NCBI GenBank assembly: GCA_963205075.1
Contig: CAUJIU010000054.1
Coordinates: forward strand, 1-64,000
Direction: 5' to 3'
DNA: 64,000 nucleotides
Origin: Pseudomonadota bacterium
GTDB lineage: Bacteria > Pseudomonadota > Alphaproteobacteria > Rhodobacterales > Rhodobacteraceae
In this document: piece after piece, positions 1-64,000 of the stretch
How the letters are laid out: every line of letters begins with the position of its first letter
How positions within the stretch are numbered: position 1 is the first letter of the stretch
Translations under genes and position numbers: made by a program
The notes under the pieces: generated by a model
Told to the model about the DNA's origin: nothing
The model's input: only the letters and a program-made list of their open reading frames with translations
Database searches by the model: none

Positions 1-381
1 CCCGCCGTGCCGCTGCGCGTGGCAATCGGCTCGGCCACCGCATTCCTTGCCGCCCAGTTGCTGGACGTGAGCGTGTTCAACCGCCTGCGGGCGGGCAACT
101 GGTGGCGCGCGCCGCTGGTGTCGACCCTGTTCAGTTCGACCGCCGACACGGTGATCTTCTTTTCCATCGCGTTCTCCGCCACTCTCGGCGTCTTCGGGGC
201 AACCGCAAACGACCAGATCTCCTGGGCCTGGGAAGCGGCGCCTTTTCTGACCACCGGCCCAGAGGCACCGCTCTGGGTTTCGCTCGCAGTTGCCGACTGG
301 GGGGTCAAACTCGCCATCGCGATGTTTGCGCTGGTGCCGTTTCGGGTGATTGTTGGCAGAATGCTGCAACGCGCGAATTGA
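1..381 (+). CDS. yhhQ: Queuosine precursor transporter, YhhQ/VUT family (5' end missing)
   Basis: The frame enters from the left edge, so the N-terminus and true start lie outside; 126 codons remain and end at TGA. The family imports queuosine precursors such as preQ0 or preQ1 across the inner membrane for tRNA modification. Family features visible are LLDVSVFNRLR, an STADTVIFFSIAF membrane segment, and a last hydrophobic helix ending in a basic tail (VIVGRMLQRAN). Hydrophobic segments alternate with short loops as expected for the C-terminal half. No queuosine genes adjoin it in the window. The first GTG, at position 7, is an internal Val codon and not a start. Confidence 0.85.
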   Translation, partial: PAVPLRVAIGSATAFLAAQLLDVSVFNRLRAGNWWRAPLVSTLFSSTADTVIFFSIAFSATLGVFGATANDQISWAWEAAPFLTTGPEAPLWVSLAVADWGVKLAIAMFALVPFRVIVGRMLQRAN

Positions 382-451
382 TCGCTTCTAGTTGTGTATT
401 TTAATTTGACATACACCAAATCTGTGCGACCTTGACCTCAGGCGAAACACA

Positions 452-469
452 AGAAAGGAGGTGATCCAG
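452..469 (+). promoter_or_regulatory. Full-length anti-SD complement serving as ribosome binding site
   Basis: The 18 bases AGAAAGGAGGTGATCCAG are the exact reverse complement of the conserved 16S rRNA 3' end of alphaproteobacteria (CTGGATCACCTCCTTTCT). Ordinary sites match 4-7 bases. The core GGAGG lies 7 nt before the GTG at 469, so it can act as an ordinary SD, but the match runs through the spacer to the first base of the start codon. The 16S tail is quoted from general knowledge; no 16S gene is in the window. Confidence 0.8.
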
Positions 470-525
470 TGTCGAGAAAGAGATTGGAGAATTGCGTCGG
501 GACAGCTTGGGGGGGATGCAGCTGA
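469..525 (+). CDS. Putative 18-residue leader peptide
   Basis: GTG start, 18 codons, TGA stop; predicted peptide MSRKRLENCVGTAWGGCS. It is too short for routine gene calling but sits directly behind the strongest possible SD. The peptide has a basic N-terminus, two Cys (9 and 17) and one Trp, but no run of one amino acid of the sort used by classical attenuators. The ORF ends upstream of G/C-rich hairpin material and a terminator, as in a leader-peptide unit or a dual-function sRNA. I know of no named family for it. The alternative is that only the SD matters and the ORF merely lets ribosomes load. Confidence 0.5.
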   Translation: MSRKRLENCVGTAWGGCS

Positions 526-576
526 GGCAGCCCTTGGCTGACTACCAACCCCGGGTGGGTCTGACCTAACCGACCA

Positions 577-584
577 CACCTCCT
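577..584 (+). promoter_or_regulatory. Anti-SD mimic (CACCTCCT) facing the leader SD
   Basis: CACCTCCT is perfectly complementary to AGGAGGTG at 456-463 (8 bp) and also identical to the core of the 16S tail. A nearby TTTC (589-592) can pair with GAAA beside the SD after a small bulge. If the RNA folds this way, the SD is hidden; if a 30S subunit binds the SD, the mimic is freed just before the terminator. This is a base-pairing prediction only. Confidence 0.45.
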
Positions 585-593
585 GAACTTTCG

Positions 594-625
594 AAGGGTC
601 GTCCCAACTCGGGGCGGCCCTTTTT
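594..625 (+). terminator. Intrinsic terminator of the leader unit
   Basis: The stem AGGGTCGTCCC (595-605) pairs with GGGGCGGCCCT (611-621), with two G-U pairs and a five-base AACTC loop, and is followed by a run of five T (621-625). It lies 71 bases before the arfB start, so arfB either has its own promoter in the short remaining gap or depends on readthrough. Confidence 0.8.
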
Positions 626-695
626 GTTGCGAAATTTTCGCTGATGCGCGAGAAATCGCGACCCGCGTCTGGACAGAACCGAAGGAAGCGCCCCG

Positions 696-1115
696 ATGGG
701 ACTGCGCGTCACCGAAGACATCGAGATCGAGGATTGGGAGCTGACCGAGCAATTCGTCCGCGCCTCGGGGCCGGGCGGGCAGAACGTCAACAAGGTCTCG
801 ACCGCGGTCGAGCTGCGCTTCGAGGCCGAGCGCTCGCCCAACCTGCCCGATCCGGTCAAGCGCCGCCTGCGCCGCCTTGCCGGCAGCCGCTGGACCACCG
901 AGGGCGCCATCGTGCTGTTCGTGCAGGACACCCGCAGCCAGATCCGCAACCGCGAACTGGCGCGCGAGCGGCTGGCCGAGCTGATCCGCAAGGCCACCGT
1001 CACCCCCAAGCGCCGCGTGGCCACCAAGCCGACCTATGGCAGCGTCAGGCGGCGGCTCGAGGCCAAGAAGGTGCGCGGCGAGGTCAAGGCGCTGCGCGGC
1101 AAGGTCGATGAATAG
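696..1115 (+). CDS. arfB: Peptidyl-tRNA hydrolase ArfB (alternative ribosome rescue factor B)
   Basis: A 139-residue class-I release-factor-like protein. It enters stalled ribosomes lacking a stop codon and hydrolyses the peptidyl-tRNA. The catalytic GGQ is at residues 27-29 within ASGPGGQNVNKVS, and the C-terminus (about residues 100-139) is a Lys/Arg-rich tail (RRRLEAKKVRGEVKALRGK), which in this family occupies the empty mRNA channel. Length matches the roughly 140-residue family. ATG at 696 follows GAAGGAAG. It lies downstream of the unusual leader unit and converges on the cation-efflux gene with a 3-nt gap. Confidence 0.93.
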   Translation: MGLRVTEDIEIEDWELTEQFVRASGPGGQNVNKVSTAVELRFEAERSPNLPDPVKRRLRRLAGSRWTTEGAIVLFVQDTRSQIRNRELARERLAELIRKATVTPKRRVATKPTYGSVRRRLEAKKVRGEVKALRGKVDE

Positions 1116-1118
1116 GGC

Positions 1119-1796
1119 CTAGCCATGCCCGTGGTCATGCCCGTGCTTATGCCCGTGGTCATGCCCGTGCTGATGCTGGTGAGGCACGCCGGTCCGCCGC
1201 TCGGCCAGCGCCTGCCGCACGATCTGGAACGACGATGACAGGAACAGCGACGCCATGATGGCCGCCACGATCAGGTCGGGCCAGCCGGTCGCCGTGCCCC
1301 AGACGCCCAAGGCAGCGATCATCACCGCCACGTTGCCGATGGCGTCATTGCGCGAGCACAGCCAGACCGAGCGCACATTGGCGTCGCCATCCTTGTAGCG
1401 CACCAGCAGCAACACGCTGGCCAGATTGGCCGCCAGCGCCAGAAAGCCGATCGCCCCCATGATCTCGGCCTGCGGCACCCCGATGTAGAACACCCGGTAG
1501 AGCGTTGCGCCCAGCACCCACAGGCCCATGGCAAGAAGCGAGATGCCCTTGGCCAGCGCCACGTTGGACCGCACCCGCAGCGACATGCCGATCACCCCGA
1601 GCGACAGGCCATAGGTCAGCGCGTCGCCCAGAAAATCGAGTGCGTCGGCCTGCAACGCCTGCGACCGCGCCAGCTGGCCCGCGCCCATCTCGACCGCGAA
1701 CATGGCGGCGTTGATGACGATCACCGCCCAGAGCCGGCGCTTGTAGTCGCTCGAGACGCCCTCGAAACTGGCGGAATGGTCGCATTTGGCTGACAC
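1119..1796 (-). CDS. Cation diffusion facilitator (CDF) heavy-metal efflux protein
   Basis: A 225-residue inner-membrane protein with about six hydrophobic segments and a His-rich C-terminus (HQHQHGHDHGHKHGHDHGHG) likely to bind divalent metal. Typical metal-site patterns are visible: DALDFLGDAL in the second helix and SRNDAIGNVAVM in the fifth. It lacks the large cytoplasmic C-terminal domain of full-length CDF proteins, so it belongs to the short subgroup. The start is GTG at 1796, behind GAGG, about 30 nt downstream of a MerR-type promoter read from this strand. The metal (Zn, Co, Cd or Ni) cannot be told from sequence. It is divergent from its probable regulator at 1865. Confidence 0.85.
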   Translation of the reverse strand: MSAKCDHSASFEGVSSDYKRRLWAVIVINAAMFAVEMGAGQLARSQALQADALDFLGDALTYGLSLGVIGMSLRVRSNVALAKGISLLAMGLWVLGATLYRVFYIGVPQAEIMGAIGFLALAANLASVLLLVRYKDGDANVRSVWLCSRNDAIGNVAVMIAALGVWGTATGWPDLIVAAIMASLFLSSSFQIVRQALAERRTGVPHQHQHGHDHGHKHGHDHGHG

Positions 1797-1825
1797 GGGG
1801 CCTCGCTTTCATTTTCGTTCGACTC

Positions 1826-1856
1826 ACTCTACTCTCTCTAGTCACTAGAGCTTCAA
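1826..1856 (-). promoter_or_regulatory. MerR-type promoter/operator with 19-bp spacer
   Basis: Read on the minus strand: -35 TTGAAG (1856-1851), a 19-nt spacer, and -10 TAGAGT (1831-1826). The spacer holds a perfect dyad CTCTAGT-G-ACTAGAG (1836-1850). An over-long spacer with a central dyad is the hallmark of promoters that MerR proteins untwist when metal is bound. It drives the efflux gene and overlaps the region just before the regulator's ATG, so it also fits autoregulation. Confidence 0.8.
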
Positions 1857-1864
1857 GAGGTTTC

Positions 1865-2299
1865 ATGTATTCCATCGGAGATCTTTCCCGCCGCACCGGG
1901 GTCAAGGTGCCGACCATCCGCTATTACGAGCAGATGGGCCTGTTGCAGGCGCCCGAACGCACGCAAGGCAACCAGCGGCGCTATGGCAAGAGCGGGCTGG
2001 CCCGGCTGGGCTTCATCCGCCACGCCCGCGACCTGGGCTTTTCCATCGAGGCGATCTCGGCCCTGATCGGGCTGCAAGACCACCCCGACCACTCCTGCGA
2101 ACCCGCCACCAGCCTCGCCCGCACCCAGCTGGAAGACGTGCGGTCAAGGATCAGGCGGTTGCAGAGTCTGGAGGTCGAGCTGACCCGCATAGCCGAAGGT
2201 TGTCAGGGCGACGGCCGGTCCTCGGACTGCTATGTGCTTGATTCGCTGGCCAGTCACGAGTTCTGCACCAGTGACCACAAGGGCGGTGCCGGGCTCTAG
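1865..2299 (+). CDS. MerR-family metal-responsive regulator
   Basis: 144 residues. The N-terminal winged helix carries [22 protein letters not shown], followed by a dimerisation helix and a C-terminal region with Cys residues ([25 protein letters not shown]) that could form the metal site, resembling CadR/PbrR/ZntR-type sensors. The start ATG is 5 nt behind AAGAGG. It is divergent from the cation-efflux gene and the shared gap holds the dyad-containing promoter, so it most likely controls that gene. Its stop overlaps the pncB stop on the other strand by a few bases (TCTAGA region). Confidence 0.88.
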
Positions 2300-3588
2300 A
2301 CCACCACCGCCTGCGCCGCCTGCTTGCCCACCCCGAACACCCGTTTGTAGCGCTCGACCTCGGCCTTGGGGCCCATGGCCTTGTTGGGGTTGTCGCTGAG
2401 TTTGACCGTGGGGCGGCCGTTGGCGCTGACGGCCTTGCACACCAGGCTGAAAGGCGCCAGCCGGTCGCTGGGGACGAGGCCGACGAAGTCGTTGGTCAGC
2501 ATGGTGCCCCAGCCGAAGGACACGCGCGCGCGGCCGCGAAAGCGGGTGGCCAGTTCCTCGATCCGGCCCACGTCGAGCCCGTCCGAGAAGATGATCAGCT
2601 TGTCGCGCGGGTCTTCGCCACGGTCCTTCCACCAGCGGATGGCGGTTTCGGCCCCGGCCGCCGGATCGCCCGAGTCGATGCGGATGCCGGTCCATTTGGC
2701 CAGCCAGTCGGGCGCGGCGGCGAGGAAGCCCTCGGTGCCGTAGGTGTCGGGCAGGATGATGCGCAGGTTGCCGTCGTGTTCGTCATGCCAGTCGGCCAGC
2801 ACGCGGTAGGGGGCCAGGCGCAACTCGTCGTCGCTATCGGCCAGCGCCGAATAGATCATCGGCAGTTCATGGGCATTGGTGCCGATGGCCTCGATATCTC
2901 GGCGCATGGCGATGCGGCAGTTCGAGGTGCCGACGAACTTTTCGCCCAGCCCCTCCATCATCGCCTGCACGCACCAGTCCTGCCACAGGAAGCCGTGGCG
3001 GCGGCGGGTGCCGAAATCGGCCAGCCGCAGGTCGGGGATGGCGCGCAGGCGCTCGATCTTTTCCCACAGCTTGGTCATGGCGCGGGCATAGAGCACTTCC
3101 AGCTCGAACTTGCCCATCTGGTTGAGCACGGCGCGCGAGCGCAGCTCCATCAGCACCGCCAGCGCCGGGATCTCCCACAGCATGACCTCGGGCCAGCTGC
3201 CCTCGAAGGTCAGTTCATACTGCCCGTCACGGCGTTCAAGGTGGTAGGGCGGCAGGCGCAGCGCCTCGAACCACTCCATGAATTCGGAGGTGAACATGTG
3301 CCGCTTGCCGTAGAAGGTGTTGCCGCGCAGCCAGGTGCTTTCGCCCCGCGCCAGCGAGATGGTGCGCACATGGTCCAGCTGTTCGCGCAGCTCTCCCTCG
3401 TCGACGATATCGGCCAGACGGATGTGCCTGGTGCGGTTGATCAGGCTGAAGGTGACGTTGGTGTCAGGCCGGTTGCGGAAAACCGACTGGCACATCAACA
3501 GCTTGTAGAAATCGGTATCGATCAGCGACCGCACGATCGGGTCGATCTTCCACTTGTGGTTCCAGACGCGGGTGGCGATGTCGACCAT
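2296..3588 (-). CDS. pncB: Nicotinate phosphoribosyltransferase
   Basis: 430 residues. Converts nicotinate and PRPP to nicotinate mononucleotide in the Preiss-Handler NAD salvage route. Family features: [14 protein letters not shown] near the N-terminus, [22 protein letters not shown], the TNAHELPM motif with the phosphorylated His, and [14 protein letters not shown] in the phosphate-binding part. The longer frame reaches 3642, but ATG at 3588 is preceded by GGAGG at 6 nt and gives the normal N-terminus, so that start was chosen. Its partner enzyme pncA lies 2 kb away on the same strand with epmA and efp between them. Confidence 0.94.
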
Positions 3589-3645
3589 GAGGTCCTCCGG
3601 GTGGGGCCTGCCGATAGAGCATCGGGCGGCGGCACAAGGCAAGTG

Positions 3646-4692
3646 TCAGGTGGCCACAGGCGTCCAGATCACGTCATCGATGCGCGGCGCGCCGGTGGCC
3701 AGCATCACCAGCCGGTCAAAACCCATGGCGATGCCCGATGCCGGCGGCATATGGGCAAGGGCCGCCAGAAAATCTTCGTCCAGCGGGTAGCGTTCGCCAT
3801 GGACGCGGTGCTTTTCGTCCATCTCGGCGGCAAAGCGGCGGCGCTGTTCTTCGGGGTTGGTCAGCTCGCCAAAGCCGTTGGCAAGCTCGACCCCGCAGGC
3901 GTAGAGCTCAAAGCGTTCGGCCAGGCGGGCATCGTCGGGCGCGCGGCGGGCCAGTGCCGCCTCGGCGGAAGGATAGCGGTCCAGAATGGTCATGCGGCCA
4001 TGGCCCAGATGCGGCTCGACCCGCTCCACCAGCACCCGGCTGAGCATGTCGGACCAGGTGTCGTCATCCGCCGCCCTGACGCCGGAGCGCTCCAGCCCGG
4101 CGCGCAGGCTGGCCGGATCGGGCGTGCCGTCGGGGGCCAGGGTGGACAAGAGGTCGATCCCGGCGTGACGCGCGAAGGCGTCAGCCACGCTCAGGCGCTC
4201 CGGTTCGGCGAAGGGGTCGCAGGTCCGGTCGCGAAACCGCAGGTGGCTGGCGCCCGCCGCACCTGCCGCCAGCCGCAGCAGCGCGGCGCAATCCCGCATC
4301 AGCACCGTGTAATCCTCGCCCGCGCGATACCATTCCAGCATGGTGAATTCCGGGCTGTGCAGCGCCCCGCGCTCGCGGTTGCGCCAGACATGGGCGAAGG
4401 TGGCGATCCGGGTCTCGCCGGCGGCCAGCAGTTTCTTCATCGCGAATTCGGGCGAGGTGTGCAGATACATCGCCCGCGCCTGCCCATCGGTGCCGATGGC
4501 CGAGGTGGCAAAGCCGTGCAGATGCGCCTCGTTGCCGGGGCTGACCTGCAACGCTGCCGGGTCCACCTCGATGAAATCCTGCTCTGCCAGCCAGCCGCGG
4601 ATAGCCGCCTGAATGCGGTTGCGGGCCATCAACAGTGGTCGGCGATCGGCGTGAAACCGGGCGGACCACCAGGGCGTCGGGGCTTGGGTCAT
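3646..4692 (-). CDS. epmA: Elongation factor P--(R)-beta-lysine ligase
   Basis: 348 residues, class-II lysyl-tRNA-synthetase catalytic core without an anticodon-binding domain (also called GenX/PoxA). Attaches beta-lysine to the conserved lysine of EF-P. Class-II motifs are visible: motif 2 region AHVWRNRERGALHSPEFTML and motif 3 region GIAMGFDRLVML. ATG at 4692 (MTQAPTPWW) fits the family N-terminus better than the in-frame ATG 33 nt upstream. It is divergent from efp, its substrate's gene, with a 104-bp shared promoter gap. The aminomutase EpmB, which makes beta-lysine, is not in the window. Confidence 0.92.
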   Translation of the reverse strand: MTQAPTPWWSARFHADRRPLLMARNRIQAAIRGWLAEQDFIEVDPAALQVSPGNEAHLHGFATSAIGTDGQARAMYLHTSPEFAMKKLLAAGETRIATFAHVWRNRERGALHSPEFTMLEWYRAGEDYTVLMRDCAALLRLAAGAAGASHLRFRDRTCDPFAEPERLSVADAFARHAGIDLLSTLAPDGTPDPASLRAGLERSGVRAADDDTWSDMLSRVLVERVEPHLGHGRMTILDRYPSAEAALARRAPDDARLAERFELYACGVELANGFGELTNPEEQRRRFAAEMDEKHRVHGERYPLDEDFLAALAHMPPASGIAMGFDRLVMLATGAPRIDDVIWTPVAT

Positions 4693-4796
4693 GGTGTCAG
4701 CTTTCGACTGGCGAAACGGTGGCAAATGCGCTAGGTGCGGGCGGATCCGCGCGCCCGTTTACGCCGCCAAAGACCGCATAACAAGGAAGTCCGCCC

Positions 4797-5363
4797 GTGA
4801 AAGTCATCGCTTCGTCCATCCGCAAGGGCAATGTCCTCGACATCGACGGCAAGCTCTACGCCGTTCTGACCGCCCAGAACTTCCACCCCGGCAAGGGCAC
4901 TCCGGTCACGCAGGTTGACATGCGCCGCATTGCCGACGGGGTGAAGGTTTCCGAGCGCTGGCGCACCACCGAACAGGTCGAGCGCGCCCATGTCGAAGAA
5001 CGCGACTATGATTTCCTCTACGAGGATGGCGAGGGCTTCCACTTCATGGAGCCCAACACCTACGAACAGATCACCGTCACCGAGGACGTGATCGGCGACA
5101 GCAAGGTCTACCTGACCGACGGCATGCGCGTCTCGCTCAAGACCCATCAGGAGGTGGCCATCGCCATCGAACTGCCGATGAAGGTCACGGTCGAGATCAC
5201 CGAGACCGAGCCGGTCGTCAAGGGGCAGACCGCCTCATCGTCCTACAAGCCGGCCATGTGCACCAACGGGCTCAGGGTCATGGTGCCGCCGCATATCGGG
5301 GCCGGCACGCGGATCGTCATCCAGACCGACGACAACGCCTATGTCGAGCGCGCCCGCGACTGA
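4797..5363 (+). CDS. efp: Translation elongation factor P
   Basis: 188 residues, usual length. Three-domain tRNA-mimic that relieves ribosome stalling at polyproline stretches. The modified lysine is K33 in HPGKGTP (29-35 region), matching the EpmA-modified class. The start is GTG, giving [12 protein letters not shown], behind AAGGAAG. The C-terminal OB-domain signature is present as [19 protein letters not shown] small inverted repeat CTGAG/CTCAG (5360-5377) covers the end of this gene and the convergent pncA stop. Confidence 0.96.
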
Positions 5364-5373
5364 GGCGCGCCGC

Positions 5374-5976
5374 TCAGGCCAGCGTGACGCCGGCCGCCTT
5401 CATGCCCGCAACGGCCGTGGCCAGTGACCCGCCAAGGTCGATGGCCCGGCAGAGATCGGTGATGACCTTCACCTCGAAACCGAGCCGCGCGGCATCCAGG
5501 GCCGAGTAATTGACGCAATAGTCGGTCGCCAGCCCGACCATGGTCAGCCGGGTCAGCCCCCGGCTGCGCAGGTAGCCTTCCAGCCCGGTCGGCGTCGTGC
5601 GGTCATTCTCGAAAAACGCCGAATAGCTGTCGATCGCCGGGCGGAAGCCCTTGCGCAGGATCAGGTCGCCATCGGTCCGCAAGCCGGGATGGAAGGCCGC
5701 GCCATTGCCACCCTGGATGCAATGATCGGGCCAGAGAACCTGGGGCCCGTAAGCCATCTCGACATGCGAAAACGGCTCTGCGCCGGGATGCGACGAGGCG
5801 AAGGACGAATGCCCGGCCGGATGCCAGTCCTGGGTCAGGATCACGGCGGCGAAATCATCCATCAGCACGTTGATCGGCGCGACGATCTGGTCGCCTCCGG
5901 CCACGGCAAGCGCACCGCCGGGGCAAAAGTCGTTCTGCATGTCGATCACGATCAGGGCGTCGGTCTGGGTTTTCAT
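5374..5976 (-). CDS. pncA: Nicotinamidase (pyrazinamidase)
   Basis: 200 residues. Hydrolyses nicotinamide to nicotinate, feeding PncB. The catalytic triad is visible as D12 (VIDMQNDF), K109 (LRKGF) and C154 (ATDYCVNY); metal ligands D50 and H52 lie in TQDWHP, and H85 in WPDHC. ATG at 5976 is preceded by GAGGAA; the frame extends 25 codons further upstream, but those residues do not resemble the family. It converges on efp with a 10-nt gap. Confidence 0.95.
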   Translation of the reverse strand: MKTQTDALIVIDMQNDFCPGGALAVAGGDQIVAPINVLMDDFAAVILTQDWHPAGHSSFASSHPGAEPFSHVEMAYGPQVLWPDHCIQGGNGAAFHPGLRTDGDLILRKGFRPAIDSYSAFFENDRTTPTGLEGYLRSRGLTRLTMVGLATDYCVNYSALDAARLGFEVKVITDLCRAIDLGGSLATAVAGMKAAGVTLA

Positions 5977-6096
5977 GGCGGTTCCTCGGATGGTGATTTG
6001 GGCCAAGGACATAGCACCCGGGCGGCCGATTGTAAGCCGCCTGCTTGCCATATCCGGGTGGCCGGGCTATCTGCCCCGCCTTGCACGGAGGACGGG

Positions 6097-7335
6097 ATGA
6101 CAGGCAGGCTCGGGATCGATTTCGGCACTTCCAACACCGCCGTGGCCCTGGCCGATGGCGCGCGGGCGCGGCTGATCCCGCTTGGCGGCGGGGCGGTGTC
6201 GATCCCGACCGCGATATTCCTCGACTATGACGCGCGCGAGATGCTCTTTGGCGCTGACGCGGTGGCAGCGCTGATCGCGGGCCGGCACGGGCGCTTCATG
6301 CGCGCGCTCAAGCGGGTGCTGGGCACCTCGCTGATGCGCGAGCCGCGCCAGTTGCTCAACCGGCGCACCACGCTGCTGGAGGTCGTGGCGGAGTTTCTGG
6401 CCTCGATCCGCATGCAGGCCGAAGCCGCGACCGGCCAGAGGTTCCGCCGGGTGCTGTCCGGCCGCCCGGTGCGCTTTCATGCCGCCGACCCCGATCGCGA
6501 CCTGCGCGCCGAGGCCGATCTGGCCGAGTGCTATCGGCTGGCCGGGTTCACCGAGATCGACTTCATGCATGAGCCGGAGGCCGCAGCCCTGACCGATGCC
6601 GGGGCGGGCGAGGGGTTGGGGCTGGTCGTCGACATTGGCGGCGGCACCTCGGATTTCACCGTGTTCCGCCAGCGGGGCGGCCGGATCGAGGTTGTCGCCA
6701 GCCATGGCGAGCGCATCGGTGGCACCGATTTCGACAAGGCGCTGTCGCTGGCGCATGTCATGCCGCTGTTGGGACTGGGAACGCGCCTGCGCGCGGCCTT
6801 CGGGCCGGACCTGCACGTGGCGCCGGTGGGGCTGTTTCACGATCTGGCCACCTGGGAAAAGATCGCCTTCCTCTACTCCGCCGATACCCGCCGCGCGGCG
6901 GGTGAAATGGCGAAAGTGGCCGAGGAGCCCGCGAAATTCGCCCGTCTGGTCGAGGTTCTGGAGATGGAACTGGGCCATGACATCGCCTTCGCGGTCGAAG
7001 CCGCCAAGATCGCGGCCAATACCGGCACTGGCGAGATCAACCTTGATGTGGTCGAGAGCGGCTTGCGCCTCGGGATCACGCGCGATGACCTCGCCGCCGA
7101 TCTGGCGCCCTTTGCCAGGCAGATCGGCGCCGGGGCCACGACGACGCTGGCGCTGGCCGGAGTCCGGCCCGAACAGATCGACCGGGTGGTGTTTGTCGGC
7201 GGCTCCAGCCTGCTGCACAGCGTTCAGGCCGCGATGCTGCGCCAGTTTCCGCAGGCGCGCATGGTGCAGGCCGAGGCCTTTGCCGCCGTGGCCAAGGGCC
7301 TGGCGCTGGCGGCCCGGGCGCAAGACCGGGGCTGA
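6097..7335 (+). CDS. Hsp70-family ATPase-domain protein (YegD-like)
   Basis: 412 residues, an actin/Hsp70-fold ATPase domain without the long substrate-binding domain of DnaK. Phosphate loop 1 is LGIDFGTSNTAVAL at the N-terminus, phosphate loop 2 is VVDIGGGTSDFTVF, the adenosine region holds VVFVGGSSLLHSVQ, and EPEAAAL is present. This matches YegD-type chaperone-like proteins whose clients are unknown. ATG at 6097 follows CGGAGGA; the much longer frame upstream reads through the pncA promoter and is not coding. It is followed 42 nt later by trhO on the same strand. Confidence 0.85.
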   Translation: MTGRLGIDFGTSNTAVALADGARARLIPLGGGAVSIPTAIFLDYDAREMLFGADAVAALIAGRHGRFMRALKRVLGTSLMREPRQLLNRRTTLLEVVAEFLASIRMQAEAATGQRFRRVLSGRPVRFHAADPDRDLRAEADLAECYRLAGFTEIDFMHEPEAAALTDAGAGEGLGLVVDIGGGTSDFTVFRQRGGRIEVVASHGERIGGTDFDKALSLAHVMPLLGLGTRLRAAFGPDLHVAPVGLFHDLATWEKIAFLYSADTRRAAGEMAKVAEEPAKFARLVEVLEMELGHDIAFAVEAAKIAANTGTGEINLDVVESGLRLGITRDDLAADLAPFARQIGAGATTTLALAGVRPEQIDRVVFVGGSSLLHSVQAAMLRQFPQARMVQAEAFAAVAKGLALAARAQDRG

Positions 7336-7377
7336 GCCGGGCTTGCCCAACGCCGGCTTCGGGCGTATCCGACCAGC

Positions 7378-8283
7378 ATGTACATTGTTGCCGCACTCTA
7401 TCATTTCACGTCTTTTGCCAATCCGAAGTCGCTCATGGGGCCGCTGGAGGCGCTCTGCCGGGCGCACGGTGTCAGCGGCACCCTGCTGCTGGCCAGCGAG
7501 GGGATCAACGGCACCATCGCCGGCTCGCGCGAGGGGATCGACGCGGTCCTGGCCCACATAGCCGGGCTACCCGGCTGCGATGATCTGGAATGGAAGGAAA
7601 GCCACGCCGCCGCCCAGCCGTTCAACCGGATGAAGGTGCGGCTGAAGAAAGAGATCGTCACGCTTGGCCAGCCCGGGGTCGATCCCCGCGCGTCCGTCGG
7701 GCATTACGTGCGGCCCGCCGACTGGAACGCGCTGATCTCGGCGCCCGATGTCGCCGTGATCGACACCCGCAACGACTACGAGGTCGCCATCGGCACCTTC
7801 GCCGGTGCGGTCGATCCACAGACCCGGAGCTTTCGCGATTTCCCCGCCTGGTGGCAGGCCAACCGCGAGCGCTTTCACAACAAGCGCATCGCCATGTTCT
7901 GCACCGGCGGCATCCGCTGCGAGAAATCCACCAACTACCTGATAGGTCAGGGGGTGGAGGAGGTGTTTCACCTCAAGGGCGGCATCCTGAAATATCTTGA
8001 GGACGTTCCCGCGGATGAAAGCCTCTGGCAGGGTGACTGCTTTGTCTTCGATGGCCGCGTCAGCGTCGGGCACGGGCTGCAGGAAGGGCCGCATGTGCTT
8101 TGCCACGCCTGCCGCCGCCCGCTGGCGCCGCAGGACCTGAACCATCCGGACTATCGGGAAGGCGTGTCCTGCCACCATTGCGCGGCCGAGACCACGCCGG
8201 CGGACAAGGAGCGCTTCCGCGAACGGCAACGCCAGATCGCGCTGGCCCGGCAACGCGGAGAGCGGCACATTGGCAGCCTCTGA
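7378..8283 (+). CDS. trhO: tRNA uridine-34 hydroxylase, rhodanese family
   Basis: 301 residues (TrhO/YceA). Makes 5-hydroxyuridine at tRNA wobble position 34 in an oxygen-dependent way. N-terminal acylphosphatase-like domain (residues 1-95, with [15 protein letters not shown]), then a rhodanese domain with the active loop [10 protein letters not shown] (C175 and C181), then a C-terminal pair of CxxC motifs (CHAC, CHHC) likely binding zinc. Its 3' end overlaps the next gene by 14 nt, so the two are probably translated together. Confidence 0.92.
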
Positions 8284-9313
8284 GCGCGCAGGCATCCGGG
8301 GCCAGCTTGTCGGCCTGGCCATCGGCGCGGTCGCCGGCTATCTCGCCTATCGGGCGGGGATGCCGCTGCCGTGGATGCTGGGCCCGATGATCGCCAATAC
8401 CATCGTGGCCGTCGCCGGTGCCCCGGTGATGCCGCCCGTGCGGCTGCGGCCGCTGGTGATCCCGGTGATCGGCGTGATGCTGGGCGCGACCGTTACCGCC
8501 GAGGTCCTCTCGGCGCTCGGGCGCTGGGCGGTGTCGGTCGCGCTGCTGGCGCCGTTTCTGGCCACCGCATCGTTTGGCTCCTATCAGATCTATCGCCGGA
8601 TTGGCGGCTATGACCGGGTCAGCGCCTATTTCGCGGCGATGCCCGGCGGCGTCAACGAAATGGTGCTGATCGGTTCGGCCGCCGGCGGGCAGGAACGCAA
8701 GATCGCGCTGGCCCATGCCTCGCGGATCCTGCTGGTGATCCTGTTCGTTGGCCTGTTCTACGGGCTGGTGCTGGGCGTCAGGTCCACGGGCAACGCCCGG
8801 CCCTGGACAGCGCTTTCCGCCCTGAGCGCGATGGATTATGCGGCGTTTCTGGCCTGCGCGCTGGCGGGGTCCTGGCTGGGCAAGCGGCTGCGCCTGCCGG
8901 CTGGCAACATGCTCGGGCCGATGGTGCTGAGCGCGGCGCTGCATGTCGGGCAATGGGTTGAGGTGCCGCCGCCGACCCTGTTCATCATCGCCGCGCAGAT
9001 CGTGCTGGGGACGATCATCGGCTGCCGTTTTCGCGGCGCGCAGCTGCGCGAGGTGGCGGCGGACATGTGGCTGGGGTTTCTGTCGACGCTGGTGATGCTG
9101 GCCGCGGCCGTCAGCTTTGCGGCGCTGGTCGGCTGGCTGACCGGCATGGATGTCGCGGCGGTGTTCCTGGCCTATTCACCGGGCGGCCTGACCGAGATGA
9201 GCCTGCTGGCGCTCGCCATCCACCAGGACGTGGCCTATGTCTCGGTCAGCCACATCGTGCGGATCCTGATGGTGATCGTTGCCGCGCCCCTGGTGTTTCG
9301 TCGGTCAGGCTAG
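8270..9313 (+). CDS. AbrB-family membrane protein (PF05145 type)
   Basis: 347 residues, about ten hydrophobic segments in two similar halves, each with a glycine/proline-rich turn: [12 protein letters not shown] and [13 protein letters not shown]. The pattern [16 protein letters not shown] and its repeat [14 protein letters not shown] is typical of this family of putative transporters, sometimes mislabelled as ammonia monooxygenase or AbrB regulator. Substrate unknown. The chosen start is TTG at 8270, behind CGCGGAGAG and inside the trhO end; it gives MAASERAG and no ATG lies nearby. The gene converges on the transglycosylase with a 9-nt overlap. Confidence 0.8.
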
Positions 9314-9778
9314 GCCGGTTTCCTCAAGCAATCCCAGGCGCTTGGCTTCGTAGTAGTAGCCGCGCGCATACCAGCCGATGGCCGCGTCCTGATCGCCGCC
9401 AGAGACCAGCCAGGCGCCGCGCAGGTACTTGACCGCGTAGTGCAGGTTGACATCGGGGTTGAGCAGGTCGCCCGGCGCGCCGTCAAAGCCCATGCCGGCG
9501 GCGGTGCGCGGATGGATCTGCATCAGCCCCATATAGGGGCCGTTGCGGGCATCGGGGCGGTAGTCGCTTTCGCGCTGCACCACCCGGTGCACGAGGCTGC
9601 GCGGGACTTCGTAGTAATCGGCCCATTTGTTGATGAGGCGGCGCACCTCAGGCGACTCGCCGGGATAGAGCGCCGACGTGTCTTCCGGCGCGAGGCTGCC
9701 GACGCGGGCGCAGGCGGCCAGCGCGGACAGGCCAAGGGCGAGGGCGGCGCGGCGGGTAATCTGGGTCAATGCGGTCAC
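9305..9778 (-). CDS. Lytic transglycosylase, SLT domain lipoprotein
   Basis: 157 residues. N-terminal twin-Arg-like and hydrophobic stretch (TRRAALALGLSALAAC) ending in a lipobox with Cys, so probably an outer-membrane lipoprotein that cleaves peptidoglycan. The SLT core shows the catalytic Glu in VQRESDYRPDARNG and the GLMQIHPRTAAGMG motif, then LNPDVNLHYAVKYLRG. The start is uncertain: GTG at 9778 gives MTALTQITRR and the cleanest signal peptide, but no strong SD precedes it; a TTG 12 nt later is possible. It is small and resembles general housekeeping SLT proteins, not flagellar SltF. Confidence 0.8.
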   Translation of the reverse strand: MTALTQITRRAALALGLSALAACARVGSLAPEDTSALYPGESPEVRRLINKWADYYEVPRSLVHRVVQRESDYRPDARNGPYMGLMQIHPRTAAGMGFDGAPGDLLNPDVNLHYAVKYLRGAWLVSGGDQDAAIGWYARGYYYEAKRLGLLEETGLA

Positions 9779-9857
9779 GTCCGGTTGTTGCCCGGCGTTG
9801 TTAGCCGCAGCCCGTGGCGCCGCATAGCCCCGCGATGGGCGGTCGGCGGCGGTTCGC

Positions 9858-11426
9858 CTATGCCCCGGCCACCCTTGCCCGGATCCATTGGTCAAGCTGG
9901 TCGGTCTGGGCTTGCTCCATCCGCAGGCCCAGCTTGCTGCGGCGCCAGACCACGTCCTCGGCGCAGCGGGCGTATTCCTTGGCGATCAGCCAGTCCACCT
10001 CGCGCTCGGTCAGGGTCGCGCCGAAGTCGCGGCCCAGATCGTCCGCCGCTTTCGCCCCGTGCAGCATCCGGGCGGCATCGGTGCCGTAGGCGCGGATCAG
10101 CCGCGCCGCCCAAGGCTCGGTCAGGAACGGGAAGGCCGCCAAGAGCTGCCGCCGCAGGTCCGCCACCCCATCTACCGCAAAGTCTCCGCCCGGCAGGCTG
10201 ACGCCGGCGGTCCAGGCGGGGCCCATCTGGGGAAAGGCCGGGGCCAGCTTGGCCAGCGCGCTTTCGGCCAACCGCCGATAGGTGGTGATCTTGCCGCCAA
10301 ACACGTTGAGCAGCGGGGCATCCTGCGGGCTTTCGACGATCAGCGTGTAGTCGCGCGTCGCAGCGGTGGCGGAGCTGGCCCCGTCATCATGCAGCGGCCG
10401 GACGCCGGAATAGGTCCAGACGATGTCGGACCGGGTGACCGGCTGCCTGAAATACTGGGAGGCGAAATCGCACAGGTAATCCTGCTCGGCCTCGGTGCAG
10501 ACCGGCTTTTCGGACGGGCCGGAATGATCTCGGTCGGTGGTGCCGATCAGGGTGAAGTCGGTCTCGTAGGGGATCGCGAAGATGATCCTCCCGTCGGTGC
10601 CCTGAAAGAAGTAGCACTTGTCGTGGTCATAGAGCCGCCGGGTGACGATATGGCTGCCGCGCACCAGCCGCACCCCGTCTTTCGATGGCGACTTGAGCCG
10701 GGTCTTGAGCACATCGGCGACCCAGGGGCCGGCGGCATTGACCAGCGCGCGGGCCGCGATGCGGCTTTGCCGGCCGCTCTCGGCATCCTCGACCGTCACC
10801 TGCCACAGCCCGCCCTCGCGGTGCGCCTCCACCACCCTGGTCCGGGTCATGATCCGGGCGCCTCGCGCCTCGGCGTCGCGGGCGTTGAGCACCACGAGGC
10901 GGGAATCCTCCACCCAGCAATCGGAGTATTCATAGGCATGGGCGAATTTCGGGTTCAGCGGCGCCCCCTCGGGCGCGCTGCGCAGATCGAGCGTCGTGGT
11001 GCCGGGCAGGATCTTGCGGCCGCCCAGGTTGTCATAAAGGAACAGGCCCAGCCGGATCAGCCAGGCGGGCCTGCGGCCGCGCATCCACGGCATGACCGCC
11101 GACAGCAGCCGCGAGGTCGGGGTCGCCCCTTCAAAGCGCATGTCGGGGTGATAGGGCAGCACGAAGCGCATCGGCCAGCTGATATGCGGCATGGCGCGCA
11201 GCAGGGTCTCGCGCTCGATCAGCGCCTCGCGCACCAGCCGGAACTCGAAATATTCCAGATAGCGCAAGCCGCCGTGAAACAGCTTGGTCGAGGCCGAGGA
11301 GGTGCCAGAGGCCAGATCACCCATCTCGGCCAGGCAGACGCTCAGGCCACGCCCCGCTGCATCGCGCGCGATGCCGCAGCCATTGATGCCGCCGCCGATG
11401 ACAAAGAGATCGCAGGTCGGTGCCAT
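9858..11426 (-). CDS. glpD: Aerobic glycerol-3-phosphate dehydrogenase
   Basis: 522 residues, FAD-dependent membrane-associated enzyme oxidising glycerol-3-phosphate to dihydroxyacetone phosphate. The FAD-binding GxGxxG is at the N-terminus (FVIGGGINGCGIARDAAGRG), followed by GTSSASTKLFHGGLRYLE, a family signature. The C-terminal domain includes YARCAEDVVWRRSKLGLRM. ATG at 11426 gives the normal N-terminus; the frame continues upstream without family similarity. It is divergent from the DeoR-type regulator at 11562, and the gap holds tandem ATGTTCG half-sites. Confidence 0.95.
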   Translation of the reverse strand: MAPTCDLFVIGGGINGCGIARDAAGRGLSVCLAEMGDLASGTSSASTKLFHGGLRYLEYFEFRLVREALIERETLLRAMPHISWPMRFVLPYHPDMRFEGATPTSRLLSAVMPWMRGRRPAWLIRLGLFLYDNLGGRKILPGTTTLDLRSAPEGAPLNPKFAHAYEYSDCWVEDSRLVVLNARDAEARGARIMTRTRVVEAHREGGLWQVTVEDAESGRQSRIAARALVNAAGPWVADVLKTRLKSPSKDGVRLVRGSHIVTRRLYDHDKCYFFQGTDGRIIFAIPYETDFTLIGTTDRDHSGPSEKPVCTEAEQDYLCDFASQYFRQPVTRSDIVWTYSGVRPLHDDGASSATAATRDYTLIVESPQDAPLLNVFGGKITTYRRLAESALAKLAPAFPQMGPAWTAGVSLPGGDFAVDGVADLRRQLLAAFPFLTEPWAARLIRAYGTDAARMLHGAKAADDLGRDFGATLTEREVDWLIAKEYARCAEDVVWRRSKLGLRMEQAQTDQLDQWIRARVAGA

Positions 11427-11491
11427 TGCGCAGGAGCCTTTTCCAGTGAGTCGGGCCGGTCCTAGCACCGATCAGCGATTCCCGACATAGA

Positions 11492-11509
11492 AATGTTCGC
11501 CAATGTTCG
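11492..11509 (+). promoter_or_regulatory. Tandem GlpR-like half-sites
   Basis: AATGTTCG occurs twice, at 11492-11499 and 11502-11509, exactly 10 bp apart, so both face the same side of the helix. ATGTTCG is also the half-site of the E. coli GlpR operator. A third weaker copy (AATGTTGC) begins near 11524. The site lies between glpD and its regulator gene and is a likely operator for both. Confidence 0.55.
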
Positions 11510-11561
11510 TTCTGACGCGGATGAATGTTGCCAGATGCGCGATTTGATGCATAGTCGCGGC

Positions 11562-12320
11562 ATGACAACCTCGCTGCGCCAGTCCGGCATCCTCGATATC
11601 GCCCGCCGCCAGGGCCGGGTCAGCGTCGAAACGCTGGCCGAGGATTTCGGCGTCACGCAGCAGACCATCCGCCGAGACCTGACCGAACTGGCCGAGGCCG
11701 GGCATCTGGCCCGTGTTCATGGCGGGGCGGTGTTGCCGTCCGGCACCCACAACATCGCCCATGAAGAACGCCGCAGCCTCAACGCGGCCGCCAAGGACCG
11801 CATTGCGCGCGCCTGCGCCGCCGAGATCGGCGCGGGCGCTTCGGTGTTTCTCAACATCGGCACCACGACCGAGGCGGTGGCGCGGGCGCTGATGGGGCAT
11901 GACGGCCTGTTGGCCGTCACCAACAACAGCAAAATCGCCGAGATCCTGTCAGCCGCGCCGGGGGTCGAGGTGGTGCTGACCGGCGGCACCCTGCGCCGCG
12001 CCGATGGCGGCCTCGTGGGGCCGCTTTCTTTGCACACGATCCGCCATTTTCGCTACGACGTGGCGGTGATCGGCTGTTCGGCGCTGCATGCCAGCGGCGA
12101 CATTCTCGACTTCGACCTGGCCGAGGTCGAGGCCAGCCGCGCCATCATCGCCCAGTCGCGCCGGGTGATCCTGGTGGCCGATCACTCCAAGTTCCAGCGC
12201 TCCGCCCCGGTGCGCATCGGCGCGCTCAGCGATGTGGACCTGTTCCTGACCGACCGCGAGGTGCCGCCCGGCCTGGCCGAGGCCTGCGCCGGCTGGCACA
12301 CCAAAATCGCGGTGGTCTGA
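11562..12320 (+). CDS. glpR: DeoR-family regulator, probable glycerol-3-phosphate repressor
   Basis: 252 residues. N-terminal DeoR helix-turn-helix (QQTIRRDLTELAEAGHLARV, then HGGA) and C-terminal sugar-phosphate sensor domain with NIGTTTEAVARAL and DHSKF motifs. Divergence from glpD points to control of glycerol-3-phosphate use. ATG at 11562 (MTTSLRQSGI) fits the family start; two in-frame starts further upstream would lie over the likely operator and are less likely. It ends 2 nt from the gyrB stop on the opposite strand. Confidence 0.85.
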   Translation: MTTSLRQSGILDIARRQGRVSVETLAEDFGVTQQTIRRDLTELAEAGHLARVHGGAVLPSGTHNIAHEERRSLNAAAKDRIARACAAEIGAGASVFLNIGTTTEAVARALMGHDGLLAVTNNSKIAEILSAAPGVEVVLTGGTLRRADGGLVGPLSLHTIRHFRYDVAVIGCSALHASGDILDFDLAEVEASRAIIAQSRRVILVADHSKFQRSAPVRIGALSDVDLFLTDREVPPGLAEACAGWHTKIAVV

Positions 12321-12322
12321 CC

Positions 12323-14797
<2,475 letters not shown>

Positions 14798-14819
14798 GGC
14801 TTTCCCCCATATTTTGTGG

Positions 14820-15440
14820 CTAGATGAAGGGAATGACCAGCCCGACGCAAATGAGCAGGCTGCCCGCCGTGAGGTTGGTCCGCCGCAGGGCGGCGGGCGA
14901 GGCCAGAAGCCGCCGCGCCTGACCGATGAACATGGCCAGAAACAGGTTGCCCACCAGCGGGATCACCGCCGAAAGCGCGGCGATGGCGATCATGTCGGGC
15001 CAGCGCAACGTGGTCAGGTCGAAAAAGCCCGGCAAGACGCCCATGTAGAACAGGATGGCCTTGGGGTTGCCCAGGATCACCGCCACCCCGGCCAGAAATC
15101 CCGCCCACATGCCGGGGCGGGTCAGGCGGCTGTCGCGCGCGATGGACTTGTCGGCGTTGCGGATCACCAGCCAGCCCATGACCAGGAAGGTGACGCAGGC
15201 AACCCAGCGCAGCAGGGTCATGAACCCGGCAAAGACCGAGACGATCCAGGTCACCCCGAGAATGGCGAGGAAGGGCCAGAGGATGTCTCCGACCACGACG
15301 CCCAGCGCCAGAGGCCAGGCGGCACGAAACCCGCCCGACAGCGCGCGCGCCGTCAGCGCCACCCAGACCGGGCCGGGGGTCAGAAACAGGATCAGCAGCG
15401 CGCCGGCATAGAGCGCGAGGTCGGTCAGGGTGATGGTCAT
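14820..15440 (-). CDS. LysE/RhtB-family amino-acid exporter
   Basis: 206 residues, about six membrane segments. The family signature is at the N-terminus, LFLTPGPVWVALTARALSGG, then GVVVGDILWPFLAILG, and the second-half motif NPKAILFYMGVLPGFFD. Exports amino acids or derivatives; substrate cannot be assigned. Located between the GNAT gene (30 nt) and gyrB, it interrupts the usual recF-gyrB adjacency. Confidence 0.85.
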   Translation of the reverse strand: MTITLTDLALYAGALLILFLTPGPVWVALTARALSGGFRAAWPLALGVVVGDILWPFLAILGVTWIVSVFAGFMTLLRWVACVTFLVMGWLVIRNADKSIARDSRLTRPGMWAGFLAGVAVILGNPKAILFYMGVLPGFFDLTTLRWPDMIAIAALSAVIPLVGNLFLAMFIGQARRLLASPAALRRTNLTAGSLLICVGLVIPFI

Positions 15441-15470
15441 GATCGGGGCACCTGATTGGGACGTCCGGGC

Positions 15471-15995
15471 TTAGAAGAAGTGGCCCAGAAAGTCGATGGG
15501 GACATCGCTGTCCCATGCCCGGTCCCGCAGCGGCATCACCAGCAGATTGGCCGACTGCCGCTCGATGATGCCGCGCGTGCGAGCGCCGTTCATGTCGACC
15601 GCGCGCAGCGGGTTCGAGACGGGCAGGAATCCCGCCGCCTCGTACAGGCCCGCCGTGCCGAACAAGGCGATGAATTCGGCGGGGCTGGCCTTGCCTTCGT
15701 CTATCACCGCCTCGATCAGCCGCCCGGCTATGCCCTGCCCGCGCCGTTCCGCCGCCGTTGCCACATCGGCGACGCCCAGCACCGGCGCCAGCCGGTCCGG
15801 AAATCGCACCGCCCTGAAGGTCAGCCCGACATGGCCGACAATCCCGGGGTCACGCGCCACCAGCCGCAGGTGGTGGCGTTGCATGAAGTAGCTGCGCCCG
15901 CCGAATTCGGTGCCAAAGGCCTCCGCCAGCAGGTGCGCGATTGCCGCCTCGTCTTCGGCGGCCAGCCGAAGCTCCTCGATCCGGTCAATCCGCAT
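15471..15995 (-). CDS. GNAT-family N-acetyltransferase
   Basis: 174 residues with the acetyl-CoA pyrophosphate loop signature VATAAERRGQGIAGRLIEAV (residues about 78-97) and the strand GLYEAAGFLPVS near the end of the fold. The acceptor is unknown. Its ATG lies inside the end of the VOC gene (11-nt overlap), so these two and recF are probably translated as one unit. No similarity to RimI or other specific subfamilies was recognised. Confidence 0.8.
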   Translation of the reverse strand: MRIDRIEELRLAAEDEAAIAHLLAEAFGTEFGGRSYFMQRHHLRLVARDPGIVGHVGLTFRAVRFPDRLAPVLGVADVATAAERRGQGIAGRLIEAVIDEGKASPAEFIALFGTAGLYEAAGFLPVSNPLRAVDMNGARTRGIIERQSANLLVMPLRDRAWDSDVPIDFLGHFF

Positions 15996-16422
15996 CTTGG
16001 GCCGGCAGCGTCAGGCTGCCATCCTCGTTCAGCGGCCAGAACGGGTTCATGGCGACCTCCCAGACATGGCCATCGGGGTCCGCGTAATAGCCCGAATAGC
16101 CGCCCCAGAACACTTCCTGCGGCGCCTTCAGCGCGGTCGCGCCCGCAGCCAGCGCCAGCGCGTAGGCGGCATCGACCTCGGCCACAGTCGCCATGTTCTG
16201 CGCCAGCGTCATCGCCCCGGTCCCCAGCGCGGCACCCGGCCGGCCCTGATCGTCCGCCAGCGCCGCGCGCCCAAAGAGGCCCAGAACCGCCCCGTGCATC
16301 TGGTAGAACACCACGTCGTCCTGCCTGCGCGCCGGCGCCCAGCCCAAGGCCGCGTAAAAGGCCTTGGACCGCTCCAGATCCTCGACCCCCAGCGTTATCA
16401 GTGTCACCCGTTGCGGGGTCAT
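15985..16422 (-). CDS. VOC (glyoxalase/bleomycin-resistance-like) protein
   Basis: 145 residues, two beta-alpha-beta-beta-beta modules. The first module begins VTLITLGVEDLERSKAFYAALG; the second carries DPDGHVWEVAMNPFW, where the Glu is the usual metal ligand. Function unknown; such proteins are often lyases, dioxygenases or binding proteins. ATG at 16422 has a very strong SD (GGAGGAGG) and overlaps the recF stop as ATGA, so the frame that continues 20 codons upstream inside recF was rejected. Confidence 0.82.
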   Translation of the reverse strand: MTPQRVTLITLGVEDLERSKAFYAALGWAPARRQDDVVFYQMHGAVLGLFGRAALADDQGRPGAALGTGAMTLAQNMATVAEVDAAYALALAAGATALKAPQEVFWGGYSGYYADPDGHVWEVAMNPFWPLNEDGSLTLPAQDAD

Positions 16423-17531
16423 GGGGCCTCCTCCTGCTGCAAGGCCGATGCGCCTTCGCGCTCCGAAACCGAGTAATAGCACGCGCGTCCGCCCAGTTCG
16501 GCAAAGAGTTCCGGCCCTGTCCCGGTCATCCAGGCCTGCGCGCCAAGGTCGCAGACCTCGTCATAAAGCGCCGCGCGGCGTCCGGCATCGAGATGGGCCG
16601 CCACCTCGTCCAGCAGCAGGATCGGCGGCGCGCCGTGCATGGCCCTGATCGAGCGGGCATTGGCCAGGATCAGCGCGATCAGCAGCGCCTTCTGCTCGCC
16701 GGTCGAACAGTCGCGCGCCGCAACCCCCTTGCCGCGCATCACCGCGCTCAGGTCGGTGCGGTGCGGCCCGATCAGCGTGCGCCCGGCGCTCATGTCACGC
16801 GCACGGCCGTCAGCCAGAGCCTGTGCCAGCGCGTCCGCCTCCTTGGGCAGCTCGCCTTCCGACTGGATCAGCTCCAGATCGGCCGAAGGAAAACTGGTGC
16901 CGCCGCCGTCCTGCGCCGCCATCAACTCCGCCACGGTCAGCCGGCGATTGGCGGCAATGCGGGCGCCGGCTTCGGCCATCTGCGCCTCCAGCGCCCCGTA
17001 CCAATGCGCGTCGCGCACCATGTCCTTGAGCAGCCGGTTGCGCTCGCGCATCGCCTTTTCATAGGTCAGCACCGCCTCGGCATGGCCGGGCTCGAAACTC
17101 ATGGTGGCCCGGTCCAGAAACCGCCTGCGCCCGTCCGCACCCTCGATCCACAGCCGGTCCATCGCCGGAACCAGCCAGAGCATCCGCGCGATCCGGCCCA
17201 GGGCCACCTGCGGCGCCGCCTTGCCGTCAATCTGCACCTGGCGCGGCCGCTCGGGTTCGGCCCAGGTCTCGATCTCGTGCACCTGATGGTGCGAGTGCAG
17301 CAGCGCGCTGACCTTCCAGCCAAGCCCCTCGGGGCGGCGCAGCAACTCGTCGCCTGAGGCCCCGCGCAGCCCGCGCCCCGGCGACAGCATCGAGATGGCC
17401 TCGAGCACGTTGGTCTTGCCGGCACCGTTGGGCCCATATAGCGCCACCGGCCCGGCCTGCAGCGTCAGCCGCGACCGGAAATGCGACCGGAAATGCGACA
17501 GCGCCAGCTCTTCAAGGAAAAGGCCGCTCAT
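16419..17531 (-). CDS. recF: DNA replication/repair protein RecF
   Basis: 370 residues, an SMC-like ATPase that loads RecA at gaps behind replication forks. Walker A is GPNGAGKTNVLEA, the signature region DCSTGEQKALLIALIL, Walker B PPILLLDEVAAHLD. The N-terminus reads SHFRSHFRSRLTL, a tandem duplication of SHFR encoded by two copies of a 12-bp unit (17472-17495), four residues longer than I expect for the family. Between dnaN and the VOC gene, in the conserved dnaA-dnaN-recF order. Confidence 0.94.
   Translation of the reverse strand: MSGLFLEELALSHFRSHFRSRLTLQAGPVALYGPNGAGKTNVLEAISMLSPGRGLRGASGDELLRRPEGLGWKVSALLHSHHQVHEIETWAEPERPRQVQIDGKAAPQVALGRIARMLWLVPAMDRLWIEGADGRRRFLDRATMSFEPGHAEAVLTYEKAMRERNRLLKDMVRDAHWYGALEAQMAEAGARIAANRRLTVAELMAAQDGGGTSFPSADLELIQSEGELPKEADALAQALADGRARDMSAGRTLIGPHRTDLSAVMRGKGVAARDCSTGEQKALLIALILANARSIRAMHGAPPILLLDEVAAHLDAGRRAALYDEVCDLGAQAWMTGTGPELFAELGGRACYYSVSEREGASALQQEEAP
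17472..17495. repeat. 12-bp in-frame tandem duplication in recF
   Basis: The unit CGACCGGAAATG occurs twice in a row with no mismatch, at 17472-17483 and 17484-17495. It adds four codons (SHFR) just before the Walker A strand of RecF. Perfect identity suggests a recent slippage event. Confidence 0.9.
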
Positions 17532-17546
17532 GCGCGGCCCTCCCCT

Positions 17547-17580
17547 TCATTTTGGTCCAAATACCTCCGCCGGAGGCTCC
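17547..17580 (-). repeat. Intergenic GCCTCCGGCGGAGG element between dnaN and recF
   Basis: On the minus strand, GCCTCCGGCGGAGG forms a short hairpin (CCTCC/GGAGG) followed by TATTTGGACCAAAATGAAG. I recall very similar elements after many genes in Rhodobacterales genomes, so this is probably a member of a dispersed intergenic family that may act as a weak terminator or processing site. Only one copy was noticed in this window. Confidence 0.5.
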
Positions 17581-17589
17581 CTTGCATCG

Positions 17590-18708
17590 TCACACGCGCA
17601 TCGGCATGACGACATAGACGGCGCTGGTGTCATTGCCTTCGCGCATCAGGGTCGGGTCGCCCGAGGAGTTGAACAGGAACACCGCGTTCTCGCGGTCAAC
17701 CTGGCTGGCAATCTCCAGCAGATACTTGGCGTTGAACCCGATCTCTAGCCGCTCGTCGGAATAGGCGACCGCCAGTTCTTCCTCGGCCGCGCCGCTGTCG
17801 GGCGAGTTGACCGACAGGACCAGCCGGTCCTCGTCCAGGCTCAGCTTGACGGCGCGTGACCGCTCGGACGACACCGTCGAGACCCGGTCGACCGCCTTGG
17901 CAAACTCGGAGGCATCCACCTCCAGCTTGCGGGTGTTGCCGGTCGGGATGACGCGGGTGTAGTCGGGGAAGGTGCCGTCGATCACCTTGGAGGTCAGCGT
18001 GATGCCCGGCGTGGCAAAGCGCACCTTGGTCTCGCTGACCGAAACCGCGATCTTGGCCTCGTCGTCTTCCAGAAGCTTGCGCAACTCGCCAACCGTCTTG
18101 CGTGGCACGATCACGCCGGCCATCTTTTCCGCCCCTTCCGGCAGCGGTGCATCGATCCGGGCCAGGCGGTGGCCATCGGTGGCCACGCAGCGCAGCACCT
18201 TGCCGCCCTCGCCGTCGGCCACGTGCATGTAGACGCCGTTGAGGTAGTAGCGGGTTTCCTCGGTCGAGATGGCGAATTTCGACTTGTCGAACAGCCGCCG
18301 CAGCACCGGCGCGGGGGCCGAGAAATTGGCCGCGTATTCCGACGAGGCCATCACCGGGAAATCTTCCTTGGGCAGCGTCGCCAGCGAGAAGTTGGACCGC
18401 CCCGCATCGATCGACAGGCGGCCGGTCTGGCCATTCTCGGTCAGCGTCACCAGCGCCCCGTCAGGCAGCTTGCGGACGATCTCGTTGAGCATGACCGCGG
18501 CGACGGTGGTTGCCCCGGCCCGCTCGACCATCGCCGGAGCCTTGTCGACCACCTCGATGTCAAGGTCGGTGGCGCGGAACTGGACGCTGTCGCCCGAAGC
18601 TTCGATCAGGACGTTGGCGAGGATCGGAATGGTGTTGCGCCGTTCGACCACCGACTGCGCCTGCGCGACCGCCTTGAGCAGCGCGCCGCGTTCAATACTG
18701 AATTTCAT
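17590..18708 (-). CDS. dnaN: DNA polymerase III beta subunit (sliding clamp)
   Basis: 372 residues, normal length. Ring-shaped processivity clamp. N-terminal MKFSIERGALLKAVAQAQSVVERRNTIPILANVLIE is typical, and the C-terminus ends in the conserved MPMRV tail. ATG at 18708 follows GAGGGAG; a 10-codon upstream extension was rejected. It lies 120 nt after dnaA, in a gap with a 9-bp hairpin, and 58 nt before recF. Confidence 0.97.
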   Translation of the reverse strand: MKFSIERGALLKAVAQAQSVVERRNTIPILANVLIEASGDSVQFRATDLDIEVVDKAPAMVERAGATTVAAVMLNEIVRKLPDGALVTLTENGQTGRLSIDAGRSNFSLATLPKEDFPVMASSEYAANFSAPAPVLRRLFDKSKFAISTEETRYYLNGVYMHVADGEGGKVLRCVATDGHRLARIDAPLPEGAEKMAGVIVPRKTVGELRKLLEDDEAKIAVSVSETKVRFATPGITLTSKVIDGTFPDYTRVIPTGNTRKLEVDASEFAKAVDRVSTVSSERSRAVKLSLDEDRLVLSVNSPDSGAAEEELAVAYSDERLEIGFNAKYLLEIASQVDRENAVFLFNSSGDPTLMREGNDTSAVYVVMPMRV

Positions 18709-18748
18709 CTCCCTCGCCCTTCTTCTTGTCAGGCTCACGCCGTCGGGA

Positions 18749-18771
18749 GGGAAAACCTACCCGGTTTCCCC
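18749..18771 (-). other. Hairpin in the dnaA-dnaN gap
   Basis: GGGGAAACC and GGTTTTCCC (minus strand) pair over 9 bp with one G-U and a GGGTA loop. The T-run near it (18783-18788) is upstream of the stem in the sense of transcription, so this is not a standard terminator. It lies in the dnaN leader and may affect mRNA processing. Confidence 0.45.
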
Positions 18772-18828
18772 TTTTCCTCAAGCCTTTTTTGATGTTGTGG
18801 GCATCGCGGTCAAGCCTTGGCGGGCCGC

Positions 18829-20157
18829 TCAGGCCTCCAACGCACGGCGCAACAGCTCCAGATCGTCGGCGATCTGGCTGTCGATGCCCTTCAGCTCCTC
18901 GATCTTGCGCACGCCATGCATGATCGTCGTGTGGTCGCGCCCGCCAAACCGCCGCCCGATCTCGGGCAAGGAGCGGTTGGTCAGCTGCTTGCACAGATAC
19001 ATGGCGACCTGCCGTGGCCGGGCATAGTTGCGCACCCGCTTGGGGCCGATCAGGTCGCTCAGGCGGATGTTGTAATGGTCCGAAACCTTGCGCTGGATCT
19101 CTTCGACCGTGATCTTGCGGTCGCTGGCGCGCAGGATGTCGGACAGGCAGTCCTGCGTCAGTTCCAGCGTGATTTCGCGCCCGACAAGGCTGGCAAAGGC
19201 AAACAGGCGGGTCAGCGCCCCTTCGAGCACCCGCACGTTGGTGGAAATCCGGTGGGCGAGGAATTCGAGCACCCCGTCGGCAATGGTCAGGCCGCGATAC
19301 TGGTTGCGGTAATATTCGACCTTGGATTGCAGGATGCCAAGGCGCAGCTCGTAATTGGTCGGATGCAGATCGACGACCAGCCCGCATTGCAGGCGCGACT
19401 TGATCCGGTCTTCGAGGTCCTTGATCTCGCCGGGGGCGCGATCGGCGGAAATGATGATCTGCTTCTGCCCGTCCACCAGCGCGTTGAAGGTGTGAAAGAA
19501 CTCCTCCTGCGTCGAATCCTTGCCCGCCATGAACTGCACGTCATCGACCATCAGCACATCGACCGAGCGGAACAGCTGCTTGAAATCGATCATCCGCCGC
19601 TCGCGCAGCGCGGTGATGAAACGGTACATGAACTGCTCTGCCGACAGGTAGAGCACGTTCAGCTCGGGGTCGCGCTGGCGCAATTCATGGGCGATGGCGT
19701 GCATCAGGTGGGTCTTGCCGAGCCCGACGCCGCCATAAAGGAACAGCGGGTTGAAGGTGACGGGTCCGCCTTCTGCCACCCGGCGCGCGGCGGCATGGGC
19801 CAGCTCGTTGGGCTTGCCCACCACGAAAGTGTCAAAGGTGAAACGTGCGTCGAGCCCGTTCTGCGCCGGCTCTGCCTCGGCCGCTGCCGCCTTGGCGGGC
19901 GCGGTTGCGGCAGGGGCGTTCTGCAAGGTGAAATCCAGCCGTTCGGCCTGCGAGCCGATGCTCTTGAGATGATGCAGGATCTGGTCGCTGAAATTGGTCA
20001 GAACATAGTTGCCGATGAATCGGGTCGGGACAACAAAGGTAACCACGCCATTCTCGATCGAGGCAAATTCCAGCGGCTCGATCCAGCTCTTGAAGTTATG
20101 CTTGCCAACCGTGGTCTGCAGGCCTTCCCGTAGCTGACCCCATTTTTCTTTCGTCAT
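18829..20157 (-). CDS. dnaA: Chromosomal replication initiator protein DnaA
   Basis: 442 residues. Domain I at the N-terminus (VGKHNFKSWIEPLEF), an Ala-rich linker (residues about 80-100), AAA+ domain III with Walker A GGVGLGKTHLMHAIAHE and Walker B VLMVDDVQFMAGK, and domain IV with the DNA-binding signature HTTIMHGVRKIEEL preceded by GRRFGGRD. ATG at 20157 (MTKEKWGQLREGL) matches the family; the frame continues upstream without family similarity. First gene of dnaA-dnaN-recF; rpsT lies upstream with a 586-bp gap. No canonical DnaA boxes were found in that gap. Confidence 0.97.
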   Translation of the reverse strand: MTKEKWGQLREGLQTTVGKHNFKSWIEPLEFASIENGVVTFVVPTRFIGNYVLTNFSDQILHHLKSIGSQAERLDFTLQNAPAATAPAKAAAAEAEPAQNGLDARFTFDTFVVGKPNELAHAAARRVAEGGPVTFNPLFLYGGVGLGKTHLMHAIAHELRQRDPELNVLYLSAEQFMYRFITALRERRMIDFKQLFRSVDVLMVDDVQFMAGKDSTQEEFFHTFNALVDGQKQIIISADRAPGEIKDLEDRIKSRLQCGLVVDLHPTNYELRLGILQSKVEYYRNQYRGLTIADGVLEFLAHRISTNVRVLEGALTRLFAFASLVGREITLELTQDCLSDILRASDRKITVEEIQRKVSDHYNIRLSDLIGPKRVRNYARPRQVAMYLCKQLTNRSLPEIGRRFGGRDHTTIMHGVRKIEELKGIDSQIADDLELLRRALEA

Positions 20158-20271
20158 TACTGTCCCAGACCCGTGCATTATTCGGTTTCGGAGCTTTTTC
20201 GCCCTCTGATCGGTGCAACAACCATCCAGACCGGCCCATGCGGGTAACCCCGCCAAATTGGACTGTTCCAA

Positions 20272-20291
20272 AGCCCGCCTCCTGGCGGGCT
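20272..20291. other. Perfect 8-bp hairpin in the dnaA leader
   Basis: AGCCCGCC, loop TCCT, GGCGGGCT. Read toward dnaA (minus strand) the stem is followed by TTTGG, too short a T-run for a strong terminator. It lies 115 nt upstream of the dnaA ATG and could act in transcription attenuation or RNA stability. Confidence 0.55.
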
Positions 20292-20357
20292 ATCTGGATT
20301 GACTGCCGCCCGGCGGATTCGGGCAAAGCCCCGATACCCCCGGTCTTGCCTGGGTTG

Positions 20358-20400
20358 GGTCGCGTCGGGTTGCCGGCCCTGTGGCCGGAAACCCGCGACC
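20358..20400. other. Long interrupted hairpin upstream of dnaA
   Basis: Arms GGTCGC, GGGT, CCGGCC pair in order with GGCCGG, ACCC, GCGACC around a CTGT loop, giving 16 paired bases interrupted by small internal loops. It is strand-symmetric, so both transcripts could form it. No T-run follows. Confidence 0.55.
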
Positions 20401-20670
20401 GGCAAAGATCCAAGGAGGGCGTCCCCTCGCCCCGCTGTCTTTGCCCATTCGGGTCAGCGTCCCCGCGTCAATCCGGGCGAGTGATCGCGCCGGTCTTCGG
20501 GGCCGCCTCATCCCATGTTCCCCCAGGAACGATGTGAATCGCTGCATGACGCTACCAAGCCCGCGCAGGCCGCTTCAACAGAACATCGTGCTTGACTCAG
20601 CCTTTGCCAAAAAAGAATCTGCCCGGCCCCCGGCCGCCGCACCGATCACGGCGGAAATGTCACAGAAACG

Positions 20671-20700
20671 AAAAAAGGCGCGCCCTGCGGCACGCCCTTT
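20671..20700 (-). terminator. rpsT terminator
   Basis: On the minus strand AAGGGCGTGCC and GGCGCGCCTT pair over 10 bp (one bulged G, one G-U) around a short GCAG loop, followed by TTTTTT. It lies about 45 nt after the rpsT stop. Confidence 0.8.
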
Positions 20701-20743
20701 CAATTCTGTTTCGGATCCGCGAAGGATCCCGGTCGGTCCCGAC

Positions 20744-21016
20744 TCAGGCGGTCGCGGCGATCGATTTGACGCGCGAGGCCAGGCGCGACATCTTGCGCGC
20801 GGCGGTGTTCTTGTGGAACACGCCCTTGGTGACGCCACGCATCAGTTCCGGCTGGGCGTCGCGCAGGGCGGCGGCGGCGGATTCCTGATTGCCGGAGGCG
20901 ATGGCCTCCTCGACCTTGCGCAGGAAGGTGCGGATGCGCGAACGGCGCATCTTGTTGATCGCAAAGCTGCGCTCGTTCTGGCGGGCGCGCTTTTTGGACT
21001 GGGGCGTATTGGCCAT
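20744..21016 (-). CDS. rpsT: 30S ribosomal protein S20
   Basis: 90 residues, very basic. [22 protein letters not shown] is the family N-terminus, and [13 protein letters not shown]-like [17 protein letters not shown] is the C-terminal signature. ATG at 21016 rather than the in-frame ATG five codons upstream. S20 binds 16S rRNA early in assembly and in many alphaproteobacteria lies next to dnaA, as here. A promoter TTGACT-N17-TAGGAG lies at 21059-21087 and a terminator follows the gene. Confidence 0.96.
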
Positions 21017-21058
21017 GTATGATCTTCCCAATTTTGGGCGGTGAAACCTGAAGCCGCG

Positions 21059-21087
21059 CTCCTAAGGCCGACTCGGGGCCAAGTCAA
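21059..21087 (-). promoter_or_regulatory. Probable rpsT promoter
   Basis: Minus strand: TTGACT (21087-21082), 17-nt spacer, TAGGAG (21064-21059). The -35 is one base from consensus, the -10 is weaker. It lies 43 nt upstream of the rpsT ATG in a gap with no other candidate. Confidence 0.5.
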
Positions 21088-21139
21088 CAGCTTCGGCCAA
21101 AGTTTCTGGGCATCGCGCCGGTTTTCCGGCGCCAATGGG

Positions 21140-21916
21140 CTACCTGTCGCGGAACTTGGCCTCGCGCTTTTCCAGAAACGCCGCCATTCCCTCTTTCTGG
21201 TCCTCGGTGGCAAAGAGCGAATGAAACAGCCTTTGTTCGTAGCGCACACCCTCGGCAAGCGTGGTCTCGAAGCTGCGATTGACCGCGTCCTTGGCGGCGG
21301 CGACCGCCAGCATCGACTTGGCGGCGATCTTGGCGGCGGCGGCGCGGGCCTCGTCCTGCAGCGCCTTGGCCGGGACCACCCGGCTGACCAGGCCGCAGCG
21401 CTCGGCCTCGGCGGCATCCAGGAAGCGGCCCGTCAGATGCATGTCCATGGCCTTGGCCTTGCCGACGAATCCGGGCAGCCGCTGGGTGCCGCCCATGCCT
21501 GCGATCACGCCCAGATTGACTTCGGGCTGGCCGAACCTGGCGGTATCGGCGGCGATGATGAAGTCGCAGGCCATCGCCAGCTCGCAGCCGCCGCCCAGCG
21601 CATAGCCCGATACGGCGGCGATGATCGGCTTGCGGATCCCGGCGATCCGGTCGAACTGGCCGGCGAAACCGGAGGCGGTCATCATCTCGACCATCGTCTT
21701 GCCTGCCATCTCGGCGATATCCGCGCCGGCGGCAAACGCCTTTTCCGAGCCGGTCAGCACGATGCAGCGGACCGCATCGTTGCCGTCAGCCTCCTCGAGC
21801 GCATCGGCCAGCTCGTCCAGAAGCTGCGAGTTCAGCGCGTTCAGCGCCTGCGGGCGGTTGAGGGTGATGGTCGTGATCGAGTCGGACAGGGAAACGATCA
21901 GGGTTTCATACGCCAT
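21140..21916 (-). CDS. Enoyl-CoA hydratase/isomerase
   Basis: 258 residues, crotonase fold. The acyl-CoA oxyanion-hole segment is [10 protein letters not shown], and the catalytic region holds [16 protein letters not shown] with [19 protein letters not shown], where the Glu typical of true hydratases (E in PEVNLG) is present along with the second Glu region (AGADIAE). Acts in beta-oxidation of short-chain acyl-CoAs. It stands alone, between rpsT and mutM, with a DnaA-box-like 9-mer just upstream of its start (21949-21957). Confidence 0.9.
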
Positions 21917-21948
21917 GTGCGGGCCCTTGCTGCCTTGGTCAGAAGCCT

Positions 21949-21957
21949 GTGGATAGC
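21949..21957 (-). promoter_or_regulatory. DnaA-box-like 9-mer
   Basis: TGTGGATAG; its reverse complement CTATCCACA differs from the DnaA box TTATCCACA at the first position only. It lies 33 nt upstream of the enoyl-CoA hydratase ATG. It is single, so it is more likely a local DnaA binding site or chance than an origin. Confidence 0.3.
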
Positions 21958-21978
21958 ACCAGTGCGTCAGCGATCAAG

Positions 21979-22848
21979 TCATCTTTGACAGTCCGGGCAG
22001 GCAAATGTCGACCGGCCCGACTGCGCAAATCGCGTGATCACGCCCGCGCAGCCCGGCGTCAGGCAGGGCTGCCCCTCGCGCCCGTAAACCCGGAAATCGT
22101 CCTGAAACGCGCCGCTTGCGCCATCGGCCTGCTGGTAGTCCTGCAAGGTCGAGCCGCCGGCCGCTATTGCCTGCGTCAGCACGTCGCGGATCACCGGGAT
22201 CAGGGCGGCCACACTGTCCGCCCCCAGCTCCGCCGCCGGCCGGCGCGGGTCGATGCCGGTGCGGTAAAGCACCTCGCAGACATAGATATTGCCCAGCCCG
22301 GCGATGATGCGCTGGTCCAGAAGCGCGGCCTTGACCGGGGCGCGCCTGCCTGCGAGCGCAGCCGCCAGATAGCGGGCATCGAAGGAATTGCCCAAAGGCT
22401 CCGGCCCCAGCCCGGCCAGGAGCCGGTGCCGGTCGGCCTGATCGGTGCGCAGCAGGTCCATCGAGCCGAAGCGCCGGGGATCGTTGAAGGTGATGCGGGC
22501 GCCGTTGGCCATGTCGATGACCACATGGTCGTGCTTGTGCGGACCGGGCTGCCCGCCCTCGGCGCCGGTCTGCTGCCAGTAGGCGCCGATCAGCCGCCCC
22601 GAGACCAGCATCCGGCCCGACATGCCCAGATGCACCAAGAGGCTCTCGCCCGATGCCAGATCGGCCAGGATGTATTTCGACCGCCGGCGCAGCGTCAGCA
22701 CCTGCTGCCCTGTCAGCCGCTCGGCCATCCGCGCGGGAAAGGGCCAGCGCAGGTCCGGGCGGTTGACGCGCACCGATGCGATGACCTGCCCCTCCATCGC
22801 GGGAACGAGGCCGCGACGCACTGTCTCGACTTCGGGCAATTCGGGCAT
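21979..22848 (-). CDS. mutM: Formamidopyrimidine-DNA glycosylase
   Basis: 289 residues. Removes oxidised purines such as 8-oxoguanine and nicks the DNA. The start [14 protein letters not shown] supplies the catalytic Pro2 and Glu3. The H2TH region has [20 protein letters not shown], and the C-terminal zinc finger has CLTPGC and CPDC. ATG at 22848 is required by the catalytic N-terminus although the frame continues 35 codons upstream. It is divergent from ubiE with an 85-bp gap. Confidence 0.96.
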
Positions 22849-22933
22849 GGTGCACTTCCTTCGTGTCTGGTCCCGGTGTATGCGGGTCCGCGTGCCCCGA
22901 CAGAACCCGCCTTCGCACAGGACAGCAAGACCG

Positions 22934-23680
22934 ATGACATCCGAAAGAACCACCCATTTCGGCTTTGAAACCGTGCCGGAGGCCGAAAAGGCCGGGCGGG
23001 TTCAGGGGGTCTTTTCCTCGGTCGCCTCCAGATACGACATCATGAACGACGTGATGAGCGGCGGGATCCACCGCATCTGGAAAGACGCGATGATGGACTG
23101 GCTGGCGCCGCGCCCCGGCCAGCGCCTGCTCGACGTGGCGGGTGGCACCGGCGACATCGCCTTCCGCTTTCTGCGCCGCGCCGGGTCCGGCCATGCCACG
23201 GTGCTCGACCTGACCGAGAACATGCTGGTCGAGGGCCGCAAGCGTGCCGAGGCCGAACAGCTTGCCCAAAGCCTCGACTGGACGGTGGGCGACGCCATGG
23301 CGCTGCCCTTCGCCGATAACAGCTTTGACGTCTACACCATCAGCTTCGGCATCCGGAATGTCACACGGCCGCAGGCCGCGCTCAACGAGGCCTTCCGCGT
23401 GCTGCGGCCCGGCGGGCGGCTGATGGTGCTGGAGTTCAGCCAGCTGCCCAACCCGTTGATGCAAAAGGCCTATGACGCCTATTCCTTCAACGTGATCCCG
23501 AGGATGGGCGCGCTGATCGCCAGGGACCGCGCCTCGTATCAATACCTGGTCGAATCGATCCGCAGGTTCCCCGATCAGGAGACGTTCCTGTCCATGGTCC
23601 GCAAGGCCGGCTTCGGCAATGCGCGCTATCGCAACCTGACCATGGGCGTTGCCTGCCTGCATTCGGGCTGGAAGCTCTGA
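22934..23680 (+). CDS. ubiE: Ubiquinone/menaquinone biosynthesis C-methyltransferase
   Basis: 248 residues, SAM-dependent methyltransferase that C-methylates the demethoxy-benzoquinol intermediate of ubiquinone. Signatures: [21 protein letters not shown] motif [34 protein letters not shown], and the C-terminal [18 protein letters not shown] at 22934. The ubiB gene starts 1 nt after the stop, as in many alphaproteobacteria. Confidence 0.96.
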
Positions 23681-23681
23681 C

Positions 23682-25217
23682 ATGCGCGGCCCGCACAACA
23701 TCATTCGCCTGATCCGAACCGGTGCGACACTGGAGCGCACCGGCGCGATGAAGGTGGTGCTGGATGCCTTCGAGGCGCCGCGCCTGCTGCGGATCGTGGT
23801 GCGCGGGCTGGTCTGGCCGTTTCAGTGGCTGGGCTACCGGGGCGATCCCGCGATGCCGTCGGCCACCCGTGCGCTGACCGCGCTTGGCCCGGCCTACATC
23901 AAGTTCGGACAGGTGCTTTCGACCCGGCCGGACGTGGTCGGCGACCTGCTGGCGGCGCAGCTGCGGATCCTGCAGGACAAGCTGCCGCCCTTCCCGATCG
24001 ACCGCGCCAAGGAGGAGTTCGAGCGCGAGACCGGGCTGCGCGTCGATCAGGTGTTTTCAGAGTTTTCCGAGCCGGTGGCGGCGGCCTCCATCGCCCAGGT
24101 TCATCGTGCCCGCGTGGCCGATACCGGCGAGGACGTGGCCGTCAAGGTGCTGCGGCCGGGGATCGAGCGGGCCTTCCAGCGCGACATCGACGCCTTCTTT
24201 CTTGCCGCGCAGGCGATCGAATTGCTGTCTCCGGCCTCGCGCCGCCTGCGGCCGCTCGACGTCATCACCCATTTCGCCGGCGTGGTGGCGGGCGAGCTGG
24301 ACCTGCGGCTGGAAAGCTCTGCCGCCTCCGAATTTGCCGCCAACACCGCCGGGGATGCCGGGTTTCGCCTGCCCGAGGTGAAATGGAACCTGTCGGGCCG
24401 CCGGGTGCTGACCGCCACCTGGGCCGAAGGCGTGCCGCTGGGCGACAACGCGGCGCTCGATGCGGCGGGGCATGACCGCAAGGCGCTTGCCGCCCGCGTC
24501 ATGCAGCTTTTCCTCAGCCACGCGCTGCGCGACGGCTTCTTTCACGGCGACATGCATCAGGGCAATCTCAAGGTCGCCGCCAATGGCGATCTGGTGGCCT
24601 ACGATTTCGGCATCATGGGCCATATCGACGCCTATACCCGCCGGGTCTATGCCGAGATCCTCTATGGTTTCATCCGCCGCGATTACCAGCGGGTGGCCGA
24701 GGTGCATTTCGAGGCCGGCTATGTGCCCGCCGACCGGGACGTGGACGAGTTTGCGCGCGCCCTGCGCGCCGTCGGCGAGCCGATCTTCGGCATGGACGCG
24801 ACCCGCATCTCGATGGGGCGGCTGCTGAACTACCTGTTCGAGGTGACCGAGCGCTTTGGCATGCGCACCCGCACCGAACTGATCCTGTTGCAGCGCACCA
24901 TGGTCGTGGTCGAGGGGGTGGCGCGCTCGCTCGACCCTGCCATCAACATCTGGGAAGTCGCCCGCCCGATCGTCGAGGGCTACATCAAGGACAGTATCGG
25001 CCCCAAGGCCGTGCTGGCCGATCTGACGCGCACGATCCGGGTTCTGGCCCGCTTTGGCCCGCGCCTGCCGCAGGTGGTCGAGCGGGTGCTGCGCGAGCAG
25101 GCTAACCCGCCGCAGATCACCGAGCCCGACCGGCTCTGGCCCGCGCTGGGCTGGATGGCCGCCGGCGGCGCGCTGACCGGGCTGGCGGCCCTGGCGGGCT
25201 GGCTGTTGCTGCTCTAG
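23682..25217 (+). CDS. ubiB: UbiB, ubiquinone biosynthesis ABC1/ADCK-type kinase-like protein
   Basis: 511 residues. Atypical kinase needed for ubiquinone synthesis. Family features: the KxGQ segment YIKFGQVLSTRPD, AAASIAQVHRARV, the ATP-site VAVKVLRPGIE, GFFHGDMHQGNLKV and the DFGIMGHID metal-binding loop. Two hydrophobic segments end the protein (LGWMAAGGALTGLAALAGWLLLL), anchoring it in the inner membrane. It begins 1 nt after ubiE and its stop overlaps the flgD stop by 4 nt on the other strand, marking the border of the flagellar locus. Confidence 0.95.
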   Translation: MRGPHNIIRLIRTGATLERTGAMKVVLDAFEAPRLLRIVVRGLVWPFQWLGYRGDPAMPSATRALTALGPAYIKFGQVLSTRPDVVGDLLAAQLRILQDKLPPFPIDRAKEEFERETGLRVDQVFSEFSEPVAAASIAQVHRARVADTGEDVAVKVLRPGIERAFQRDIDAFFLAAQAIELLSPASRRLRPLDVITHFAGVVAGELDLRLESSAASEFAANTAGDAGFRLPEVKWNLSGRRVLTATWAEGVPLGDNAALDAAGHDRKALAARVMQLFLSHALRDGFFHGDMHQGNLKVAANGDLVAYDFGIMGHIDAYTRRVYAEILYGFIRRDYQRVAEVHFEAGYVPADRDVDEFARALRAVGEPIFGMDATRISMGRLLNYLFEVTERFGMRTRTELILLQRTMVVVEGVARSLDPAINIWEVARPIVEGYIKDSIGPKAVLADLTRTIRVLARFGPRLPQVVERVLREQANPPQITEPDRLWPALGWMAAGGALTGLAALAGWLLLL

Positions 25218-25867
25218 ACCGGGTCGCGCAGCCCGGTCGCCAGCGCGGCCGGAACCTCGACCCCCCCGGCCAGCACCAGCATCGGCACCCCGGCATCCAT
25301 CCGCACCTCGCCGACGCGCTGATAGCTGGCGACCGGGCTGGCGGAAACGGTCTGCCCGCCGGATATCCCCTCGATGCTGAAGCTGTACTGGCCCGTCGGC
25401 AGCGGCACGCCCTGCGCGTCGCGCCCGCTCCACAGCAGTTGCTGGCCGTTCAGCGGTGCGGACAGCCGCTGCATCTCGGCCCCTGACAGGTCGCGCACCA
25501 CGATCACCGCCTGTTCGGCTCCGTGCACGGCGGGCGGGGCCAGCGTGATCGGATCCCCGGTAAAGCTGGCCGGCGCCTCGACCCGGACGTCCTTGCCGAC
25601 CCAGGGCGCCAGATCGGCGATGCCGCCCAGACCCATCTGGGCCGTCATCGCCCGCAGCAGGTCATTGTTCTGCACCTGCTGCTCGACCCCCGAAAAGGTC
25701 GCCAGCTGCACCGCGTAATCGGACGAATCGACCGGATTGAGCGGATCCTGGTTTTTCATCTGCACCGTCAGCATGCGCAGAAAGGTCTCGAAATCGGAGC
25801 TTATGGCCGAAGTGGCCCTGGGTGCGGCGGCAGCGCCTGCCGGAGTCGCGGTCTGAATTTCCATCAT
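25214..25867 (-). CDS. flgD: Flagellar hook capping protein FlgD
   Basis: 217 residues. Scaffold at the hook tip that lets FlgE subunits polymerise and is later discarded. The N-terminal FlgD domain is clear: FLRMLTVQMKNQDPLNPVDSSDYAVQLATFSGVEQQV; the C-terminus is a beta-rich tudor/FnIII-like domain (SGRDAQGVPLPTGQYSFSIEG). Two consecutive ATG codons (25867 and 25864) follow an SD (AGGAGA) that overlaps the fliK stop; either may start the protein. Downstream of fliK with a 7-nt gap. Confidence 0.93.
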   Translation of the reverse strand: MMEIQTATPAGAAAAPRATSAISSDFETFLRMLTVQMKNQDPLNPVDSSDYAVQLATFSGVEQQVQNNDLLRAMTAQMGLGGIADLAPWVGKDVRVEAPASFTGDPITLAPPAVHGAEQAVIVVRDLSGAEMQRLSAPLNGQQLLWSGRDAQGVPLPTGQYSFSIEGISGGQTVSASPVASYQRVGEVRMDAGVPMLVLAGGVEVPAALATGLRDPV

Positions 25868-25874
25868 TTGTCTC

Positions 25875-27113
25875 CTATAGCCGCAGGTCCAGAGCGCCGC
25901 TGCGACCGGGACGGCCAGCCGGCGGCGGCGCGCCGGAAATGGCCGCCCTGCCCTGGGGCATGTCTTCCCCACCCCCGTCACGCGGCATGGCAGCACGCCC
26001 GCGGGGCGCCTCGCGCTGATCGCCGAAGGTGAAGGTGACGTCGGTGTAGCCGATGGCCCGGAAATCCTGAATGAGCTGGTCCAGATGCCGCCGCATCAGA
26101 TCCGCCGTTTCCGGCCGTTCGGCGATGATGGACAGCGCCATGGTCCCGTCATGGGCATGCATGCCGATACGCACGCGCCCGAGTTCGACCGGATCGAGCG
26201 CGATCTCGATCTGTCCGTCCGGGCTGGCCTGCACCGCTGCGGCAATCTGTCCGGAGACCGCCTGCGCCGCATGCCGCGTCACTTCCGGAGCAAGTGGTGC
26301 GTGGACGGGCGCCGCGGTCGCTCCGCCGGGCCGGAGATCGGGCAGGCCGCCAATGGCCGGCTCCATCGCCTCATGGCCGGCCGCGGCGCGACCCGGGGGG
26401 CGCCGCTGTTCAAGGCCCGGCCACTGGCCCGGCGCGGCGGCGGCGGTCTGGACAACAAGCGGCACCGCCTGATCGTCCGCGGGCGCGCCGGCGGGCAGAC
26501 CGGCAGGCGCGGCGACGGTATCCCGGGGCTGCTTGCGGCCCCGCTCGGCCTCGGGCGCATTGTCCGCAGGCGCCCGGCCCGGCATGGCCGGGACCGCCAG
26601 CGCCGCCATTGCGGGCAGGCTGCGACCGGTTTCGGCCGGGGTCAGGCGCGGCGCGGGCTGGTCCGGCGCCGGCGCGACCGGGAGGTCTGCGATTTCCGGT
26701 CCGGGCAGCAGGGCCAGGTCCGACACCCCCGCGCGCGGGACGGTTTCCGGCGTGTCCTGCGTTGGGGAACTTGGCCCCGGCACCACTGTCTCAGTAGGCC
26801 GAAGCGGTTTGCGGCCGCCCGTTTCACCGCTTTCCACGCCGGGCTCCGCACCCGGAGGCGGCAGGACATCTTCCGCGACCGGCCCGGGGTCGGGGGTCTG
26901 TCCGGGCGGCACCGTCTGAGTCTGCGCGGCAAACAGCAGCGCAAACAGATCGCCGGAGTTTTCCGTGCCATCTGGCCTGGCGCCCGCCTTCGCCGGATCG
27001 CGCGCCGCGCCCGGCGGGCCCTCCGCCGGTGCCTGCATTGCCTTGCCAGATGCCTGGGGCACGGCCGCCAGTTGCGGAATTGCTGATTGCACCGGTTTCT
27101 CCGATTCGGACAT
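25875..27113 (-). CDS. fliK: Flagellar hook-length control protein FliK
   Basis: 412 residues. Secreted ruler that measures the hook and switches export specificity through FlhB. The first 270 residues are Pro/Ala/Gly-rich and low in complexity, as usual for FliK; the conserved C-terminal domain follows (about residues 285-385, with GQIEIALDPVELGRVRIGM and FRAIGYTDVTFTFGDQ). It starts the minus-strand pair fliK-flgD and is divergent from the rod-protein gene; the 82-bp gap holds TTAC-N7-TTAC. Confidence 0.88.
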   Translation of the reverse strand: MSESEKPVQSAIPQLAAVPQASGKAMQAPAEGPPGAARDPAKAGARPDGTENSGDLFALLFAAQTQTVPPGQTPDPGPVAEDVLPPPGAEPGVESGETGGRKPLRPTETVVPGPSSPTQDTPETVPRAGVSDLALLPGPEIADLPVAPAPDQPAPRLTPAETGRSLPAMAALAVPAMPGRAPADNAPEAERGRKQPRDTVAAPAGLPAGAPADDQAVPLVVQTAAAAPGQWPGLEQRRPPGRAAAGHEAMEPAIGGLPDLRPGGATAAPVHAPLAPEVTRHAAQAVSGQIAAAVQASPDGQIEIALDPVELGRVRIGMHAHDGTMALSIIAERPETADLMRRHLDQLIQDFRAIGYTDVTFTFGDQREAPRGRAAMPRDGGGEDMPQGRAAISGAPPPAGRPGRSGALDLRL

Positions 27114-27139
27114 GTCAGGCCGAAATTAGGGGCGAGGGC

Positions 27140-27154
27140 TTACCATATCTTTAC
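27140..27154. promoter_or_regulatory. CtrA-like box, fliK/flgJ gap
   Basis: TTAC-CATATCT-TTAC. It matches TTAA-N7-TTAA with one mismatch per half. Its position between divergent fliK and the rod-protein gene parallels other flagellar gaps in this window. Confidence 0.35.
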
Positions 27155-27195
27155 CGCTCGCCTGCATGCTCCACGCCAGCAAGCCGGAGACCCCC

Positions 27196-27462
27196 ATGAT
27201 TGAACCAACCCGCGCAGGCCTTTCCTTGCCAGAGCCGCAACCGCGGCTCCGGGCGGCGGCCCAGGCCCTGGAGGCCGGTTTTCTGGCCGAGATGCTGAAG
27301 GCGGCGGGCCTCGGCGCCACGCCCGGTTTCGGCGGTGGCCCCGGTCAGGACCAGTTCAGCTCTTACATGCTCGACGCGCAGGCGGCCAGAATCGTGCAGG
27401 CGGGCGGCATCGGCCTGGCCGAGACCATCTACGCCGCCATGCTGCGGAACTCCGGCGAATGA
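27196..27462 (+). CDS. flgJ: Rod-binding protein, FlgJ N-terminal-domain type
   Basis: 88 residues, matching only the rod-binding half of enterobacterial FlgJ; there is no muramidase domain. Features are LEAGFLAEMLKAAGLG, then GQDQFSSYMLDAQAARIVQAGGIGLAETIY. It caps the growing rod. A separate SLT transglycosylase (41116-41811) may supply the wall-cutting activity. ATG at 27196 behind CCGGAGA. Its end overlaps the next gene as ATGA. Confidence 0.85.
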   Translation: MIEPTRAGLSLPEPQPRLRAAAQALEAGFLAEMLKAAGLGATPGFGGGPGQDQFSSYMLDAQAARIVQAGGIGLAETIYAAMLRNSGE

Positions 27463-27791
27463 GCGCGGGCGCCTATCTTGCCCGCACCCTCAAGGCTGAT
27501 CGTGCGGCGATTCTGGGCGGCCGCTATCAGGATCTTGCCGCCGATGAAGATCAGCGGGCGCAGGCGCTTGCGGACCTGGCCGCTGCCGGTGACCGGGCCG
27601 CCTTGACCCGTTTTGCGGCCGATCTGGCCCGCAACCAGCGTTTGCTGGCGGCGGCTCTGGGCGGCCTGCAAGAGGCCCGGATCCGCCAGTCCCAGGCGCA
27701 GGAAGCCCGCAATTCGCTGTCGAGCTACGATTCGGCCGGCCAGCCGGCGGCCATCGTCACCCGCCCGCCCAGCGTCACCCGGCGCGCCTGA
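27459..27791 (+). CDS. FlgN-like flagellar export chaperone (tentative)
   Basis: 110 residues, mostly alpha-helical and Ala/Arg-rich, with heptad-like stretches (residues 25-90). The C-terminal motif ARNSLSSYDSAGQP resembles the conserved tail of FlgN, which binds hook-associated proteins FlgK and FlgL and delivers them to the export gate. It starts inside the stop of the rod-protein gene. Assignment rests on context, size and the tail motif only; an unrelated coiled-coil protein is possible. Confidence 0.6.
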   Translation: MSAGAYLARTLKADRAAILGGRYQDLAADEDQRAQALADLAAAGDRAALTRFAADLARNQRLLAAALGGLQEARIRQSQAQEARNSLSSYDSAGQPAAIVTRPPSVTRRA

Positions 27792-28000
27792 CCATTTCAG
27801 TCAAATGCCTGCGATTTCGGGCTGGGGCATTTACCGGGCGTTAGCCGCTCACGCGCCAGTGTCGGGCAGCATCCCAACGGATGGCGCACCAGCCGGATAA
27901 CCGGCAGCGGCAAGTGTCAGAATGGCATCCCATCCCGCGCTTCGCGGCGCGGATCCTGAACAACCCGGCGCAAAACGCGCCACCTTTGAGGACTTTCCCT
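27792..28000 (+). promoter_or_regulatory. Flagellin upstream region and 5' leader
   Basis: 209 bp without a gene. It holds TTTA-CCGGGCG-TTAG (27830-27844, a weak CtrA-like box), a GCCGG-ATAA-CCGGC inverted repeat (27892-27905), and a perfect 6-bp hairpin CCGCGC-TTCGCG-GCGCGG at 27935-27952, 48 nt before the ATG. I found no convincing sigma-28 or sigma-54 promoter. The hairpin would lie in the flagellin 5' UTR, the kind of target known for FlbT in Caulobacter. Confidence 0.5.
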
Positions 28001-29209
28001 ATGTCTAGCATTCTGACCAACAACGGCGCGATGGTCGCGCTGCAAACCCTGAAATCCATCAACACCGACCTTTCGAAAACCCAGTCGCTCATCTCCACCG
28101 GCAAATCGGTCGCCAGCGCCAAGGACAACGCCTCGGTCTGGGCGATCTCCAAGGTCATGGAGTCCGACGTGAAGGGCTTCCGCGGCATCTCGGACAGCCT
28201 GTCGCTGGGCGAATCGACCGTGGCGGTCGCCCGGCAGGCCTCGGAAACGGTGACCGACCTGCTGACCCAGATGAAAAGCAAGATCGTCGCCGCCCAGGGT
28301 GAAAACGTCGATCGCACCAAGATCCAGACCGATGTCGCCGCCCTGCGCAGCCAGATCGCCTCGGTTGTCGGCGCAGCGCAGTTCAACGGGCTGAACCTTG
28401 TCGACGGCTCGTCGTCCGGCGTCAACGTGCTGTCCTCGCTGGACCGTGATTCGTCCGGAAACGTCACCGTGTCCAACATCAACGTGGCCGCGCAGGATCT
28501 TTCGGTCGGCGGCTACACCGCCAAGGGCGTGCTGGCGGGCAGTGACAATGCCTCGGCCAACAGCGACACGGCGGGCTTCCAGCTTGACAACGGTACCGGT
28601 ACCGGGCTGATCGTCATCGACGACAGCGTCGATGCCTTTGCCGCCGGTGACCGGATCGACATCCGGGTCGGTGACAAGACTGCAAGCTACACGGTCACCG
28701 CCGATGACGTCGCCTCCACCACCACTGCCGATATCGTCGCGATCGGTCTCAAGAACGCGATCGATTCGCTCGGCATTTCCGGGCTGACCGTCGACTATGA
28801 CAGCGGCAGCCCCGGCGAGCTGGCATTCACCAATGCCGGGACCGATGACCTGGGCGTCAGCGCCCAGTTCAAGAACGCCGGTTCCGGCGGTCTGGCTGCC
28901 ATTTCCAGCATCGACGTGTCGACCGGGCCCGGCGCCACGGCCGCCCTTGGCAACATCGAGGCGCTGATCCAGACCTCGATCGACGCTTCGGCGGCATTCG
29001 GCTCGGTTCAAGGCCGGATCGAGACCCAGTCGGCCTTTGTCTCGAAGATGACGGACGCGCTGAAATCCGGCATCGGCTCGATGGTGGACGCCGATATGGA
29101 GGAAGCCTCGGCCCGCCTCCAGGCACTGCAGGTGCAGCAGCAGCTTGGCATCCAGTCGCTCTCGATCGCCAACCAGGCGCCGCAGTCGATCCTGTCGCTG
29201 TTCCGCTGA
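28001..29209 (+). CDS. fliC: Flagellin
   Basis: 402 residues, the filament subunit. Conserved ends: N-terminal MSSILTNNGAMVALQTLKS with ISTGKSVASAKDNASVWAIS, and C-terminal EEASARLQALQVQQQLGIQ, SIANQAPQSILSLFR. These form the D0/D1 coiled coil; the middle (about residues 150-330) is Gly/Ser/Thr/Asp-rich and surface-exposed. It has no signal peptide, as expected for type III export. ATG at 28001 behind GAGGAC; the frame continues upstream through the leader. It is followed by flaF and flbT. The exposed Ser/Thr residues are possible glycosylation sites for the cassette at 56-58.6 kb. Confidence 0.95.
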   Translation: MSSILTNNGAMVALQTLKSINTDLSKTQSLISTGKSVASAKDNASVWAISKVMESDVKGFRGISDSLSLGESTVAVARQASETVTDLLTQMKSKIVAAQGENVDRTKIQTDVAALRSQIASVVGAAQFNGLNLVDGSSSGVNVLSSLDRDSSGNVTVSNINVAAQDLSVGGYTAKGVLAGSDNASANSDTAGFQLDNGTGTGLIVIDDSVDAFAAGDRIDIRVGDKTASYTVTADDVASTTTADIVAIGLKNAIDSLGISGLTVDYDSGSPGELAFTNAGTDDLGVSAQFKNAGSGGLAAISSIDVSTGPGATAALGNIEALIQTSIDASAAFGSVQGRIETQSAFVSKMTDALKSGIGSMVDADMEEASARLQALQVQQQLGIQSLSIANQAPQSILSLFR

Positions 29210-29217
29210 CGCAACTT

Positions 29218-29246
29218 CCCCGGGGCGCGCGGCTCGCGCCCCGGGG
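29218..29246 (+). other. 12-bp perfect hairpin after flagellin
   Basis: CCCCGGGGCGCG, loop CGGCT, CGCGCCCCGGGG, starting 9 nt after the flagellin stop. No T-run follows, so it is more likely an mRNA 3'-end stabiliser or partial attenuator between flagellin and flaF than a full terminator. It would let flagellin mRNA outlast the downstream regulators. Confidence 0.75.
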
Positions 29247-29305
29247 CCTCAGCCGGATCAACGGGCCCAAATGGCCCCGAACAAGTCTCGAAATAGGACT
29301 TCGAC

Positions 29306-29683
29306 ATGAACGCGACAGAACTTGCCCGCCGGGCCTATGCGCCCGTTCAATCCCCCCTGCGCACCGCCCGCGCCACCGAACACCAGGCGCTGGCCGAAGC
29401 AACCGCCCGCCTGCAGGGCGCCGCCGATGCCGCGCCGCCGGACTTCCGCCGGCTCGCCAGCGCGATACACGAAAACCGCCGTTTGTGGACCCTGCTCGCC
29501 GCCGATGTCGCAGGGTCTGACAATGCGCTGCCGCCCGCGCTGCGCGCCCAGCTTTTCTATCTGGCGGAGTTCACCGCCATTCACAGCCGCCAGGTGCTCA
29601 AGGGCCTGGCCAATGTCGGCCCGCTGATCGACATCAACACGGCCGTGATGCGCGGCCTGTCCGGCCAGAGCGTGGCATCATGA
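29306..29683 (+). CDS. flaF: Flagellin regulator FlaF
   Basis: 125 residues, all-helical. The family helps flagellin secretion or translation in alphaproteobacteria and works opposite to FlbT. Typical features: MNATELARRAYA at the start, ENRRLWTLLAADVA in the middle, ALRAQLFYLAEFTAIHS, and the LIDINTAVMRGL tail. It overlaps flbT as ATGA (4 nt). It has its own SD region about 95 nt after the flagellin stop. Confidence 0.9.
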   Translation: MNATELARRAYAPVQSPLRTARATEHQALAEATARLQGAADAAPPDFRRLASAIHENRRLWTLLAADVAGSDNALPPALRAQLFYLAEFTAIHSRQVLKGLANVGPLIDINTAVMRGLSGQSVAS

Positions 29684-30084
29684 CCGGGCTGGTGCTGAAA
29701 CTCGCGCCCGGCGAGCGGGTCCTGGTCAACGGCGCGGTCATCGAGAATGGCGACCGCCGCTCGCGGCTCACCATCATGACCCCCAACGCCAATATCCTGC
29801 GGCTGCGCGACGCCATCCGACCCGGCGAGGCCAATACGCCGGTGCGCCGCGTCTGCTACATTGCGCAACTGGTCCTGTCGGGCGATGCCGAGACGCCGAC
29901 CGCGCGCATGCAGCTGTTGCGCGGTATCGAGCAACTCAGCCAGGTCCTGCTCGACAGCGACAGCCGCTCGCAACTGGCCGCGGCGACCACGGCAATCGGC
30001 GAGGGGGATTTCTATCGCGCCCTCAAGCGGTTGCGCGCCCTGCTGCCGCGCGAGGAGCGCCTCCTGGCCGCAGGTGCCGCATGA
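29680..30084 (+). CDS. flbT: Flagellin translation repressor FlbT
   Basis: 134 residues. In Caulobacter FlbT binds the flagellin mRNA 5' UTR and destabilises it until the hook is finished. Family features: LVLKLAPGERVLVNGAVIENGDRRSRLTI at the N-terminus, ILRLRDAI, and RRVCYIAQLVLSGD. The overlap with flaF (ATGA) and with the next gene (ATGA) implies joint translation. A candidate target hairpin lies in the flagellin leader (27935-27952). Confidence 0.92.
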   Translation: MTGLVLKLAPGERVLVNGAVIENGDRRSRLTIMTPNANILRLRDAIRPGEANTPVRRVCYIAQLVLSGDAETPTARMQLLRGIEQLSQVLLDSDSRSQLAAATTAIGEGDFYRALKRLRALLPREERLLAAGAA

Positions 30085-30872
30085 GCTTCCAGCCCATATT
30101 GCCCTCGACCGGCTATGTGGGCTGGAAGTTTCTTGGCCGGACCCTGCAGACCCAGCTTTCGGTCCAGGCCCGGACACCCGAGGTTCAGCGCGAGACCGAC
30201 TATTTCCGTGCCCGGATCGGGCAGGTCAAGACCGCCGAGGATCTGGTCAAGGACCGCCGGCTGCTGACCGTGGCGCTTGGCGCTTTCGGGCTCCAGGATG
30301 ATGTCGGCAATCGTGCCTTCATCGCCAAGGTCCTGTCCGAAGGCACCCTGTCCGAAAATGCCTTTGCCAACCGCCTGGCCGACAAGCGCTACAGCACCCT
30401 GTCGCGCGTTTTCGGCTTTGGCGATCTGGGGGCGCGCACGGCTCTGCCCGGTTTTGCCGACAAGATCATCGACAAGTACCGGCTCAACCGGTTCCAGACC
30501 CAGGTGGGCGAGCAGGATGCCAACCTGCAACTGGCGCTGGCCTTCGGCGAGGGCGTCAAGGACGTGGTGCAGGCCGCAAGCTCCAGCAATGCCCGCTGGT
30601 TCTCGGCCATGGGCAACAAGCCGCTTCGCGAAGTGCTGCAGACCGCGCTCGGCCTGCCCGCATCCATCGCGCGGATCGATCTGGACCAGCAACTCGGCCA
30701 GTTCCGCGACCGGGCGAAGGCGGTGCTTGGCACCGACAACCTCGCAGACCTGCAGGACCCCGCCCTGCAGGACCGCGTGATCCAGCTGTTTCTGGTCCGG
30801 GCCCAGGCCGCGCAATCGGCCTATACATCGCAGGGATCGGTGGCGCTGGCACTGCTGCAAAACTCCGGCTGA
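30081..30872 (+). CDS. DUF1217 flagellar protein
   Basis: 263 residues, the last gene of the flagellin run, overlapping flbT by ATGA. Helical and hydrophilic, without a signal peptide. The segment DYFRARIGQVKTAEDLVKDRRLLTVALGAFGL is typical of the DUF1217 family, found mainly in alphaproteobacterial flagellar loci. The repeated LSE..ANRLADKRY..L..VFGFGDLG pattern suggests a repeated helical unit. Role unknown; an export or filament-related function fits the location. Confidence 0.8.
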   Translation: MSFQPILPSTGYVGWKFLGRTLQTQLSVQARTPEVQRETDYFRARIGQVKTAEDLVKDRRLLTVALGAFGLQDDVGNRAFIAKVLSEGTLSENAFANRLADKRYSTLSRVFGFGDLGARTALPGFADKIIDKYRLNRFQTQVGEQDANLQLALAFGEGVKDVVQAASSSNARWFSAMGNKPLREVLQTALGLPASIARIDLDQQLGQFRDRAKAVLGTDNLADLQDPALQDRVIQLFLVRAQAAQSAYTSQGSVALALLQNSG

Positions 30873-30882
30873 CGCCGGGCCA

Positions 30883-32226
30883 TCAGGCCCCGCCGGCCCC
30901 CTGGGCCCCGGTGGCTCCGTCGGGTCGCAAGGCTTGCCGAAGGGCCGCAAAACTCGCCGCGATGCCGTTATGCTCCTTGCGCGCGAGAAACCGGTCCAGC
31001 GCCGGCTCACAGGCGATGGCCGCATCGATCGCGGCGTCGCTGCCGGGCTGGTAGAGGCCGGCCCGCACCATCAGCGCCGCCCGGTCATAGACACCCAGAT
31101 GCCGCCTTGCCTCGGCAATCATCGCGTTTTCCGGCGCCGATGCCGCGTCCGGCAGCGCGCGCGAGACCGAGCGCAGCAGATCTACTGCCGGAAACCGCCC
31201 CCGCTCGGCGATCGTGCGGTCAAGCACCACATGACCGTCGAGCACCCCGCGCAACATGTCGGCGACCGGTTCATCCATGTCCGAGCCAGCCACCAGAACC
31301 GAATAGACCGCGGTGATATCGCCCGCGGTACCCGCCCCGGGGCCGGCCCGCTCGCACAGCGCGGCAATCGCCGGCGCGGTGGATGGCGGAAAGCCCCGCA
31401 GCGCCGACCCCTCGCCGGCCGCAACGGCCAGTTCGCGGTGCGCCTCGGCAAAGCGCGTCACCGAATCGATCAGGAGCAGCACCTGCCTGCCCTGATCCCG
31501 GAAATGCTCGGCCACCGCGGTGGCCGACCAGGCGCAGCGCCGGCGTTGTTGCGGCGCGCGGTCCGAGGTCGCCGTGACGATCACCGAACGCGCCATGCCA
31601 TCGGGGCCGAGCACCTCGTCAACGAAATGCCGAAGCTCCCGCCCGCGCTCGCCAACCAGCCCGATGACGATCACATCGGCATCGACGCCCCGCGCGAGAT
31701 CGGCCAGCAGGGTCGACTTGCCGATGCCCGATCCGGCGAACAGGCCGATGCGCTGTCCGCGCACCAGCGGCAGCAGGGTGTTGAACACCGCCAACCCGGT
31801 TTCCAGACGCGCCCCCAGAGACCGTCGGTCCTGCGGCGCGGGCGGCGGTGCCCTGACGCTGCGTGGCTCGATACCGGGCAACAGCGGGCGGCCGTCGAGA
31901 GGGCAGCCGTCAGGGTCGATCACCCGGCCGATCCAGCCGTCATGCGGGGCAAAGACCGGTGCCGGGCGCAGCAAGACCAGATCGCCCAGCGCCAGGCCCT
32001 CGGGCAACCGCTCCGGCAGGAGCCGGATGAGGTCGCCGCCCAGGGCGACAACCTCGGCCAGGATGCCGCCGGCGCGCCCCATGACTTCGGCCCGGTCGCC
32101 CAGCACGGCCCGCCCGGAAAGCCCGGCCACACCGATCGTCGCGCCGCCGATATCGGCCACACGACCGGCCGGCGAAACCGTTTCAACCGCCTCGATCGCC
32201 GCCGTCATCCGGGCCAATACGTCCAT
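30883..32226 (-). CDS. fliI: Flagellar export ATPase FliI
   Basis: 447 residues, F1-beta-like hexameric ATPase that energises type III export. Walker A is GLFAGSGIGKSTLLADLA, Walker B VLLLIDSVTRFAEAHRE, and GFPPSTAPAIAALCERAG is the export-ATPase signature. The ATG at 32226 gives MDVLARMTAAIEAV; the longer frame upstream is not coding. Divergent from flgB with an 86-bp gap holding TTAA-rich boxes. The second gene of the usual fliH-fliI pair is far away (48 kb). Confidence 0.95.
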   Translation of the reverse strand: MDVLARMTAAIEAVETVSPAGRVADIGGATIGVAGLSGRAVLGDRAEVMGRAGGILAEVVALGGDLIRLLPERLPEGLALGDLVLLRPAPVFAPHDGWIGRVIDPDGCPLDGRPLLPGIEPRSVRAPPPAPQDRRSLGARLETGLAVFNTLLPLVRGQRIGLFAGSGIGKSTLLADLARGVDADVIVIGLVGERGRELRHFVDEVLGPDGMARSVIVTATSDRAPQQRRRCAWSATAVAEHFRDQGRQVLLLIDSVTRFAEAHRELAVAAGEGSALRGFPPSTAPAIAALCERAGPGAGTAGDITAVYSVLVAGSDMDEPVADMLRGVLDGHVVLDRTIAERGRFPAVDLLRSVSRALPDAASAPENAMIAEARRHLGVYDRAALMVRAGLYQPGSDAAIDAAIACEPALDRFLARKEHNGIAASFAALRQALRPDGATGAQGAGGA

Positions 32227-32258
32227 TTCCTTTGGTCCTTTCTGGAGCCTGCAACCTG

Positions 32259-32290
32259 TTCTTAAAGAATCACCCTTAAGTCTTGGTTGA
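32259..32290. promoter_or_regulatory. CtrA-like box and TTCTT-A-AAGAA palindrome in the fliI/flgB gap
   Basis: TTAA-GTCTTGG-TTGA at 32276-32290 matches TTAA-N7-TTAA with one mismatch. The adjacent palindrome TTCTT-A-AAGAA (32259-32269) contributes a further TTAA. The pair sits in the middle of the divergent gap, 22 nt upstream of flgB, and may control both fliI and the flgB operon. Confidence 0.5.
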
Positions 32291-32312
32291 AACGTTCGAG
32301 GGAGAAGCCCCG

Positions 32313-32690
32313 ATGCTGGAACAACTGAAGGTCTTTCAGACCGCCGGCCAGATGGCGCGCTTTGCCGCCACACAACAATCGGTCGTGGCGCGCAACATCG
32401 CCAATGCGGATACGCCGGGTTACCGCGCGGTCGCCACTTCCCCATTTTCCGAGATCATCGATTCCGCGCCGGCTCTTTCCCTGCGCATGACCCGAAGCGG
32501 CCACATCGCCCCGGCGGACGCGATTGCGGCGCACAACTCGTTCCGCACGGGCGAGGCCTCGCCCAACGGCAACACCGTCTCGATCGAGGAAGAGATGGTG
32601 GCGGGCGCCAATATCCAGCGCGAACATGAGCAGGCCCTGGCGATCTACCGCCACGCGCTGACCGTGCTGCGGCTGGCCTTGGGACGGTAG
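32313..32690 (+). CDS. flgB: Flagellar proximal rod protein FlgB
   Basis: 125 residues, first gene of a nine-gene plus-strand run. Rod subunit next to the MS ring. The N-terminal helix has ARNIANADTPGYRAVATSPF, the rod-family consensus (ANxxTxGY/F). ATG at 32313 behind GAGGGAGAAG; an upstream in-frame ATG in the promoter gap was rejected. It lacks a signal peptide, as expected for type III secreted rod proteins. Confidence 0.93.
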   Translation: MLEQLKVFQTAGQMARFAATQQSVVARNIANADTPGYRAVATSPFSEIIDSAPALSLRMTRSGHIAPADAIAAHNSFRTGEASPNGNTVSIEEEMVAGANIQREHEQALAIYRHALTVLRLALGR

Positions 32691-32696
32691 CGCATC

Positions 32697-33086
32697 ATGG
32701 CGGATTTCACCTCGGCCCTCGGCATCGCTGCCAGCGGAATGCGCGCCCAGGCCACTCGCCTGCGCTTTGTCTCGGAGAACATCGCCAACACCGATACGCC
32801 CGGCTTCCGGCGCAAGACCGTCTCGTTCCGTGAAGCCACGGGCGGCGCCACGCCCGGCACGGTCGAACTGGGCGCGATGCGGCTGGACCGGTCCGCGCTT
32901 GACAGGATCTACGACCCGACCAGCCCGCTGGCGGACCCGTCCGGCTATTACGACGGATCCAACGTCAATCTGCTGGTCGAGGTGGCCGATGCCCGCGAGG
33001 CCAGCCGCTCCTACGAGGCCAATCTGAAGATGTTCGATCAGCTGCGCTCGATGTCGTCGGCGCTGCTCGATCTGCTCAAGCGATGA
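32697..33086 (+). CDS. flgC: Flagellar proximal rod protein FlgC
   Basis: 129 residues. N-terminal SENIANTDTPGFRRKTV and C-terminal heptad helix VADAREASRSYEANLKMFDQL are typical FlgC. Six nt after flgB. Together with FlgB and FlgF it builds the proximal rod. Confidence 0.94.
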   Translation: MADFTSALGIAASGMRAQATRLRFVSENIANTDTPGFRRKTVSFREATGGATPGTVELGAMRLDRSALDRIYDPTSPLADPSGYYDGSNVNLLVEVADAREASRSYEANLKMFDQLRSMSSALLDLLKR

Positions 33087-33098
33087 CGGAGACCAGGA

Positions 33099-33383
33099 AT
33101 GGACATCAATTCATCCATCGCCACCCGCGCCTATACCGCCAGCCGCAACGCGACCGCCCCGGCGCCGTCGGGCGGCGGTTCGGTGCTGGGACAGGCCGCC
33201 GAATCCTTCGCCCAGACCCTCCAGCAGGGCGAACAGGCGGCGATGCAATCGATGACGACCGGGCTGGATCCGCATTCGCTGGTGCAGGCACTGGCGCAGA
33301 CCGAACTGGCGGTCGAAACGGCGGTAACCATCCGCAACAAGGTCGTGGAAGCCTACCAGGAGATTCTGAGGATGCCGGTGTGA
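33099..33383 (+). CDS. fliE: Flagellar hook-basal body protein FliE
   Basis: 94 residues, MS-ring/rod junction protein. The conserved region GLDPHSLVQALAQTELAVETAVTIRNKVVEAYQEILRM is the FliE C-terminal domain. Preceded by a GGAGACCAGGA spacer. Its TGA overlaps the fliQ ATG by one base (TGATG). Confidence 0.92.
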   Translation: MDINSSIATRAYTASRNATAPAPSGGGSVLGQAAESFAQTLQQGEQAAMQSMTTGLDPHSLVQALAQTELAVETAVTIRNKVVEAYQEILRMPV

Positions 33384-33652
33384 TGATGTCCGAGTCGATG
33401 TTGTACGACACCTTGCGCCAGGGGCTCTGGGCCGCGGTGATCGCCTCGGCCCCGATCCTGACGGTGGCGCTGGTGGTTGGCCTCGCGGTCGGCCTGTTCC
33501 AGGCGCTGACATCGGTGCAGGAAATGACGCTGACATTCGTGCCCAAACTGGCGGCGATCCTTGGCGTGTTCTGGCTCTGCATGGGTTTCATGACCAAGAC
33601 GCTGGTCACATTCTTCACCGCCTCCATCGTGCCACTGATCGCGGGGCACTGA
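33383..33652 (+). CDS. fliQ: Flagellar export gate protein FliQ
   Basis: 89 residues, two transmembrane helices (about residues 15-40 and 50-80). Gate subunit of the type III export apparatus with FliP and FliR. Characteristic: VALVVGLAVGLFQALTSVQEMTLTFVPK. The start overlaps the fliE stop (TGATG); a second ATG one codon later is possible. Unusually for flagellar clusters it lies apart from fliP and fliR. Confidence 0.94.
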   Translation: MMSESMLYDTLRQGLWAAVIASAPILTVALVVGLAVGLFQALTSVQEMTLTFVPKLAAILGVFWLCMGFMTKTLVTFFTASIVPLIAGH

Positions 33653-33655
33653 GCG

Positions 33656-34375
33656 ATGGAAAACGCAACCTACGCCGCGCTGACCCGCCAATCCGGTCTC
33701 TGGTCCGAGATGCGCGTCGTCGCCAACAACATCGCCAACGCCAACACCACCGGCTTTCGGACCGAGGGCGTGACCTTCGCCGAATACGTGCAGGCCACCG
33801 GACCCGGCCAGCCGTCGCTGTCGATGGCGTCGGCCGAGGTGCGCGACACCATCACCAGCCAGGGCGCGCTGACTCGGACCGGCGGTGCGTTCGATCTGGC
33901 CATCGAGGGCGAGGGGTTCTTCGCCATCGAGACCCCACAGGGCGAGCGCCTGACCCGGGCCGGCGCCTTCACGCCCAATGCCGACGGTGATCTGGTCACC
34001 CAGGACGGGCTGAGGGTGCTCGATTCCGGCGGGGCGCCGGTCTTCATCCCCACCGGTGCCGGCCCGATCGCCATTGCCCCCGATGGCACCATCAGCGCGG
34101 AGGGCAACCCGATCGGCCAGATCGGGATCTTTCTGCCCTCGGACCCGCTGGGGCTGGTGCGCGAAGACGGGGTGCGCTTTGCGGCGACCGGCGGCATCGA
34201 GGCGGTCGACGGGCGGATGCTGCAAGGCTTTGTGGAGGAATCCAACGTCAACCCGATCCTGCAGGTCTCGCGGATGATCGAGGTTCAGCGCGCCTATGAA
34301 CTGGGCCAGAGCTTCATGGAACAGGAAGACGAACGGATCCGCGGCGTGGTCGCCGCACTTGGACGGAGGGGGTAG
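33656..34375 (+). CDS. flgF: Flagellar rod protein FlgF
   Basis: 239 residues, distal part of the proximal rod. N-terminal NNIANANTTGFRTEGV and C-terminal helix VQRAYELGQSFMEQEDERIRGVV flank a beta-rich core (FAIETPQGERLTRAGAFTPN). Three nt after fliQ. Confidence 0.93.
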   Translation: MENATYAALTRQSGLWSEMRVVANNIANANTTGFRTEGVTFAEYVQATGPGQPSLSMASAEVRDTITSQGALTRTGGAFDLAIEGEGFFAIETPQGERLTRAGAFTPNADGDLVTQDGLRVLDSGGAPVFIPTGAGPIAIAPDGTISAEGNPIGQIGIFLPSDPLGLVREDGVRFAATGGIEAVDGRMLQGFVEESNVNPILQVSRMIEVQRAYELGQSFMEQEDERIRGVVAALGRRG

Positions 34376-34377
34376 AG

Positions 34378-35163
34378 ATGCGGGCACTTCAGATCGCTGC
34401 AGCGGGCATGACCGCCCAGCAGACCCGGGTCGAGGTGATCTCGAACAACCTCGCCAACATGAATACCACGGGCTACAACGCGCGGCGCGCCGAGTTTGCG
34501 GACCTGCATTATCAACAGCTTGCCCGGCCCGGCACCATCAATGCCTCGGACGGCACCGTGCTGCCAACCGGCGTCCAGCTCGGGCTTGGCGTGCGGCCGG
34601 CCTCGGTTACCGTGATGCTGGCGCAAGGATCGCTGGCCGCAACCGGCGGCGATCTCGACCTCGCCATCGAGGGGCAGGGCTATCTGGAGGTGACGCTGCC
34701 CGACGGCCGCGCCGCCTTTACGCGCGATGGCGGCCTCAAGCGCAGCGGCGACGGGCTGATCGTTACCTCGGATGGCTATCCGGTGGTGCCGGACATCACC
34801 ATCCCCTCGGACGCGCGGTCGATCAGCATCAATGCCGAGGGCGAGGTCTACGCCTACTTCGCCGACCGCGTCGATCCCGAGATGCTGGGGCAGTTCTCGC
34901 TCTCGGGTTTCTCCAATCCCAAGGGCCTGGAGGCCATCGGCTCCAACCTGTTCCTGGAGACCGCCGCGTCGGGCCCCTCGCTGGTGTCCGCGCCCGGTCA
35001 GGACGGGCTGGGCATGCTGCGGCAGGGCTATCTGGAAGACAGCAGCGTCGATCCGGTCAAGGAGGTCACCGACCTGATCGAGGCCCAGCGCGGGTACGAG
35101 CTGAACTCCAAGGTCATCACCGCCGCCGACCAGATGCTCGGCGCCATGGTCCAGATCCGATGA
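34378..35163 (+). CDS. flgG: Flagellar distal rod protein FlgG
   Basis: 261 residues, normal size. N-terminal MRALQIAAAGMTAQQTRVEVISNNLANMNTTGY and C-terminal LIEAQRGYELNSKVITAADQML are the FlgG ends, with YLEVTLPDGRAAFTRDG in the core. It ends in ATGA shared with flgA. Two nt after flgF. Confidence 0.95.
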   Translation: MRALQIAAAGMTAQQTRVEVISNNLANMNTTGYNARRAEFADLHYQQLARPGTINASDGTVLPTGVQLGLGVRPASVTVMLAQGSLAATGGDLDLAIEGQGYLEVTLPDGRAAFTRDGGLKRSGDGLIVTSDGYPVVPDITIPSDARSISINAEGEVYAYFADRVDPEMLGQFSLSGFSNPKGLEAIGSNLFLETAASGPSLVSAPGQDGLGMLRQGYLEDSSVDPVKEVTDLIEAQRGYELNSKVITAADQMLGAMVQIR

Positions 35164-35585
35164 TCCGGCTCATCGCCCTTGCCTGCCTGCTGGCCGCGCC
35201 CGCGCTGGCTGAAACGGTGGTCGCCGCGCGCACCATTCCGGCCCATACCCTGATCGGGCCGGACGATCTGTTGCTGCGCGATGTGGTGATGCCCGGCGGC
35301 ATCGATGATCCGGCGCTGATCGTGGGGATGGAGGCGCGCGTGGCACTATACGCGGGCCGCCCGATCCGCCCGGCGGATGTCGGATTTCCGGCGGTGGTCG
35401 AGCGCAACCAGCTGGTGCCGCTGATCTATCTTCGCGCCGGCCTCACGATCACGACCGAGGGCCGCGCGCTTGGCCGGGCCGGGCCGGGCGATGTGATCAA
35501 CGTCATGAATCTTGCCTCGCGGACAACGGTCTCGGCCCGGATCGGCCTTGACGGCGCGGCCTATGTTTCCTTCGAGGGGTCCTGA
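35160..35585 (+). CDS. flgA: Flagellar P-ring assembly chaperone FlgA
   Basis: 141 residues with a Sec signal peptide (MIRLIALACLLAAPALAE). Periplasmic chaperone for FlgI. Contains the SAF-type domain (RTIPAHTLIGPDDLLLRDV) and the terminal NLASRTTVSARIGLDG segment. Shorter than E. coli FlgA, as in other alphaproteobacteria. Overlaps flgG by ATGA; flgH follows with no gap. Its client flgI is at 50-51 kb. Confidence 0.9.
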   Translation: MIRLIALACLLAAPALAETVVAARTIPAHTLIGPDDLLLRDVVMPGGIDDPALIVGMEARVALYAGRPIRPADVGFPAVVERNQLVPLIYLRAGLTITTEGRALGRAGPGDVINVMNLASRTTVSARIGLDGAAYVSFEGS

Positions 35586-36299
35586 ATGAAAGCTGCCTGC
35601 ATTGTCCTGCTGATCCTCGCCCTGCCCTCCTGCTCCCGGCTCGGCGCCATCGGCCAGGTGCCGCAAACCGATCCGGTGCAGATGTCGCAGGAGCATGTGG
35701 CGATGATGTCGCCGGGGCTGCCAAACCGGCTGGTGCCGCCCTCGCCGCAGACCGGGTCGCTCTGGGCCGGCTCGCGCGGCTCCTTGCTGGGCGACCGGCG
35801 CGCGGCCGAACGGGGCGATATCCTGACCGTGGTGATCGAGATCGACGACCGGGCCGAGTTCTCGAACTCGTCGGCCACCGGGCAATCCGCCAACCAGGAG
35901 ATGTCGATCGGCGCGCTTTTCGGCCTGCCGGAGCGGGCCGAGGCGGCGGGCGTCAGCCTCACCCCCGGCCTGCAAACCAATTCGGCCAGCGCCTTCAGCG
36001 GTGACGGCTCGATCCGGCGTAACGAAAAGCTGACCCTGCGCGTGGCGGCGACGGTTCTCGATGTCTTGCCGAACGGCACGCTTTCCATTCAGGGAACCCA
36101 GCAGGTGCAGGTGAATTACGAGATGCGCGAGCTGATCGTGACCGGTTTCGTCCGGCCCGAGGATATCAGCCGCCAGAACGAGGTCGGCTACGACAAGATC
36201 GCCGCGGCGCGCATTTCCTACGGGGGCGAAGGCCTTATCAGCAACGCGCAGCAGCCTCCCTACGGCCAGCAGGCCGCCGATATCCTGCTGCCATTCTGA
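35586..36299 (+). CDS. flgH: Flagellar L-ring lipoprotein FlgH
   Basis: 237 residues. Outer-membrane L-ring subunit. Lipoprotein signal with LALPSC lipobox near residue 16. Family signatures: SLWAGSRGSLLGDRRAAERGDILTV, and the C-terminal segment RELIVTGFVRPEDI and the terminal GGEGLISNAQQPPYGQQ. The ATG follows the flgA stop directly. Confidence 0.94.
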   Translation: MKAACIVLLILALPSCSRLGAIGQVPQTDPVQMSQEHVAMMSPGLPNRLVPPSPQTGSLWAGSRGSLLGDRRAAERGDILTVVIEIDDRAEFSNSSATGQSANQEMSIGALFGLPERAEAAGVSLTPGLQTNSASAFSGDGSIRRNEKLTLRVAATVLDVLPNGTLSIQGTQQVQVNYEMRELIVTGFVRPEDISRQNEVGYDKIAAARISYGGEGLISNAQQPPYGQQAADILLPF

Positions 36300-36312
36300 G
36301 CAAGGAGCGTCG

Positions 36313-36819
36313 ATGAAGTTCCTCATACCTCTCCTGATGGCTCTGGTCGGCGCCGCCGGCGGCGGCGCGGTGGCGCTGTTTCTGACCCCCAAGGTGGAGG
36401 AAACGGCGGCCCCCGGCCCGTGCGGCGAGGTTGCGCCGGACGCGCATGACGAAGTTGCCGCTGACGACGGCCACGGCGGCACCACCAGCGCGACGGGGCA
36501 GGAATATGCCCGGCTCAACAACCAGTTCATCGTGCCCGTCGTGTCGGGCGGCCGGGTTTCGGCGATGATCGTCATGTCGCTCAGCGTCGAGGTCGCCACC
36601 GGCAATCTTGAGGCGGTCTTTGCCGCCGAGCCGAAGCTGCGCGACGTGTTCCTGCAAGCCATGTTCAATCACGCCAACATGGGCGGCTTTGACGGGGCAT
36701 TCACCAGTTCCACGGCGATGCGGTCGCTGCGCCAGGCGCTGCGCGACGCAGCCAGAGCAGTGATGGGCGAGGTCGCCACCGACGTGCTGATCGTCGATAT
36801 CGTCCGGCAGGACGTCTAG
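36313..36819 (+). CDS. FliL-like protein, copy 1
   Basis: 168 residues: one N-terminal membrane helix (residues about 4-24), a His/Asp-rich linker, and a C-terminal domain with LNNQFIVPVVSGGRVSAMIVMSLSVEV. FliL surrounds the stator and stabilises motor output. It is the more divergent of two FliL-like genes (other at 45882-46412) and ends the plus-strand rod/ring run. It converges on the FliJ-like gene with a 4-nt overlap. Confidence 0.7.
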   Translation: MKFLIPLLMALVGAAGGGAVALFLTPKVEETAAPGPCGEVAPDAHDEVAADDGHGGTTSATGQEYARLNNQFIVPVVSGGRVSAMIVMSLSVEVATGNLEAVFAAEPKLRDVFLQAMFNHANMGGFDGAFTSSTAMRSLRQALRDAARAVMGEVATDVLIVDIVRQDV

Positions 36820-37184
36820 CCGCGCGGCTTCGTGGCGCCCGGCAACTGCGTGGCGGCGAGGTTCCTGCCAAAGGCGGTCTTCAGGTGCGCGCGCGCGTCC
36901 TCCTGGGCGGCACGCGCCGAGGCCAGCTCGTTCATCAGCTGACGCCGGCGCCGTTCGACCCAGACCTGCCACTTGATGTCCGCGCCGGCGATCCGCGCCG
37001 GATCCACGGCGTCTTCGCGCAACCGTTGCCCCAGATCCCGGTCCAGCTGCAGGATCTGTTCCCGCAGACGCTCGACCGCTGCGGTCGCCGATGCCATCCG
37101 GATCTGCGCCGCGTCATAGGCCACGCCGGTCAGGTGCACGATGGCCGCGATCCGCGGGTCGGCGGGGTGCCTGCCTGCGCTCAT
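36816..37184 (-). CDS. FliJ-like coiled-coil protein (tentative)
   Basis: 122 residues, highly charged, predicted almost entirely helical: AVERLREQILQLDRDLGQRLRE then WQVWVERRRRQLMNELASARAAQEDARAHLKTAF. Its size, coiled coil and position right after flhB suit FliJ, the stalk that couples FliI to the export gate, but no diagnostic motif was recognised. ATG at 37184 overlaps the flhB stop (ATGA); the frame that continues upstream lies inside flhB. Confidence 0.5.
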   Translation of the reverse strand: MSAGRHPADPRIAAIVHLTGVAYDAAQIRMASATAAVERLREQILQLDRDLGQRLREDAVDPARIAGADIKWQVWVERRRRQLMNELASARAAQEDARAHLKTAFGRNLAATQLPGATKPRG

Positions 37185-38260
37185 CTGCGCCGGGCCTTCT
37201 GCCGGATGCGCTCGGCAAAGCGGATCGCCGCGGCAACGGCGCGGTACTGGTCGGGCCGGATTTCCTCGCCGATCTGGACCGAGGCATGCAGCGCCCGCGC
37301 CGTGGGCGGATCGGAATGCAGCGGAACACCGTGAAGCGCCGCGGCCTCGCGGATGCGGGCGGCGATCTCGTCGACACCCTTGGCGACGCAGACCGGCGCG
37401 CGGCGCGACTTGCGGTTCCATTTCAAGGCAACCGCGAAATGGGTCGGGTTGACGATGACGACATCGGCCTGCGCGACATCGCCGAGCATCTGGTTGAGCG
37501 CCAGGCTGATCGCCTTCTGCCGCCGCTGCTGCTTGAGCGCCGGGTCGCCCTCGCTTTCCTTCATTTCGTCAAGCAGTTCCTTGCGGGTCATCATCTGCTT
37601 GCGTCGATGTTCGGCCTGCTGAAACACGAAATCCAGCAGCCCCAGCGCCAGGGCGATGACCAGCACGATCAGCAGAAGCCCGACGACGAGTCGCAGCAGC
37701 TCCAGCACCAGTTGGCCGGGCTCGAGGTAGACCGACAGGACCAGTTCGGGCAGCTTTTGGTCCAGATAGAGGCCCAGCACCACGGCATAGATCACCAGCT
37801 TGGCAAAACTCTTGGCAAACTCGAACAGGCCGGCGCGGCCGAACTTGTTCTTGAGGCCGGCAACCGGCGACAGGCGGTTGAGCTTGAACTCGATCTTGCT
37901 GGGGGCAAAGACCAGCCCGCGCTGCGCGAGGATCGACAGCAGGGCGAGCGCCGCCGGGCCAATGATCCAGGGCGCCAGTGCCGAGGCCAGGCCGGTCAGC
38001 AGCCAGCCGGTCATTTCCTGCCCCGACCCGGACAGGGCCGATGCCGCCAGCCGGTCCGCCTGCGACAACAGGCCCGACAGCAGATCCCCCATTTCCAGCA
38101 GCGACCCGGCCCCGAGCGCCGTGGCCGCCAGCAGAAAGCCGGCATATCCGGCGGCGGTGGTCAGATCGACCGACCGCGCGATCTCGCCCTTCCTGCGGGC
38201 GTCGTCGAGCCGTTTCTGGGTCGGGTCGTGAGACTTTTCGGCGCCGCTGTCTTCGCTCAT
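37181..38260 (-). CDS. flhB: Flagellar export specificity-switch protein FlhB
   Basis: 359 residues: basic N-terminus (KSHDPTQKRLDDARRKGEIARS), four membrane helices (about residues 35-215), then a cytoplasmic domain with the autocleavage site NPTH in VIVNPTHFAVALKWN. Cleavage there switches export from rod/hook to filament. ATG at 38260 overlaps the fliR stop (ATGA). Confidence 0.95.
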   Translation of the reverse strand: MSEDSGAEKSHDPTQKRLDDARRKGEIARSVDLTTAAGYAGFLLAATALGAGSLLEMGDLLSGLLSQADRLAASALSGSGQEMTGWLLTGLASALAPWIIGPAALALLSILAQRGLVFAPSKIEFKLNRLSPVAGLKNKFGRAGLFEFAKSFAKLVIYAVVLGLYLDQKLPELVLSVYLEPGQLVLELLRLVVGLLLIVLVIALALGLLDFVFQQAEHRRKQMMTRKELLDEMKESEGDPALKQQRRQKAISLALNQMLGDVAQADVVIVNPTHFAVALKWNRKSRRAPVCVAKGVDEIAARIREAAALHGVPLHSDPPTARALHASVQIGEEIRPDQYRAVAAAIRFAERIRQKARRR

Positions 38261-39036
38261 GACATCCACCCGAAGGGGTCGATCAGCGCTTGCGAAAACT
38301 CGCCCATCCACAGCCTCAGCATGAGCGGCAGTGCCAGCATCAGCAGGATCAATCCGCCCGCGGTGATGGCCGGCGCGCCGACGAAGGCCACCATCAGCTG
38401 CGGCATGGCCCGGTTGATGACGCCCAGCGTCACGTTGTAGAGCAGCGAGGCCAGCACAAACGGTGCCGCCAGCTGGAAGGCCAGGGCAAAGCTGCGCGAC
38501 ACCCCCGCCAGGCCAAGATCGGCCACCAGCGATGGCCCGATCAGGGTGCCTGCCGGGATCAGATCGTAGCTTTCGACCACCATCATCGCCAGCCGGACAT
38601 GCAGCCCGCTGATCGCGGCCAGCGACAATCCGGCAAACAGCATCAGGTTGGACATGGCCGGGCTGGGCTCCATCCCGGGCGCGCCGCCAAAGATCTGGCT
38701 CAGCGAGGCGGACTGGGCGGCGATGGTCCCGGCGGTCTGGAGGCCCAGGACCAGGATCCGCAAGAGCACGCCGAAGAACAGCCCCGCCCGTATCTCGGCG
38801 CCTCCGGCTCCTGCCCAGGCCGCCAGACCGGCGAGCGGCGGCAGCCCCGCAGCTACTGCGGGCGCGACAACCAGCGTGAAGGCCAGCGCGATCCCGAGCC
38901 GCAGTCGCGCCGGGATCAGCTGTTCGCCGAACACCGGCAACAGTGCCATCATGGCGCCCACCCGCAGGAAAACCAGGCCGGAGACGGCGAGGAAATCCTG
39001 CGCCAGTTGCACCAGCGCTGTCAGGTCCAGGCTCAC
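38257..39036 (-). CDS. fliR: Flagellar export gate protein FliR
   Basis: 259 residues, about six membrane helices. Gate subunit with FliP/FliQ. Family pieces: FLRVGAMMALLPVFGEQLIPARLRLGIAL, and the C-terminal VLASLLYNVTLGVINRAMPQLMVAF. Overlaps flhA by 4 nt upstream (ATGA) and flhB downstream. Confidence 0.94.
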   Translation of the reverse strand: MSLDLTALVQLAQDFLAVSGLVFLRVGAMMALLPVFGEQLIPARLRLGIALAFTLVVAPAVAAGLPPLAGLAAWAGAGGAEIRAGLFFGVLLRILVLGLQTAGTIAAQSASLSQIFGGAPGMEPSPAMSNLMLFAGLSLAAISGLHVRLAMMVVESYDLIPAGTLIGPSLVADLGLAGVSRSFALAFQLAAPFVLASLLYNVTLGVINRAMPQLMVAFVGAPAITAGGLILLMLALPLMLRLWMGEFSQALIDPFGWMS

Positions 39037-41114
39037 GCCGGCACCAGTCCGACCAGCGCCGGGCGGGCATCCAGCCCGATCTCCTCGAAGGACAGGACCG
39101 GGCTGGTCAGCCCCTTGGCCGCCAGAACCGTGCGCAGGAACCGCCGCCGCCTGACCGAAGTGACAAGCGCGGCGCTGGTGCCGTTTTCCGACGCCTTGGA
39201 CAGCTTTTCCGCGATGCCCGCCGCCAGCCGGTTGAAGGCGTCCGGCGGCAGGGCAACGTCGCCCGCCAGTCGGTCGCTGCCGATCTGGTGGGCGGCAAAT
39301 GTCTCTTCCCAGTCGGGCGCCAGCTGGATCAGCGGAATGGTCCCGTCGGCGCGGCGCAGTTCGGCCACGATCTGGAAGCCCAGCCGCTGGCGGACATGCT
39401 CGACAATCGCCTCGGGGGTCTGGTTGCTGGCGCGGGCCTCGGCGGTGGCCTCGATGATCAGCGGCAGGTTGCGGATCGAGACCCGTTCCTCGAGCAGCAG
39501 GCGCAGGACCGACAAGAGCAGGTCAGGCGGCACCTTGTCGGGCATCAGTTCGTCAAGCAGCTTGCGGTTGGCCTCGCCGCGCGAGCGGTCGCTCAGGTTG
39601 ACCATTTCGTCCAGCAGCCGCCGCAGCGCCTTGTGGGTCAGCAGCCTCGGGAAATTGCGCTTGATGATTTCCAGCAGATGGGTCGCCAGCACCTCGGTCG
39701 GCAGGACGGTCGTCATGCCGGCCAGCGCGGCGTTGTCGCGGTCTTGCGAGCTGATCCAGCGGGCGGGCGCGCCATAGACCGGCTCGCGCACATCCTCGCC
39801 GGGGGGGGCCGGCGCGTCCGGCCCGGGGAGCAGGGCCAGGACCCGGTCCGGCCTGAGACTGTCGCGCACCTGTTCGACGCCATGCACGCGGACGCGATAC
39901 TCGCCCGGACCAAGCTGGGCGTTGTCGGTCAGGCGGATTTCGGGCAGGAGCACGCCGAACGTCGTTGCCACATGGTTGCGCATGTTGGCGATGCGGGCGT
40001 CGATCCCGGTCGAGGGATCGAGCACCATGTCAACCAGATCGGGCGCGAACTCGACATGGATGTCGTCCAGATCGAGCACGTCGCCCATGGAGGCGGCCTG
40101 CGCTGCCGGCGGCGGCTCGCTGGCGCGATCGACGGTCAGCCGGTGCGCCTTGCGGCTGATGAGGGCGGCCGAGGCGGCAAGGATGACCGCCCCGCCGGCG
40201 AAGGGGACGAAGGGCAGGCCCGGCACCAGCCCGAACAGCGCCATGAGCAGGGCCACGGTGCCCAACGCGGCCGGGTGGCGGCCGATCTGGCTCAGGATGG
40301 CGCGGTCCATGGCGCCGCTTGCCCCGCCGCGCGCCAGCAGCAGCGCCGACGCGACCGAGATGATGACGGCCGGGATCTGGCTCACCAGCCCGTCGCCCAC
40401 CGTCAGGATTGCGTAGGTTTCAAAGGCCCGGCCAACCGGCATCCCGTGCAGGACCACGCCGACCACCAGCCCCATGATCATGTTGAGCGCGGTGATCAGC
40501 AGCCCCGCAACCGCGTCGCCCTTGACGAATTTGGACGCGCCGTCGAGCGAGCCAAAGAACGTGGTCTCGGCCTGTTCGGTCTCGCGGCGGCGCTTGGCCT
40601 CGGCATGGTCGATCGCCCCGGCGCTCATGTCGGCGTCGATGGCCAGCTGCTTGCCGGGCATCCCGTCCAGCGCAAAGCGCGCGCCAACCTCGGCCATGCG
40701 CGCGGCGCCCTTGTTGATGACCACGAAGTTGACGATCAGCAGCACCCCGAACACCACCAGCCCGATCAGAACCGAGCCGCCCATGATGAACATGGCAAAG
40801 CCCTCGATGACCTCGCCGGCGGCGCCGGTGCCGGTATGGCCCTGGCCGATGATCAGCTTGGTCGACGAGACGTTCAGCGACAGGCGCAGCATCAAGGACG
40901 AGAGCAGGATGGTCGGGAAGGCCGAGAAATCCAGCGGCCGCTCGATGAACAGGGTGATGGTGAAGATCAGGATGGCCAGCGCGAACGAGGTCGCAAGGCC
41001 GATATCGAGCACGATCGCCGGCATCGGCAGGATCATCATCGCAATCACGGCCAGCAGTGCCAGCGCCAGCAAGACCGTGGGCCTGAACAGCGACTGGAGC
41101 GTCAGACCGGGCAT
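39033..41114 (-). CDS. flhA: Flagellar export gate protein FlhA
   Basis: 693 residues. Eight N-terminal membrane helices (to about residue 320) with the FHIPEP-type loop (GEVIEGFAMFIMGGSVLIGLVVF, ARFALDGMPGKQLAIDADMSAG), then a cytoplasmic domain that docks chaperone-substrate complexes (LGPGEYRVRVHG, EVLATHLLEIIKRNFPRLLT). Starts 1 nt after the SLT gene. Confidence 0.96.
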   Translation of the reverse strand: MPGLTLQSLFRPTVLLALALLAVIAMMILPMPAIVLDIGLATSFALAILIFTITLFIERPLDFSAFPTILLSSLMLRLSLNVSSTKLIIGQGHTGTGAAGEVIEGFAMFIMGGSVLIGLVVFGVLLIVNFVVINKGAARMAEVGARFALDGMPGKQLAIDADMSAGAIDHAEAKRRRETEQAETTFFGSLDGASKFVKGDAVAGLLITALNMIMGLVVGVVLHGMPVGRAFETYAILTVGDGLVSQIPAVIISVASALLLARGGASGAMDRAILSQIGRHPAALGTVALLMALFGLVPGLPFVPFAGGAVILAASAALISRKAHRLTVDRASEPPPAAQAASMGDVLDLDDIHVEFAPDLVDMVLDPSTGIDARIANMRNHVATTFGVLLPEIRLTDNAQLGPGEYRVRVHGVEQVRDSLRPDRVLALLPGPDAPAPPGEDVREPVYGAPARWISSQDRDNAALAGMTTVLPTEVLATHLLEIIKRNFPRLLTHKALRRLLDEMVNLSDRSRGEANRKLLDELMPDKVPPDLLLSVLRLLLEERVSIRNLPLIIEATAEARASNQTPEAIVEHVRQRLGFQIVAELRRADGTIPLIQLAPDWEETFAAHQIGSDRLAGDVALPPDAFNRLAAGIAEKLSKASENGTSAALVTSVRRRRFLRTVLAAKGLTSPVLSFEEIGLDARPALVGLVPA

Positions 41115-41115
41115 C

Positions 41116-41811
41116 TCAGCTTCCCCCGAAAATCGGCACGAGCGAACCGAGCGAGCCGGTTCCGCCCGTGGCCCGCAACAGCGGATAGCTGTTCACGCGA
41201 CCGGGGTCCGGGGATGCGGGCTGGTCCAGCGCCGCCAGCAGCTCGGGCGACCCGGCGCCCGCGCCGCCGATTGCGGCCAGGTGCCGGTCAAAGATCTGGC
41301 GGTAGCCGTCTGCAAGGCCGGGGGTGCGCGAGTGGTAGGCGCCCGCGGCGGCTGACCAGTCGCCGGTCTCGCGGTAGAGACTGCGCAGAAAGCGGGCGGC
41401 GTAGCGCGCGTTGGCCAGCGGCTCGAACATCTCGGTCAGCGAGGCGAAATTCTCGCCATGCCACCGCTCGTTGATCTGGAAGCAGCCGACGTCGAAGCTG
41501 CGGCCGCCCTGCGCCTGGGCCTGCGCGGCGAAGTCGAACGCCTCGGCCCGGGTGGCGAACCAGTGGCCCTGCCCTTCGAGGTTGACCGCCCATGGCCAGG
41601 GTTGCACCGATCCGTCAATCCTGCGGCCGGTCTCGGTCTGGGCGATCGCGACCAGCACCTCGAAGGGCACGCCGGTTTCGCTTGCCGCTGTGCGCGCGGC
41701 TGTCAGGCATTGCTCGCTCGTTGCCGCGGCCCGGCCGGAATGCGGCACCGCGACCAGCAACATCGCAGCAAACAGCGCCAGTCCGGGACCGGCAAGTCGT
41801 GCAGCAGGCAT
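41116..41811 (-). CDS. Periplasmic SLT-domain transglycosylase, candidate flagellar SltF
   Basis: 231 residues with a signal peptide (MPAARLAGPGLALFAAMLLVAVPHS-type hydrophobic stretch, cleavage after GRAA). SLT features: FEVLVAIAQTETGRR with the catalytic Glu, DVGCFQINERWHGENF, NARYAARFLRSLY and GAYHSRTPG. Because it lies in the export/motor run and the rod protein lacks a muramidase domain, it likely opens the wall for the rod, like SltF of Rhodobacter sphaeroides. The C-terminal tail (about 45 residues) is low-complexity and may contact the rod protein. Confidence 0.78.
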   Translation of the reverse strand: MPAARLAGPGLALFAAMLLVAVPHSGRAAATSEQCLTAARTAASETGVPFEVLVAIAQTETGRRIDGSVQPWPWAVNLEGQGHWFATRAEAFDFAAQAQAQGGRSFDVGCFQINERWHGENFASLTEMFEPLANARYAARFLRSLYRETGDWSAAAGAYHSRTPGLADGYRQIFDRHLAAIGGAGAGSPELLAALDQPASPDPGRVNSYPLLRATGGTGSLGSLVPIFGGS

Positions 41812-41905
41812 TCTGCCCCCGTTGTTCCGGCGCTTGCGCCAATGACTTCCCGATCAGCATAGGAATCGAATGTTGACAAACCGTGTGCGCCGCCGTGCGT
41901 CCGGT

Positions 41906-43993
41906 TCAGTTGCTGGCCTGGCTCTCGGGCGCGCCTGAACTCAGCATCTGCGCAATCGACAGGCGCAGGGCTTCCGCCCCGTCCAGCAATTCTCGGCTCG
42001 CCGCGATCGGCGGCGATGCGGCCGAAGGGCCGGGCGGGCCTGGTCCGGCAGCCAATGCCTCGCCATGGATTTCCGGCAAACCGGCGCGTTCGCCCATGGC
42101 CGAGGCGCCCTGCCGGCCGGCCCGGGCGCGCAGATCTTCGGAGCGCGGGTCGTTCATGGCGTGCAGGATCAGCGCCACGTCTTCCGGGTGCCCCCTGGCC
42201 AAGGCGGCGCTGGCGCGCAGATACCGCCGTTCAGCCATGTCGCCGGAGCCGGCGGGACCGCTGAGCAGTTCTGCGGCCCGGTCCGCAAAACCCATGTCCA
42301 GTAGCCGCCCGGCCAGCAGGTTCTGTGCCCCGCCGCCCAGATCTGGCCGAAGGTCGAAGGCGACCGCCATCACGCTTTCATCCGAACCGTCGCTTGCCAG
42401 GCGCCCGGCGATTTCATCGCGTAGCGCCCCAAGCTCGGGCCCGTCCAGCCCGGCAGAGGGTGAGGAGACAAGCCCGAAGGCGCCGGCAAAGTCGCCCGCG
42501 GCGGCCCGGGCGCGGGTCTCTGCAACGGTCAGTCTGGCGATGCCGGGATCGTCGCGATACTCGTATCTCAGGCTTTCGGACAGGCGCAGATCGGCCGGCA
42601 GGACCGCGCCCCCTTCGGAGATGGTCAGGTCAAACAGCCGCGCCAGCCCGTCCGGAGACAGGCGGGGATCGGTTGCCGCGAGGGCCGAGAGGTCTTGCAG
42701 CGCCAGAGCCGTCTCGCCGCGGGTTTGGGCCAGCAGGCTGTCACCCTCCCTGAACACGGTGGCCAGATGATCGGGCCCCGCGGCCAGCAAGGACGAGACC
42801 ATGTCCGCCCGCTGGCTGTCGCCCGTGGCGAGCAGGCGCGCGATCAGCTCCGGCGCGATGCTCTTGGCGGCCGGAACGGGCAATCGCCGATATGCGGCCA
42901 GAATGCGCTCCTTGCCGCCCTCGCCCTCGGGCGCCTCGCCGGCCAGAAACGCCCACAGCGCCCCATCGCCCTCGCAAGCGCCCTGACCGGTCATGATGCC
43001 GCCTGACGCCGGCCGCCCGTCGATCAGCCGCGCCATTGCCAGCAGGGCCTGCTTCTCCTGGGTGCCCGTCCCGTCCAGTCCGAGCGCCTGCGCCGCCTCG
43101 GCGCCGAACCCGTAGCTCAGGTAGGTCCGGGCCAAGAGCAGCACATTGTCCGCCGCCATCCGGTCGAACTCGCCGGTCAGGCCGGTTCGCGCGGCGGCGA
43201 TGTCCAGGTTGAAATCCGTCGCCGGTGGCAACTCGAAATAGCTGGCGGGCAGGCATCCCGTCGCGCCCTGGGACGGCAGCAGCGGCAGGCCCGTCGATCC
43301 GGCAAGCCCGGTGCGCGAGCTGAGACCGGCAAGTGCGCCTGCCGGTGCCGGGCTTGCGAGTTCTTCGGGCCCGGCAGGCGCGCCCTGCGGGTTGGCCTGG
43401 TCTGAGCCGGTCACCGATGCGGGGCCGTGAGCCGGGTCGATCAGGCCCTGCGCGGCTGCGCGCGACAGGGTTTGCAGCAATTCCATCTCCATCGGACCCA
43501 GTTCCGGTGACCCGGTGGCAGCGACGAAGGTGTCGGGCATCCATTGCCGGGCCGAGAGGCCGGGTGCGGCTCCCGCGGTCAGCAGCGGCAGGGTCACCGC
43601 CGCTCCGGTTGCGGCGAGCGGGGCTTCGAACCTTGCTCCTTCGGGCGCTGGTCCGTCGCGGATATCGATGACCAGGCCATCGGATTGCCAGGGAAATGCG
43701 GTCGCGTAGCATTCGCAGCCCAGCACCAGATGCAGGATGCCGCCGCCATCGCTCAGGTCCGAAAGGCGATTTCGGTCGATCCGGGCAAAGACCTGGCTGG
43801 TATCGAACGCCGCCGCAGGGTCGATCTTCAGGTCATAGCCTTGCGCACTCCGCCCCAGCCGCCAGTCGGTGCCGGGCGGCAGGGTCAGCACGATGCGCGC
43901 AAACCCATCATGTTCGCCGCTTCGCACCGCGATGTCCTGGGCCGAGACGGCGCCGCCAAGGGCCAGCCAGAGCGCGAGAGCCAGACGGATCAT
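41906..43993 (-). CDS. Large periplasmic protein with AMIN-like N-terminus, unknown flagellar role
   Basis: 695 residues. Signal peptide (MIRLALALWLALGGAVSAQ), then a beta-rich segment (residues 20-115) with DIAVRSGEHDGFARIVLTLP and LVIDIRDG, similar in pattern to AMIN domains that bind peptidoglycan; then a Pro/Ala linker; then a helical, Ala/Leu-rich C-terminal half that reads like degenerate TPR-type repeats. Starts inside the motA stop (ATGA), so it is co-translated with motA and probably acts on the motor side, by analogy with MotC/MotK/MotF-type accessory proteins. I do not recognise a named family. Confidence 0.6.
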   Translation of the reverse strand: MIRLALALWLALGGAVSAQDIAVRSGEHDGFARIVLTLPPGTDWRLGRSAQGYDLKIDPAAAFDTSQVFARIDRNRLSDLSDGGGILHLVLGCECYATAFPWQSDGLVIDIRDGPAPEGARFEAPLAATGAAVTLPLLTAGAAPGLSARQWMPDTFVAATGSPELGPMEMELLQTLSRAAAQGLIDPAHGPASVTGSDQANPQGAPAGPEELASPAPAGALAGLSSRTGLAGSTGLPLLPSQGATGCLPASYFELPPATDFNLDIAAARTGLTGEFDRMAADNVLLLARTYLSYGFGAEAAQALGLDGTGTQEKQALLAMARLIDGRPASGGIMTGQGACEGDGALWAFLAGEAPEGEGGKERILAAYRRLPVPAAKSIAPELIARLLATGDSQRADMVSSLLAAGPDHLATVFREGDSLLAQTRGETALALQDLSALAATDPRLSPDGLARLFDLTISEGGAVLPADLRLSESLRYEYRDDPGIARLTVAETRARAAAGDFAGAFGLVSSPSAGLDGPELGALRDEIAGRLASDGSDESVMAVAFDLRPDLGGGAQNLLAGRLLDMGFADRAAELLSGPAGSGDMAERRYLRASAALARGHPEDVALILHAMNDPRSEDLRARAGRQGASAMGERAGLPEIHGEALAAGPGPPGPSAASPPIAASRELLDGAEALRLSIAQMLSSGAPESQASN

Positions 43994-44859
43994 GCGGCCT
44001 CCTGCCGCAGCGCGCGCAGGGCCTCCTCCAGTTCGCCAAAGCTCGGGCGGTGAGGGCCCGGCGTGTTCTGCCGGCCGACCTCGATGCAGATCTGCGGCGT
44101 GTGCAGGTGGAGATTGGCCACCAGAACCTGCCGGATCAGGTCGTAGAAATGGCCGTCCTCCTCGGTGACAGCCTTCAGGCGGGTCGCAAAGGGGCCGATC
44201 AGACCGTAGGCCAGAAACACCCCCAGAAAGGTGCCGACCAGCGCACCCCCGATCATCTTGCCCAGCACCTCGGGCGGCTGGTCGATGGAGGCCATGGTCT
44301 TGATGACGCCAAGCACGGCGGCAACGATTCCCAGCGCCGGCAGTCCGTCGGCGACGGTTTGCAGGGCGTGGGTCGAGTGCATGCTGCGGTGCAGTGTCTC
44401 TTCGATCCGCTTTTCGAGAACCTCTTCCACCTGGTGCGGGTCGTCATAGTTCATCGACGCCGAGCGCAGCGTGTCACAGATCAGCGCGACCGCCTCCTTG
44501 TCGCGCTGAATCCTGGGGTATTTCCCGAAGATCGACGAGTCGGCCGGGCCTTCGATATGTTCTTCGAGCGCCACCGGGTTGGCCCGGGCCAGCCGGATCA
44601 GCTCGAACAGCAGGCACAGCAGATCGCGGTAGTCGCCATGTTTCCATCGGGCGCCGCGAAAGACCTTGCCGACATCGCGCAGCGTATGCAGGATCGAGGC
44701 GCCGTCATTCGAGATGACAAAGGCCCCGATCGCGGCGCCACCGATGATGATCATCTCGAACGGCAATGATTTCAGGATGATGCCCATCTTGCCGCCGGCC
44801 AGGATATAGCCGCCGAAGACCATCACGAGGATGATGACGATGCCGATGATGCCGATCAT
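43990..44859 (-). CDS. motA: Flagellar motor stator protein MotA
   Basis: 289 residues. Four membrane helices in pairs, at residues about 1-21, 33-50, 170-190 and 200-220, with the stator motif ALGIVAAVLGVIKTM and GGALVGTFLGVFLAYGLIGP. The cytoplasmic loop carries charged residues (GADSSIFGKYPRIQRDKEAV region). Proton-driven type. It is separated from motB, which lies 11 kb away. Overlaps the downstream AMIN-like gene as ATGA. The 71-nt gap upstream holds TTAA-N7-TTCC. Confidence 0.96.
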   Translation of the reverse strand: MIGIIGIVIILVMVFGGYILAGGKMGIILKSLPFEMIIIGGAAIGAFVISNDGASILHTLRDVGKVFRGARWKHGDYRDLLCLLFELIRLARANPVALEEHIEGPADSSIFGKYPRIQRDKEAVALICDTLRSASMNYDDPHQVEEVLEKRIEETLHRSMHSTHALQTVADGLPALGIVAAVLGVIKTMASIDQPPEVLGKMIGGALVGTFLGVFLAYGLIGPFATRLKAVTEEDGHFYDLIRQVLVANLHLHTPQICIEVGRQNTPGPHRPSFGELEEALRALRQEAA

Positions 44860-44909
44860 TCAAGGTCCATTCTCGGTCAGTGCCCGGGTCTCAGGCTTGC
44901 AGAAGGCGA

Positions 44910-44924
44910 TTAAGGTTTGGTTCC
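44910..44924. promoter_or_regulatory. Weak CtrA-like box upstream of motA
   Basis: TTAA-GGTTTGG-TTCC: one perfect half and a second half with two mismatches, 51 nt before the motA ATG. Weak alone; noted because other flagellar gaps carry similar boxes. Confidence 0.3.
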
Positions 44925-44930
44925 TGCCGG

Positions 44931-45527
44931 CTAGTTCGTCGGTGCGTTTGCGTTGCGGCCGGCCAGAATCACGCTGATCGAATAGGCGGTGGTCGGCTGC
45001 AAACCCGACAGGATCGCCGCGGCCGCCTCCGGGCGCATCCGGCCCAGGAAGCCGGCGGCAAATTGCGGCGCCATTTCCTCGAACAGGGCCGAGGCATCCG
45101 CCGGCTTCATCGCCTCGTAGACGGCGACAAGCTGGCCGATATCGGTCTCGGACGCGGTTTCGGCCACGCTGACCAGGGCCGCGAGATCGGCCTCGGCGGC
45201 GGCCAGTTCGGCGAGTTTGGCGTCAAGTGCGGTCTCGGCCGCCGCCAGTGCCTCGGCCCGCGCCGCGATCTGCGATTCGCGGGCGTCGAGCCGCTGTTCG
45301 CGCTGCCTGAACGCCTCCAGCAGGGCCGCAGACGGCTCCGGCCCGCATTCCGAAGGCGCGGCGATGCCGGCCTCAATGATGCCGGGCGCCGCATCGGGCG
45401 CCGAGACCGAGGCCAGGGCCGCGCCCGCGCCGGTGGCGATGCGCAACAGCGCCGACAGAAACAGAAAGCCCGCCAGGATGGCCAGAACGCCCGGCGGCCG
45501 GCGCAGGGACGGCGGCAGGCGGATCAC
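44931..45527 (-). CDS. motE: MotE-like protein
   Basis: 198 residues. N-terminal membrane helix (PPGVLAILAGFLFLSALLRIATG), long Ala/Glu coiled coil (residues about 70-120), then an MgtE-N-like C-terminal domain YEAMKPADASALFEEMAPQFAAGFLGRMRPEAAAAIL. In Sinorhizobium, MotE is a periplasmic chaperone for MotC. Its position just upstream of motA suits a motor-assembly role. It overlaps the upstream membrane protein by 4 nt (ATGA). Confidence 0.8.
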   Translation of the reverse strand: MIRLPPSLRRPPGVLAILAGFLFLSALLRIATGAGAALASVSAPDAAPGIIEAGIAAPSECGPEPSAALLEAFRQREQRLDARESQIAARAEALAAAETALDAKLAELAAAEADLAALVSVAETASETDIGQLVAVYEAMKPADASALFEEMAPQFAAGFLGRMRPEAAAAILSGLQPTTAYSISVILAGRNANAPTN

Positions 45528-45871
45528 CTTGCCGCCCCCGCGGTCCGGGAGAAGAAGGGCGAAAGCGCCTCGGGCCGGGCAGGCTCGGCGGGCAGGTCGT
45601 GCAGCGAGGCCACCAGCAGTTCCAGCCGCTTGGCCGCGGCATCGGCGCGGTTGGATACCTCGGCCAGGCGGCTGACCGAGCCGCTGGCCGCGGCTTCGGC
45701 CCGCTGGAGCATGGTGGTCAGGTCATCGACCTGCGCCGAAAGCACCGCCACCGCCCCGCCGACCCCGGTCTCGAGATCGGTGAAGCGGCGCAGCCTTCGG
45801 GCCAGCACCAGGCAATAGAGTCCGGCACCCATGGCGCCCGCTGCCAGAAAGAGGTCTGCAAGAAAGGTCAT
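45524..45871 (-). CDS. Single-pass membrane coiled-coil protein (DUF6468/PflI-like?)
   Basis: 115 residues. One N-terminal membrane helix (FLADLFLAAGAMGAGLYCLVLARRL) and then a coiled coil (LSAQVDDLTTMLQRAEAAA...RLELLVASL). In other alphaproteobacterial flagellar clusters a gene of this shape sits between fliL/fliM and motE; in Caulobacter the corresponding protein affects flagellar placement. I assign it from context and topology only. Starts 10 nt after the fliL stop. Confidence 0.5.
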   Translation of the reverse strand: MTFLADLFLAAGAMGAGLYCLVLARRLRRFTDLETGVGGAVAVLSAQVDDLTTMLQRAEAAASGSVSRLAEVSNRADAAAKRLELLVASLHDLPAEPARPEALSPFFSRTAGAAR

Positions 45872-45881
45872 CTTCGGCTCC

Positions 45882-46412
45882 CTAGTCCAATACGAATTCC
45901 TGAATCAGCAAGTCACGCACCCGGCCCTCGCCGGCCACCACCTGCACGCGCCGCAACATCTGCGCCCGCAGGCGGATCAGCGCCGTCGGGTCTTCGAGAT
46001 CCGCGGTTTCGACCGCGCGCAGATAGCCGTTCAGGACATCGACGATTCGCGGCCGGATCGCTTCGACCTCGGCGGCGAATTGCGGCGGCACGTCCAGCAC
46101 GGCGCCAAACCTCAGGTGCCGCGCCGATGACCGCTCGGACAGCGAGATCACCAGCGGATCGAGCACCACGAAGGCCACGGTCGGCAAGACGGTCGAGGCT
46201 GCGCCGTGGTCATCTGCGCTGGCGGTGCCGTGACTGTCGGCGGGCGCGTCGTGGCCGGCATTTTCGGCACCCGAGCCAAATCCCAGCATCCCCGACCTGA
46301 TGGCCAGAAAGCCGCCGGCGCCACCTGCGAGCATCAGGACGAGCCCCAGAATCAGGGGCAGCTTGGACCGCTTTGGCGGCGGCGTATCGGCGGGATCTGC
46401 GACAGCGGACAT
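45882..46412 (-). CDS. fliL: Flagellar basal-body protein FliL, copy 2
   Basis: 176 residues. Cytoplasmic N-terminus (PKRSKLP), one membrane helix (LILGLVLMLAGGAGGFLAI), His/Asp/Ala linker, and the FliL domain (FVVLDPLVISLSE, RHLRFGAVLDVPPQF, RIVDVLNGYLRAV, RLRAQMLRRVQVV). This is the typical FliL of the two. It opens the minus-strand run that continues to motE, motA and the export genes. Divergent from fliF across a 117-bp gap. Confidence 0.9.
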   Translation of the reverse strand: MSAVADPADTPPPKRSKLPLILGLVLMLAGGAGGFLAIRSGMLGFGSGAENAGHDAPADSHGTASADDHGAASTVLPTVAFVVLDPLVISLSERSSARHLRFGAVLDVPPQFAAEVEAIRPRIVDVLNGYLRAVETADLEDPTALIRLRAQMLRRVQVVAGEGRVRDLLIQEFVLD

Positions 46413-46455
46413 CTGAGTCTCCGAAGTGAGTCCGGTCCTGATTACCTGTCTTGGA

Positions 46456-46470
46456 CTAACTGATTGTTAA
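46456..46470. promoter_or_regulatory. CtrA-like box, fliL/fliF gap
   Basis: CTAA-CTGATTG-TTAA, one mismatch from TTAA-N7-TTAA, lying in the divergent gap 60 nt before fliF and 44 nt before fliL. Could regulate both runs. Confidence 0.5.
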
Positions 46471-46529
46471 GGCTGATCAGCGAGGAATGGTCCGAGCCGG
46501 GCAGAACGCCCGTGAACCGGGAGGATTCG

Positions 46530-48068
46530 GTGCAGGGCCTGTTGGATGTCTGGTCACGGTTGAAACTGCGGCAGAAGGTCATTGTCGGCCTGGCAACCGC
46601 CGCGGTCTTCGCCGCGGTGCTGGCATTGTCCCGGCTGGCGACGGCGACCGACCTGGAACTGCTCTATTCCGGCCTTGAACCCGCAACCGCGGGCGAGGTT
46701 CTGGCGGCGCTCGACCAGCGCGCGGTGGCCTATGAGGTGCGCGGCAGCGGCATCTATGTCGATGCCACCCAGCGCGACATGCTGCGCCTGTCGCTGGCGG
46801 GCGAAGGGCTGCCCAACTCATCGGGGCAAGGTTACGAACTGCTTGATTCGCTGACGGGTTTCGGCACCACCTCCGAAATGTTCGATGCCTCCTACTGGCG
46901 CGCCAAGGAAGGCGAGCTGGCGCGCACCATCCTGGCCAACCCGCAGATCCGGGCGGCGCGGGTCCATATCGCCTCGACCATCGGCCGGGGGTTTCAGCGC
47001 GGCCTGCAACCCACCGCGGCGGTGACCGTCACCACCGTGGCCGGGGGGCTTGCCCAGCCGCAGGTCCGGGCGCTGCGCTACCTTGTTGCCTCGGCGGTTG
47101 CCGGGATGCGGCCCGAGGACGTTTCGGTGATCGACGATGTCAGCGGCCTTATCGACGACACATCGGGCGCCGGGCAGGGCGGCAACGGCGAAAGCCGCGG
47201 CGAGGCCCTGCAGGCCCGCGCGACCCGGCTGCTCGAGGCGCGGGTCGGGCCCGGAAATGCGGTTGTCGAAGTCAGCGTCGAGCTGGAGACCGATGTCGAA
47301 TCCGTCTCGGAACGGGTGATCGATCCCGACAGCCGCGTTGCCATCTCGACCGAAGTTCAGGAAAGCACCAATTCCGGCGAAAACCAGGATCCGGGGGCCG
47401 TGACCGTCGCCTCGAACCTGCCGACCGGCGACGCTGGCGGTGGCTCTGGCAGCTCCAGGACGGCGGCCAGCGAAACCCGCAGCGTCACCAATTACGACAT
47501 CTCCGAAACCACCCGCGAAATCGTCCGGGGCGCGGGTGCGGTGCGGCGGATGACCGTGGCCATCCTTGTCAATGAAGTGGCCGATCCGGCGGGCGGGGCG
47601 GCGCAACCCCGCTCCGGGGAAGAACTGGCGGCGCTGCGCGATCTGGTCGCCTCGGCGGTCGGTCTCGATGCCGGGCGCGGCGACCAGATCACCATCCATG
47701 CGCTGCCGTTCGAGCCGCTGCCGTTGTCCGGCACCGAGGCGGTGGCGCGGGCGCCGCTGGACTGGATGGGGCTGGCCCGGATCGGCGCGCTTGCCCTGGT
47801 GGCGCTGGTCCTGGGGCTGTTTGTGGTCCGGCCGATGCTGACCGGGCGGCGGCTGCCGCCGCTGGTCAACACGCCGGAACTCGTCGATGCCCGTGGCAGC
47901 CTGGCGATTGCGGGCTCCTCGGTGCGGCCCGGGCAAGACCAGGCCGGCGCGGAGCCTGTCGAGGATCCGGTCGAACGGTTCCGCCGGCTGATCGACAACC
48001 GCCAGGCCGATGCGGCGCGAATCCTGCAAAGCTGGGTCGAAGACACTGACCGGCAGGAAAGCGCCTGA
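46530..48068 (+). CDS. fliF: Flagellar MS-ring protein FliF
   Basis: 512 residues. First membrane helix at residues 16-36 (VIVGLATAAVFAAVLALSRL), two ring-building motifs with YSGLEPATAGEVLAALDQ and FGTTSEMFDASYWRAKEGELARTI, a long variable periplasmic region (about 280-370), the second helix (GLARIGALALVALVLGLFVV), and a C-terminal cytoplasmic tail VERFRRLIDNRQADAARILQSWVED, which in other bacteria binds FliG. GTG at 46530 behind GGGAGG is the chosen start. No fliG follows; fliH starts 2 nt later. Confidence 0.94.
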   Translation: MQGLLDVWSRLKLRQKVIVGLATAAVFAAVLALSRLATATDLELLYSGLEPATAGEVLAALDQRAVAYEVRGSGIYVDATQRDMLRLSLAGEGLPNSSGQGYELLDSLTGFGTTSEMFDASYWRAKEGELARTILANPQIRAARVHIASTIGRGFQRGLQPTAAVTVTTVAGGLAQPQVRALRYLVASAVAGMRPEDVSVIDDVSGLIDDTSGAGQGGNGESRGEALQARATRLLEARVGPGNAVVEVSVELETDVESVSERVIDPDSRVAISTEVQESTNSGENQDPGAVTVASNLPTGDAGGGSGSSRTAASETRSVTNYDISETTREIVRGAGAVRRMTVAILVNEVADPAGGAAQPRSGEELAALRDLVASAVGLDAGRGDQITIHALPFEPLPLSGTEAVARAPLDWMGLARIGALALVALVLGLFVVRPMLTGRRLPPLVNTPELVDARGSLAIAGSSVRPGQDQAGAEPVEDPVERFRRLIDNRQADAARILQSWVEDTDRQESA

Positions 48069-48069
48069 C

Positions 48070-48642
48070 ATGTTGAAACCCCTTGAGCTCGATGACTTCC
48101 ACGCGGCCCTCACCGATGCCTCGCCCGGTCACCCCCCCGGCTGGGACCAGGGTTTCGCGGAGGGGCATGCCATGGGTCTGGCCGAGGCCGAAGCCGCCAG
48201 CGATGTCTTGCAGGCACAAACGGTCCAGGCGCTCGCGGATATCGGGTTCGCGGTGAACGAGGCAACCGCGCTGCTGATGGCCCGGCTCGCGCCGTTCCTT
48301 GCGGCCCTGGCGGGCCGGATCCTGCCGGAGCTGCGCCGGGAACTGGCGGGCGAGCATATCCGCGCCACGCTCCTGCAATTCGCCGCGGCCGAGCTGGATC
48401 AGTCCCTGACGGTGTCGGTGCACCCCTCGGCAGAGGCCGGGCTCGCCCGCTGCATGCCGCAGGGCGCACCTCTCAGGCTGACCATTCGCCCGGATGCCGG
48501 GCTGCTGCCGGGGCAGATCCTGATCGGCGACCCCGGAACGGAGAACGAACGCCTCTATGACAGCGAGGCACTCTGGACCGAACTTGCCCGAATTCTGGCG
48601 GCTTTTGACACCAACGCGAAGGAAACGAAGAGCCATGGCTAA
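48070..48642 (+). CDS. fliH: Flagellar export protein FliH-like
   Basis: 190 residues. N-terminal WDQGFAEGHAMGLAEAEA carries Gly-x3-Gly-like spacing typical of FliH; the C-terminal half (residues 90-190) reads like the V-ATPase E-subunit-like domain (LPELRRELAGEHIRATLLQFAAAELD). FliH is the stator partner of FliI; here fliI is 16 kb away. Starts 2 nt after fliF and overlaps fliN by 8 nt. Confidence 0.75.
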   Translation: MLKPLELDDFHAALTDASPGHPPGWDQGFAEGHAMGLAEAEAASDVLQAQTVQALADIGFAVNEATALLMARLAPFLAALAGRILPELRRELAGEHIRATLLQFAAAELDQSLTVSVHPSAEAGLARCMPQGAPLRLTIRPDAGLLPGQILIGDPGTENERLYDSEALWTELARILAAFDTNAKETKSHG

Positions 48643-48937
48643 GAAACCCTCTCCGGAGGCGCCGATTGCCGGCGGCGAAGACGACCACCCGCTGCGCTAC
48701 GTCCCGATCGAGATCAAGGTGTCCGTCGGGCATGCGCGGCCGCTGGTCCGGGATCTGCTGGCACTGCGGCAGAACGCGGTGCTGCCGCTCGACAGCCGGA
48801 TCGACGACCCGGTCGAGTTGTTTGTCGGTGACCGGCTGATTGCCAGGGGCGAACTGGTCGAGCTTGAAGGCGGCGAGCCGGGGCGCCTGGCCGTGCGGCT
48901 GACGGAAGTGGCGGCAGCCCACGATCTGCTCGGCTAG
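48635..48937 (+). CDS. fliN: Flagellar motor switch protein FliN
   Basis: 100 residues with the SpoA domain: IEIKVSVGHARPLVRDLLALRQNAVLPLDSRIDDPVELFVGDRLIARGEL. C-ring component that together with FliM and FliG transmits torque and switching. ATG at 48635 lies inside the end of fliH. It is the only C-ring gene in the window. Confidence 0.92.
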   Translation: MAKKPSPEAPIAGGEDDHPLRYVPIEIKVSVGHARPLVRDLLALRQNAVLPLDSRIDDPVELFVGDRLIARGELVELEGGEPGRLAVRLTEVAAAHDLLG

Positions 48938-48939
48938 CC

Positions 48940-49665
48940 ATGCGCCGCATCGCATTCATCGCCCTGCTTCTGGGCCTGATCGCATCGGGCGCAGCGGCGC
49001 AGGACCTGACGATTTCGCTGGGCTCCGACGGGTCGCTCGCGGGCCGGTCGATCCAGCTGATGGTGCTGATCACGGTCCTGAGCCTGGTGCCCGGCATCGC
49101 GATCATGATCACCTGCTTCCCGTTCATCGTGACCGTGCTGGCCATTCTGCGGCAGGCGATCGGCCTGCAGCAGTCTCCTCCCAACATGCTCATCGTCAGT
49201 CTCGCGCTGTTTCTGACCTATTTCGTGATGGAGCCGGTGTTCACCGCGGCCTGGTCTGCCGGGGTCGAGCCGCTGATGGCCGGTTCCATTACGCTGGACG
49301 AGGGACTTGCCAGATCGATCGAGCCGTTTCGGGTGTTCATGGCCAGCCGGATCGACGACTCGGCACTGCAATCTCTGGCCGGGCTCCGGCCCGATCTGCC
49401 GCCGGATCTGGCCGTCGCCGACGCGCCACTTTCGGTCATGGTCCCGTCCTTCATGCTCAGTGAAATCGAGCGGGCGTTTCAGGTGGGGTTTCTGGTCTAT
49501 CTGCCGTTCCTGATCATCGATCTCGTCGTTTCGGCGGTGCTGATGTCGATGGGCATGATGATGGTCCCGCCGGCGGTCGTTTCATTGCCGTTCAAGCTTG
49601 CCTTCTTTGTCGTCGCCGACGGCTGGAGCCTGGTCGCCACCAGTCTCGTCAGCGGCTATTCCTGA
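48940..49665 (+). CDS. fliP: Flagellar export gate protein FliP
   Basis: 241 residues with a cleavable signal peptide (MRRIAFIALLLGLIASGAAAQ), then four membrane helices. Signatures: FIVTVLAILRQAIGLQQSPPNMLIVSLALFLTYFVM and FLIIDLVVSAVLMSMGMMMVPPAVVSLPFK. Starts 2 nt after fliN; last gene of this run. A repeat-rich 594-bp gap follows before flgI, which reads toward it. Confidence 0.95.
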   Translation: MRRIAFIALLLGLIASGAAAQDLTISLGSDGSLAGRSIQLMVLITVLSLVPGIAIMITCFPFIVTVLAILRQAIGLQQSPPNMLIVSLALFLTYFVMEPVFTAAWSAGVEPLMAGSITLDEGLARSIEPFRVFMASRIDDSALQSLAGLRPDLPPDLAVADAPLSVMVPSFMLSEIERAFQVGFLVYLPFLIIDLVVSAVLMSMGMMMVPPAVVSLPFKLAFFVVADGWSLVATSLVSGYS

Positions 49666-50259
49666 ACGGGCGTTCCGCTTGCGCACCACGCAGAGGCCGG
49701 TCGCGGCCAAGGCGCTCTGACCGGATCTGTCCATTCAGGGGCCCGCGGGCCGGCAACCATGCCGGCACAAGTGTCTGCATTTCGGTGCAGGTCGGTTGCC
49801 GCTCCCGACACTTGGTCGGGCATGGCCCGCTCCGCCCTGGCTGTTTCGCCTGTCCGTTCGGCCCGTCTGCCCGGTACCAGCGGGCCGGCCCGGTTCGGCC
49901 TGCGCAAGCTGAAAGGCCCAGTCTACCCGGGCCTGTCTTGCCGATACCATCGGTTCGGACCTCTCGGACCAGCTCCAACCGTTCGGGCCTGCATGACCGG
50001 CCCAGACTAACTGGCCCAGAACGACCGGACAAATCTGACTGGCAGAGTCTGATTTGTCCGGTCTGACTGGCCTGGTCTGACTGGCGAGGCCTGACGGGCC
50101 CGGCCTGACGGGCCCGGACCGACCGTGCCAGCACTGACTGGCGAGGCCTGACGGGCCGGGTATGACTGACTAGTCCGACTGGCCGGGTATGACTGGCCCG
50201 CTCTGGGCGGATCTGACTGGCCGGACCTGCCGATTGCGGCTGGCCGTCGGGACTTGTCG
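49666..50259. repeat. 594-bp convergent gap with degenerate ~14-bp repeats
   Basis: No credible gene. From about 49990 to 50230 the sequence is an array of a roughly 14-bp degenerate unit with the core (G)(T/C)CTGAC(T/G)GGCC, at least ten recognisable copies, two of them identical neighbours (GCCTGACGGGCCCG at 50089-50102 and 50103-50116 region). Nested in it is a strong inverted repeat (50023-50063). The first half (49666-49990) has a GCCGGC-AACCAT-GCCGGC hairpin (49751-49768) and an AAGTGTC/GACACTT pair enclosing CTGCA-TTTCGG-TGCAG. Frames through the array are open but peptide-like repeats follow from the unit and are not evidence of coding. Confidence 0.75.
50023..50063. other. Strong hairpin: 13-bp perfect inverted repeat with inner stem
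   Basis: GACCGGACAAATC (50023-50035) pairs perfectly with GATTTGTCCGGTC (50051-50063). Inside, after one T-T mismatch, GACT pairs with AGTC around a GGCAG loop, making about 17 bp. No T-run on either strand. Its place between the ends of convergent fliP and flgI suggests a bidirectional barrier to antisense transcription. Confidence 0.75.
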
Positions 50260-51360
50260 TCAGTGGACAATGAACTCCGCGTGCAGGGCCCCTGCCGCCT
50301 GGATGCTCTTGAGGATGTCGATCATGTCGCGGGGCGCCACTCCGAGCGCGTTCAGCCCGGCAACCACTTCCGACAGCGTGGTGCCCGGCCGGACTTCGGC
50401 GAGGCCGATGCCGGGCTCTTCGGTCAGGCTTGCCGAGCTGCGGGGCACGACTATGGTCTCGCCTTGCGCAAAGGGGTTCGGTTGCACGACGAGCGGTGTT
50501 TCTTCGATTCTCAGCGTCAGATTTCCCTGGCTGACCGCCACCCGGCTGATGCGCACGTCTTCGCCCATCACGATCGTGCCCGAGCGCTGGTCGACAACCA
50601 CGCGCGCCCGCACCTCAGGCTCGACGAGGATGTTCTCGATGCGGCTCAGGGCATGCGCGGGCGACGCCGCGCGGGTCGCGGCAATGTCGAGGCTGACGGT
50701 GCCCGAATCGAGCATCACCGCCACGGCCCGGCCGAATTCGGTGTTGATCGCCGTCTCGATCCGGGCGGCGGTGGTGAAATCCGGGGTCTTGAGTGCCAGC
50801 CGGATGGTGCTGAGGCCCGACAGCTCGAACGCGACCTCGCGTTCGACCCGCGCGCCCAAGGGGATGGTGCCGGAAGTCGGCACGCCCTGGGTCGAACTTG
50901 CGCCATCGGCCTGGACCGAAGCACCGCCCGCGATGATGGTGCCTTGCGCCACCGCGTAGATATCGCCATCGGCGGCGTTCAGCGGGGTCATGATCAGTGT
51001 GCCGCCCAGAAGGCTGGTGGAATCGCCGATGGCGGCCACGGTGACGTCGATCGGGCTTCCGGCGCGGGCGAAGGGCGGCAGCGAAGCCGTCACGAGCACC
51101 GCCGCGACGTTCTTGGGGCGCATCTGCTCGCCAGAGACGTTGACCCCCAGCCGCTCCAGCACATTGGTGAGGATTTCTTCGGTGAAGGGCGAGTTCCGGC
51201 TGCCATCGCCGGTTCCGTTCAGGCCAACCACCAGCCCGTAACCCACAAGATCGTTGGGGCGAACGCCGTCAAACTCGACCAAGTCCTTGAGGCGGACGGG
51301 ACTGGCAAGAGCCAGCGCCGGGACCAGCAGCGCCAGCAGGCAGATCAGCAAGCCTCTCAA
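50260..51360 (-). CDS. flgI: Flagellar P-ring protein FlgI
   Basis: 366 residues with a signal peptide (MRGLLICLLALLVPALALA). Periplasmic P-ring around the rod, chaperoned by FlgA. Signatures: RLKDLVEFDGVRPNDLVGYGLVVGLNGTGDGS, NVLERLGV, VAAVLVTASLPPFARAGSPIDVTVA and the C-terminal ALGVAPRDMIDILKSIQAAGALHAE. Last gene of the motB-flgE-flgK-flgL-flgI direction. Overlaps flgL by 4 nt (ATGA). Confidence 0.96.
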   Translation of the reverse strand: MRGLLICLLALLVPALALASPVRLKDLVEFDGVRPNDLVGYGLVVGLNGTGDGSRNSPFTEEILTNVLERLGVNVSGEQMRPKNVAAVLVTASLPPFARAGSPIDVTVAAIGDSTSLLGGTLIMTPLNAADGDIYAVAQGTIIAGGASVQADGASSTQGVPTSGTIPLGARVEREVAFELSGLSTIRLALKTPDFTTAARIETAINTEFGRAVAVMLDSGTVSLDIAATRAASPAHALSRIENILVEPEVRARVVVDQRSGTIVMGEDVRISRVAVSQGNLTLRIEETPLVVQPNPFAQGETIVVPRSSASLTEEPGIGLAEVRPGTTLSEVVAGLNALGVAPRDMIDILKSIQAAGALHAEFIVH

Positions 51361-52367
51361 CGCAGATACTCCGACAGGGTGAGTCTCGACAGGCGGGCGG
51401 TCATGGTGAAATGCATCTCGAGCTGTTGCTGAACCGATTGCAGCCGGGTTGCCACGTCGAACTGGTCAACCGAAGTCAGGTCATTTCGCTGGATCGTGTT
51501 CACCGTCATGCGCGCCGCGGTTGTGGACAGGCTGGTCTCGATTTCTGCCTGATTGGTCCCGATCCGCGCCTGGAGGCCCGCAATTGCGGTGGCGTTTGTG
51601 AGCAGCCCGGCCCGGCCGGACTCGATCAGGGCGATGCGGGTGCTGCCGGTGAAACCCAGGGCGGGGTCGCCGCTCAGTGCGACCATGGCGGTCGCGCCGA
51701 GCAGCCGGCGAAAGCCCGCATCGTCGGCGCGCACCGATTGCGTGACGCTGTCGCCATCGCCAAGCTGGATCGTCGCGGCGGGGCCGGTGTCACCCAGATA
51801 GGCGGAGGTCGTGAACCCGCCGGACGGGTCCTCGAAATAGGCGCGGATCCTGCCTTCGGCGTCGGACGCATCAACAGACCCGGCCAGCAGCGTCCTGAGA
51901 TCGGACAGCATGGTTTCGGCGTCTGCCAGGGCCGGAGCATCGGTCGAGCGGCCGGCGAACAGCGCCCGGTCGCCAAAGCGCCCGTTCAGGGCTCCGGCGA
52001 TCGACTTGAAGCTGTCGGAAGCCGTCTGGGCAACCGCGTCGAGCCGGTTGGCCGGGCTCTGGGAGTTGATCGGCATGAGGTCTGTTGCCAGCGATGCGCG
52101 GGCCTGATCGATTCGCTCGACGTGCAACTGCATGGCCTCGAGCCGTTGCGAGGCCGCGGTGGCGACCTGACGGAAGGCCGTCAGCTTCGACAATTCGCGG
52201 TCAATGGCGCCAAGCTGGCCGCGATCGCCCTTCAGGTGCCGGGTCAAGTCGCTGGCCTGTCCCGTCGAAAGCTCTTCCGACAACTGGCCGAGCGCGGTCT
52301 TGATGCGGGTGGTGTTGGACATGGTCAGGTAGTGGCGCGACATGTCTCCGATGGTGATATTCGGCAT
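51357..52367 (-). CDS. flgL: Hook-filament junction protein FlgL
   Basis: 336 residues. Flagellin-like ends: SRHYLTMSNTTRIKTALGQLSEELSTGQASDLTRHLKGDRGQL at the N-terminus and LQSVQQQLEMHFTMTARLSRLTLSEYL at the C-terminus. Joins hook to filament with FlgK. Starts 3 nt after flgK. A likely client of the FlgN-like chaperone. Confidence 0.88.
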   Translation of the reverse strand: MPNITIGDMSRHYLTMSNTTRIKTALGQLSEELSTGQASDLTRHLKGDRGQLGAIDRELSKLTAFRQVATAASQRLEAMQLHVERIDQARASLATDLMPINSQSPANRLDAVAQTASDSFKSIAGALNGRFGDRALFAGRSTDAPALADAETMLSDLRTLLAGSVDASDAEGRIRAYFEDPSGGFTTSAYLGDTGPAATIQLGDGDSVTQSVRADDAGFRRLLGATAMVALSGDPALGFTGSTRIALIESGRAGLLTNATAIAGLQARIGTNQAEIETSLSTTAARMTVNTIQRNDLTSVDQFDVATRLQSVQQQLEMHFTMTARLSRLTLSEYLR

Positions 52368-52370
52368 GGC

Positions 52371-53807
52371 TCATATCTCCATGAGTGTGCGGACCATGGA
52401 CTCGATCGTCTGCACCAGTTTGGCATTGGCGGCGTAGCTTTGTTCGATGCGGATCAGCATCTGCATCTCGTGATCGGTATCGACGCCACCGGCGAGCTCG
52501 GCCTGGTGGAGCGAACTCCAGCGGGCGGTGGAGAAGGCCAGCTCGTCTTCTGCGGCCAAGCGGTCAGTCCCGATCCGGGACAAGAGGGTCGAGGCCAGAC
52601 CCTGCGCGGACGCGGCGGGCCCGAACCCCGCGATGGTGCGCGAATCCGCCAGAGCGAGGCGCGCGCGGTTGAGCTGCGTTGCGTCGCCCGACGGGCCGGG
52701 TGCGGCCGCGTTCAAACCGTCGCGCAGCCGCCAGAGGTTGCCGCCTTGCGAAGGGTCAACCGCGGCATTGATCGCGATGCGCCCCGAGATACCTTCGGTG
52801 TCGAGAATGTCGAAGGCCAGCCCGGCATCGGTGAATAGCCCGGCATCGCCGGGCGCGAGGGTCGGGTCGACCGTCGGATCCTGAAAGCGAAGCACCAGAT
52901 CGCCCGCGAGGCTGTCGAGGCCGGCCTGAGCCCCTACCAGGACCTCGTCCCGCATCGCGAATGCTGCGCCCAGACTGCCCCCGGACAGCCGCCTTATGCC
53001 GTCGGCGGCGGTCATGGTGCCATCCGCCCTGGTGATGCCGGACAGGGCGCCGGAGCCAAGGGTCATGTCCGCGGTGATGACCGGCGCGGGAGTAAAGACG
53101 TATTGCTGGGCGCGGCCGTCGATCAGGACCTCGCCCGCGGTGGTCATCAGGGCGATCTTGCCGCCCTGGCGGTCAAGCTCGCGGACCGGGACGATGGACG
53201 AGATCCGGTCGACCACCCTTTGCCGCTCGTCCAGCAGGCCCGACACATCCTGTCCGGCGTTGCGCATCCTCAGGATATCGGCGTTGAGCTTTTCGACCTG
53301 CCGCAGCGATGTGTTCAGCTGGTCGATCTGGGACGCGATCTGGCCATCGGCCTGCACGCGCAGGGTCTGAACGCCCTTCGAGGCCGTGTTGAAGGCCTGC
53401 GCGGTTCCGCTCAGGTTTCGCAGCAAATTGGCCTGCTCGACCTCGGAGGCCGGATCGCCGGCGGCGGTGATCATCGCCGCCTCGAGCCGCGAGAGGCGGT
53501 CAGCGATTCCGGCGCCGGATTCGGTGCCACTGATCAGCTTCTCGAGCTGGGCCTGCATGTTGGCGAGGGTCGTGCCCGCGCCAACCTCGGCGTCCGAAAG
53601 CCGGCGCTGGGAAATGACCCCCTGATCGACCTTGCGCGACACGCCATCGACCTGAACGCCACCAAGCATCCCGACCGACAGGTCGACCTGACGCCGGCCG
53701 TAACCCTCGGTCATCGCGTTGGCGATGTTGGACGAGACCGCTTCGGCCATGCGGGCACTTGCCGTGAGGCCGCTGATGGCGTTGTTCAGGCCCTGAGTGA
53801 TGCTCAT
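52371..53807 (-). CDS. flgK: Hook-filament junction protein FlgK
   Basis: 478 residues. N-terminal MSITQGLNNAISGLTASARMAEAVSSNIANAMTEGYGRR and C-terminal MLIRIEQSYAANAKLVQTIESMVRTLMEI are the FlgK ends; the core contains FVFTPAPVI-like beta segments. Located 21 nt after flgE. Confidence 0.94.
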   Translation of the reverse strand: MSITQGLNNAISGLTASARMAEAVSSNIANAMTEGYGRRQVDLSVGMLGGVQVDGVSRKVDQGVISQRRLSDAEVGAGTTLANMQAQLEKLISGTESGAGIADRLSRLEAAMITAAGDPASEVEQANLLRNLSGTAQAFNTASKGVQTLRVQADGQIASQIDQLNTSLRQVEKLNADILRMRNAGQDVSGLLDERQRVVDRISSIVPVRELDRQGGKIALMTTAGEVLIDGRAQQYVFTPAPVITADMTLGSGALSGITRADGTMTAADGIRRLSGGSLGAAFAMRDEVLVGAQAGLDSLAGDLVLRFQDPTVDPTLAPGDAGLFTDAGLAFDILDTEGISGRIAINAAVDPSQGGNLWRLRDGLNAAAPGPSGDATQLNRARLALADSRTIAGFGPAASAQGLASTLLSRIGTDRLAAEDELAFSTARWSSLHQAELAGGVDTDHEMQMLIRIEQSYAANAKLVQTIESMVRTLMEI

Positions 53808-53828
53808 GGCAGGCGCTCCTTACGTGAC

Positions 53829-55127
53829 TCACCGTTTGATGTTCGTTGTCTCCTGCAACATTTCGTCGACTGTCTGGATGACCTTGGCATTCGACGAATA
53901 GGCGCGCTGGGTCTGGATCAGCTGGGTCAGTTCACCGGCGACATCGGTTGCCGATTCCTCGCGCGCGAAGCTGACGATATCGCCGGTGGGCCCGTCGCCC
54001 GCGTTCCACAGGAAAAAGGCGCCGCTGTCCGGCGTGACCGCATAGGTCTGCTGGTCCATGGATTGCAGGCCGTTGGGGTTGGGAACATCGACCAGCGGGA
54101 TCTGGTAGATCGTGCGGGTGATGCCGGTGTCGAACACCGCCCGCACAAAGCCGTTCGCGTCGACCTCGACCGAGGTCAAGTTGCCGACCGGCGAGCCGTT
54201 CTTGGTCATTTCGAGCGGAACGAAACTGTCGGAAAGCTGGGTCATGCCGCCGGGGGCGCCGAGCATGCCGATGTCGATGTCGATCGGTCCGCCCGCGACG
54301 TTGACCTGGACGCGGCCGGTAAGACTGTCATAGGCGCCGCCCGAGACATCGGCCACCGACAGCAGCGTGCCGCCGCCGCCGCGCGCGTCGTCGAAAGTCA
54401 GCACATATTCACCGATCACCGCGCCGCCGCTGGCGCTGTCGGTCAGGACCATGGTCCATTCGTTGGAACTGCCGGCGCCGGGCACGGTCGGCGCAAAGGT
54501 CACATCCACCGATTGCGAGATGCCGAGATTGTCGAAATATTCCATCGCCAGGCTTTCACCCTGGCCGCTGGCGCCCGCCATCGTCGAGGTGGCGGGCAGG
54601 TTGACCGCGAGAACCATCTCGGTGGTCGGGTCGCTCAGCAGCTGGCCCGAGTTGATCTGGACCGGCACCAGCCCGTCGATCGAGCCGCGCGGATAGGTCG
54701 GCATGGTGCCATCGGTATTGGCCGGCCAGCCCAGCAGCACCAGCCCGCCGCTGGTGGTGAGATAGCCCTCGGCGTCAGGCCGGAATGAGCCGGTCGTCGC
54801 CAGTTTCAGCGCCGGGCTGCCGCCGCCGGCAATGGACGAGATCGAGGTCACCGGCAGGAAGCCACGGCCCCGAATCGCCAGATCGGTGGCGTTGGAGGTG
54901 GAGACCAGCGTGCCGTGCTGATCGATCAGCCGCTGCGACGTCACCCGGACCCCGCCCGCCGCATAGCGGCCCGTGCCACTGTCGATCACCATCGACTCGA
55001 AATCGGTCACGGCGCGCTTGTAGCCATAGGTCGAGGCGTTGGCGATATTGTCCGAGATCGTGGACAGCCGGCTCGCATTGGCCGCGAGTCCCGCGACGCT
55101 GGCGTTCAGTGAAGACGAGATCGTCAT
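53829..55127 (-). CDS. flgE: Flagellar hook protein FlgE
   Basis: 432 residues. N-terminal VAGLAANASRLSTISDNIANASTYGYKRAVTDFESMV and C-terminal ELTQLIQTQRAYSSNAKVIQTVDEML are the rod/hook-family ends, with a beta-rich core. Polymerises into the hook under FlgD; length set by FliK. A CtrA-like box lies about 60 nt upstream. Confidence 0.95.
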   Translation of the reverse strand: MTISSSLNASVAGLAANASRLSTISDNIANASTYGYKRAVTDFESMVIDSGTGRYAAGGVRVTSQRLIDQHGTLVSTSNATDLAIRGRGFLPVTSISSIAGGGSPALKLATTGSFRPDAEGYLTTSGGLVLLGWPANTDGTMPTYPRGSIDGLVPVQINSGQLLSDPTTEMVLAVNLPATSTMAGASGQGESLAMEYFDNLGISQSVDVTFAPTVPGAGSSNEWTMVLTDSASGGAVIGEYVLTFDDARGGGGTLLSVADVSGGAYDSLTGRVQVNVAGGPIDIDIGMLGAPGGMTQLSDSFVPLEMTKNGSPVGNLTSVEVDANGFVRAVFDTGITRTIYQIPLVDVPNPNGLQSMDQQTYAVTPDSGAFFLWNAGDGPTGDIVSFAREESATDVAGELTQLIQTQRAYSSNAKVIQTVDEMLQETTNIKR

Positions 55128-55187
55128 GAAAAGCAGCCTTTCTGGATTCTTTTTCCGTGTCTCCCGTCTGAACCTAGTGGCTTGCGC

Positions 55188-55203
55188 TTAACGGCCTCCT
55201 AAC
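55188..55203. promoter_or_regulatory. CtrA-like box upstream of flgE
   Basis: TTAA-CGGCCTC-CTAAC: one mismatch from TTAA-N7-TTAAC. It lies 61-76 nt before the flgE ATG in the 97-bp motB-flgE gap. One of the best matches in the window. Confidence 0.55.
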
Positions 55204-55224
55204 GGCGGCCTTTGACTCAATGTC

Positions 55225-56064
55225 TCAGGTTTTGGTCCGCAGCAGCGTCACCTCGACGCGGTCGTTGCGGATCGACATCGGGTTGTCATCGGCCAGAACC
55301 CGGTCTGCCGCACCGGTGACGCGCCGCAGGCGCGCCGGATCGAGCCCGCCGGCCTCCATCAGTTGCCGCATCTGGTCAGCCCGGCCCGCCGAAACCTCCC
55401 AGACCGGATTGTCGACCAGGACAACCGTTTGCCCGCGGTTGTGGCCGGTCACGGCAACCGGGTTTTCCACCATCGCGAAGACCCGCGCCAGCATCGCGGC
55501 CAGTTCATGCAGAACCGGGGTCGGCGTCTGGCTGTCGCCGACAAAGATCGGCGCGCCGTCGAGCGAAAAGATCTCGATCACCAGACCCTCATCGGTCAGG
55601 CGGGTCACGACATGGCGCAGCGCCTGGTCCGAGACCATGGCCTCGCCGCCCTGCCCCAGCAGCGTCTCTTCGAGATCGCGCAACGCGGCGACCTCGGCGG
55701 CACGCTCCTGCGCGGCGGCGCTGTCGTCGCTGGCAACGCTGCCGTCAAGCTGGCCGACGCCGCCGGTGCCGCTTTGGGCCATGGTGTCCCGGGAGAACAT
55801 GTCGGTGCCACCGAACATGCCGTCACCCCCGCCCGAAATCCGCGCGATCGGCACCGTGGGGCTGAAATAGTCCGCGATGCCTTTGCGCTGTTGTTCGGTC
55901 GTTGCGTTCAAGAGCCACATCAGCAGGAAGAAGGCCATCATCGCCGTGACGAAATCCGCATACGCGACCTTCCAGGCACCGCCATGGTGCCCGCCGCCGG
56001 CGATGACCTTCTTGCGCTTGATGATTACCGGCGCATTTGCATGCACTGCCATCCTCACCACCAT
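55225..56064 (-). CDS. motB: Flagellar motor stator protein MotB
   Basis: 279 residues. N-terminal basic stretch (IIKRKKVIAGGGHHGG) and one membrane helix with the proton-carrying Asp, D37 in WKVAYADFVTAMMAFFLLMWLL. The plug/linker (residues 60-120) is Gly/Ser/Asp-rich; the C-terminal OmpA-like peptidoglycan-binding domain shows VAVTGHNRG and VSAGRADQMRQLMEAGGLDPARL. Start at 56064; an alternative ATG at 56052 is possible. Separated from motA by 11 kb. The 54-bp gap upstream holds TTCA-N7-TTAAC. Confidence 0.92.
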   Translation of the reverse strand: MVVRMAVHANAPVIIKRKKVIAGGGHHGGAWKVAYADFVTAMMAFFLLMWLLNATTEQQRKGIADYFSPTVPIARISGGGDGMFGGTDMFSRDTMAQSGTGGVGQLDGSVASDDSAAAQERAAEVAALRDLEETLLGQGGEAMVSDQALRHVVTRLTDEGLVIEIFSLDGAPIFVGDSQTPTPVLHELAAMLARVFAMVENPVAVTGHNRGQTVVLVDNPVWEVSAGRADQMRQLMEAGGLDPARLRRVTGAADRVLADDNPMSIRNDRVEVTLLRTKT

Positions 56065-56097
56065 TATTCACCCAGGCCCGGCATAGCAGGCGGCGGG

Positions 56098-56112
56098 TTA
56101 AGGTGGCGTGAA
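56098..56112. promoter_or_regulatory. CtrA-like box upstream of motB
   Basis: On the minus strand, TTCA-CGCCACC-TTAACC, one mismatch from TTAA-N7-TTAAC, 34 nt before the motB ATG and between it and the upstream methyltransferase gene. Confidence 0.5.
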
Positions 56113-56118
56113 CGGGGG

Positions 56119-56826
56119 TCAGGCGCGGCGCAGATAGATCTCGTCGACGCCGCAATACTCGACCAGATCATAGCCATGCGCGGTCATCAGGGCGCGCAGG
56201 GAAGGATCGGCGCGGTTGTTCTCGATCGCCCAGACGCGGACGGCGTGGCGATCGAAGGGAAAGGCGGCCAGCGCCGCAAGCTCTCCGCCCTCGATGTCGA
56301 GCGACACGAAATCGGGATCGGGCAGCCCGGCCTCGGTCAGAATGCGGCTGAGGCTGCGCTGCGCGATCTGGCGCGTGGTCTCGCGGTGGCGCGGGTCGGC
56401 GCGGACGCGCCTGAGCAGGTCGGCGTCGTAGGAGGCCAGCATCCCCGACATCTGGGTGAAACCCGAGGTGATCGAGAGAAAGGCGCCCTCGCCATCGCTG
56501 GCCGCCACCGCAACCTCCAGGCAGGGGCATTTCCGGGTCTGGGCGGCCTTGCGAAACTGGTCCGGGTCCGGCTCGACCAGCAGGCCGGTCCAGCCGCGAA
56601 AATATTCGAAATACGCCGTGTTAGACCCTGTTATCCCGTCATACCCGCCAAGGTCGACAAAGGTCCCGTTGCGCTTGCCGCCCAGTATCCTGTCTACGGT
56701 GGCGTCCTGCCCGGCTTGTGAAAAGTAGCGATAGCCCGGGTCGCGCATGCGGCGGATCTCGTGCAGCTTCTGCTGGAGCGCGCCCCGCTTGCGGCCCGGT
56801 TCTGCCGAAAGCTGCGCGGCCAGCAC
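56119..56826 (-). CDS. FkbM-family methyltransferase
   Basis: 235 residues from a GTG at 56826. SAM-binding core: GQDATVDRILGGKRNGTFVDLGGYDGITGSN, then GWTGLLVEPDPDQF, and the terminal DFVSLDIEGGELAALAAFPF. FkbM enzymes methylate sugars or other small acceptors, often in glycan loci. The start is uncertain: the frame continues upstream over the DUF6165-like gene without another likely start, and the ATGA at 56870-56873 is out of frame with this protein. Third of a cassette with a TPR-glycosyltransferase and a DUF6165-like protein. Confidence 0.82.
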   Translation of the reverse strand: MLAAQLSAEPGRKRGALQQKLHEIRRMRDPGYRYFSQAGQDATVDRILGGKRNGTFVDLGGYDGITGSNTAYFEYFRGWTGLLVEPDPDQFRKAAQTRKCPCLEVAVAASDGEGAFLSITSGFTQMSGMLASYDADLLRRVRADPRHRETTRQIAQRSLSRILTEAGLPDPDFVSLDIEGGELAALAAFPFDRHAVRVWAIENNRADPSLRALMTAHGYDLVEYCGVDEIYLRRA

Positions 56827-56869
56827 CGCCTCGGCTTGCGCCAGTTGCGACAGGGCGCCGGCGACCGGG

Positions 56870-57271
56870 TCATCGGGAGGTGTCGGGTCCGTAATAGGAC
56901 TTCTCCTCGACAATGGCCGAGCCGAGGCTCCGGTTGATCTGGCGTTTGGTCGCGGCGCGACGGTCATTGGTCTGGTAGACGGCGCGGGCAAGCGCGATGA
57001 AGTCGGGTCCGAAATCACCCTTCGCTTCGCAGGCGCGGATGTCATCCTCGATGACCCACAGCTCGGCGTTGATCTGCGCGAGCTCCGTCCAAAGCGCCCC
57101 GATCCGCGCGTCGCGCGGCAGATGCGCTTCGGCCAGCGCCCCCAGGACAGTTCGTTCGTGCCGAATATTGGCGAGCTTGGCCGGATCCGAGACCCTGGCC
57201 AGCTTGAGGTCAAGGATGGTCAGCTTGTCGATCAGCTCGCCGGGCGAGGTGGGGACCAGAATATCCTGCAT
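56870..57271 (-). CDS. DUF6165-like protein
   Basis: 133 residues. The N-terminal signature MQDILVPTSPGELIDKLTILDLKLARVSDPAKLANIRHE and the segment ELAQINAELWVIEDDIRACE match a small uncharacterised family that tends to lie beside glycosyltransferases and flagellar genes. Mostly helical, no signal peptide. ATG at 57271 overlaps the stop of the TPR-glycosyltransferase gene (TGATG); an ATG five codons upstream is also possible. Confidence 0.7.
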   Translation of the reverse strand: MQDILVPTSPGELIDKLTILDLKLARVSDPAKLANIRHERTVLGALAEAHLPRDARIGALWTELAQINAELWVIEDDIRACEAKGDFGPDFIALARAVYQTNDRRAATKRQINRSLGSAIVEEKSYYGPDTSR

Positions 57272-58614
57272 CAGTTGCGCCGCCATTCCTCGACCCTGTC
57301 TGCCAGCGCGTCGCGCACGCGGGCCATGACGCCGCCCCACTCCATCGGCCGGTCCTGTCGGAACAGCCGCATCGAGGGATACCATGGCGTAGTGTCGCCC
57401 GCATGGCCATAGACCCAGAACGGATCCCAATGCAGCACCACCCAGGCCGGGATGCCGAGCGAGCCGGCGATATGCGCGGTTGCGGTGTCGGAGGTGATCA
57501 CCAGATCCATCGCCTGCATGGTCGCGGCGCAATCGGCAAGGTCGCGGTCATCGCTGGCGGCGTCGACCATGAAGGCGGCGCTGCCGTCGGACAGGTAATC
57601 TGCCAGCAACGGCCCCTTGTAGAGCGAGAACAGCTGGACGCCGTCCAGCCCGCACAAGGGCATCAGGTCCGTGTGCCGGAACGAGCGGAAGCCGTTCCCC
57701 TTGTAGGTTTCCGACCCGGACCAGATGGTCCCGACGCGAAATGTGTCTCTGAATGGGGCAATTCGGCCCTTGGCCCGGCTATGCGAGTCGGCAGGGACAT
57801 GCAGGGCGGCCGGTGCCGGAATGACCGGTGACTGATCGAAAGCCGGGATCGCGAGGTCGATCAGGTTGACCCATGCATCGGCCCCTGCCTGCGAATCGGC
57901 GGTCACCTCGTCGGCTCCGCCGATACCGGCCAGAAGCCGCAACAGCGGCTTGCGAACGCGCAGGACCACGCGCGCGCCGCGCGCCTTGAGCAGCGGCAGA
58001 AAGCGCGCGAACAACACCGTGTCGCCCAGACCCTGCTCGCTCAGCACCAGAATGGTCCTGCCCGCCGGATCGGAGCCATCCCATGGCGGGATGTCGAGCG
58101 ACCTTGGCGTCAGGTCAGGCCCGTTCCAGCGCGCCCGGTAGTTGCGAAAACCCTCGCGGTAGTTGCCGCCGCCAAGCTGGGCGAAAGCCAGTTGCAAGGG
58201 CAGGTCATGAAAGCCGGGATAGCGCCTCACCGCCTTGGCAAGGTGGTCCGCGGCTTGGGCATACTTGCCCTGCCCCCTCAGGCAGCGGCCGATCATCGAC
58301 GCCTGCTCGGCATCCTGCGGCAGCGTCCGCCGCAGCGCTATGCTGTCTTCATAGCGTCCGATATCGGACAGGATATTGGCGCGGTTGAGACGATGACTGG
58401 GGTTGTCCGGATCAATCGCTGCCGCCCGGTCCTGTGCCGCCAGCGCCAGCGGATAGCGCCGCAGCAGGCGCAGCAGGGCGCCGTAGTTGGACCACATGGC
58501 GGCATCATCGGGGTGCAGACCCAGATAGCGGGCGTAAAGCGGCAAGGCCTCGTCATGCTGCCCCGCCTGATGCAGGCTTATGGCCTGACCGCGCAATTCG
58601 CCGGGGGCGGCCAT
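57271..58614 (-). CDS. TPR-glycosyltransferase, FlmG-type, candidate flagellin modification enzyme
   Basis: 447 residues. The N-terminal half (residues 1-155) is TPR-like (LHQAGQHDEALPLYARYLGLHPDDAAMWSNYGALL, then ALAAQDRAAAIDPDNPSHRLNRANIL, then CLRGQGKYAQAADHLAKAVRRYP). The C-terminal half is a GT-B-like fold with SEQGLGDTVLFARFLPLL, VGTIWSGSETYKGNG and MDLVITSDTATAHIAGSLGIPAWVVL, as in heptosyltransferase-like transferases. In Caulobacter, FlmG with this layout glycosylates flagellin. ATG at 58614. Upstream gap contains two TCTGATT-type direct repeats. Confidence 0.75.
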   Translation of the reverse strand: MAAPGELRGQAISLHQAGQHDEALPLYARYLGLHPDDAAMWSNYGALLRLLRRYPLALAAQDRAAAIDPDNPSHRLNRANILSDIGRYEDSIALRRTLPQDAEQASMIGRCLRGQGKYAQAADHLAKAVRRYPGFHDLPLQLAFAQLGGGNYREGFRNYRARWNGPDLTPRSLDIPPWDGSDPAGRTILVLSEQGLGDTVLFARFLPLLKARGARVVLRVRKPLLRLLAGIGGADEVTADSQAGADAWVNLIDLAIPAFDQSPVIPAPAALHVPADSHSRAKGRIAPFRDTFRVGTIWSGSETYKGNGFRSFRHTDLMPLCGLDGVQLFSLYKGPLLADYLSDGSAAFMVDAASDDRDLADCAATMQAMDLVITSDTATAHIAGSLGIPAWVVLHWDPFWVYGHAGDTTPWYPSMRLFRQDRPMEWGGVMARVRDALADRVEEWRRN

Positions 58615-58644
58615 GGCTAAGCCTGTCGGGCCGCGCAATGGACC

Positions 58645-58678
58645 CTGCGGGCCGGCTGCGCCTGTGCGCCGGCCCCGC
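58645..58678. other. G/C-rich hairpin in the gap before the cassette
   Basis: GGGCCGGC and GCCGGCCC pair over 8 bp, with an inner GCGC/GCGC pair around CTGT. It lies between the oxidoreductase (58788) and the TPR-glycosyltransferase start (58614), and may separate the two transcripts. No T-run follows. Confidence 0.45.
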
Positions 58679-58740
58679 TGCCCAAGGTATTCTCAAAGCT
58701 GACAGACTGTCGCATCGTGGTCGTCCTTGTTTCGCATGGC

Positions 58741-58792
58741 GAACAAATCAGACAATTGCGGCGCTATCGTGGCCGTTTTGGAAACAATCAGA
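58741..58792 (-). repeat. Pair of TCTGATT-type direct repeats upstream of the glycosylation cassette
   Basis: GAACAAATCAGA (58741-58752) and GAAACAATCAGA (58781-58792) are near-identical 12-mers about 40 bp apart, read on the minus strand as TCTGATTTGTTC and TCTGATTGTTTC. The second overlaps the end of the oxidoreductase gene. They could be an operator pair for the cassette; no known regulator is matched. Confidence 0.4.
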
Positions 58793-59843
58793 TGGTCTGT
58801 CGGGCGGAGTCCCTGGCATCGGATTCGACGGCCAGATCGAGCACCCGCTGCAACTGGGCACCGCGCGCGAAGTCGGGCAATTCCGGGTGGCCGTCACGGA
58901 TGGCGTCAATGAAGCGCTGGTAGTTGGTCCGCACCTCGGGGGCCGCGACATCACGCCAGGTGGCGGTCAGGCGGTCATCGCCGGTGCAGGCGCGCAAGAT
59001 GCTGACATTGTTCTCATAACGCACGTCCAGACCGCCGAGGGTTCCGAAGATCCGCAAGGACAGGTCGTTGAAATGCCCCGTTGCCATGCGCGAGGCATGG
59101 ACGACGCCGACAGCACCGTTTTCCAGGCGCAGGTGCATGTTGAAACTGTCATTGGCGTCCAGCACATAATCGCCGATCTTGCCGCCGGGCGCCTTGTCAA
59201 AGGTGGTCAGCCGGCAGGACACGTCGGCGACCGGAGACCCCGCCGCATAGGTGGCGTAGTCGAGGATATGAACGCCGATATCGCCCAGAACTCCCATCGA
59301 CCCATGCGCGGTAGACAGCCGCCAGAGCCACTGCGCATTGGTGCTCCACTCGCCCCAGGCCGGCTGGGTCAGCCAGCTTTGCAGATAGGCCGCCTCGAAG
59401 TGCCGGACCTCGCCGATGGCGCCCTCGGCCACCATGCGTCCGGCCTCGATCAGCGCCGGCACGTTGCGATAGCTGAGGTTGACCATGTTGATGACACCGG
59501 CGCGGCGGGCGGCTTCGGCCATTTCGGCGGCGTCATGCTGGTTGGCGGCCAGCGGCTTTTCGCACAGCACGTGCTTGCCCGCGGCCAGCAGCGGCATGGT
59601 GGTGGCATGGTGCACCGCGTCGGGGGTGACGTTCGAGGCGGCATCGAACTCGCCCCAGGCCAGCGCATCGGCAACACTGGAGAAACCATGCGGGATGCCA
59701 TGCCTGGCCTGAAAGGCCGCCAGACGCTCGGCGCTGGTGTCGACCCCGGCCACCACCTGCACGCCGGGCATGGCGGCATAGGCCTCGGCATGGGCGTTGG
59801 CCATGCCGCCGGTCCCGACGATCAGAAGGCGGATATCGCTCAT
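58788..59843 (-). CDS. Gfo/Idh/MocA-family oxidoreductase
   Basis: 351 residues. N-terminal Rossmann motif [21 protein letters not shown], the conserved EKP in [11 protein letters not shown], and a C-terminal dimerisation/beta domain ([18 protein letters not shown]). NAD(P)-dependent sugar or inositol dehydrogenase type; substrate unknown. Starts inside the end of the ThuA gene (4-nt overlap), the usual ThuA-dehydrogenase pairing in sugar-use operons. Confidence 0.88.
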
Positions 59844-60625
59844 CTCAGCCCCGCTTCGCCGTCGTGATGCAGGCGCGGGCCGCGTTCGGTTATCGGCTCC
59901 AGCGCCGAAGCTACCGGCACATTCGGCGCGGCGTTCACGTCGGCGACGCGCTTGGCCGAGTTGTGGGCCCAGCGCACGGCGTTGCGCAGCACGGTCCTGA
60001 CATTGGGGTCATGATAGGTCGGGTAAGTCTCGTGGCCGGGCCGGAAGTAGAACACATGGCCCGCGCCGCGCTTGTAGGTCAGGCCCGAGCGGAACACCTC
60101 GCCCCCCTGAAACCAGCTGACAAAGACGGTTTCCAGCGGCTCGGGCACGCCGAAGGGTTCGCCATACATCTCTTCGTTCTCAAGCTCGAAATGGTCCGGC
60201 AGGCCATGGGCGATCGGGTGGTTGCGCGAGGTGACCCAGAGGCGCTCGCGCTCTCCGGCTTCGCGCCAGGTCAGGTTGCAGGGCGAGCCCATCAGGCGCT
60301 TGAAGATCTTGGCGAAATGGGCCGAGTGCAGCAGGATCAGCCCCATCCCGCCCCAGACATGCTCCGCCACCCGTTCGACCACCGCGTCATCGACCTGCCC
60401 ATGCGCCGCGTGACCCCACCACAGCAGCACATCGGTTTCGCTCAGGCGCTTGTCGGTCAGGCCGTGCTCGGGTTCTTGCAGGGTGGCCGTGGTGGCGGCG
60501 ATCTGCGGGTCCTGGTTCAGCGCATCGGCAATGGCCTGGTGCATGCCGGCGGGATAGATCCCCGCCACGACCTTGTTGGTCTGTTCGTGGACATTTTCGC
60601 CCCAGACGGTTGCGCGGATTTTCAT
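59840..60625 (-). CDS. ThuA-domain protein
   Basis: 261 residues, class-I glutamine-amidotransferase-like fold. Conserved: [36 protein letters not shown], and [19 protein letters not shown]. ThuA proteins are linked to trehalose or other sugar use. ATG at 60625 behind GGAG. The upstream gap holds a LacI-like operator. Followed by a Gfo/Idh/MocA gene with 4-nt overlap. Confidence 0.85.
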
Positions 60626-60670
60626 GTTGCTACTCCGTATCCTGCCCATGCATCGGGCCCGTGTCCGCCG

Positions 60671-60691
60671 GGTTGTTAGCGTATGACAACC
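60671..60691. promoter_or_regulatory. LacI-like operator upstream of thuA
   Basis: GGTTGT-TAGCGTATG-ACAACC: perfect 6-bp arms around a CG-containing centre, resembling LacI-family operators (TGTTAGCGNTANCA-like). It lies 46-66 nt before the thuA ATG. No LacI-type gene is in the window. Confidence 0.55.
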
Positions 60692-60788
60692 GGGCGGTCC
60701 ATCCCGCGCGGAGCGGCAAGGGCCTGTTCAATCGGACCGGGACGGCTAGACTGCGGCCAGAGTTAAGTATCCGGCTCAGGGGCCTTGA

Positions 60789-61949
60789 ATGAATATCACC
60801 GTCGTTGGGCTCGGATATGTCGGCCTGTCGAACGCCATCGTCCTGGCGCAACGCAACAAGGTCGTCGCGCTCGATATCGACGCGGGCCGGGTGGCCGAGG
60901 TCACGGCGGGGCGCTGCCCTATCGAGGACCCGGACGGCGCTGGCATGCTGGCTTCAGGCAAGCTGCATCTGACGGCCACGACCGACGCGGCACGAGCATA
61001 TGGCGGAGCCGAAGTTGTCATCATCGCCGTGCCCACCAATTACGACCCGGTGACCAACCAGTTCGATACCAGCCTGGTCGAGGGCGTGCTTGCCGAAGCC
61101 AGCCGCCACGCGCCGGGCGCCATCCAGGTCATCAAATCCACCGTGCCGGTCGGTTTCACGGCGCAGATGCGGCAGCAAGGGCATGCACGGGTCGTCTTCT
61201 CGCCCGAGTTCCTGCGCGAGGGCCGGGCGGTGCATGACAGCCTGCACCCCTCCCGCATTGTCGTTGGCGATGTCGGCCCGCTGGGCCAGGCGGTGGCCCG
61301 CATGTTTGCCGATGCCACCGAAAACACCCCCGAAGTGCTGCTGACCGGCGCCACCGAGGCCGAGGCGATCAAGCTGTTTTCCAACACCTACCTCGCCATG
61401 CGGGTCGCCTATTTCAACGAGCTGGACACCTACGCCCAGATCCGCGGCCTCGACACCCGCGAGATCATTCGCGGCGTCAGCCTCGATCCGCGCATCGGCG
61501 ACCACTACAACAACCCGTCATTCGGCTATGGCGGCTATTGCCTGCCCAAGGACAGCAAGCAGCTTCTGGCGAATTTCGATGCCGTGCCGCAGACCCTGAT
61601 CCGGGCGATTGTCGACAGCAACACCACCCGCAAGGACTTCATCGCCGAGTCGGTGATCGCGCGCAATCCGCGCGTGGTCGGGATCTACCGGCTGACGATG
61701 AAGGCCGGCTCCGACAACTTCCGCAGCAGCTCGGTGCAGGGGGTGATGAAGCGGATCAAGGCCAGGGGGATCGAGGTGATCGTCTTTGAGCCCAACCTGC
61801 ATCAGCCGGAATTCTTTCGCTCGCCGGTGCTGACCGATCTTGCCGAGTTCAAGGCGCGCAGCGACATCATCCTGACCAACCGCCGTGACCAGAACCTGGC
61901 CGACGTGGCCGCCAAGGTCTTTACCAGAGACCTGTTTGGCGCTGATTAG
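60789..61949 (+). CDS. UDP-glucose/GDP-mannose-type sugar nucleotide dehydrogenase
   Basis: 386 residues. N-terminal NAD motif [39 protein letters not shown], and the catalytic Cys in [14 protein letters not shown]. Oxidises an NDP-sugar to the uronic acid for surface polysaccharide. The C-terminal domain carries [13 protein letters not shown] and [16 protein letters not shown]. No other polysaccharide genes adjoin. It converges on hemY with a 4-nt overlap. Confidence 0.92.
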
Positions 61950-63379
61950 AGCCTGTTTTCGTCTTCTGTCGGCAGGTCGGCGACCGGCGCGGCAGTATCC
62001 GGAGAACCCACGATCAGCGGCAGCATTTCCGTGCCGGCAGGCATCGCCGTCTCGGTCTGGGCGGCGCGCTTCCAGGCCAGGGTATCGAACGATCCGCAAT
62101 TGGCGCAGACCGGGGCCCAGCCCTGATGGATGGAGTGGCAGTTCTCGCAGAGCCATTGCGGCCCGCGCGAGGCCGTCAGCGCCTTGGTCAGCCAGCCGCG
62201 CACCACCGCGTCATCGGCGCCCTGCCCGCGTTCGATGGCGGCCATGATGGTCAGGCTGCGGGCGGTCGGGTCGGTCTCGATCAGGTCGCCCAGCGCGCGC
62301 CTGGCTTCCGGAAAATCCTCGGCGGCGATGTTCAGTTCGGCCAGCAACATGCGGGTTTCGGGATCATCGGGGTTGATCTTGGTCAGGGTGCGGAACCGCT
62401 TGAGCCGCGCCTTCGGGGTCTCGTCGGGGGCGATCTCGGCATAGGCGGCGGCCAGGTCCGGATGCGGCTGGGCGGCCCAGGCCTTGGTCAGCACCCGCCC
62501 GGCATAGCGGGTATTGCCATCGACGATGTAGCTGCGCGCCGCCATCACCGCGGCGGGGATCAGGTCCGGCGAAAGCCGGTTGGCCTCGATCGCCGCCTCG
62601 CGCGCCTGAATGGACGAGCCGTCATCGATGACCGCCCTGGCCTCTGACAGCGCCAGCACCGCATCGCGGCGGCGGTGCACGTCGCGCGGCAACAGCCCGG
62701 CCTTGAGCTTGGCGCCCAGCGTCTGGCGCGCGCCGGCCCAATCGGCGTTTCCGGCCTGCAGGCGCAACAGCACATCCTGGGTTTCCTCATGCCGTGGCTT
62801 GAGCGCCAGCGCCTTTTCGGCCAGCTTCATCGCCGTCTCGGTATCTCCTTCGGACAGCTTCTGCTTCATGATGCCGCGGATACCGACAAAGCGAGTGCGG
62901 TCATCGATCAGCAGCCGCTTGTAGGTCGCTTCGGCCGTCTTGGTGTCGCCTGCCATCTCTGCCGCCTGCGCGGTCAGGATCGTGGTCAGCTCGGGCTTTT
63001 CCAGGTAGCGCTCGGCCTTGGCGGCCTTGGCCAGCGCCAGTTGCCCCTCGCCCGAGGCCAGCGCCATCATGCCCTCGGCCAGCGCCTCGAAGCCACGGCG
63101 TTCGCGGTTGCGGGTGAAATAGCGCGAAATCGCGGTCTCGTCGCCGTTGAGAAAGCGGAAAACCGCCACCAGCAGCCCGATCAGCCGCAGCCCCAGCCAG
63201 ACAAGGCCAACGATGACGATGAAGCCCAGCGCCAGTTCCAGTGCGGTCAGGGTAAACTCGATGCCGGCCACGGTAATGACCGCACCCCCCGAGACATTCA
63301 TCAACTCGCCCGCCCCATAGGTCAGGCCAGTGACGGCAAGGATGAAGAGCAGGATTTTGACTAGGGACCAGATCATCAT
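61946..63379 (-). CDS. hemY: HemY-type inner-membrane TPR protein with C-terminal zinc ribbon
   Basis: 477 residues. Two N-terminal membrane helices ([20 protein letters not shown] and [25 protein letters not shown]), the HemY_N signature ([40 protein letters not shown]), then TPR-like repeats to about residue 400. It ends with a zinc-ribbon-like [21 protein letters not shown]. Probably a scaffold for heme synthesis enzymes; it is not protoporphyrinogen oxidase. It follows the mitofilin-like gene (5 nt), as in the usual hemC-hemD-mitofilin-hemY order. Confidence 0.9.
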
Positions 63380-63384
63380 GCGCC

Positions 63385-64000
63385 TCAGAATGCGTTCAGG
63401 GATTGGGCAAGGGAATCGGTCGCGACAATTGCCGCGCGGCGCGCTGTGGCGGCCGCGATCCAGCCCGACATTTCGGCGCGGGCCACCTCCGGCAAGGCAT
63501 CAAGCTCGGCCAGCGCATCGGCAAGCCGGTTGTCGGCCAGCGCCGCCTGCGCGCGTGACAGGACGGCGTCGGGGTCAGAGCCTTCATGCGGCACCACCGA
63601 GCGCACATCGAACTGGTTGCGCAGATAGGCCAGCACACCGCTGGCAGCCTCGCCGGCCACGCCTTCGCGGCGCGCGGCGGCCAGTGCGTTGCGCGCGGCC
63701 TGCGGGAAATCGGTCTGGAGCTGGTTGATCGTCGCCACGCCATCGGCCGCGACCAGGGCCAGGTCAGGCCCGATCTCGACCCCTGCCGCCGACAGGTCGG
63801 CCAGCGGCGCCTCAAAGCCACCCCCCGCATCCAGCGCAACGCGCAGCTTGCTGACAGCGGCGCTCAGGGCGGCGTTGCGGGCGGCATCGGCGCTGCTCTG
63901 CTCGATCTGGCGGGCCTGCTCCTGGGTCTGACTAAGCTGCTGCGCGGTGGCGTCGGCCATGTCCTGCAGGCGCGAGCCCTGGCCCACGATCTCGCTGCGC
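63385..64000 (-). CDS. Mitofilin/COG4223-like inner-membrane protein, 3' part (truncated by window)
   Basis: 205 codons are visible up to the right edge; the 5' end lies outside. Visible: a coiled-coil stretch (ATAQQLSQTQEQARQIEQSSADAARNAALS), then a helical C-terminal domain (AARNALAAARREGVAGEAASGVLAYLRNQFDVRSV, and ALAELDALPEVARAEMSGWIAAATAR), typical of the COG4223/mitofilin-like proteins placed before hemY in alphaproteobacteria. Probably anchored by an N-terminal helix outside the window. Stop 5 nt before hemY. Confidence 0.8.
   Translation of the reverse strand, partial: RSEIVGQGSRLQDMADATAQQLSQTQEQARQIEQSSADAARNAALSAAVSKLRVALDAGGGFEAPLADLSAAGVEIGPDLALVAADGVATINQLQTDFPQAARNALAAARREGVAGEAASGVLAYLRNQFDVRSVVPHEGSDPDAVLSRAQAALADNRLADALAELDALPEVARAEMSGWIAAATARRAAIVATDSLAQSLNAF

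Follow-up and report, generated by a model that had tools for sequence, protein, structure and literature searches.

The RNA of known family closest to the one analysed here is CC2171 (Rfam RF01867), a Caulobacter sRNA that is said to come from Landt 2008. MH_s33 of Mesorhizobium huakuii also belongs with CC2171 (PMC5596092), and in the literature outside the original description we found no ORF described for CC2171. In the DUF1127 operon of S. meliloti, the ribosome binding site of a uORF pairs with nearby codons and the uORF controls the DUF1127 gene; translation and RNA sequence matter, not the peptide, and its authors consider it suited to sense ribosome shortage (PMC12218461). Translated sORFs in small RNAs are also found in rnTrpL/peTrpL, in other dual-function or small-coding sRNAs (PMC10117765, PMC7298713) and in Pos19 (PMC5036791). 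Long Shine-Dalgarno (SD) sequences before weak starts and short ORFs are found in the extended-SD mRNAs of Staphylococcus aureus (PMC13009471), and alphaproteobacteria contain sRNAs with CCUCCUCCC (anti-SD) loops (PMC3927594). The Paracoccus denitrificans sRNAs 'intergenic 60/100/134' (PMC5107571) were considered as possible counterparts of the RNA analysed here.

We analysed a stretch of 64,000 nucleotides from a Rhodobacteraceae genome (the window; all coordinates are those of the window), near the start of which lies what looks like an RNA gene with an extended SD in its front part. RF01867 matches this RNA over the full model length with 37 bits (E 1.9e-6), under the gathering score of 75; the match was absent when window 470-640 was searched and is lost without the first 18 nt. 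RF01867-like matches were found in 61 of 289 alphaproteobacterial genomes, with the control Caulobacter vibrioides over the cut-off, and second matches in several genomes were mostly chance matches without an SD. Both RNAs have the 5' block CAACAAnnGAAAGGAGGTGATCCnDTGTC (extended SD, start codon, TC), and they resemble each other in promoter spacing, RNA length, a short ORF straight after the SD, a terminator of similar sequence and mostly a single copy per genome. In contrast to the window RNA, CC2171 has codons 2-4 (TCATTGTC) that pair with GACAATGG ahead of the terminator, and CC2171-type RNAs leave the SD mostly open, whereas the window RNA pairs it with a 3' anti-SD. A previous reading made from the sequence alone (the sequence-only reading) had not recognised a named RNA here; the score does stay under the gathering threshold, but the window RNA is a distant, divergent relative of CC2171, by a match that rests on the SD block, and thus does not lack a name altogether. 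All Rfam families, 6S, 4.5S and tmRNA included, gave 0 gathering-score matches in the window, and ARAGORN found no tmRNA.

The DUF1127 uORF, an alphaproteobacterial short ORF in which RNA sequence and translation count, offers a helpful precedent for the window RNA; however, it acts in cis as the leader of the gene under its control and terminates prematurely at several sites, whereas the window RNA appears standalone with an intrinsic terminator. rnTrpL/peTrpL act through the peptide and known targets, and peTrpL is leaderless; in contrast, the peptide of the window RNA is unconstrained and its ORF has a full-tail SD. The extended SDs of S. aureus are a genome-wide habit, whereas the window type occurs at one site per genome and covers the whole tail. 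In the CCUCCUCCC-loop sRNAs the anti-SD sits in exposed hairpin loops, whereas in the window RNA the anti-SD (577-583) forms one strand of a helix with the SD.

The extended Shine-Dalgarno sequence and the RNA gene around it

The features of the locus are as follows.

1..381, + strand: yhhQ / Vut_1 transporter (PF02592), truncated at the start of the contig; kept upstream of the RNA only in Rhodobacterales
406..411, + strand: probable -35 element TTGACA; TTG spacing conserved in homologues
452..469, + strand: extended Shine-Dalgarno, exact 16S-tail complement; conserved core 453-467; 29/30 orthologous loci
457..463, + strand: helix 1, SD strand GGAGGTG, pairs with 577-583; 97.6% of cells paired in 36 sequences
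465..488, + strand: helix 2, start-codon hairpin (465-473 with 480-488); 97.2% of cells paired
469..525, + strand: 18-codon ORF MSRKRLENCVGTAWGGCS, GUG start, UGA stop; length 18 in 27/29 orthologues; pN/pS 0.79
503..557, + strand: helix 4 (503-511 with 549-557), 5' strand in the ORF, 3' strand past the stop
577..583, + strand: helix 1, 3' strand, internal anti-SD CACCTCC, pairs with SD 457-463
594..625, + strand: intrinsic terminator, G+C-rich stem and U run; folds; helix 7 with both-side changes in 8/9 pairs
696..1115, + strand: arfB, RF-1 domain ribosome rescue factor (PF00472); downstream neighbour in most Rhodobacterales

We found that positions 452-469 (AGAAAGGAGGTGATCCAG) are perfectly complementary to the 3' tail of the 16S rRNA and that the last base of this 18-mer (469) is the first base of the GUG start codon (469-471), so the perfect 18-nt anti-SD complement running into a start codon that the sequence-only reading reported is indeed there. 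It is the sole site with three or fewer mismatches in the 64 kb window, where the chance expectation is 0.03. The 16S end of the window's own genome was not found in its incomplete assembly, and the tail sequence was taken from relatives for that reason: among 37 genomes searched, three have the partner GGCTGGATCACCTCCTTTCT as a 16S-type end, two of these three belonging to the window's family, and CTGGATCACCTCCTTTCT, the partner of AGAAAGGAGGTGATCCAG, was seen as a 16S-type end in three relatives. The core conserved across the class, GAAAGGAGGTGATCC (15 nt, 453-467), is shorter than 18 nt, and its near-invariant part is GAAAGGAGGTG (11 nt); the A at 452 is not conserved (A in 17/177 sequences). 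In the 16S secondary structure, the stretch that the 15-nt core matches is the single-stranded tail that follows helix 45 up to the 3' end. The commonest variant, GATCC to GGTCC, retains a G-U pair with the tail. Because some genera have altered or shortened the SD past the 11-nt core (GGTGCCTATG, GGTGGCCAGTG, GGTGCTTCAGTG), 15 nt is the commonest state rather than an absolute need. The computed duplex of SD and 16S tail has -32.6 kcal/mol, compared to -8.7 for bare GGAGG. The SD had also been called unusually long, and this extends to the class as the 15-nt core, tied to a conserved start, stop and ORF length. A chance match or antisense 16S fragment was rejected because antisense 16S would go on with AGCC, and recurrence with a start codon, one per genome, also rules it out.

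The SD and ORF look like the front end of an independent RNA of ~180 nt with its own promoter and intrinsic terminator. Of 160 homologues from across the class, 93 have a TTG 47-50 nt ahead of the SD, as compared to 5-21 of 160 in other 4-nt bins; in Rhodobacterales the count is 38 of 41. This spacing fits a start site 10-14 nt ahead of the SD, and the transcript start of the window RNA is predicted near 440-445. The sigma-70 scan listed no site at 406-411, and a simple terminator scan missed 594-625. Nearly all homologues have an intrinsic terminator, mostly 140-200 nt past the SD. The fold of 440-627, which ends in a strong intrinsic terminator, reaches -85.2 kcal/mol (z -3.9), and none of 200 shuffles was as good.

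Distribution and gene neighbourhood

When we searched 61 genomes at the DNA level, we found matches in 30. Of 289 alphaproteobacteria, 44 have the pattern GAAAGGAGGTGATCCNDTG, one copy each, and its reversed control gave 0 matches. An exact 14-nt version, AAAGGAGGTGATCCNDTG, has a single copy in each of 45 of the 86 alphaproteobacterial genomes and is absent from all 213 other Pseudomonadota, the 86/213 split being a hand count from the result table. A scan of 84,980 named genomes gave at least 119 loci, nearly all Alphaproteobacteria among the matches listed; the orders among these are Rhodobacterales, Sphingomonadales, Rhizobiales, Caulobacterales, Acetobacterales and Rhodospirillales. The matches listed also include two records labelled Gemmatimonadota, with TTG and GTG starts and 20-21 codons, which may reflect a binning error, transfer or chance. 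At least one genome has two copies, one MSHC-type and one MSHG-type.

Because the pattern searches require the SD, we used an unbiased set, the region past yhhQ in 30 Rhodobacteraceae genera picked by the yhhQ protein alone. The 11-nt core with a start codon ([ACG]AAAGGAGGTG; scored as the 11-nt core or one base off) is present in 29 of the 30 genera, 58-90 nt past the yhhQ match, and the ORF has exactly 18 codons at 27 of these 29 loci; in the 30th genus, yhhQ directly adjoins arfB. The sequence-only reading, which would have fallen had related genomes lacked the SD and ORF at this locus, stands on this point. Between orders, homology appears to lie mainly in the SD/5' block, and also in promoter spacing, layout and mostly single copies.

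In Rhodobacterales, yhhQ is upstream at 26/26 near loci and 40/42 loci of the wider set, and arfB is downstream at 21/26 and 31/42. Sphingomonadales copies have TlyA-like and branched-chain aminotransferase-like genes (named by eye from sequence) beside them in about half, CC2171-type copies have a yaiI-like gene in 9/49 and a dnaX-like gene in a few, and the MSSE group has no shared neighbour gene. Because the neighbours differ between orders, the RNA is not a cis element of one gene; a conserved downstream gene in the same transcript, as expected of a cis leader or uORF, was not found across orders. The ribosome-rescue gene to which the sequence-only reading drew attention is thus a kept neighbour within Rhodobacterales (31/42) but not the key to function, as other orders have different neighbours. 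A link to yhhQ or queuosine through the neighbour gene was rejected because the yhhQ neighbourhood occurs only in Rhodobacterales.

The window's genome has a second yhhQ copy (G000:C98:46800-47982), which is 97% identical and sits right at the end of a different contig; this suggests a strain mixture or broken assembly. Window 1119-2296 codes for a cation efflux protein (PF01545) whose C-terminus is rich in His and Gly; the gene runs divergently from that of a MerR regulator, and the two are an ordinary metal-resistance pair.

The SD pattern is found in seven IMG/VR contigs (L210-L216), and several of these copies are of the Bradyrhizobium type and lie close to a contig end, probably as the host flank of prophages. 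The copy in L214 adjoins a tyrosine integrase, and L215 is a 71-codon gene merely sharing the SD. A predicted viral contig (L216:7906-9778) ends in the RNA gene, with a 569-aa serine-recombinase-like gene beside it; its RNA matches a Brevundimonas copy (L173) from GAAAGG on, and the two differ immediately upstream of this point. Phages may integrate at the RNA gene.

The mini-ORF and the fold of the RNA

The mini-ORF runs from GUG (469-471) to TGA (523-525) and encodes the peptide as the sequence-only reading wrote it. Of 42 Rhodobacterales sequences, 41 have a stop at codon 19 (TGA 18, TAG 16, TAA 7), as do 25 of 26 Sphingomonadales; the ORF length is separately 18 in 25/26 Sphingomonadales and 14 in 9/10 Bradyrhizobium-type RNAs. 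Bases 2-3 of codon 19 are GA, AG or AA and never GG, where ~7 GG in 41 would be expected from base frequencies by simple arithmetic on sequences that are not independent, and bases 2 and 3 of this stop are unpaired in the consensus fold. Start codons across the class are GTG 95, ATG 61 and TTG 5; the search pattern admitted only these three, and the unbiased yhhQ-defined loci agree.

Divergence at codon positions 1, 2 and 3 is equal (0.273, 0.272 and 0.279 in 41 Rhodobacterales ORFs), and pN/pS is 0.79 in the 41 Rhodobacterales, 1.31 in Sphingomonadales (23 ORFs) and 2.84 in the Bradyrhizobium type (9 ORFs); these ratios are confounded by RNA pairing and so give no evidence for peptide selection, rather than showing neutrality. 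On these alignments the mini-ORF is selected as start, length and stop, with no sign of amino-acid-level selection. Set against dual-function sRNAs, its ORF is selected as a coding unit (start, stop, frame) and its peptide shows no purifying selection by pN/pS in the three groups. The regulatory peptide proposed by the sequence-only reading is therefore not borne out, and the purifying selection on which that reading also depended is seen for the SD, start, stop and length but not for the peptide. With start, stop and length kept but not the peptide, the RNA probably serves for the engagement of ribosomes and not for the production of a peptide.

At seven loci of the Bradyrhizobium/Tardiphaga type, we saw a 14-aa ORF, MSxxKRCHLAxxAR, in which the codons TGT CAC CTC double as an anti-SD. 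Where the peptide of this ORF is conserved, this looks like conservation of the RNA, and no occurrence of the peptide string was found in the papers searched.

In a structure alignment of 36 Rhodobacterales sequences (A1), a seven-helix structure pairs 91.4% of cells. Both-side changes occur at 21 pairs and in 90 cells, as compared to 13.0 and 34.0 in shuffles, and 0 of 500 shuffles reach these values. The structure collapses if slid by one column, a control that is partly favourable by construction because the structure was derived from the same alignment. In helix 1 the SD side is invariant, which is partly due to how the sequences were found, and changes in its partner mostly keep the pair, mainly by G-C/G-U exchange. 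The window's own copy has one mismatch in helix 2. Helices 3 and 4 pair ORF codons with sequence past the stop, helix 4 encloses a stop-codon hairpin (521-539), and both-side changes are found in 6/9 pairs of helix 4 and 3/6 of helix 5. In Rhodobacterales the fold is predicted to hide both the SD and the start codon.

For the window RNA, the predicted unpaired probability of the SD core is 0.54 before the anti-SD is transcribed and 0.006 after, and the computed cost of opening the SD is 13.1 kcal/mol, which pairing of the full SD (-32.6) would pay but GGAGG alone (-8.7 kcal/mol) would not. The median opening cost is 10.4 in Rhodobacterales, 9.1 in Bradyrhizobium-type RNAs and 4-5 elsewhere, where the SD is much more open; its median unpaired probability is 0.33-0.44 in Sphingomonadales and CC2171-type RNAs. 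An internal anti-SD throughout the class was considered and rejected, as support was confined to Rhodobacterales and Bradyrhizobium-type RNAs and the signal was weak elsewhere. Because the SD is weakly hidden in Sphingomonadales and CC2171-type RNAs and yet 15 nt are kept, SD caging is not the general reason for the length; in the modelled folds, caging is lineage-specific.

By eye, a conserved hairpin whose loop is CAGC/CAAC (GGCARCC), positioned over or close to the stop codon (window 519-540), recurs in several orders, in and out of frame, hinting at an RNA-level motif common beyond Rhodobacterales.

Explanations and their meaning

The explanation we favour, to which we give not quite an even chance, is a translated, structured regulatory RNA that acts by ribosome capture and movement, sensing initiation or free 30S. 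The trapping or sensing of 30S that the sequence-only reading raised thus ranks among the better explanations. In favour of the explanation are the conserved SD and start codon at the yhhQ-defined loci, the fixed stop and ORF length with an unconstrained peptide, the fold with its covariation, the energy balance of SD opening, and the promoter and terminator in most or nearly all copies. We infer a mechanism for the window RNA of 30S capture, ribosome-dependent opening and an effect in trans. The 30S subunit would bind via the whole 16S tail with enough strength either to load onto nascent RNA before the 3' anti-SD emerges or to invade the finished fold, and the ribosome would translate the fixed-length ORF and halt at the hairpin over codon 19. 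Its passage would unwind helices 1-4 and release 3' segments for base-pairing or decay factors, the released segment in Rhodobacterales being the C-rich anti-SD strand. The state or lifetime of the RNA would then be a readout of 30S initiation readiness, and the peptide would be a by-product. Several points count against this explanation: a short leader with a strong SD could be mere translational efficiency, Sphingomonadales and CC2171-type RNAs keep the 15-nt SD nonetheless when it is weakly hidden, beyond Rhodobacterales and Bradyrhizobium there is only a weak anti-SD signal, and homology between orders lies mainly in the SD block.

It is possible, if unlikely, that the RNA is simply a trap, binding or holding 30S (or the maturing 16S tail) by the whole-tail duplex, with the ORF as the ribosome's exit. 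The complementarity does stop about where the single-stranded tail ends (core GAAAGGAGGTGATCC, preceding A in 17/177), the SD is the one feature common to every order, and the GGTCC variant retains its G-U pair with the tail. However, a trap would have to be roughly as abundant as free 30S, the pairing has lost its GATCC half in several genera, and a fixed stop and exact ORF length would be superfluous. The conserved start codon, stop codon and length likewise argue against an ordinary base-pairing sRNA with an incidental ORF, whose GGAGG-rich segment would be a seed or sponge for C-rich (anti-SD) sRNAs. That reading, which we consider quite improbable, draws on the look of an sRNA gene (promoter, 150-200 nt, terminator), on the listing of CC2171 as an sRNA and on the presence of CCUCCUCCC-loop sRNAs in alphaproteobacteria (PMC3927594), but the core matches the 16S tail through GATCC and the CCUCCUCCC loops are without GATCC.

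Gene order speaks for a leader or attenuator of arfB, in which mini-ORF translation sets read-through into arfB: arfB is downstream at 21/26 near and 31/42 wider Rhodobacterales loci, and in S. meliloti a uORF with an RBS that pairs with its own codons controls the DUF1127 gene (PMC12218461). In other orders, however, other genes lie downstream (dnaX-like, yaiI-like, aminotransferase-like, or none in common), nearly all copies are closed by a strong terminator and no anti-terminator pairing was found, and we give this explanation little credence. We think it very improbable that a small mRNA with a very strong SD makes a functional microprotein: MSR..LE..VGT is recognisable within Rhodobacterales, but the codons concerned make up helices 2 and 3, divergence is equal at the three codon positions (0.273, 0.272, 0.279) with pN/pS near or above 1, peptides are unrelated between orders and some genera have another 18-mer (MIIGKQEQ...).

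The most far-reaching reading is that the class-wide RNA has the conserved function of a sensor that reads free or newly matured 30S through the complete single-stranded tail, with the sequence-free, length-fixed ORF as a mechanical switch; this would be an undescribed kind of sensor, and we regard it as speculative and rather doubtful.

Ribosome availability is usually inferred via ppGpp and rRNA control. If the free-30S reading is true, this would be a bacterial RNA that gauges ribosome availability directly. Even if it is false, the locus shows cleanly that evolution can keep translation as an act (start, stop, length) while the peptide drifts, and the drifting peptide is a warning against taking such sORFs for microproteins. 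Taken together, these data widen a thinly documented Rfam entry, that of a Caulobacter sRNA, to an RNA of the whole class that is probably translated and whose mechanism can be tested.
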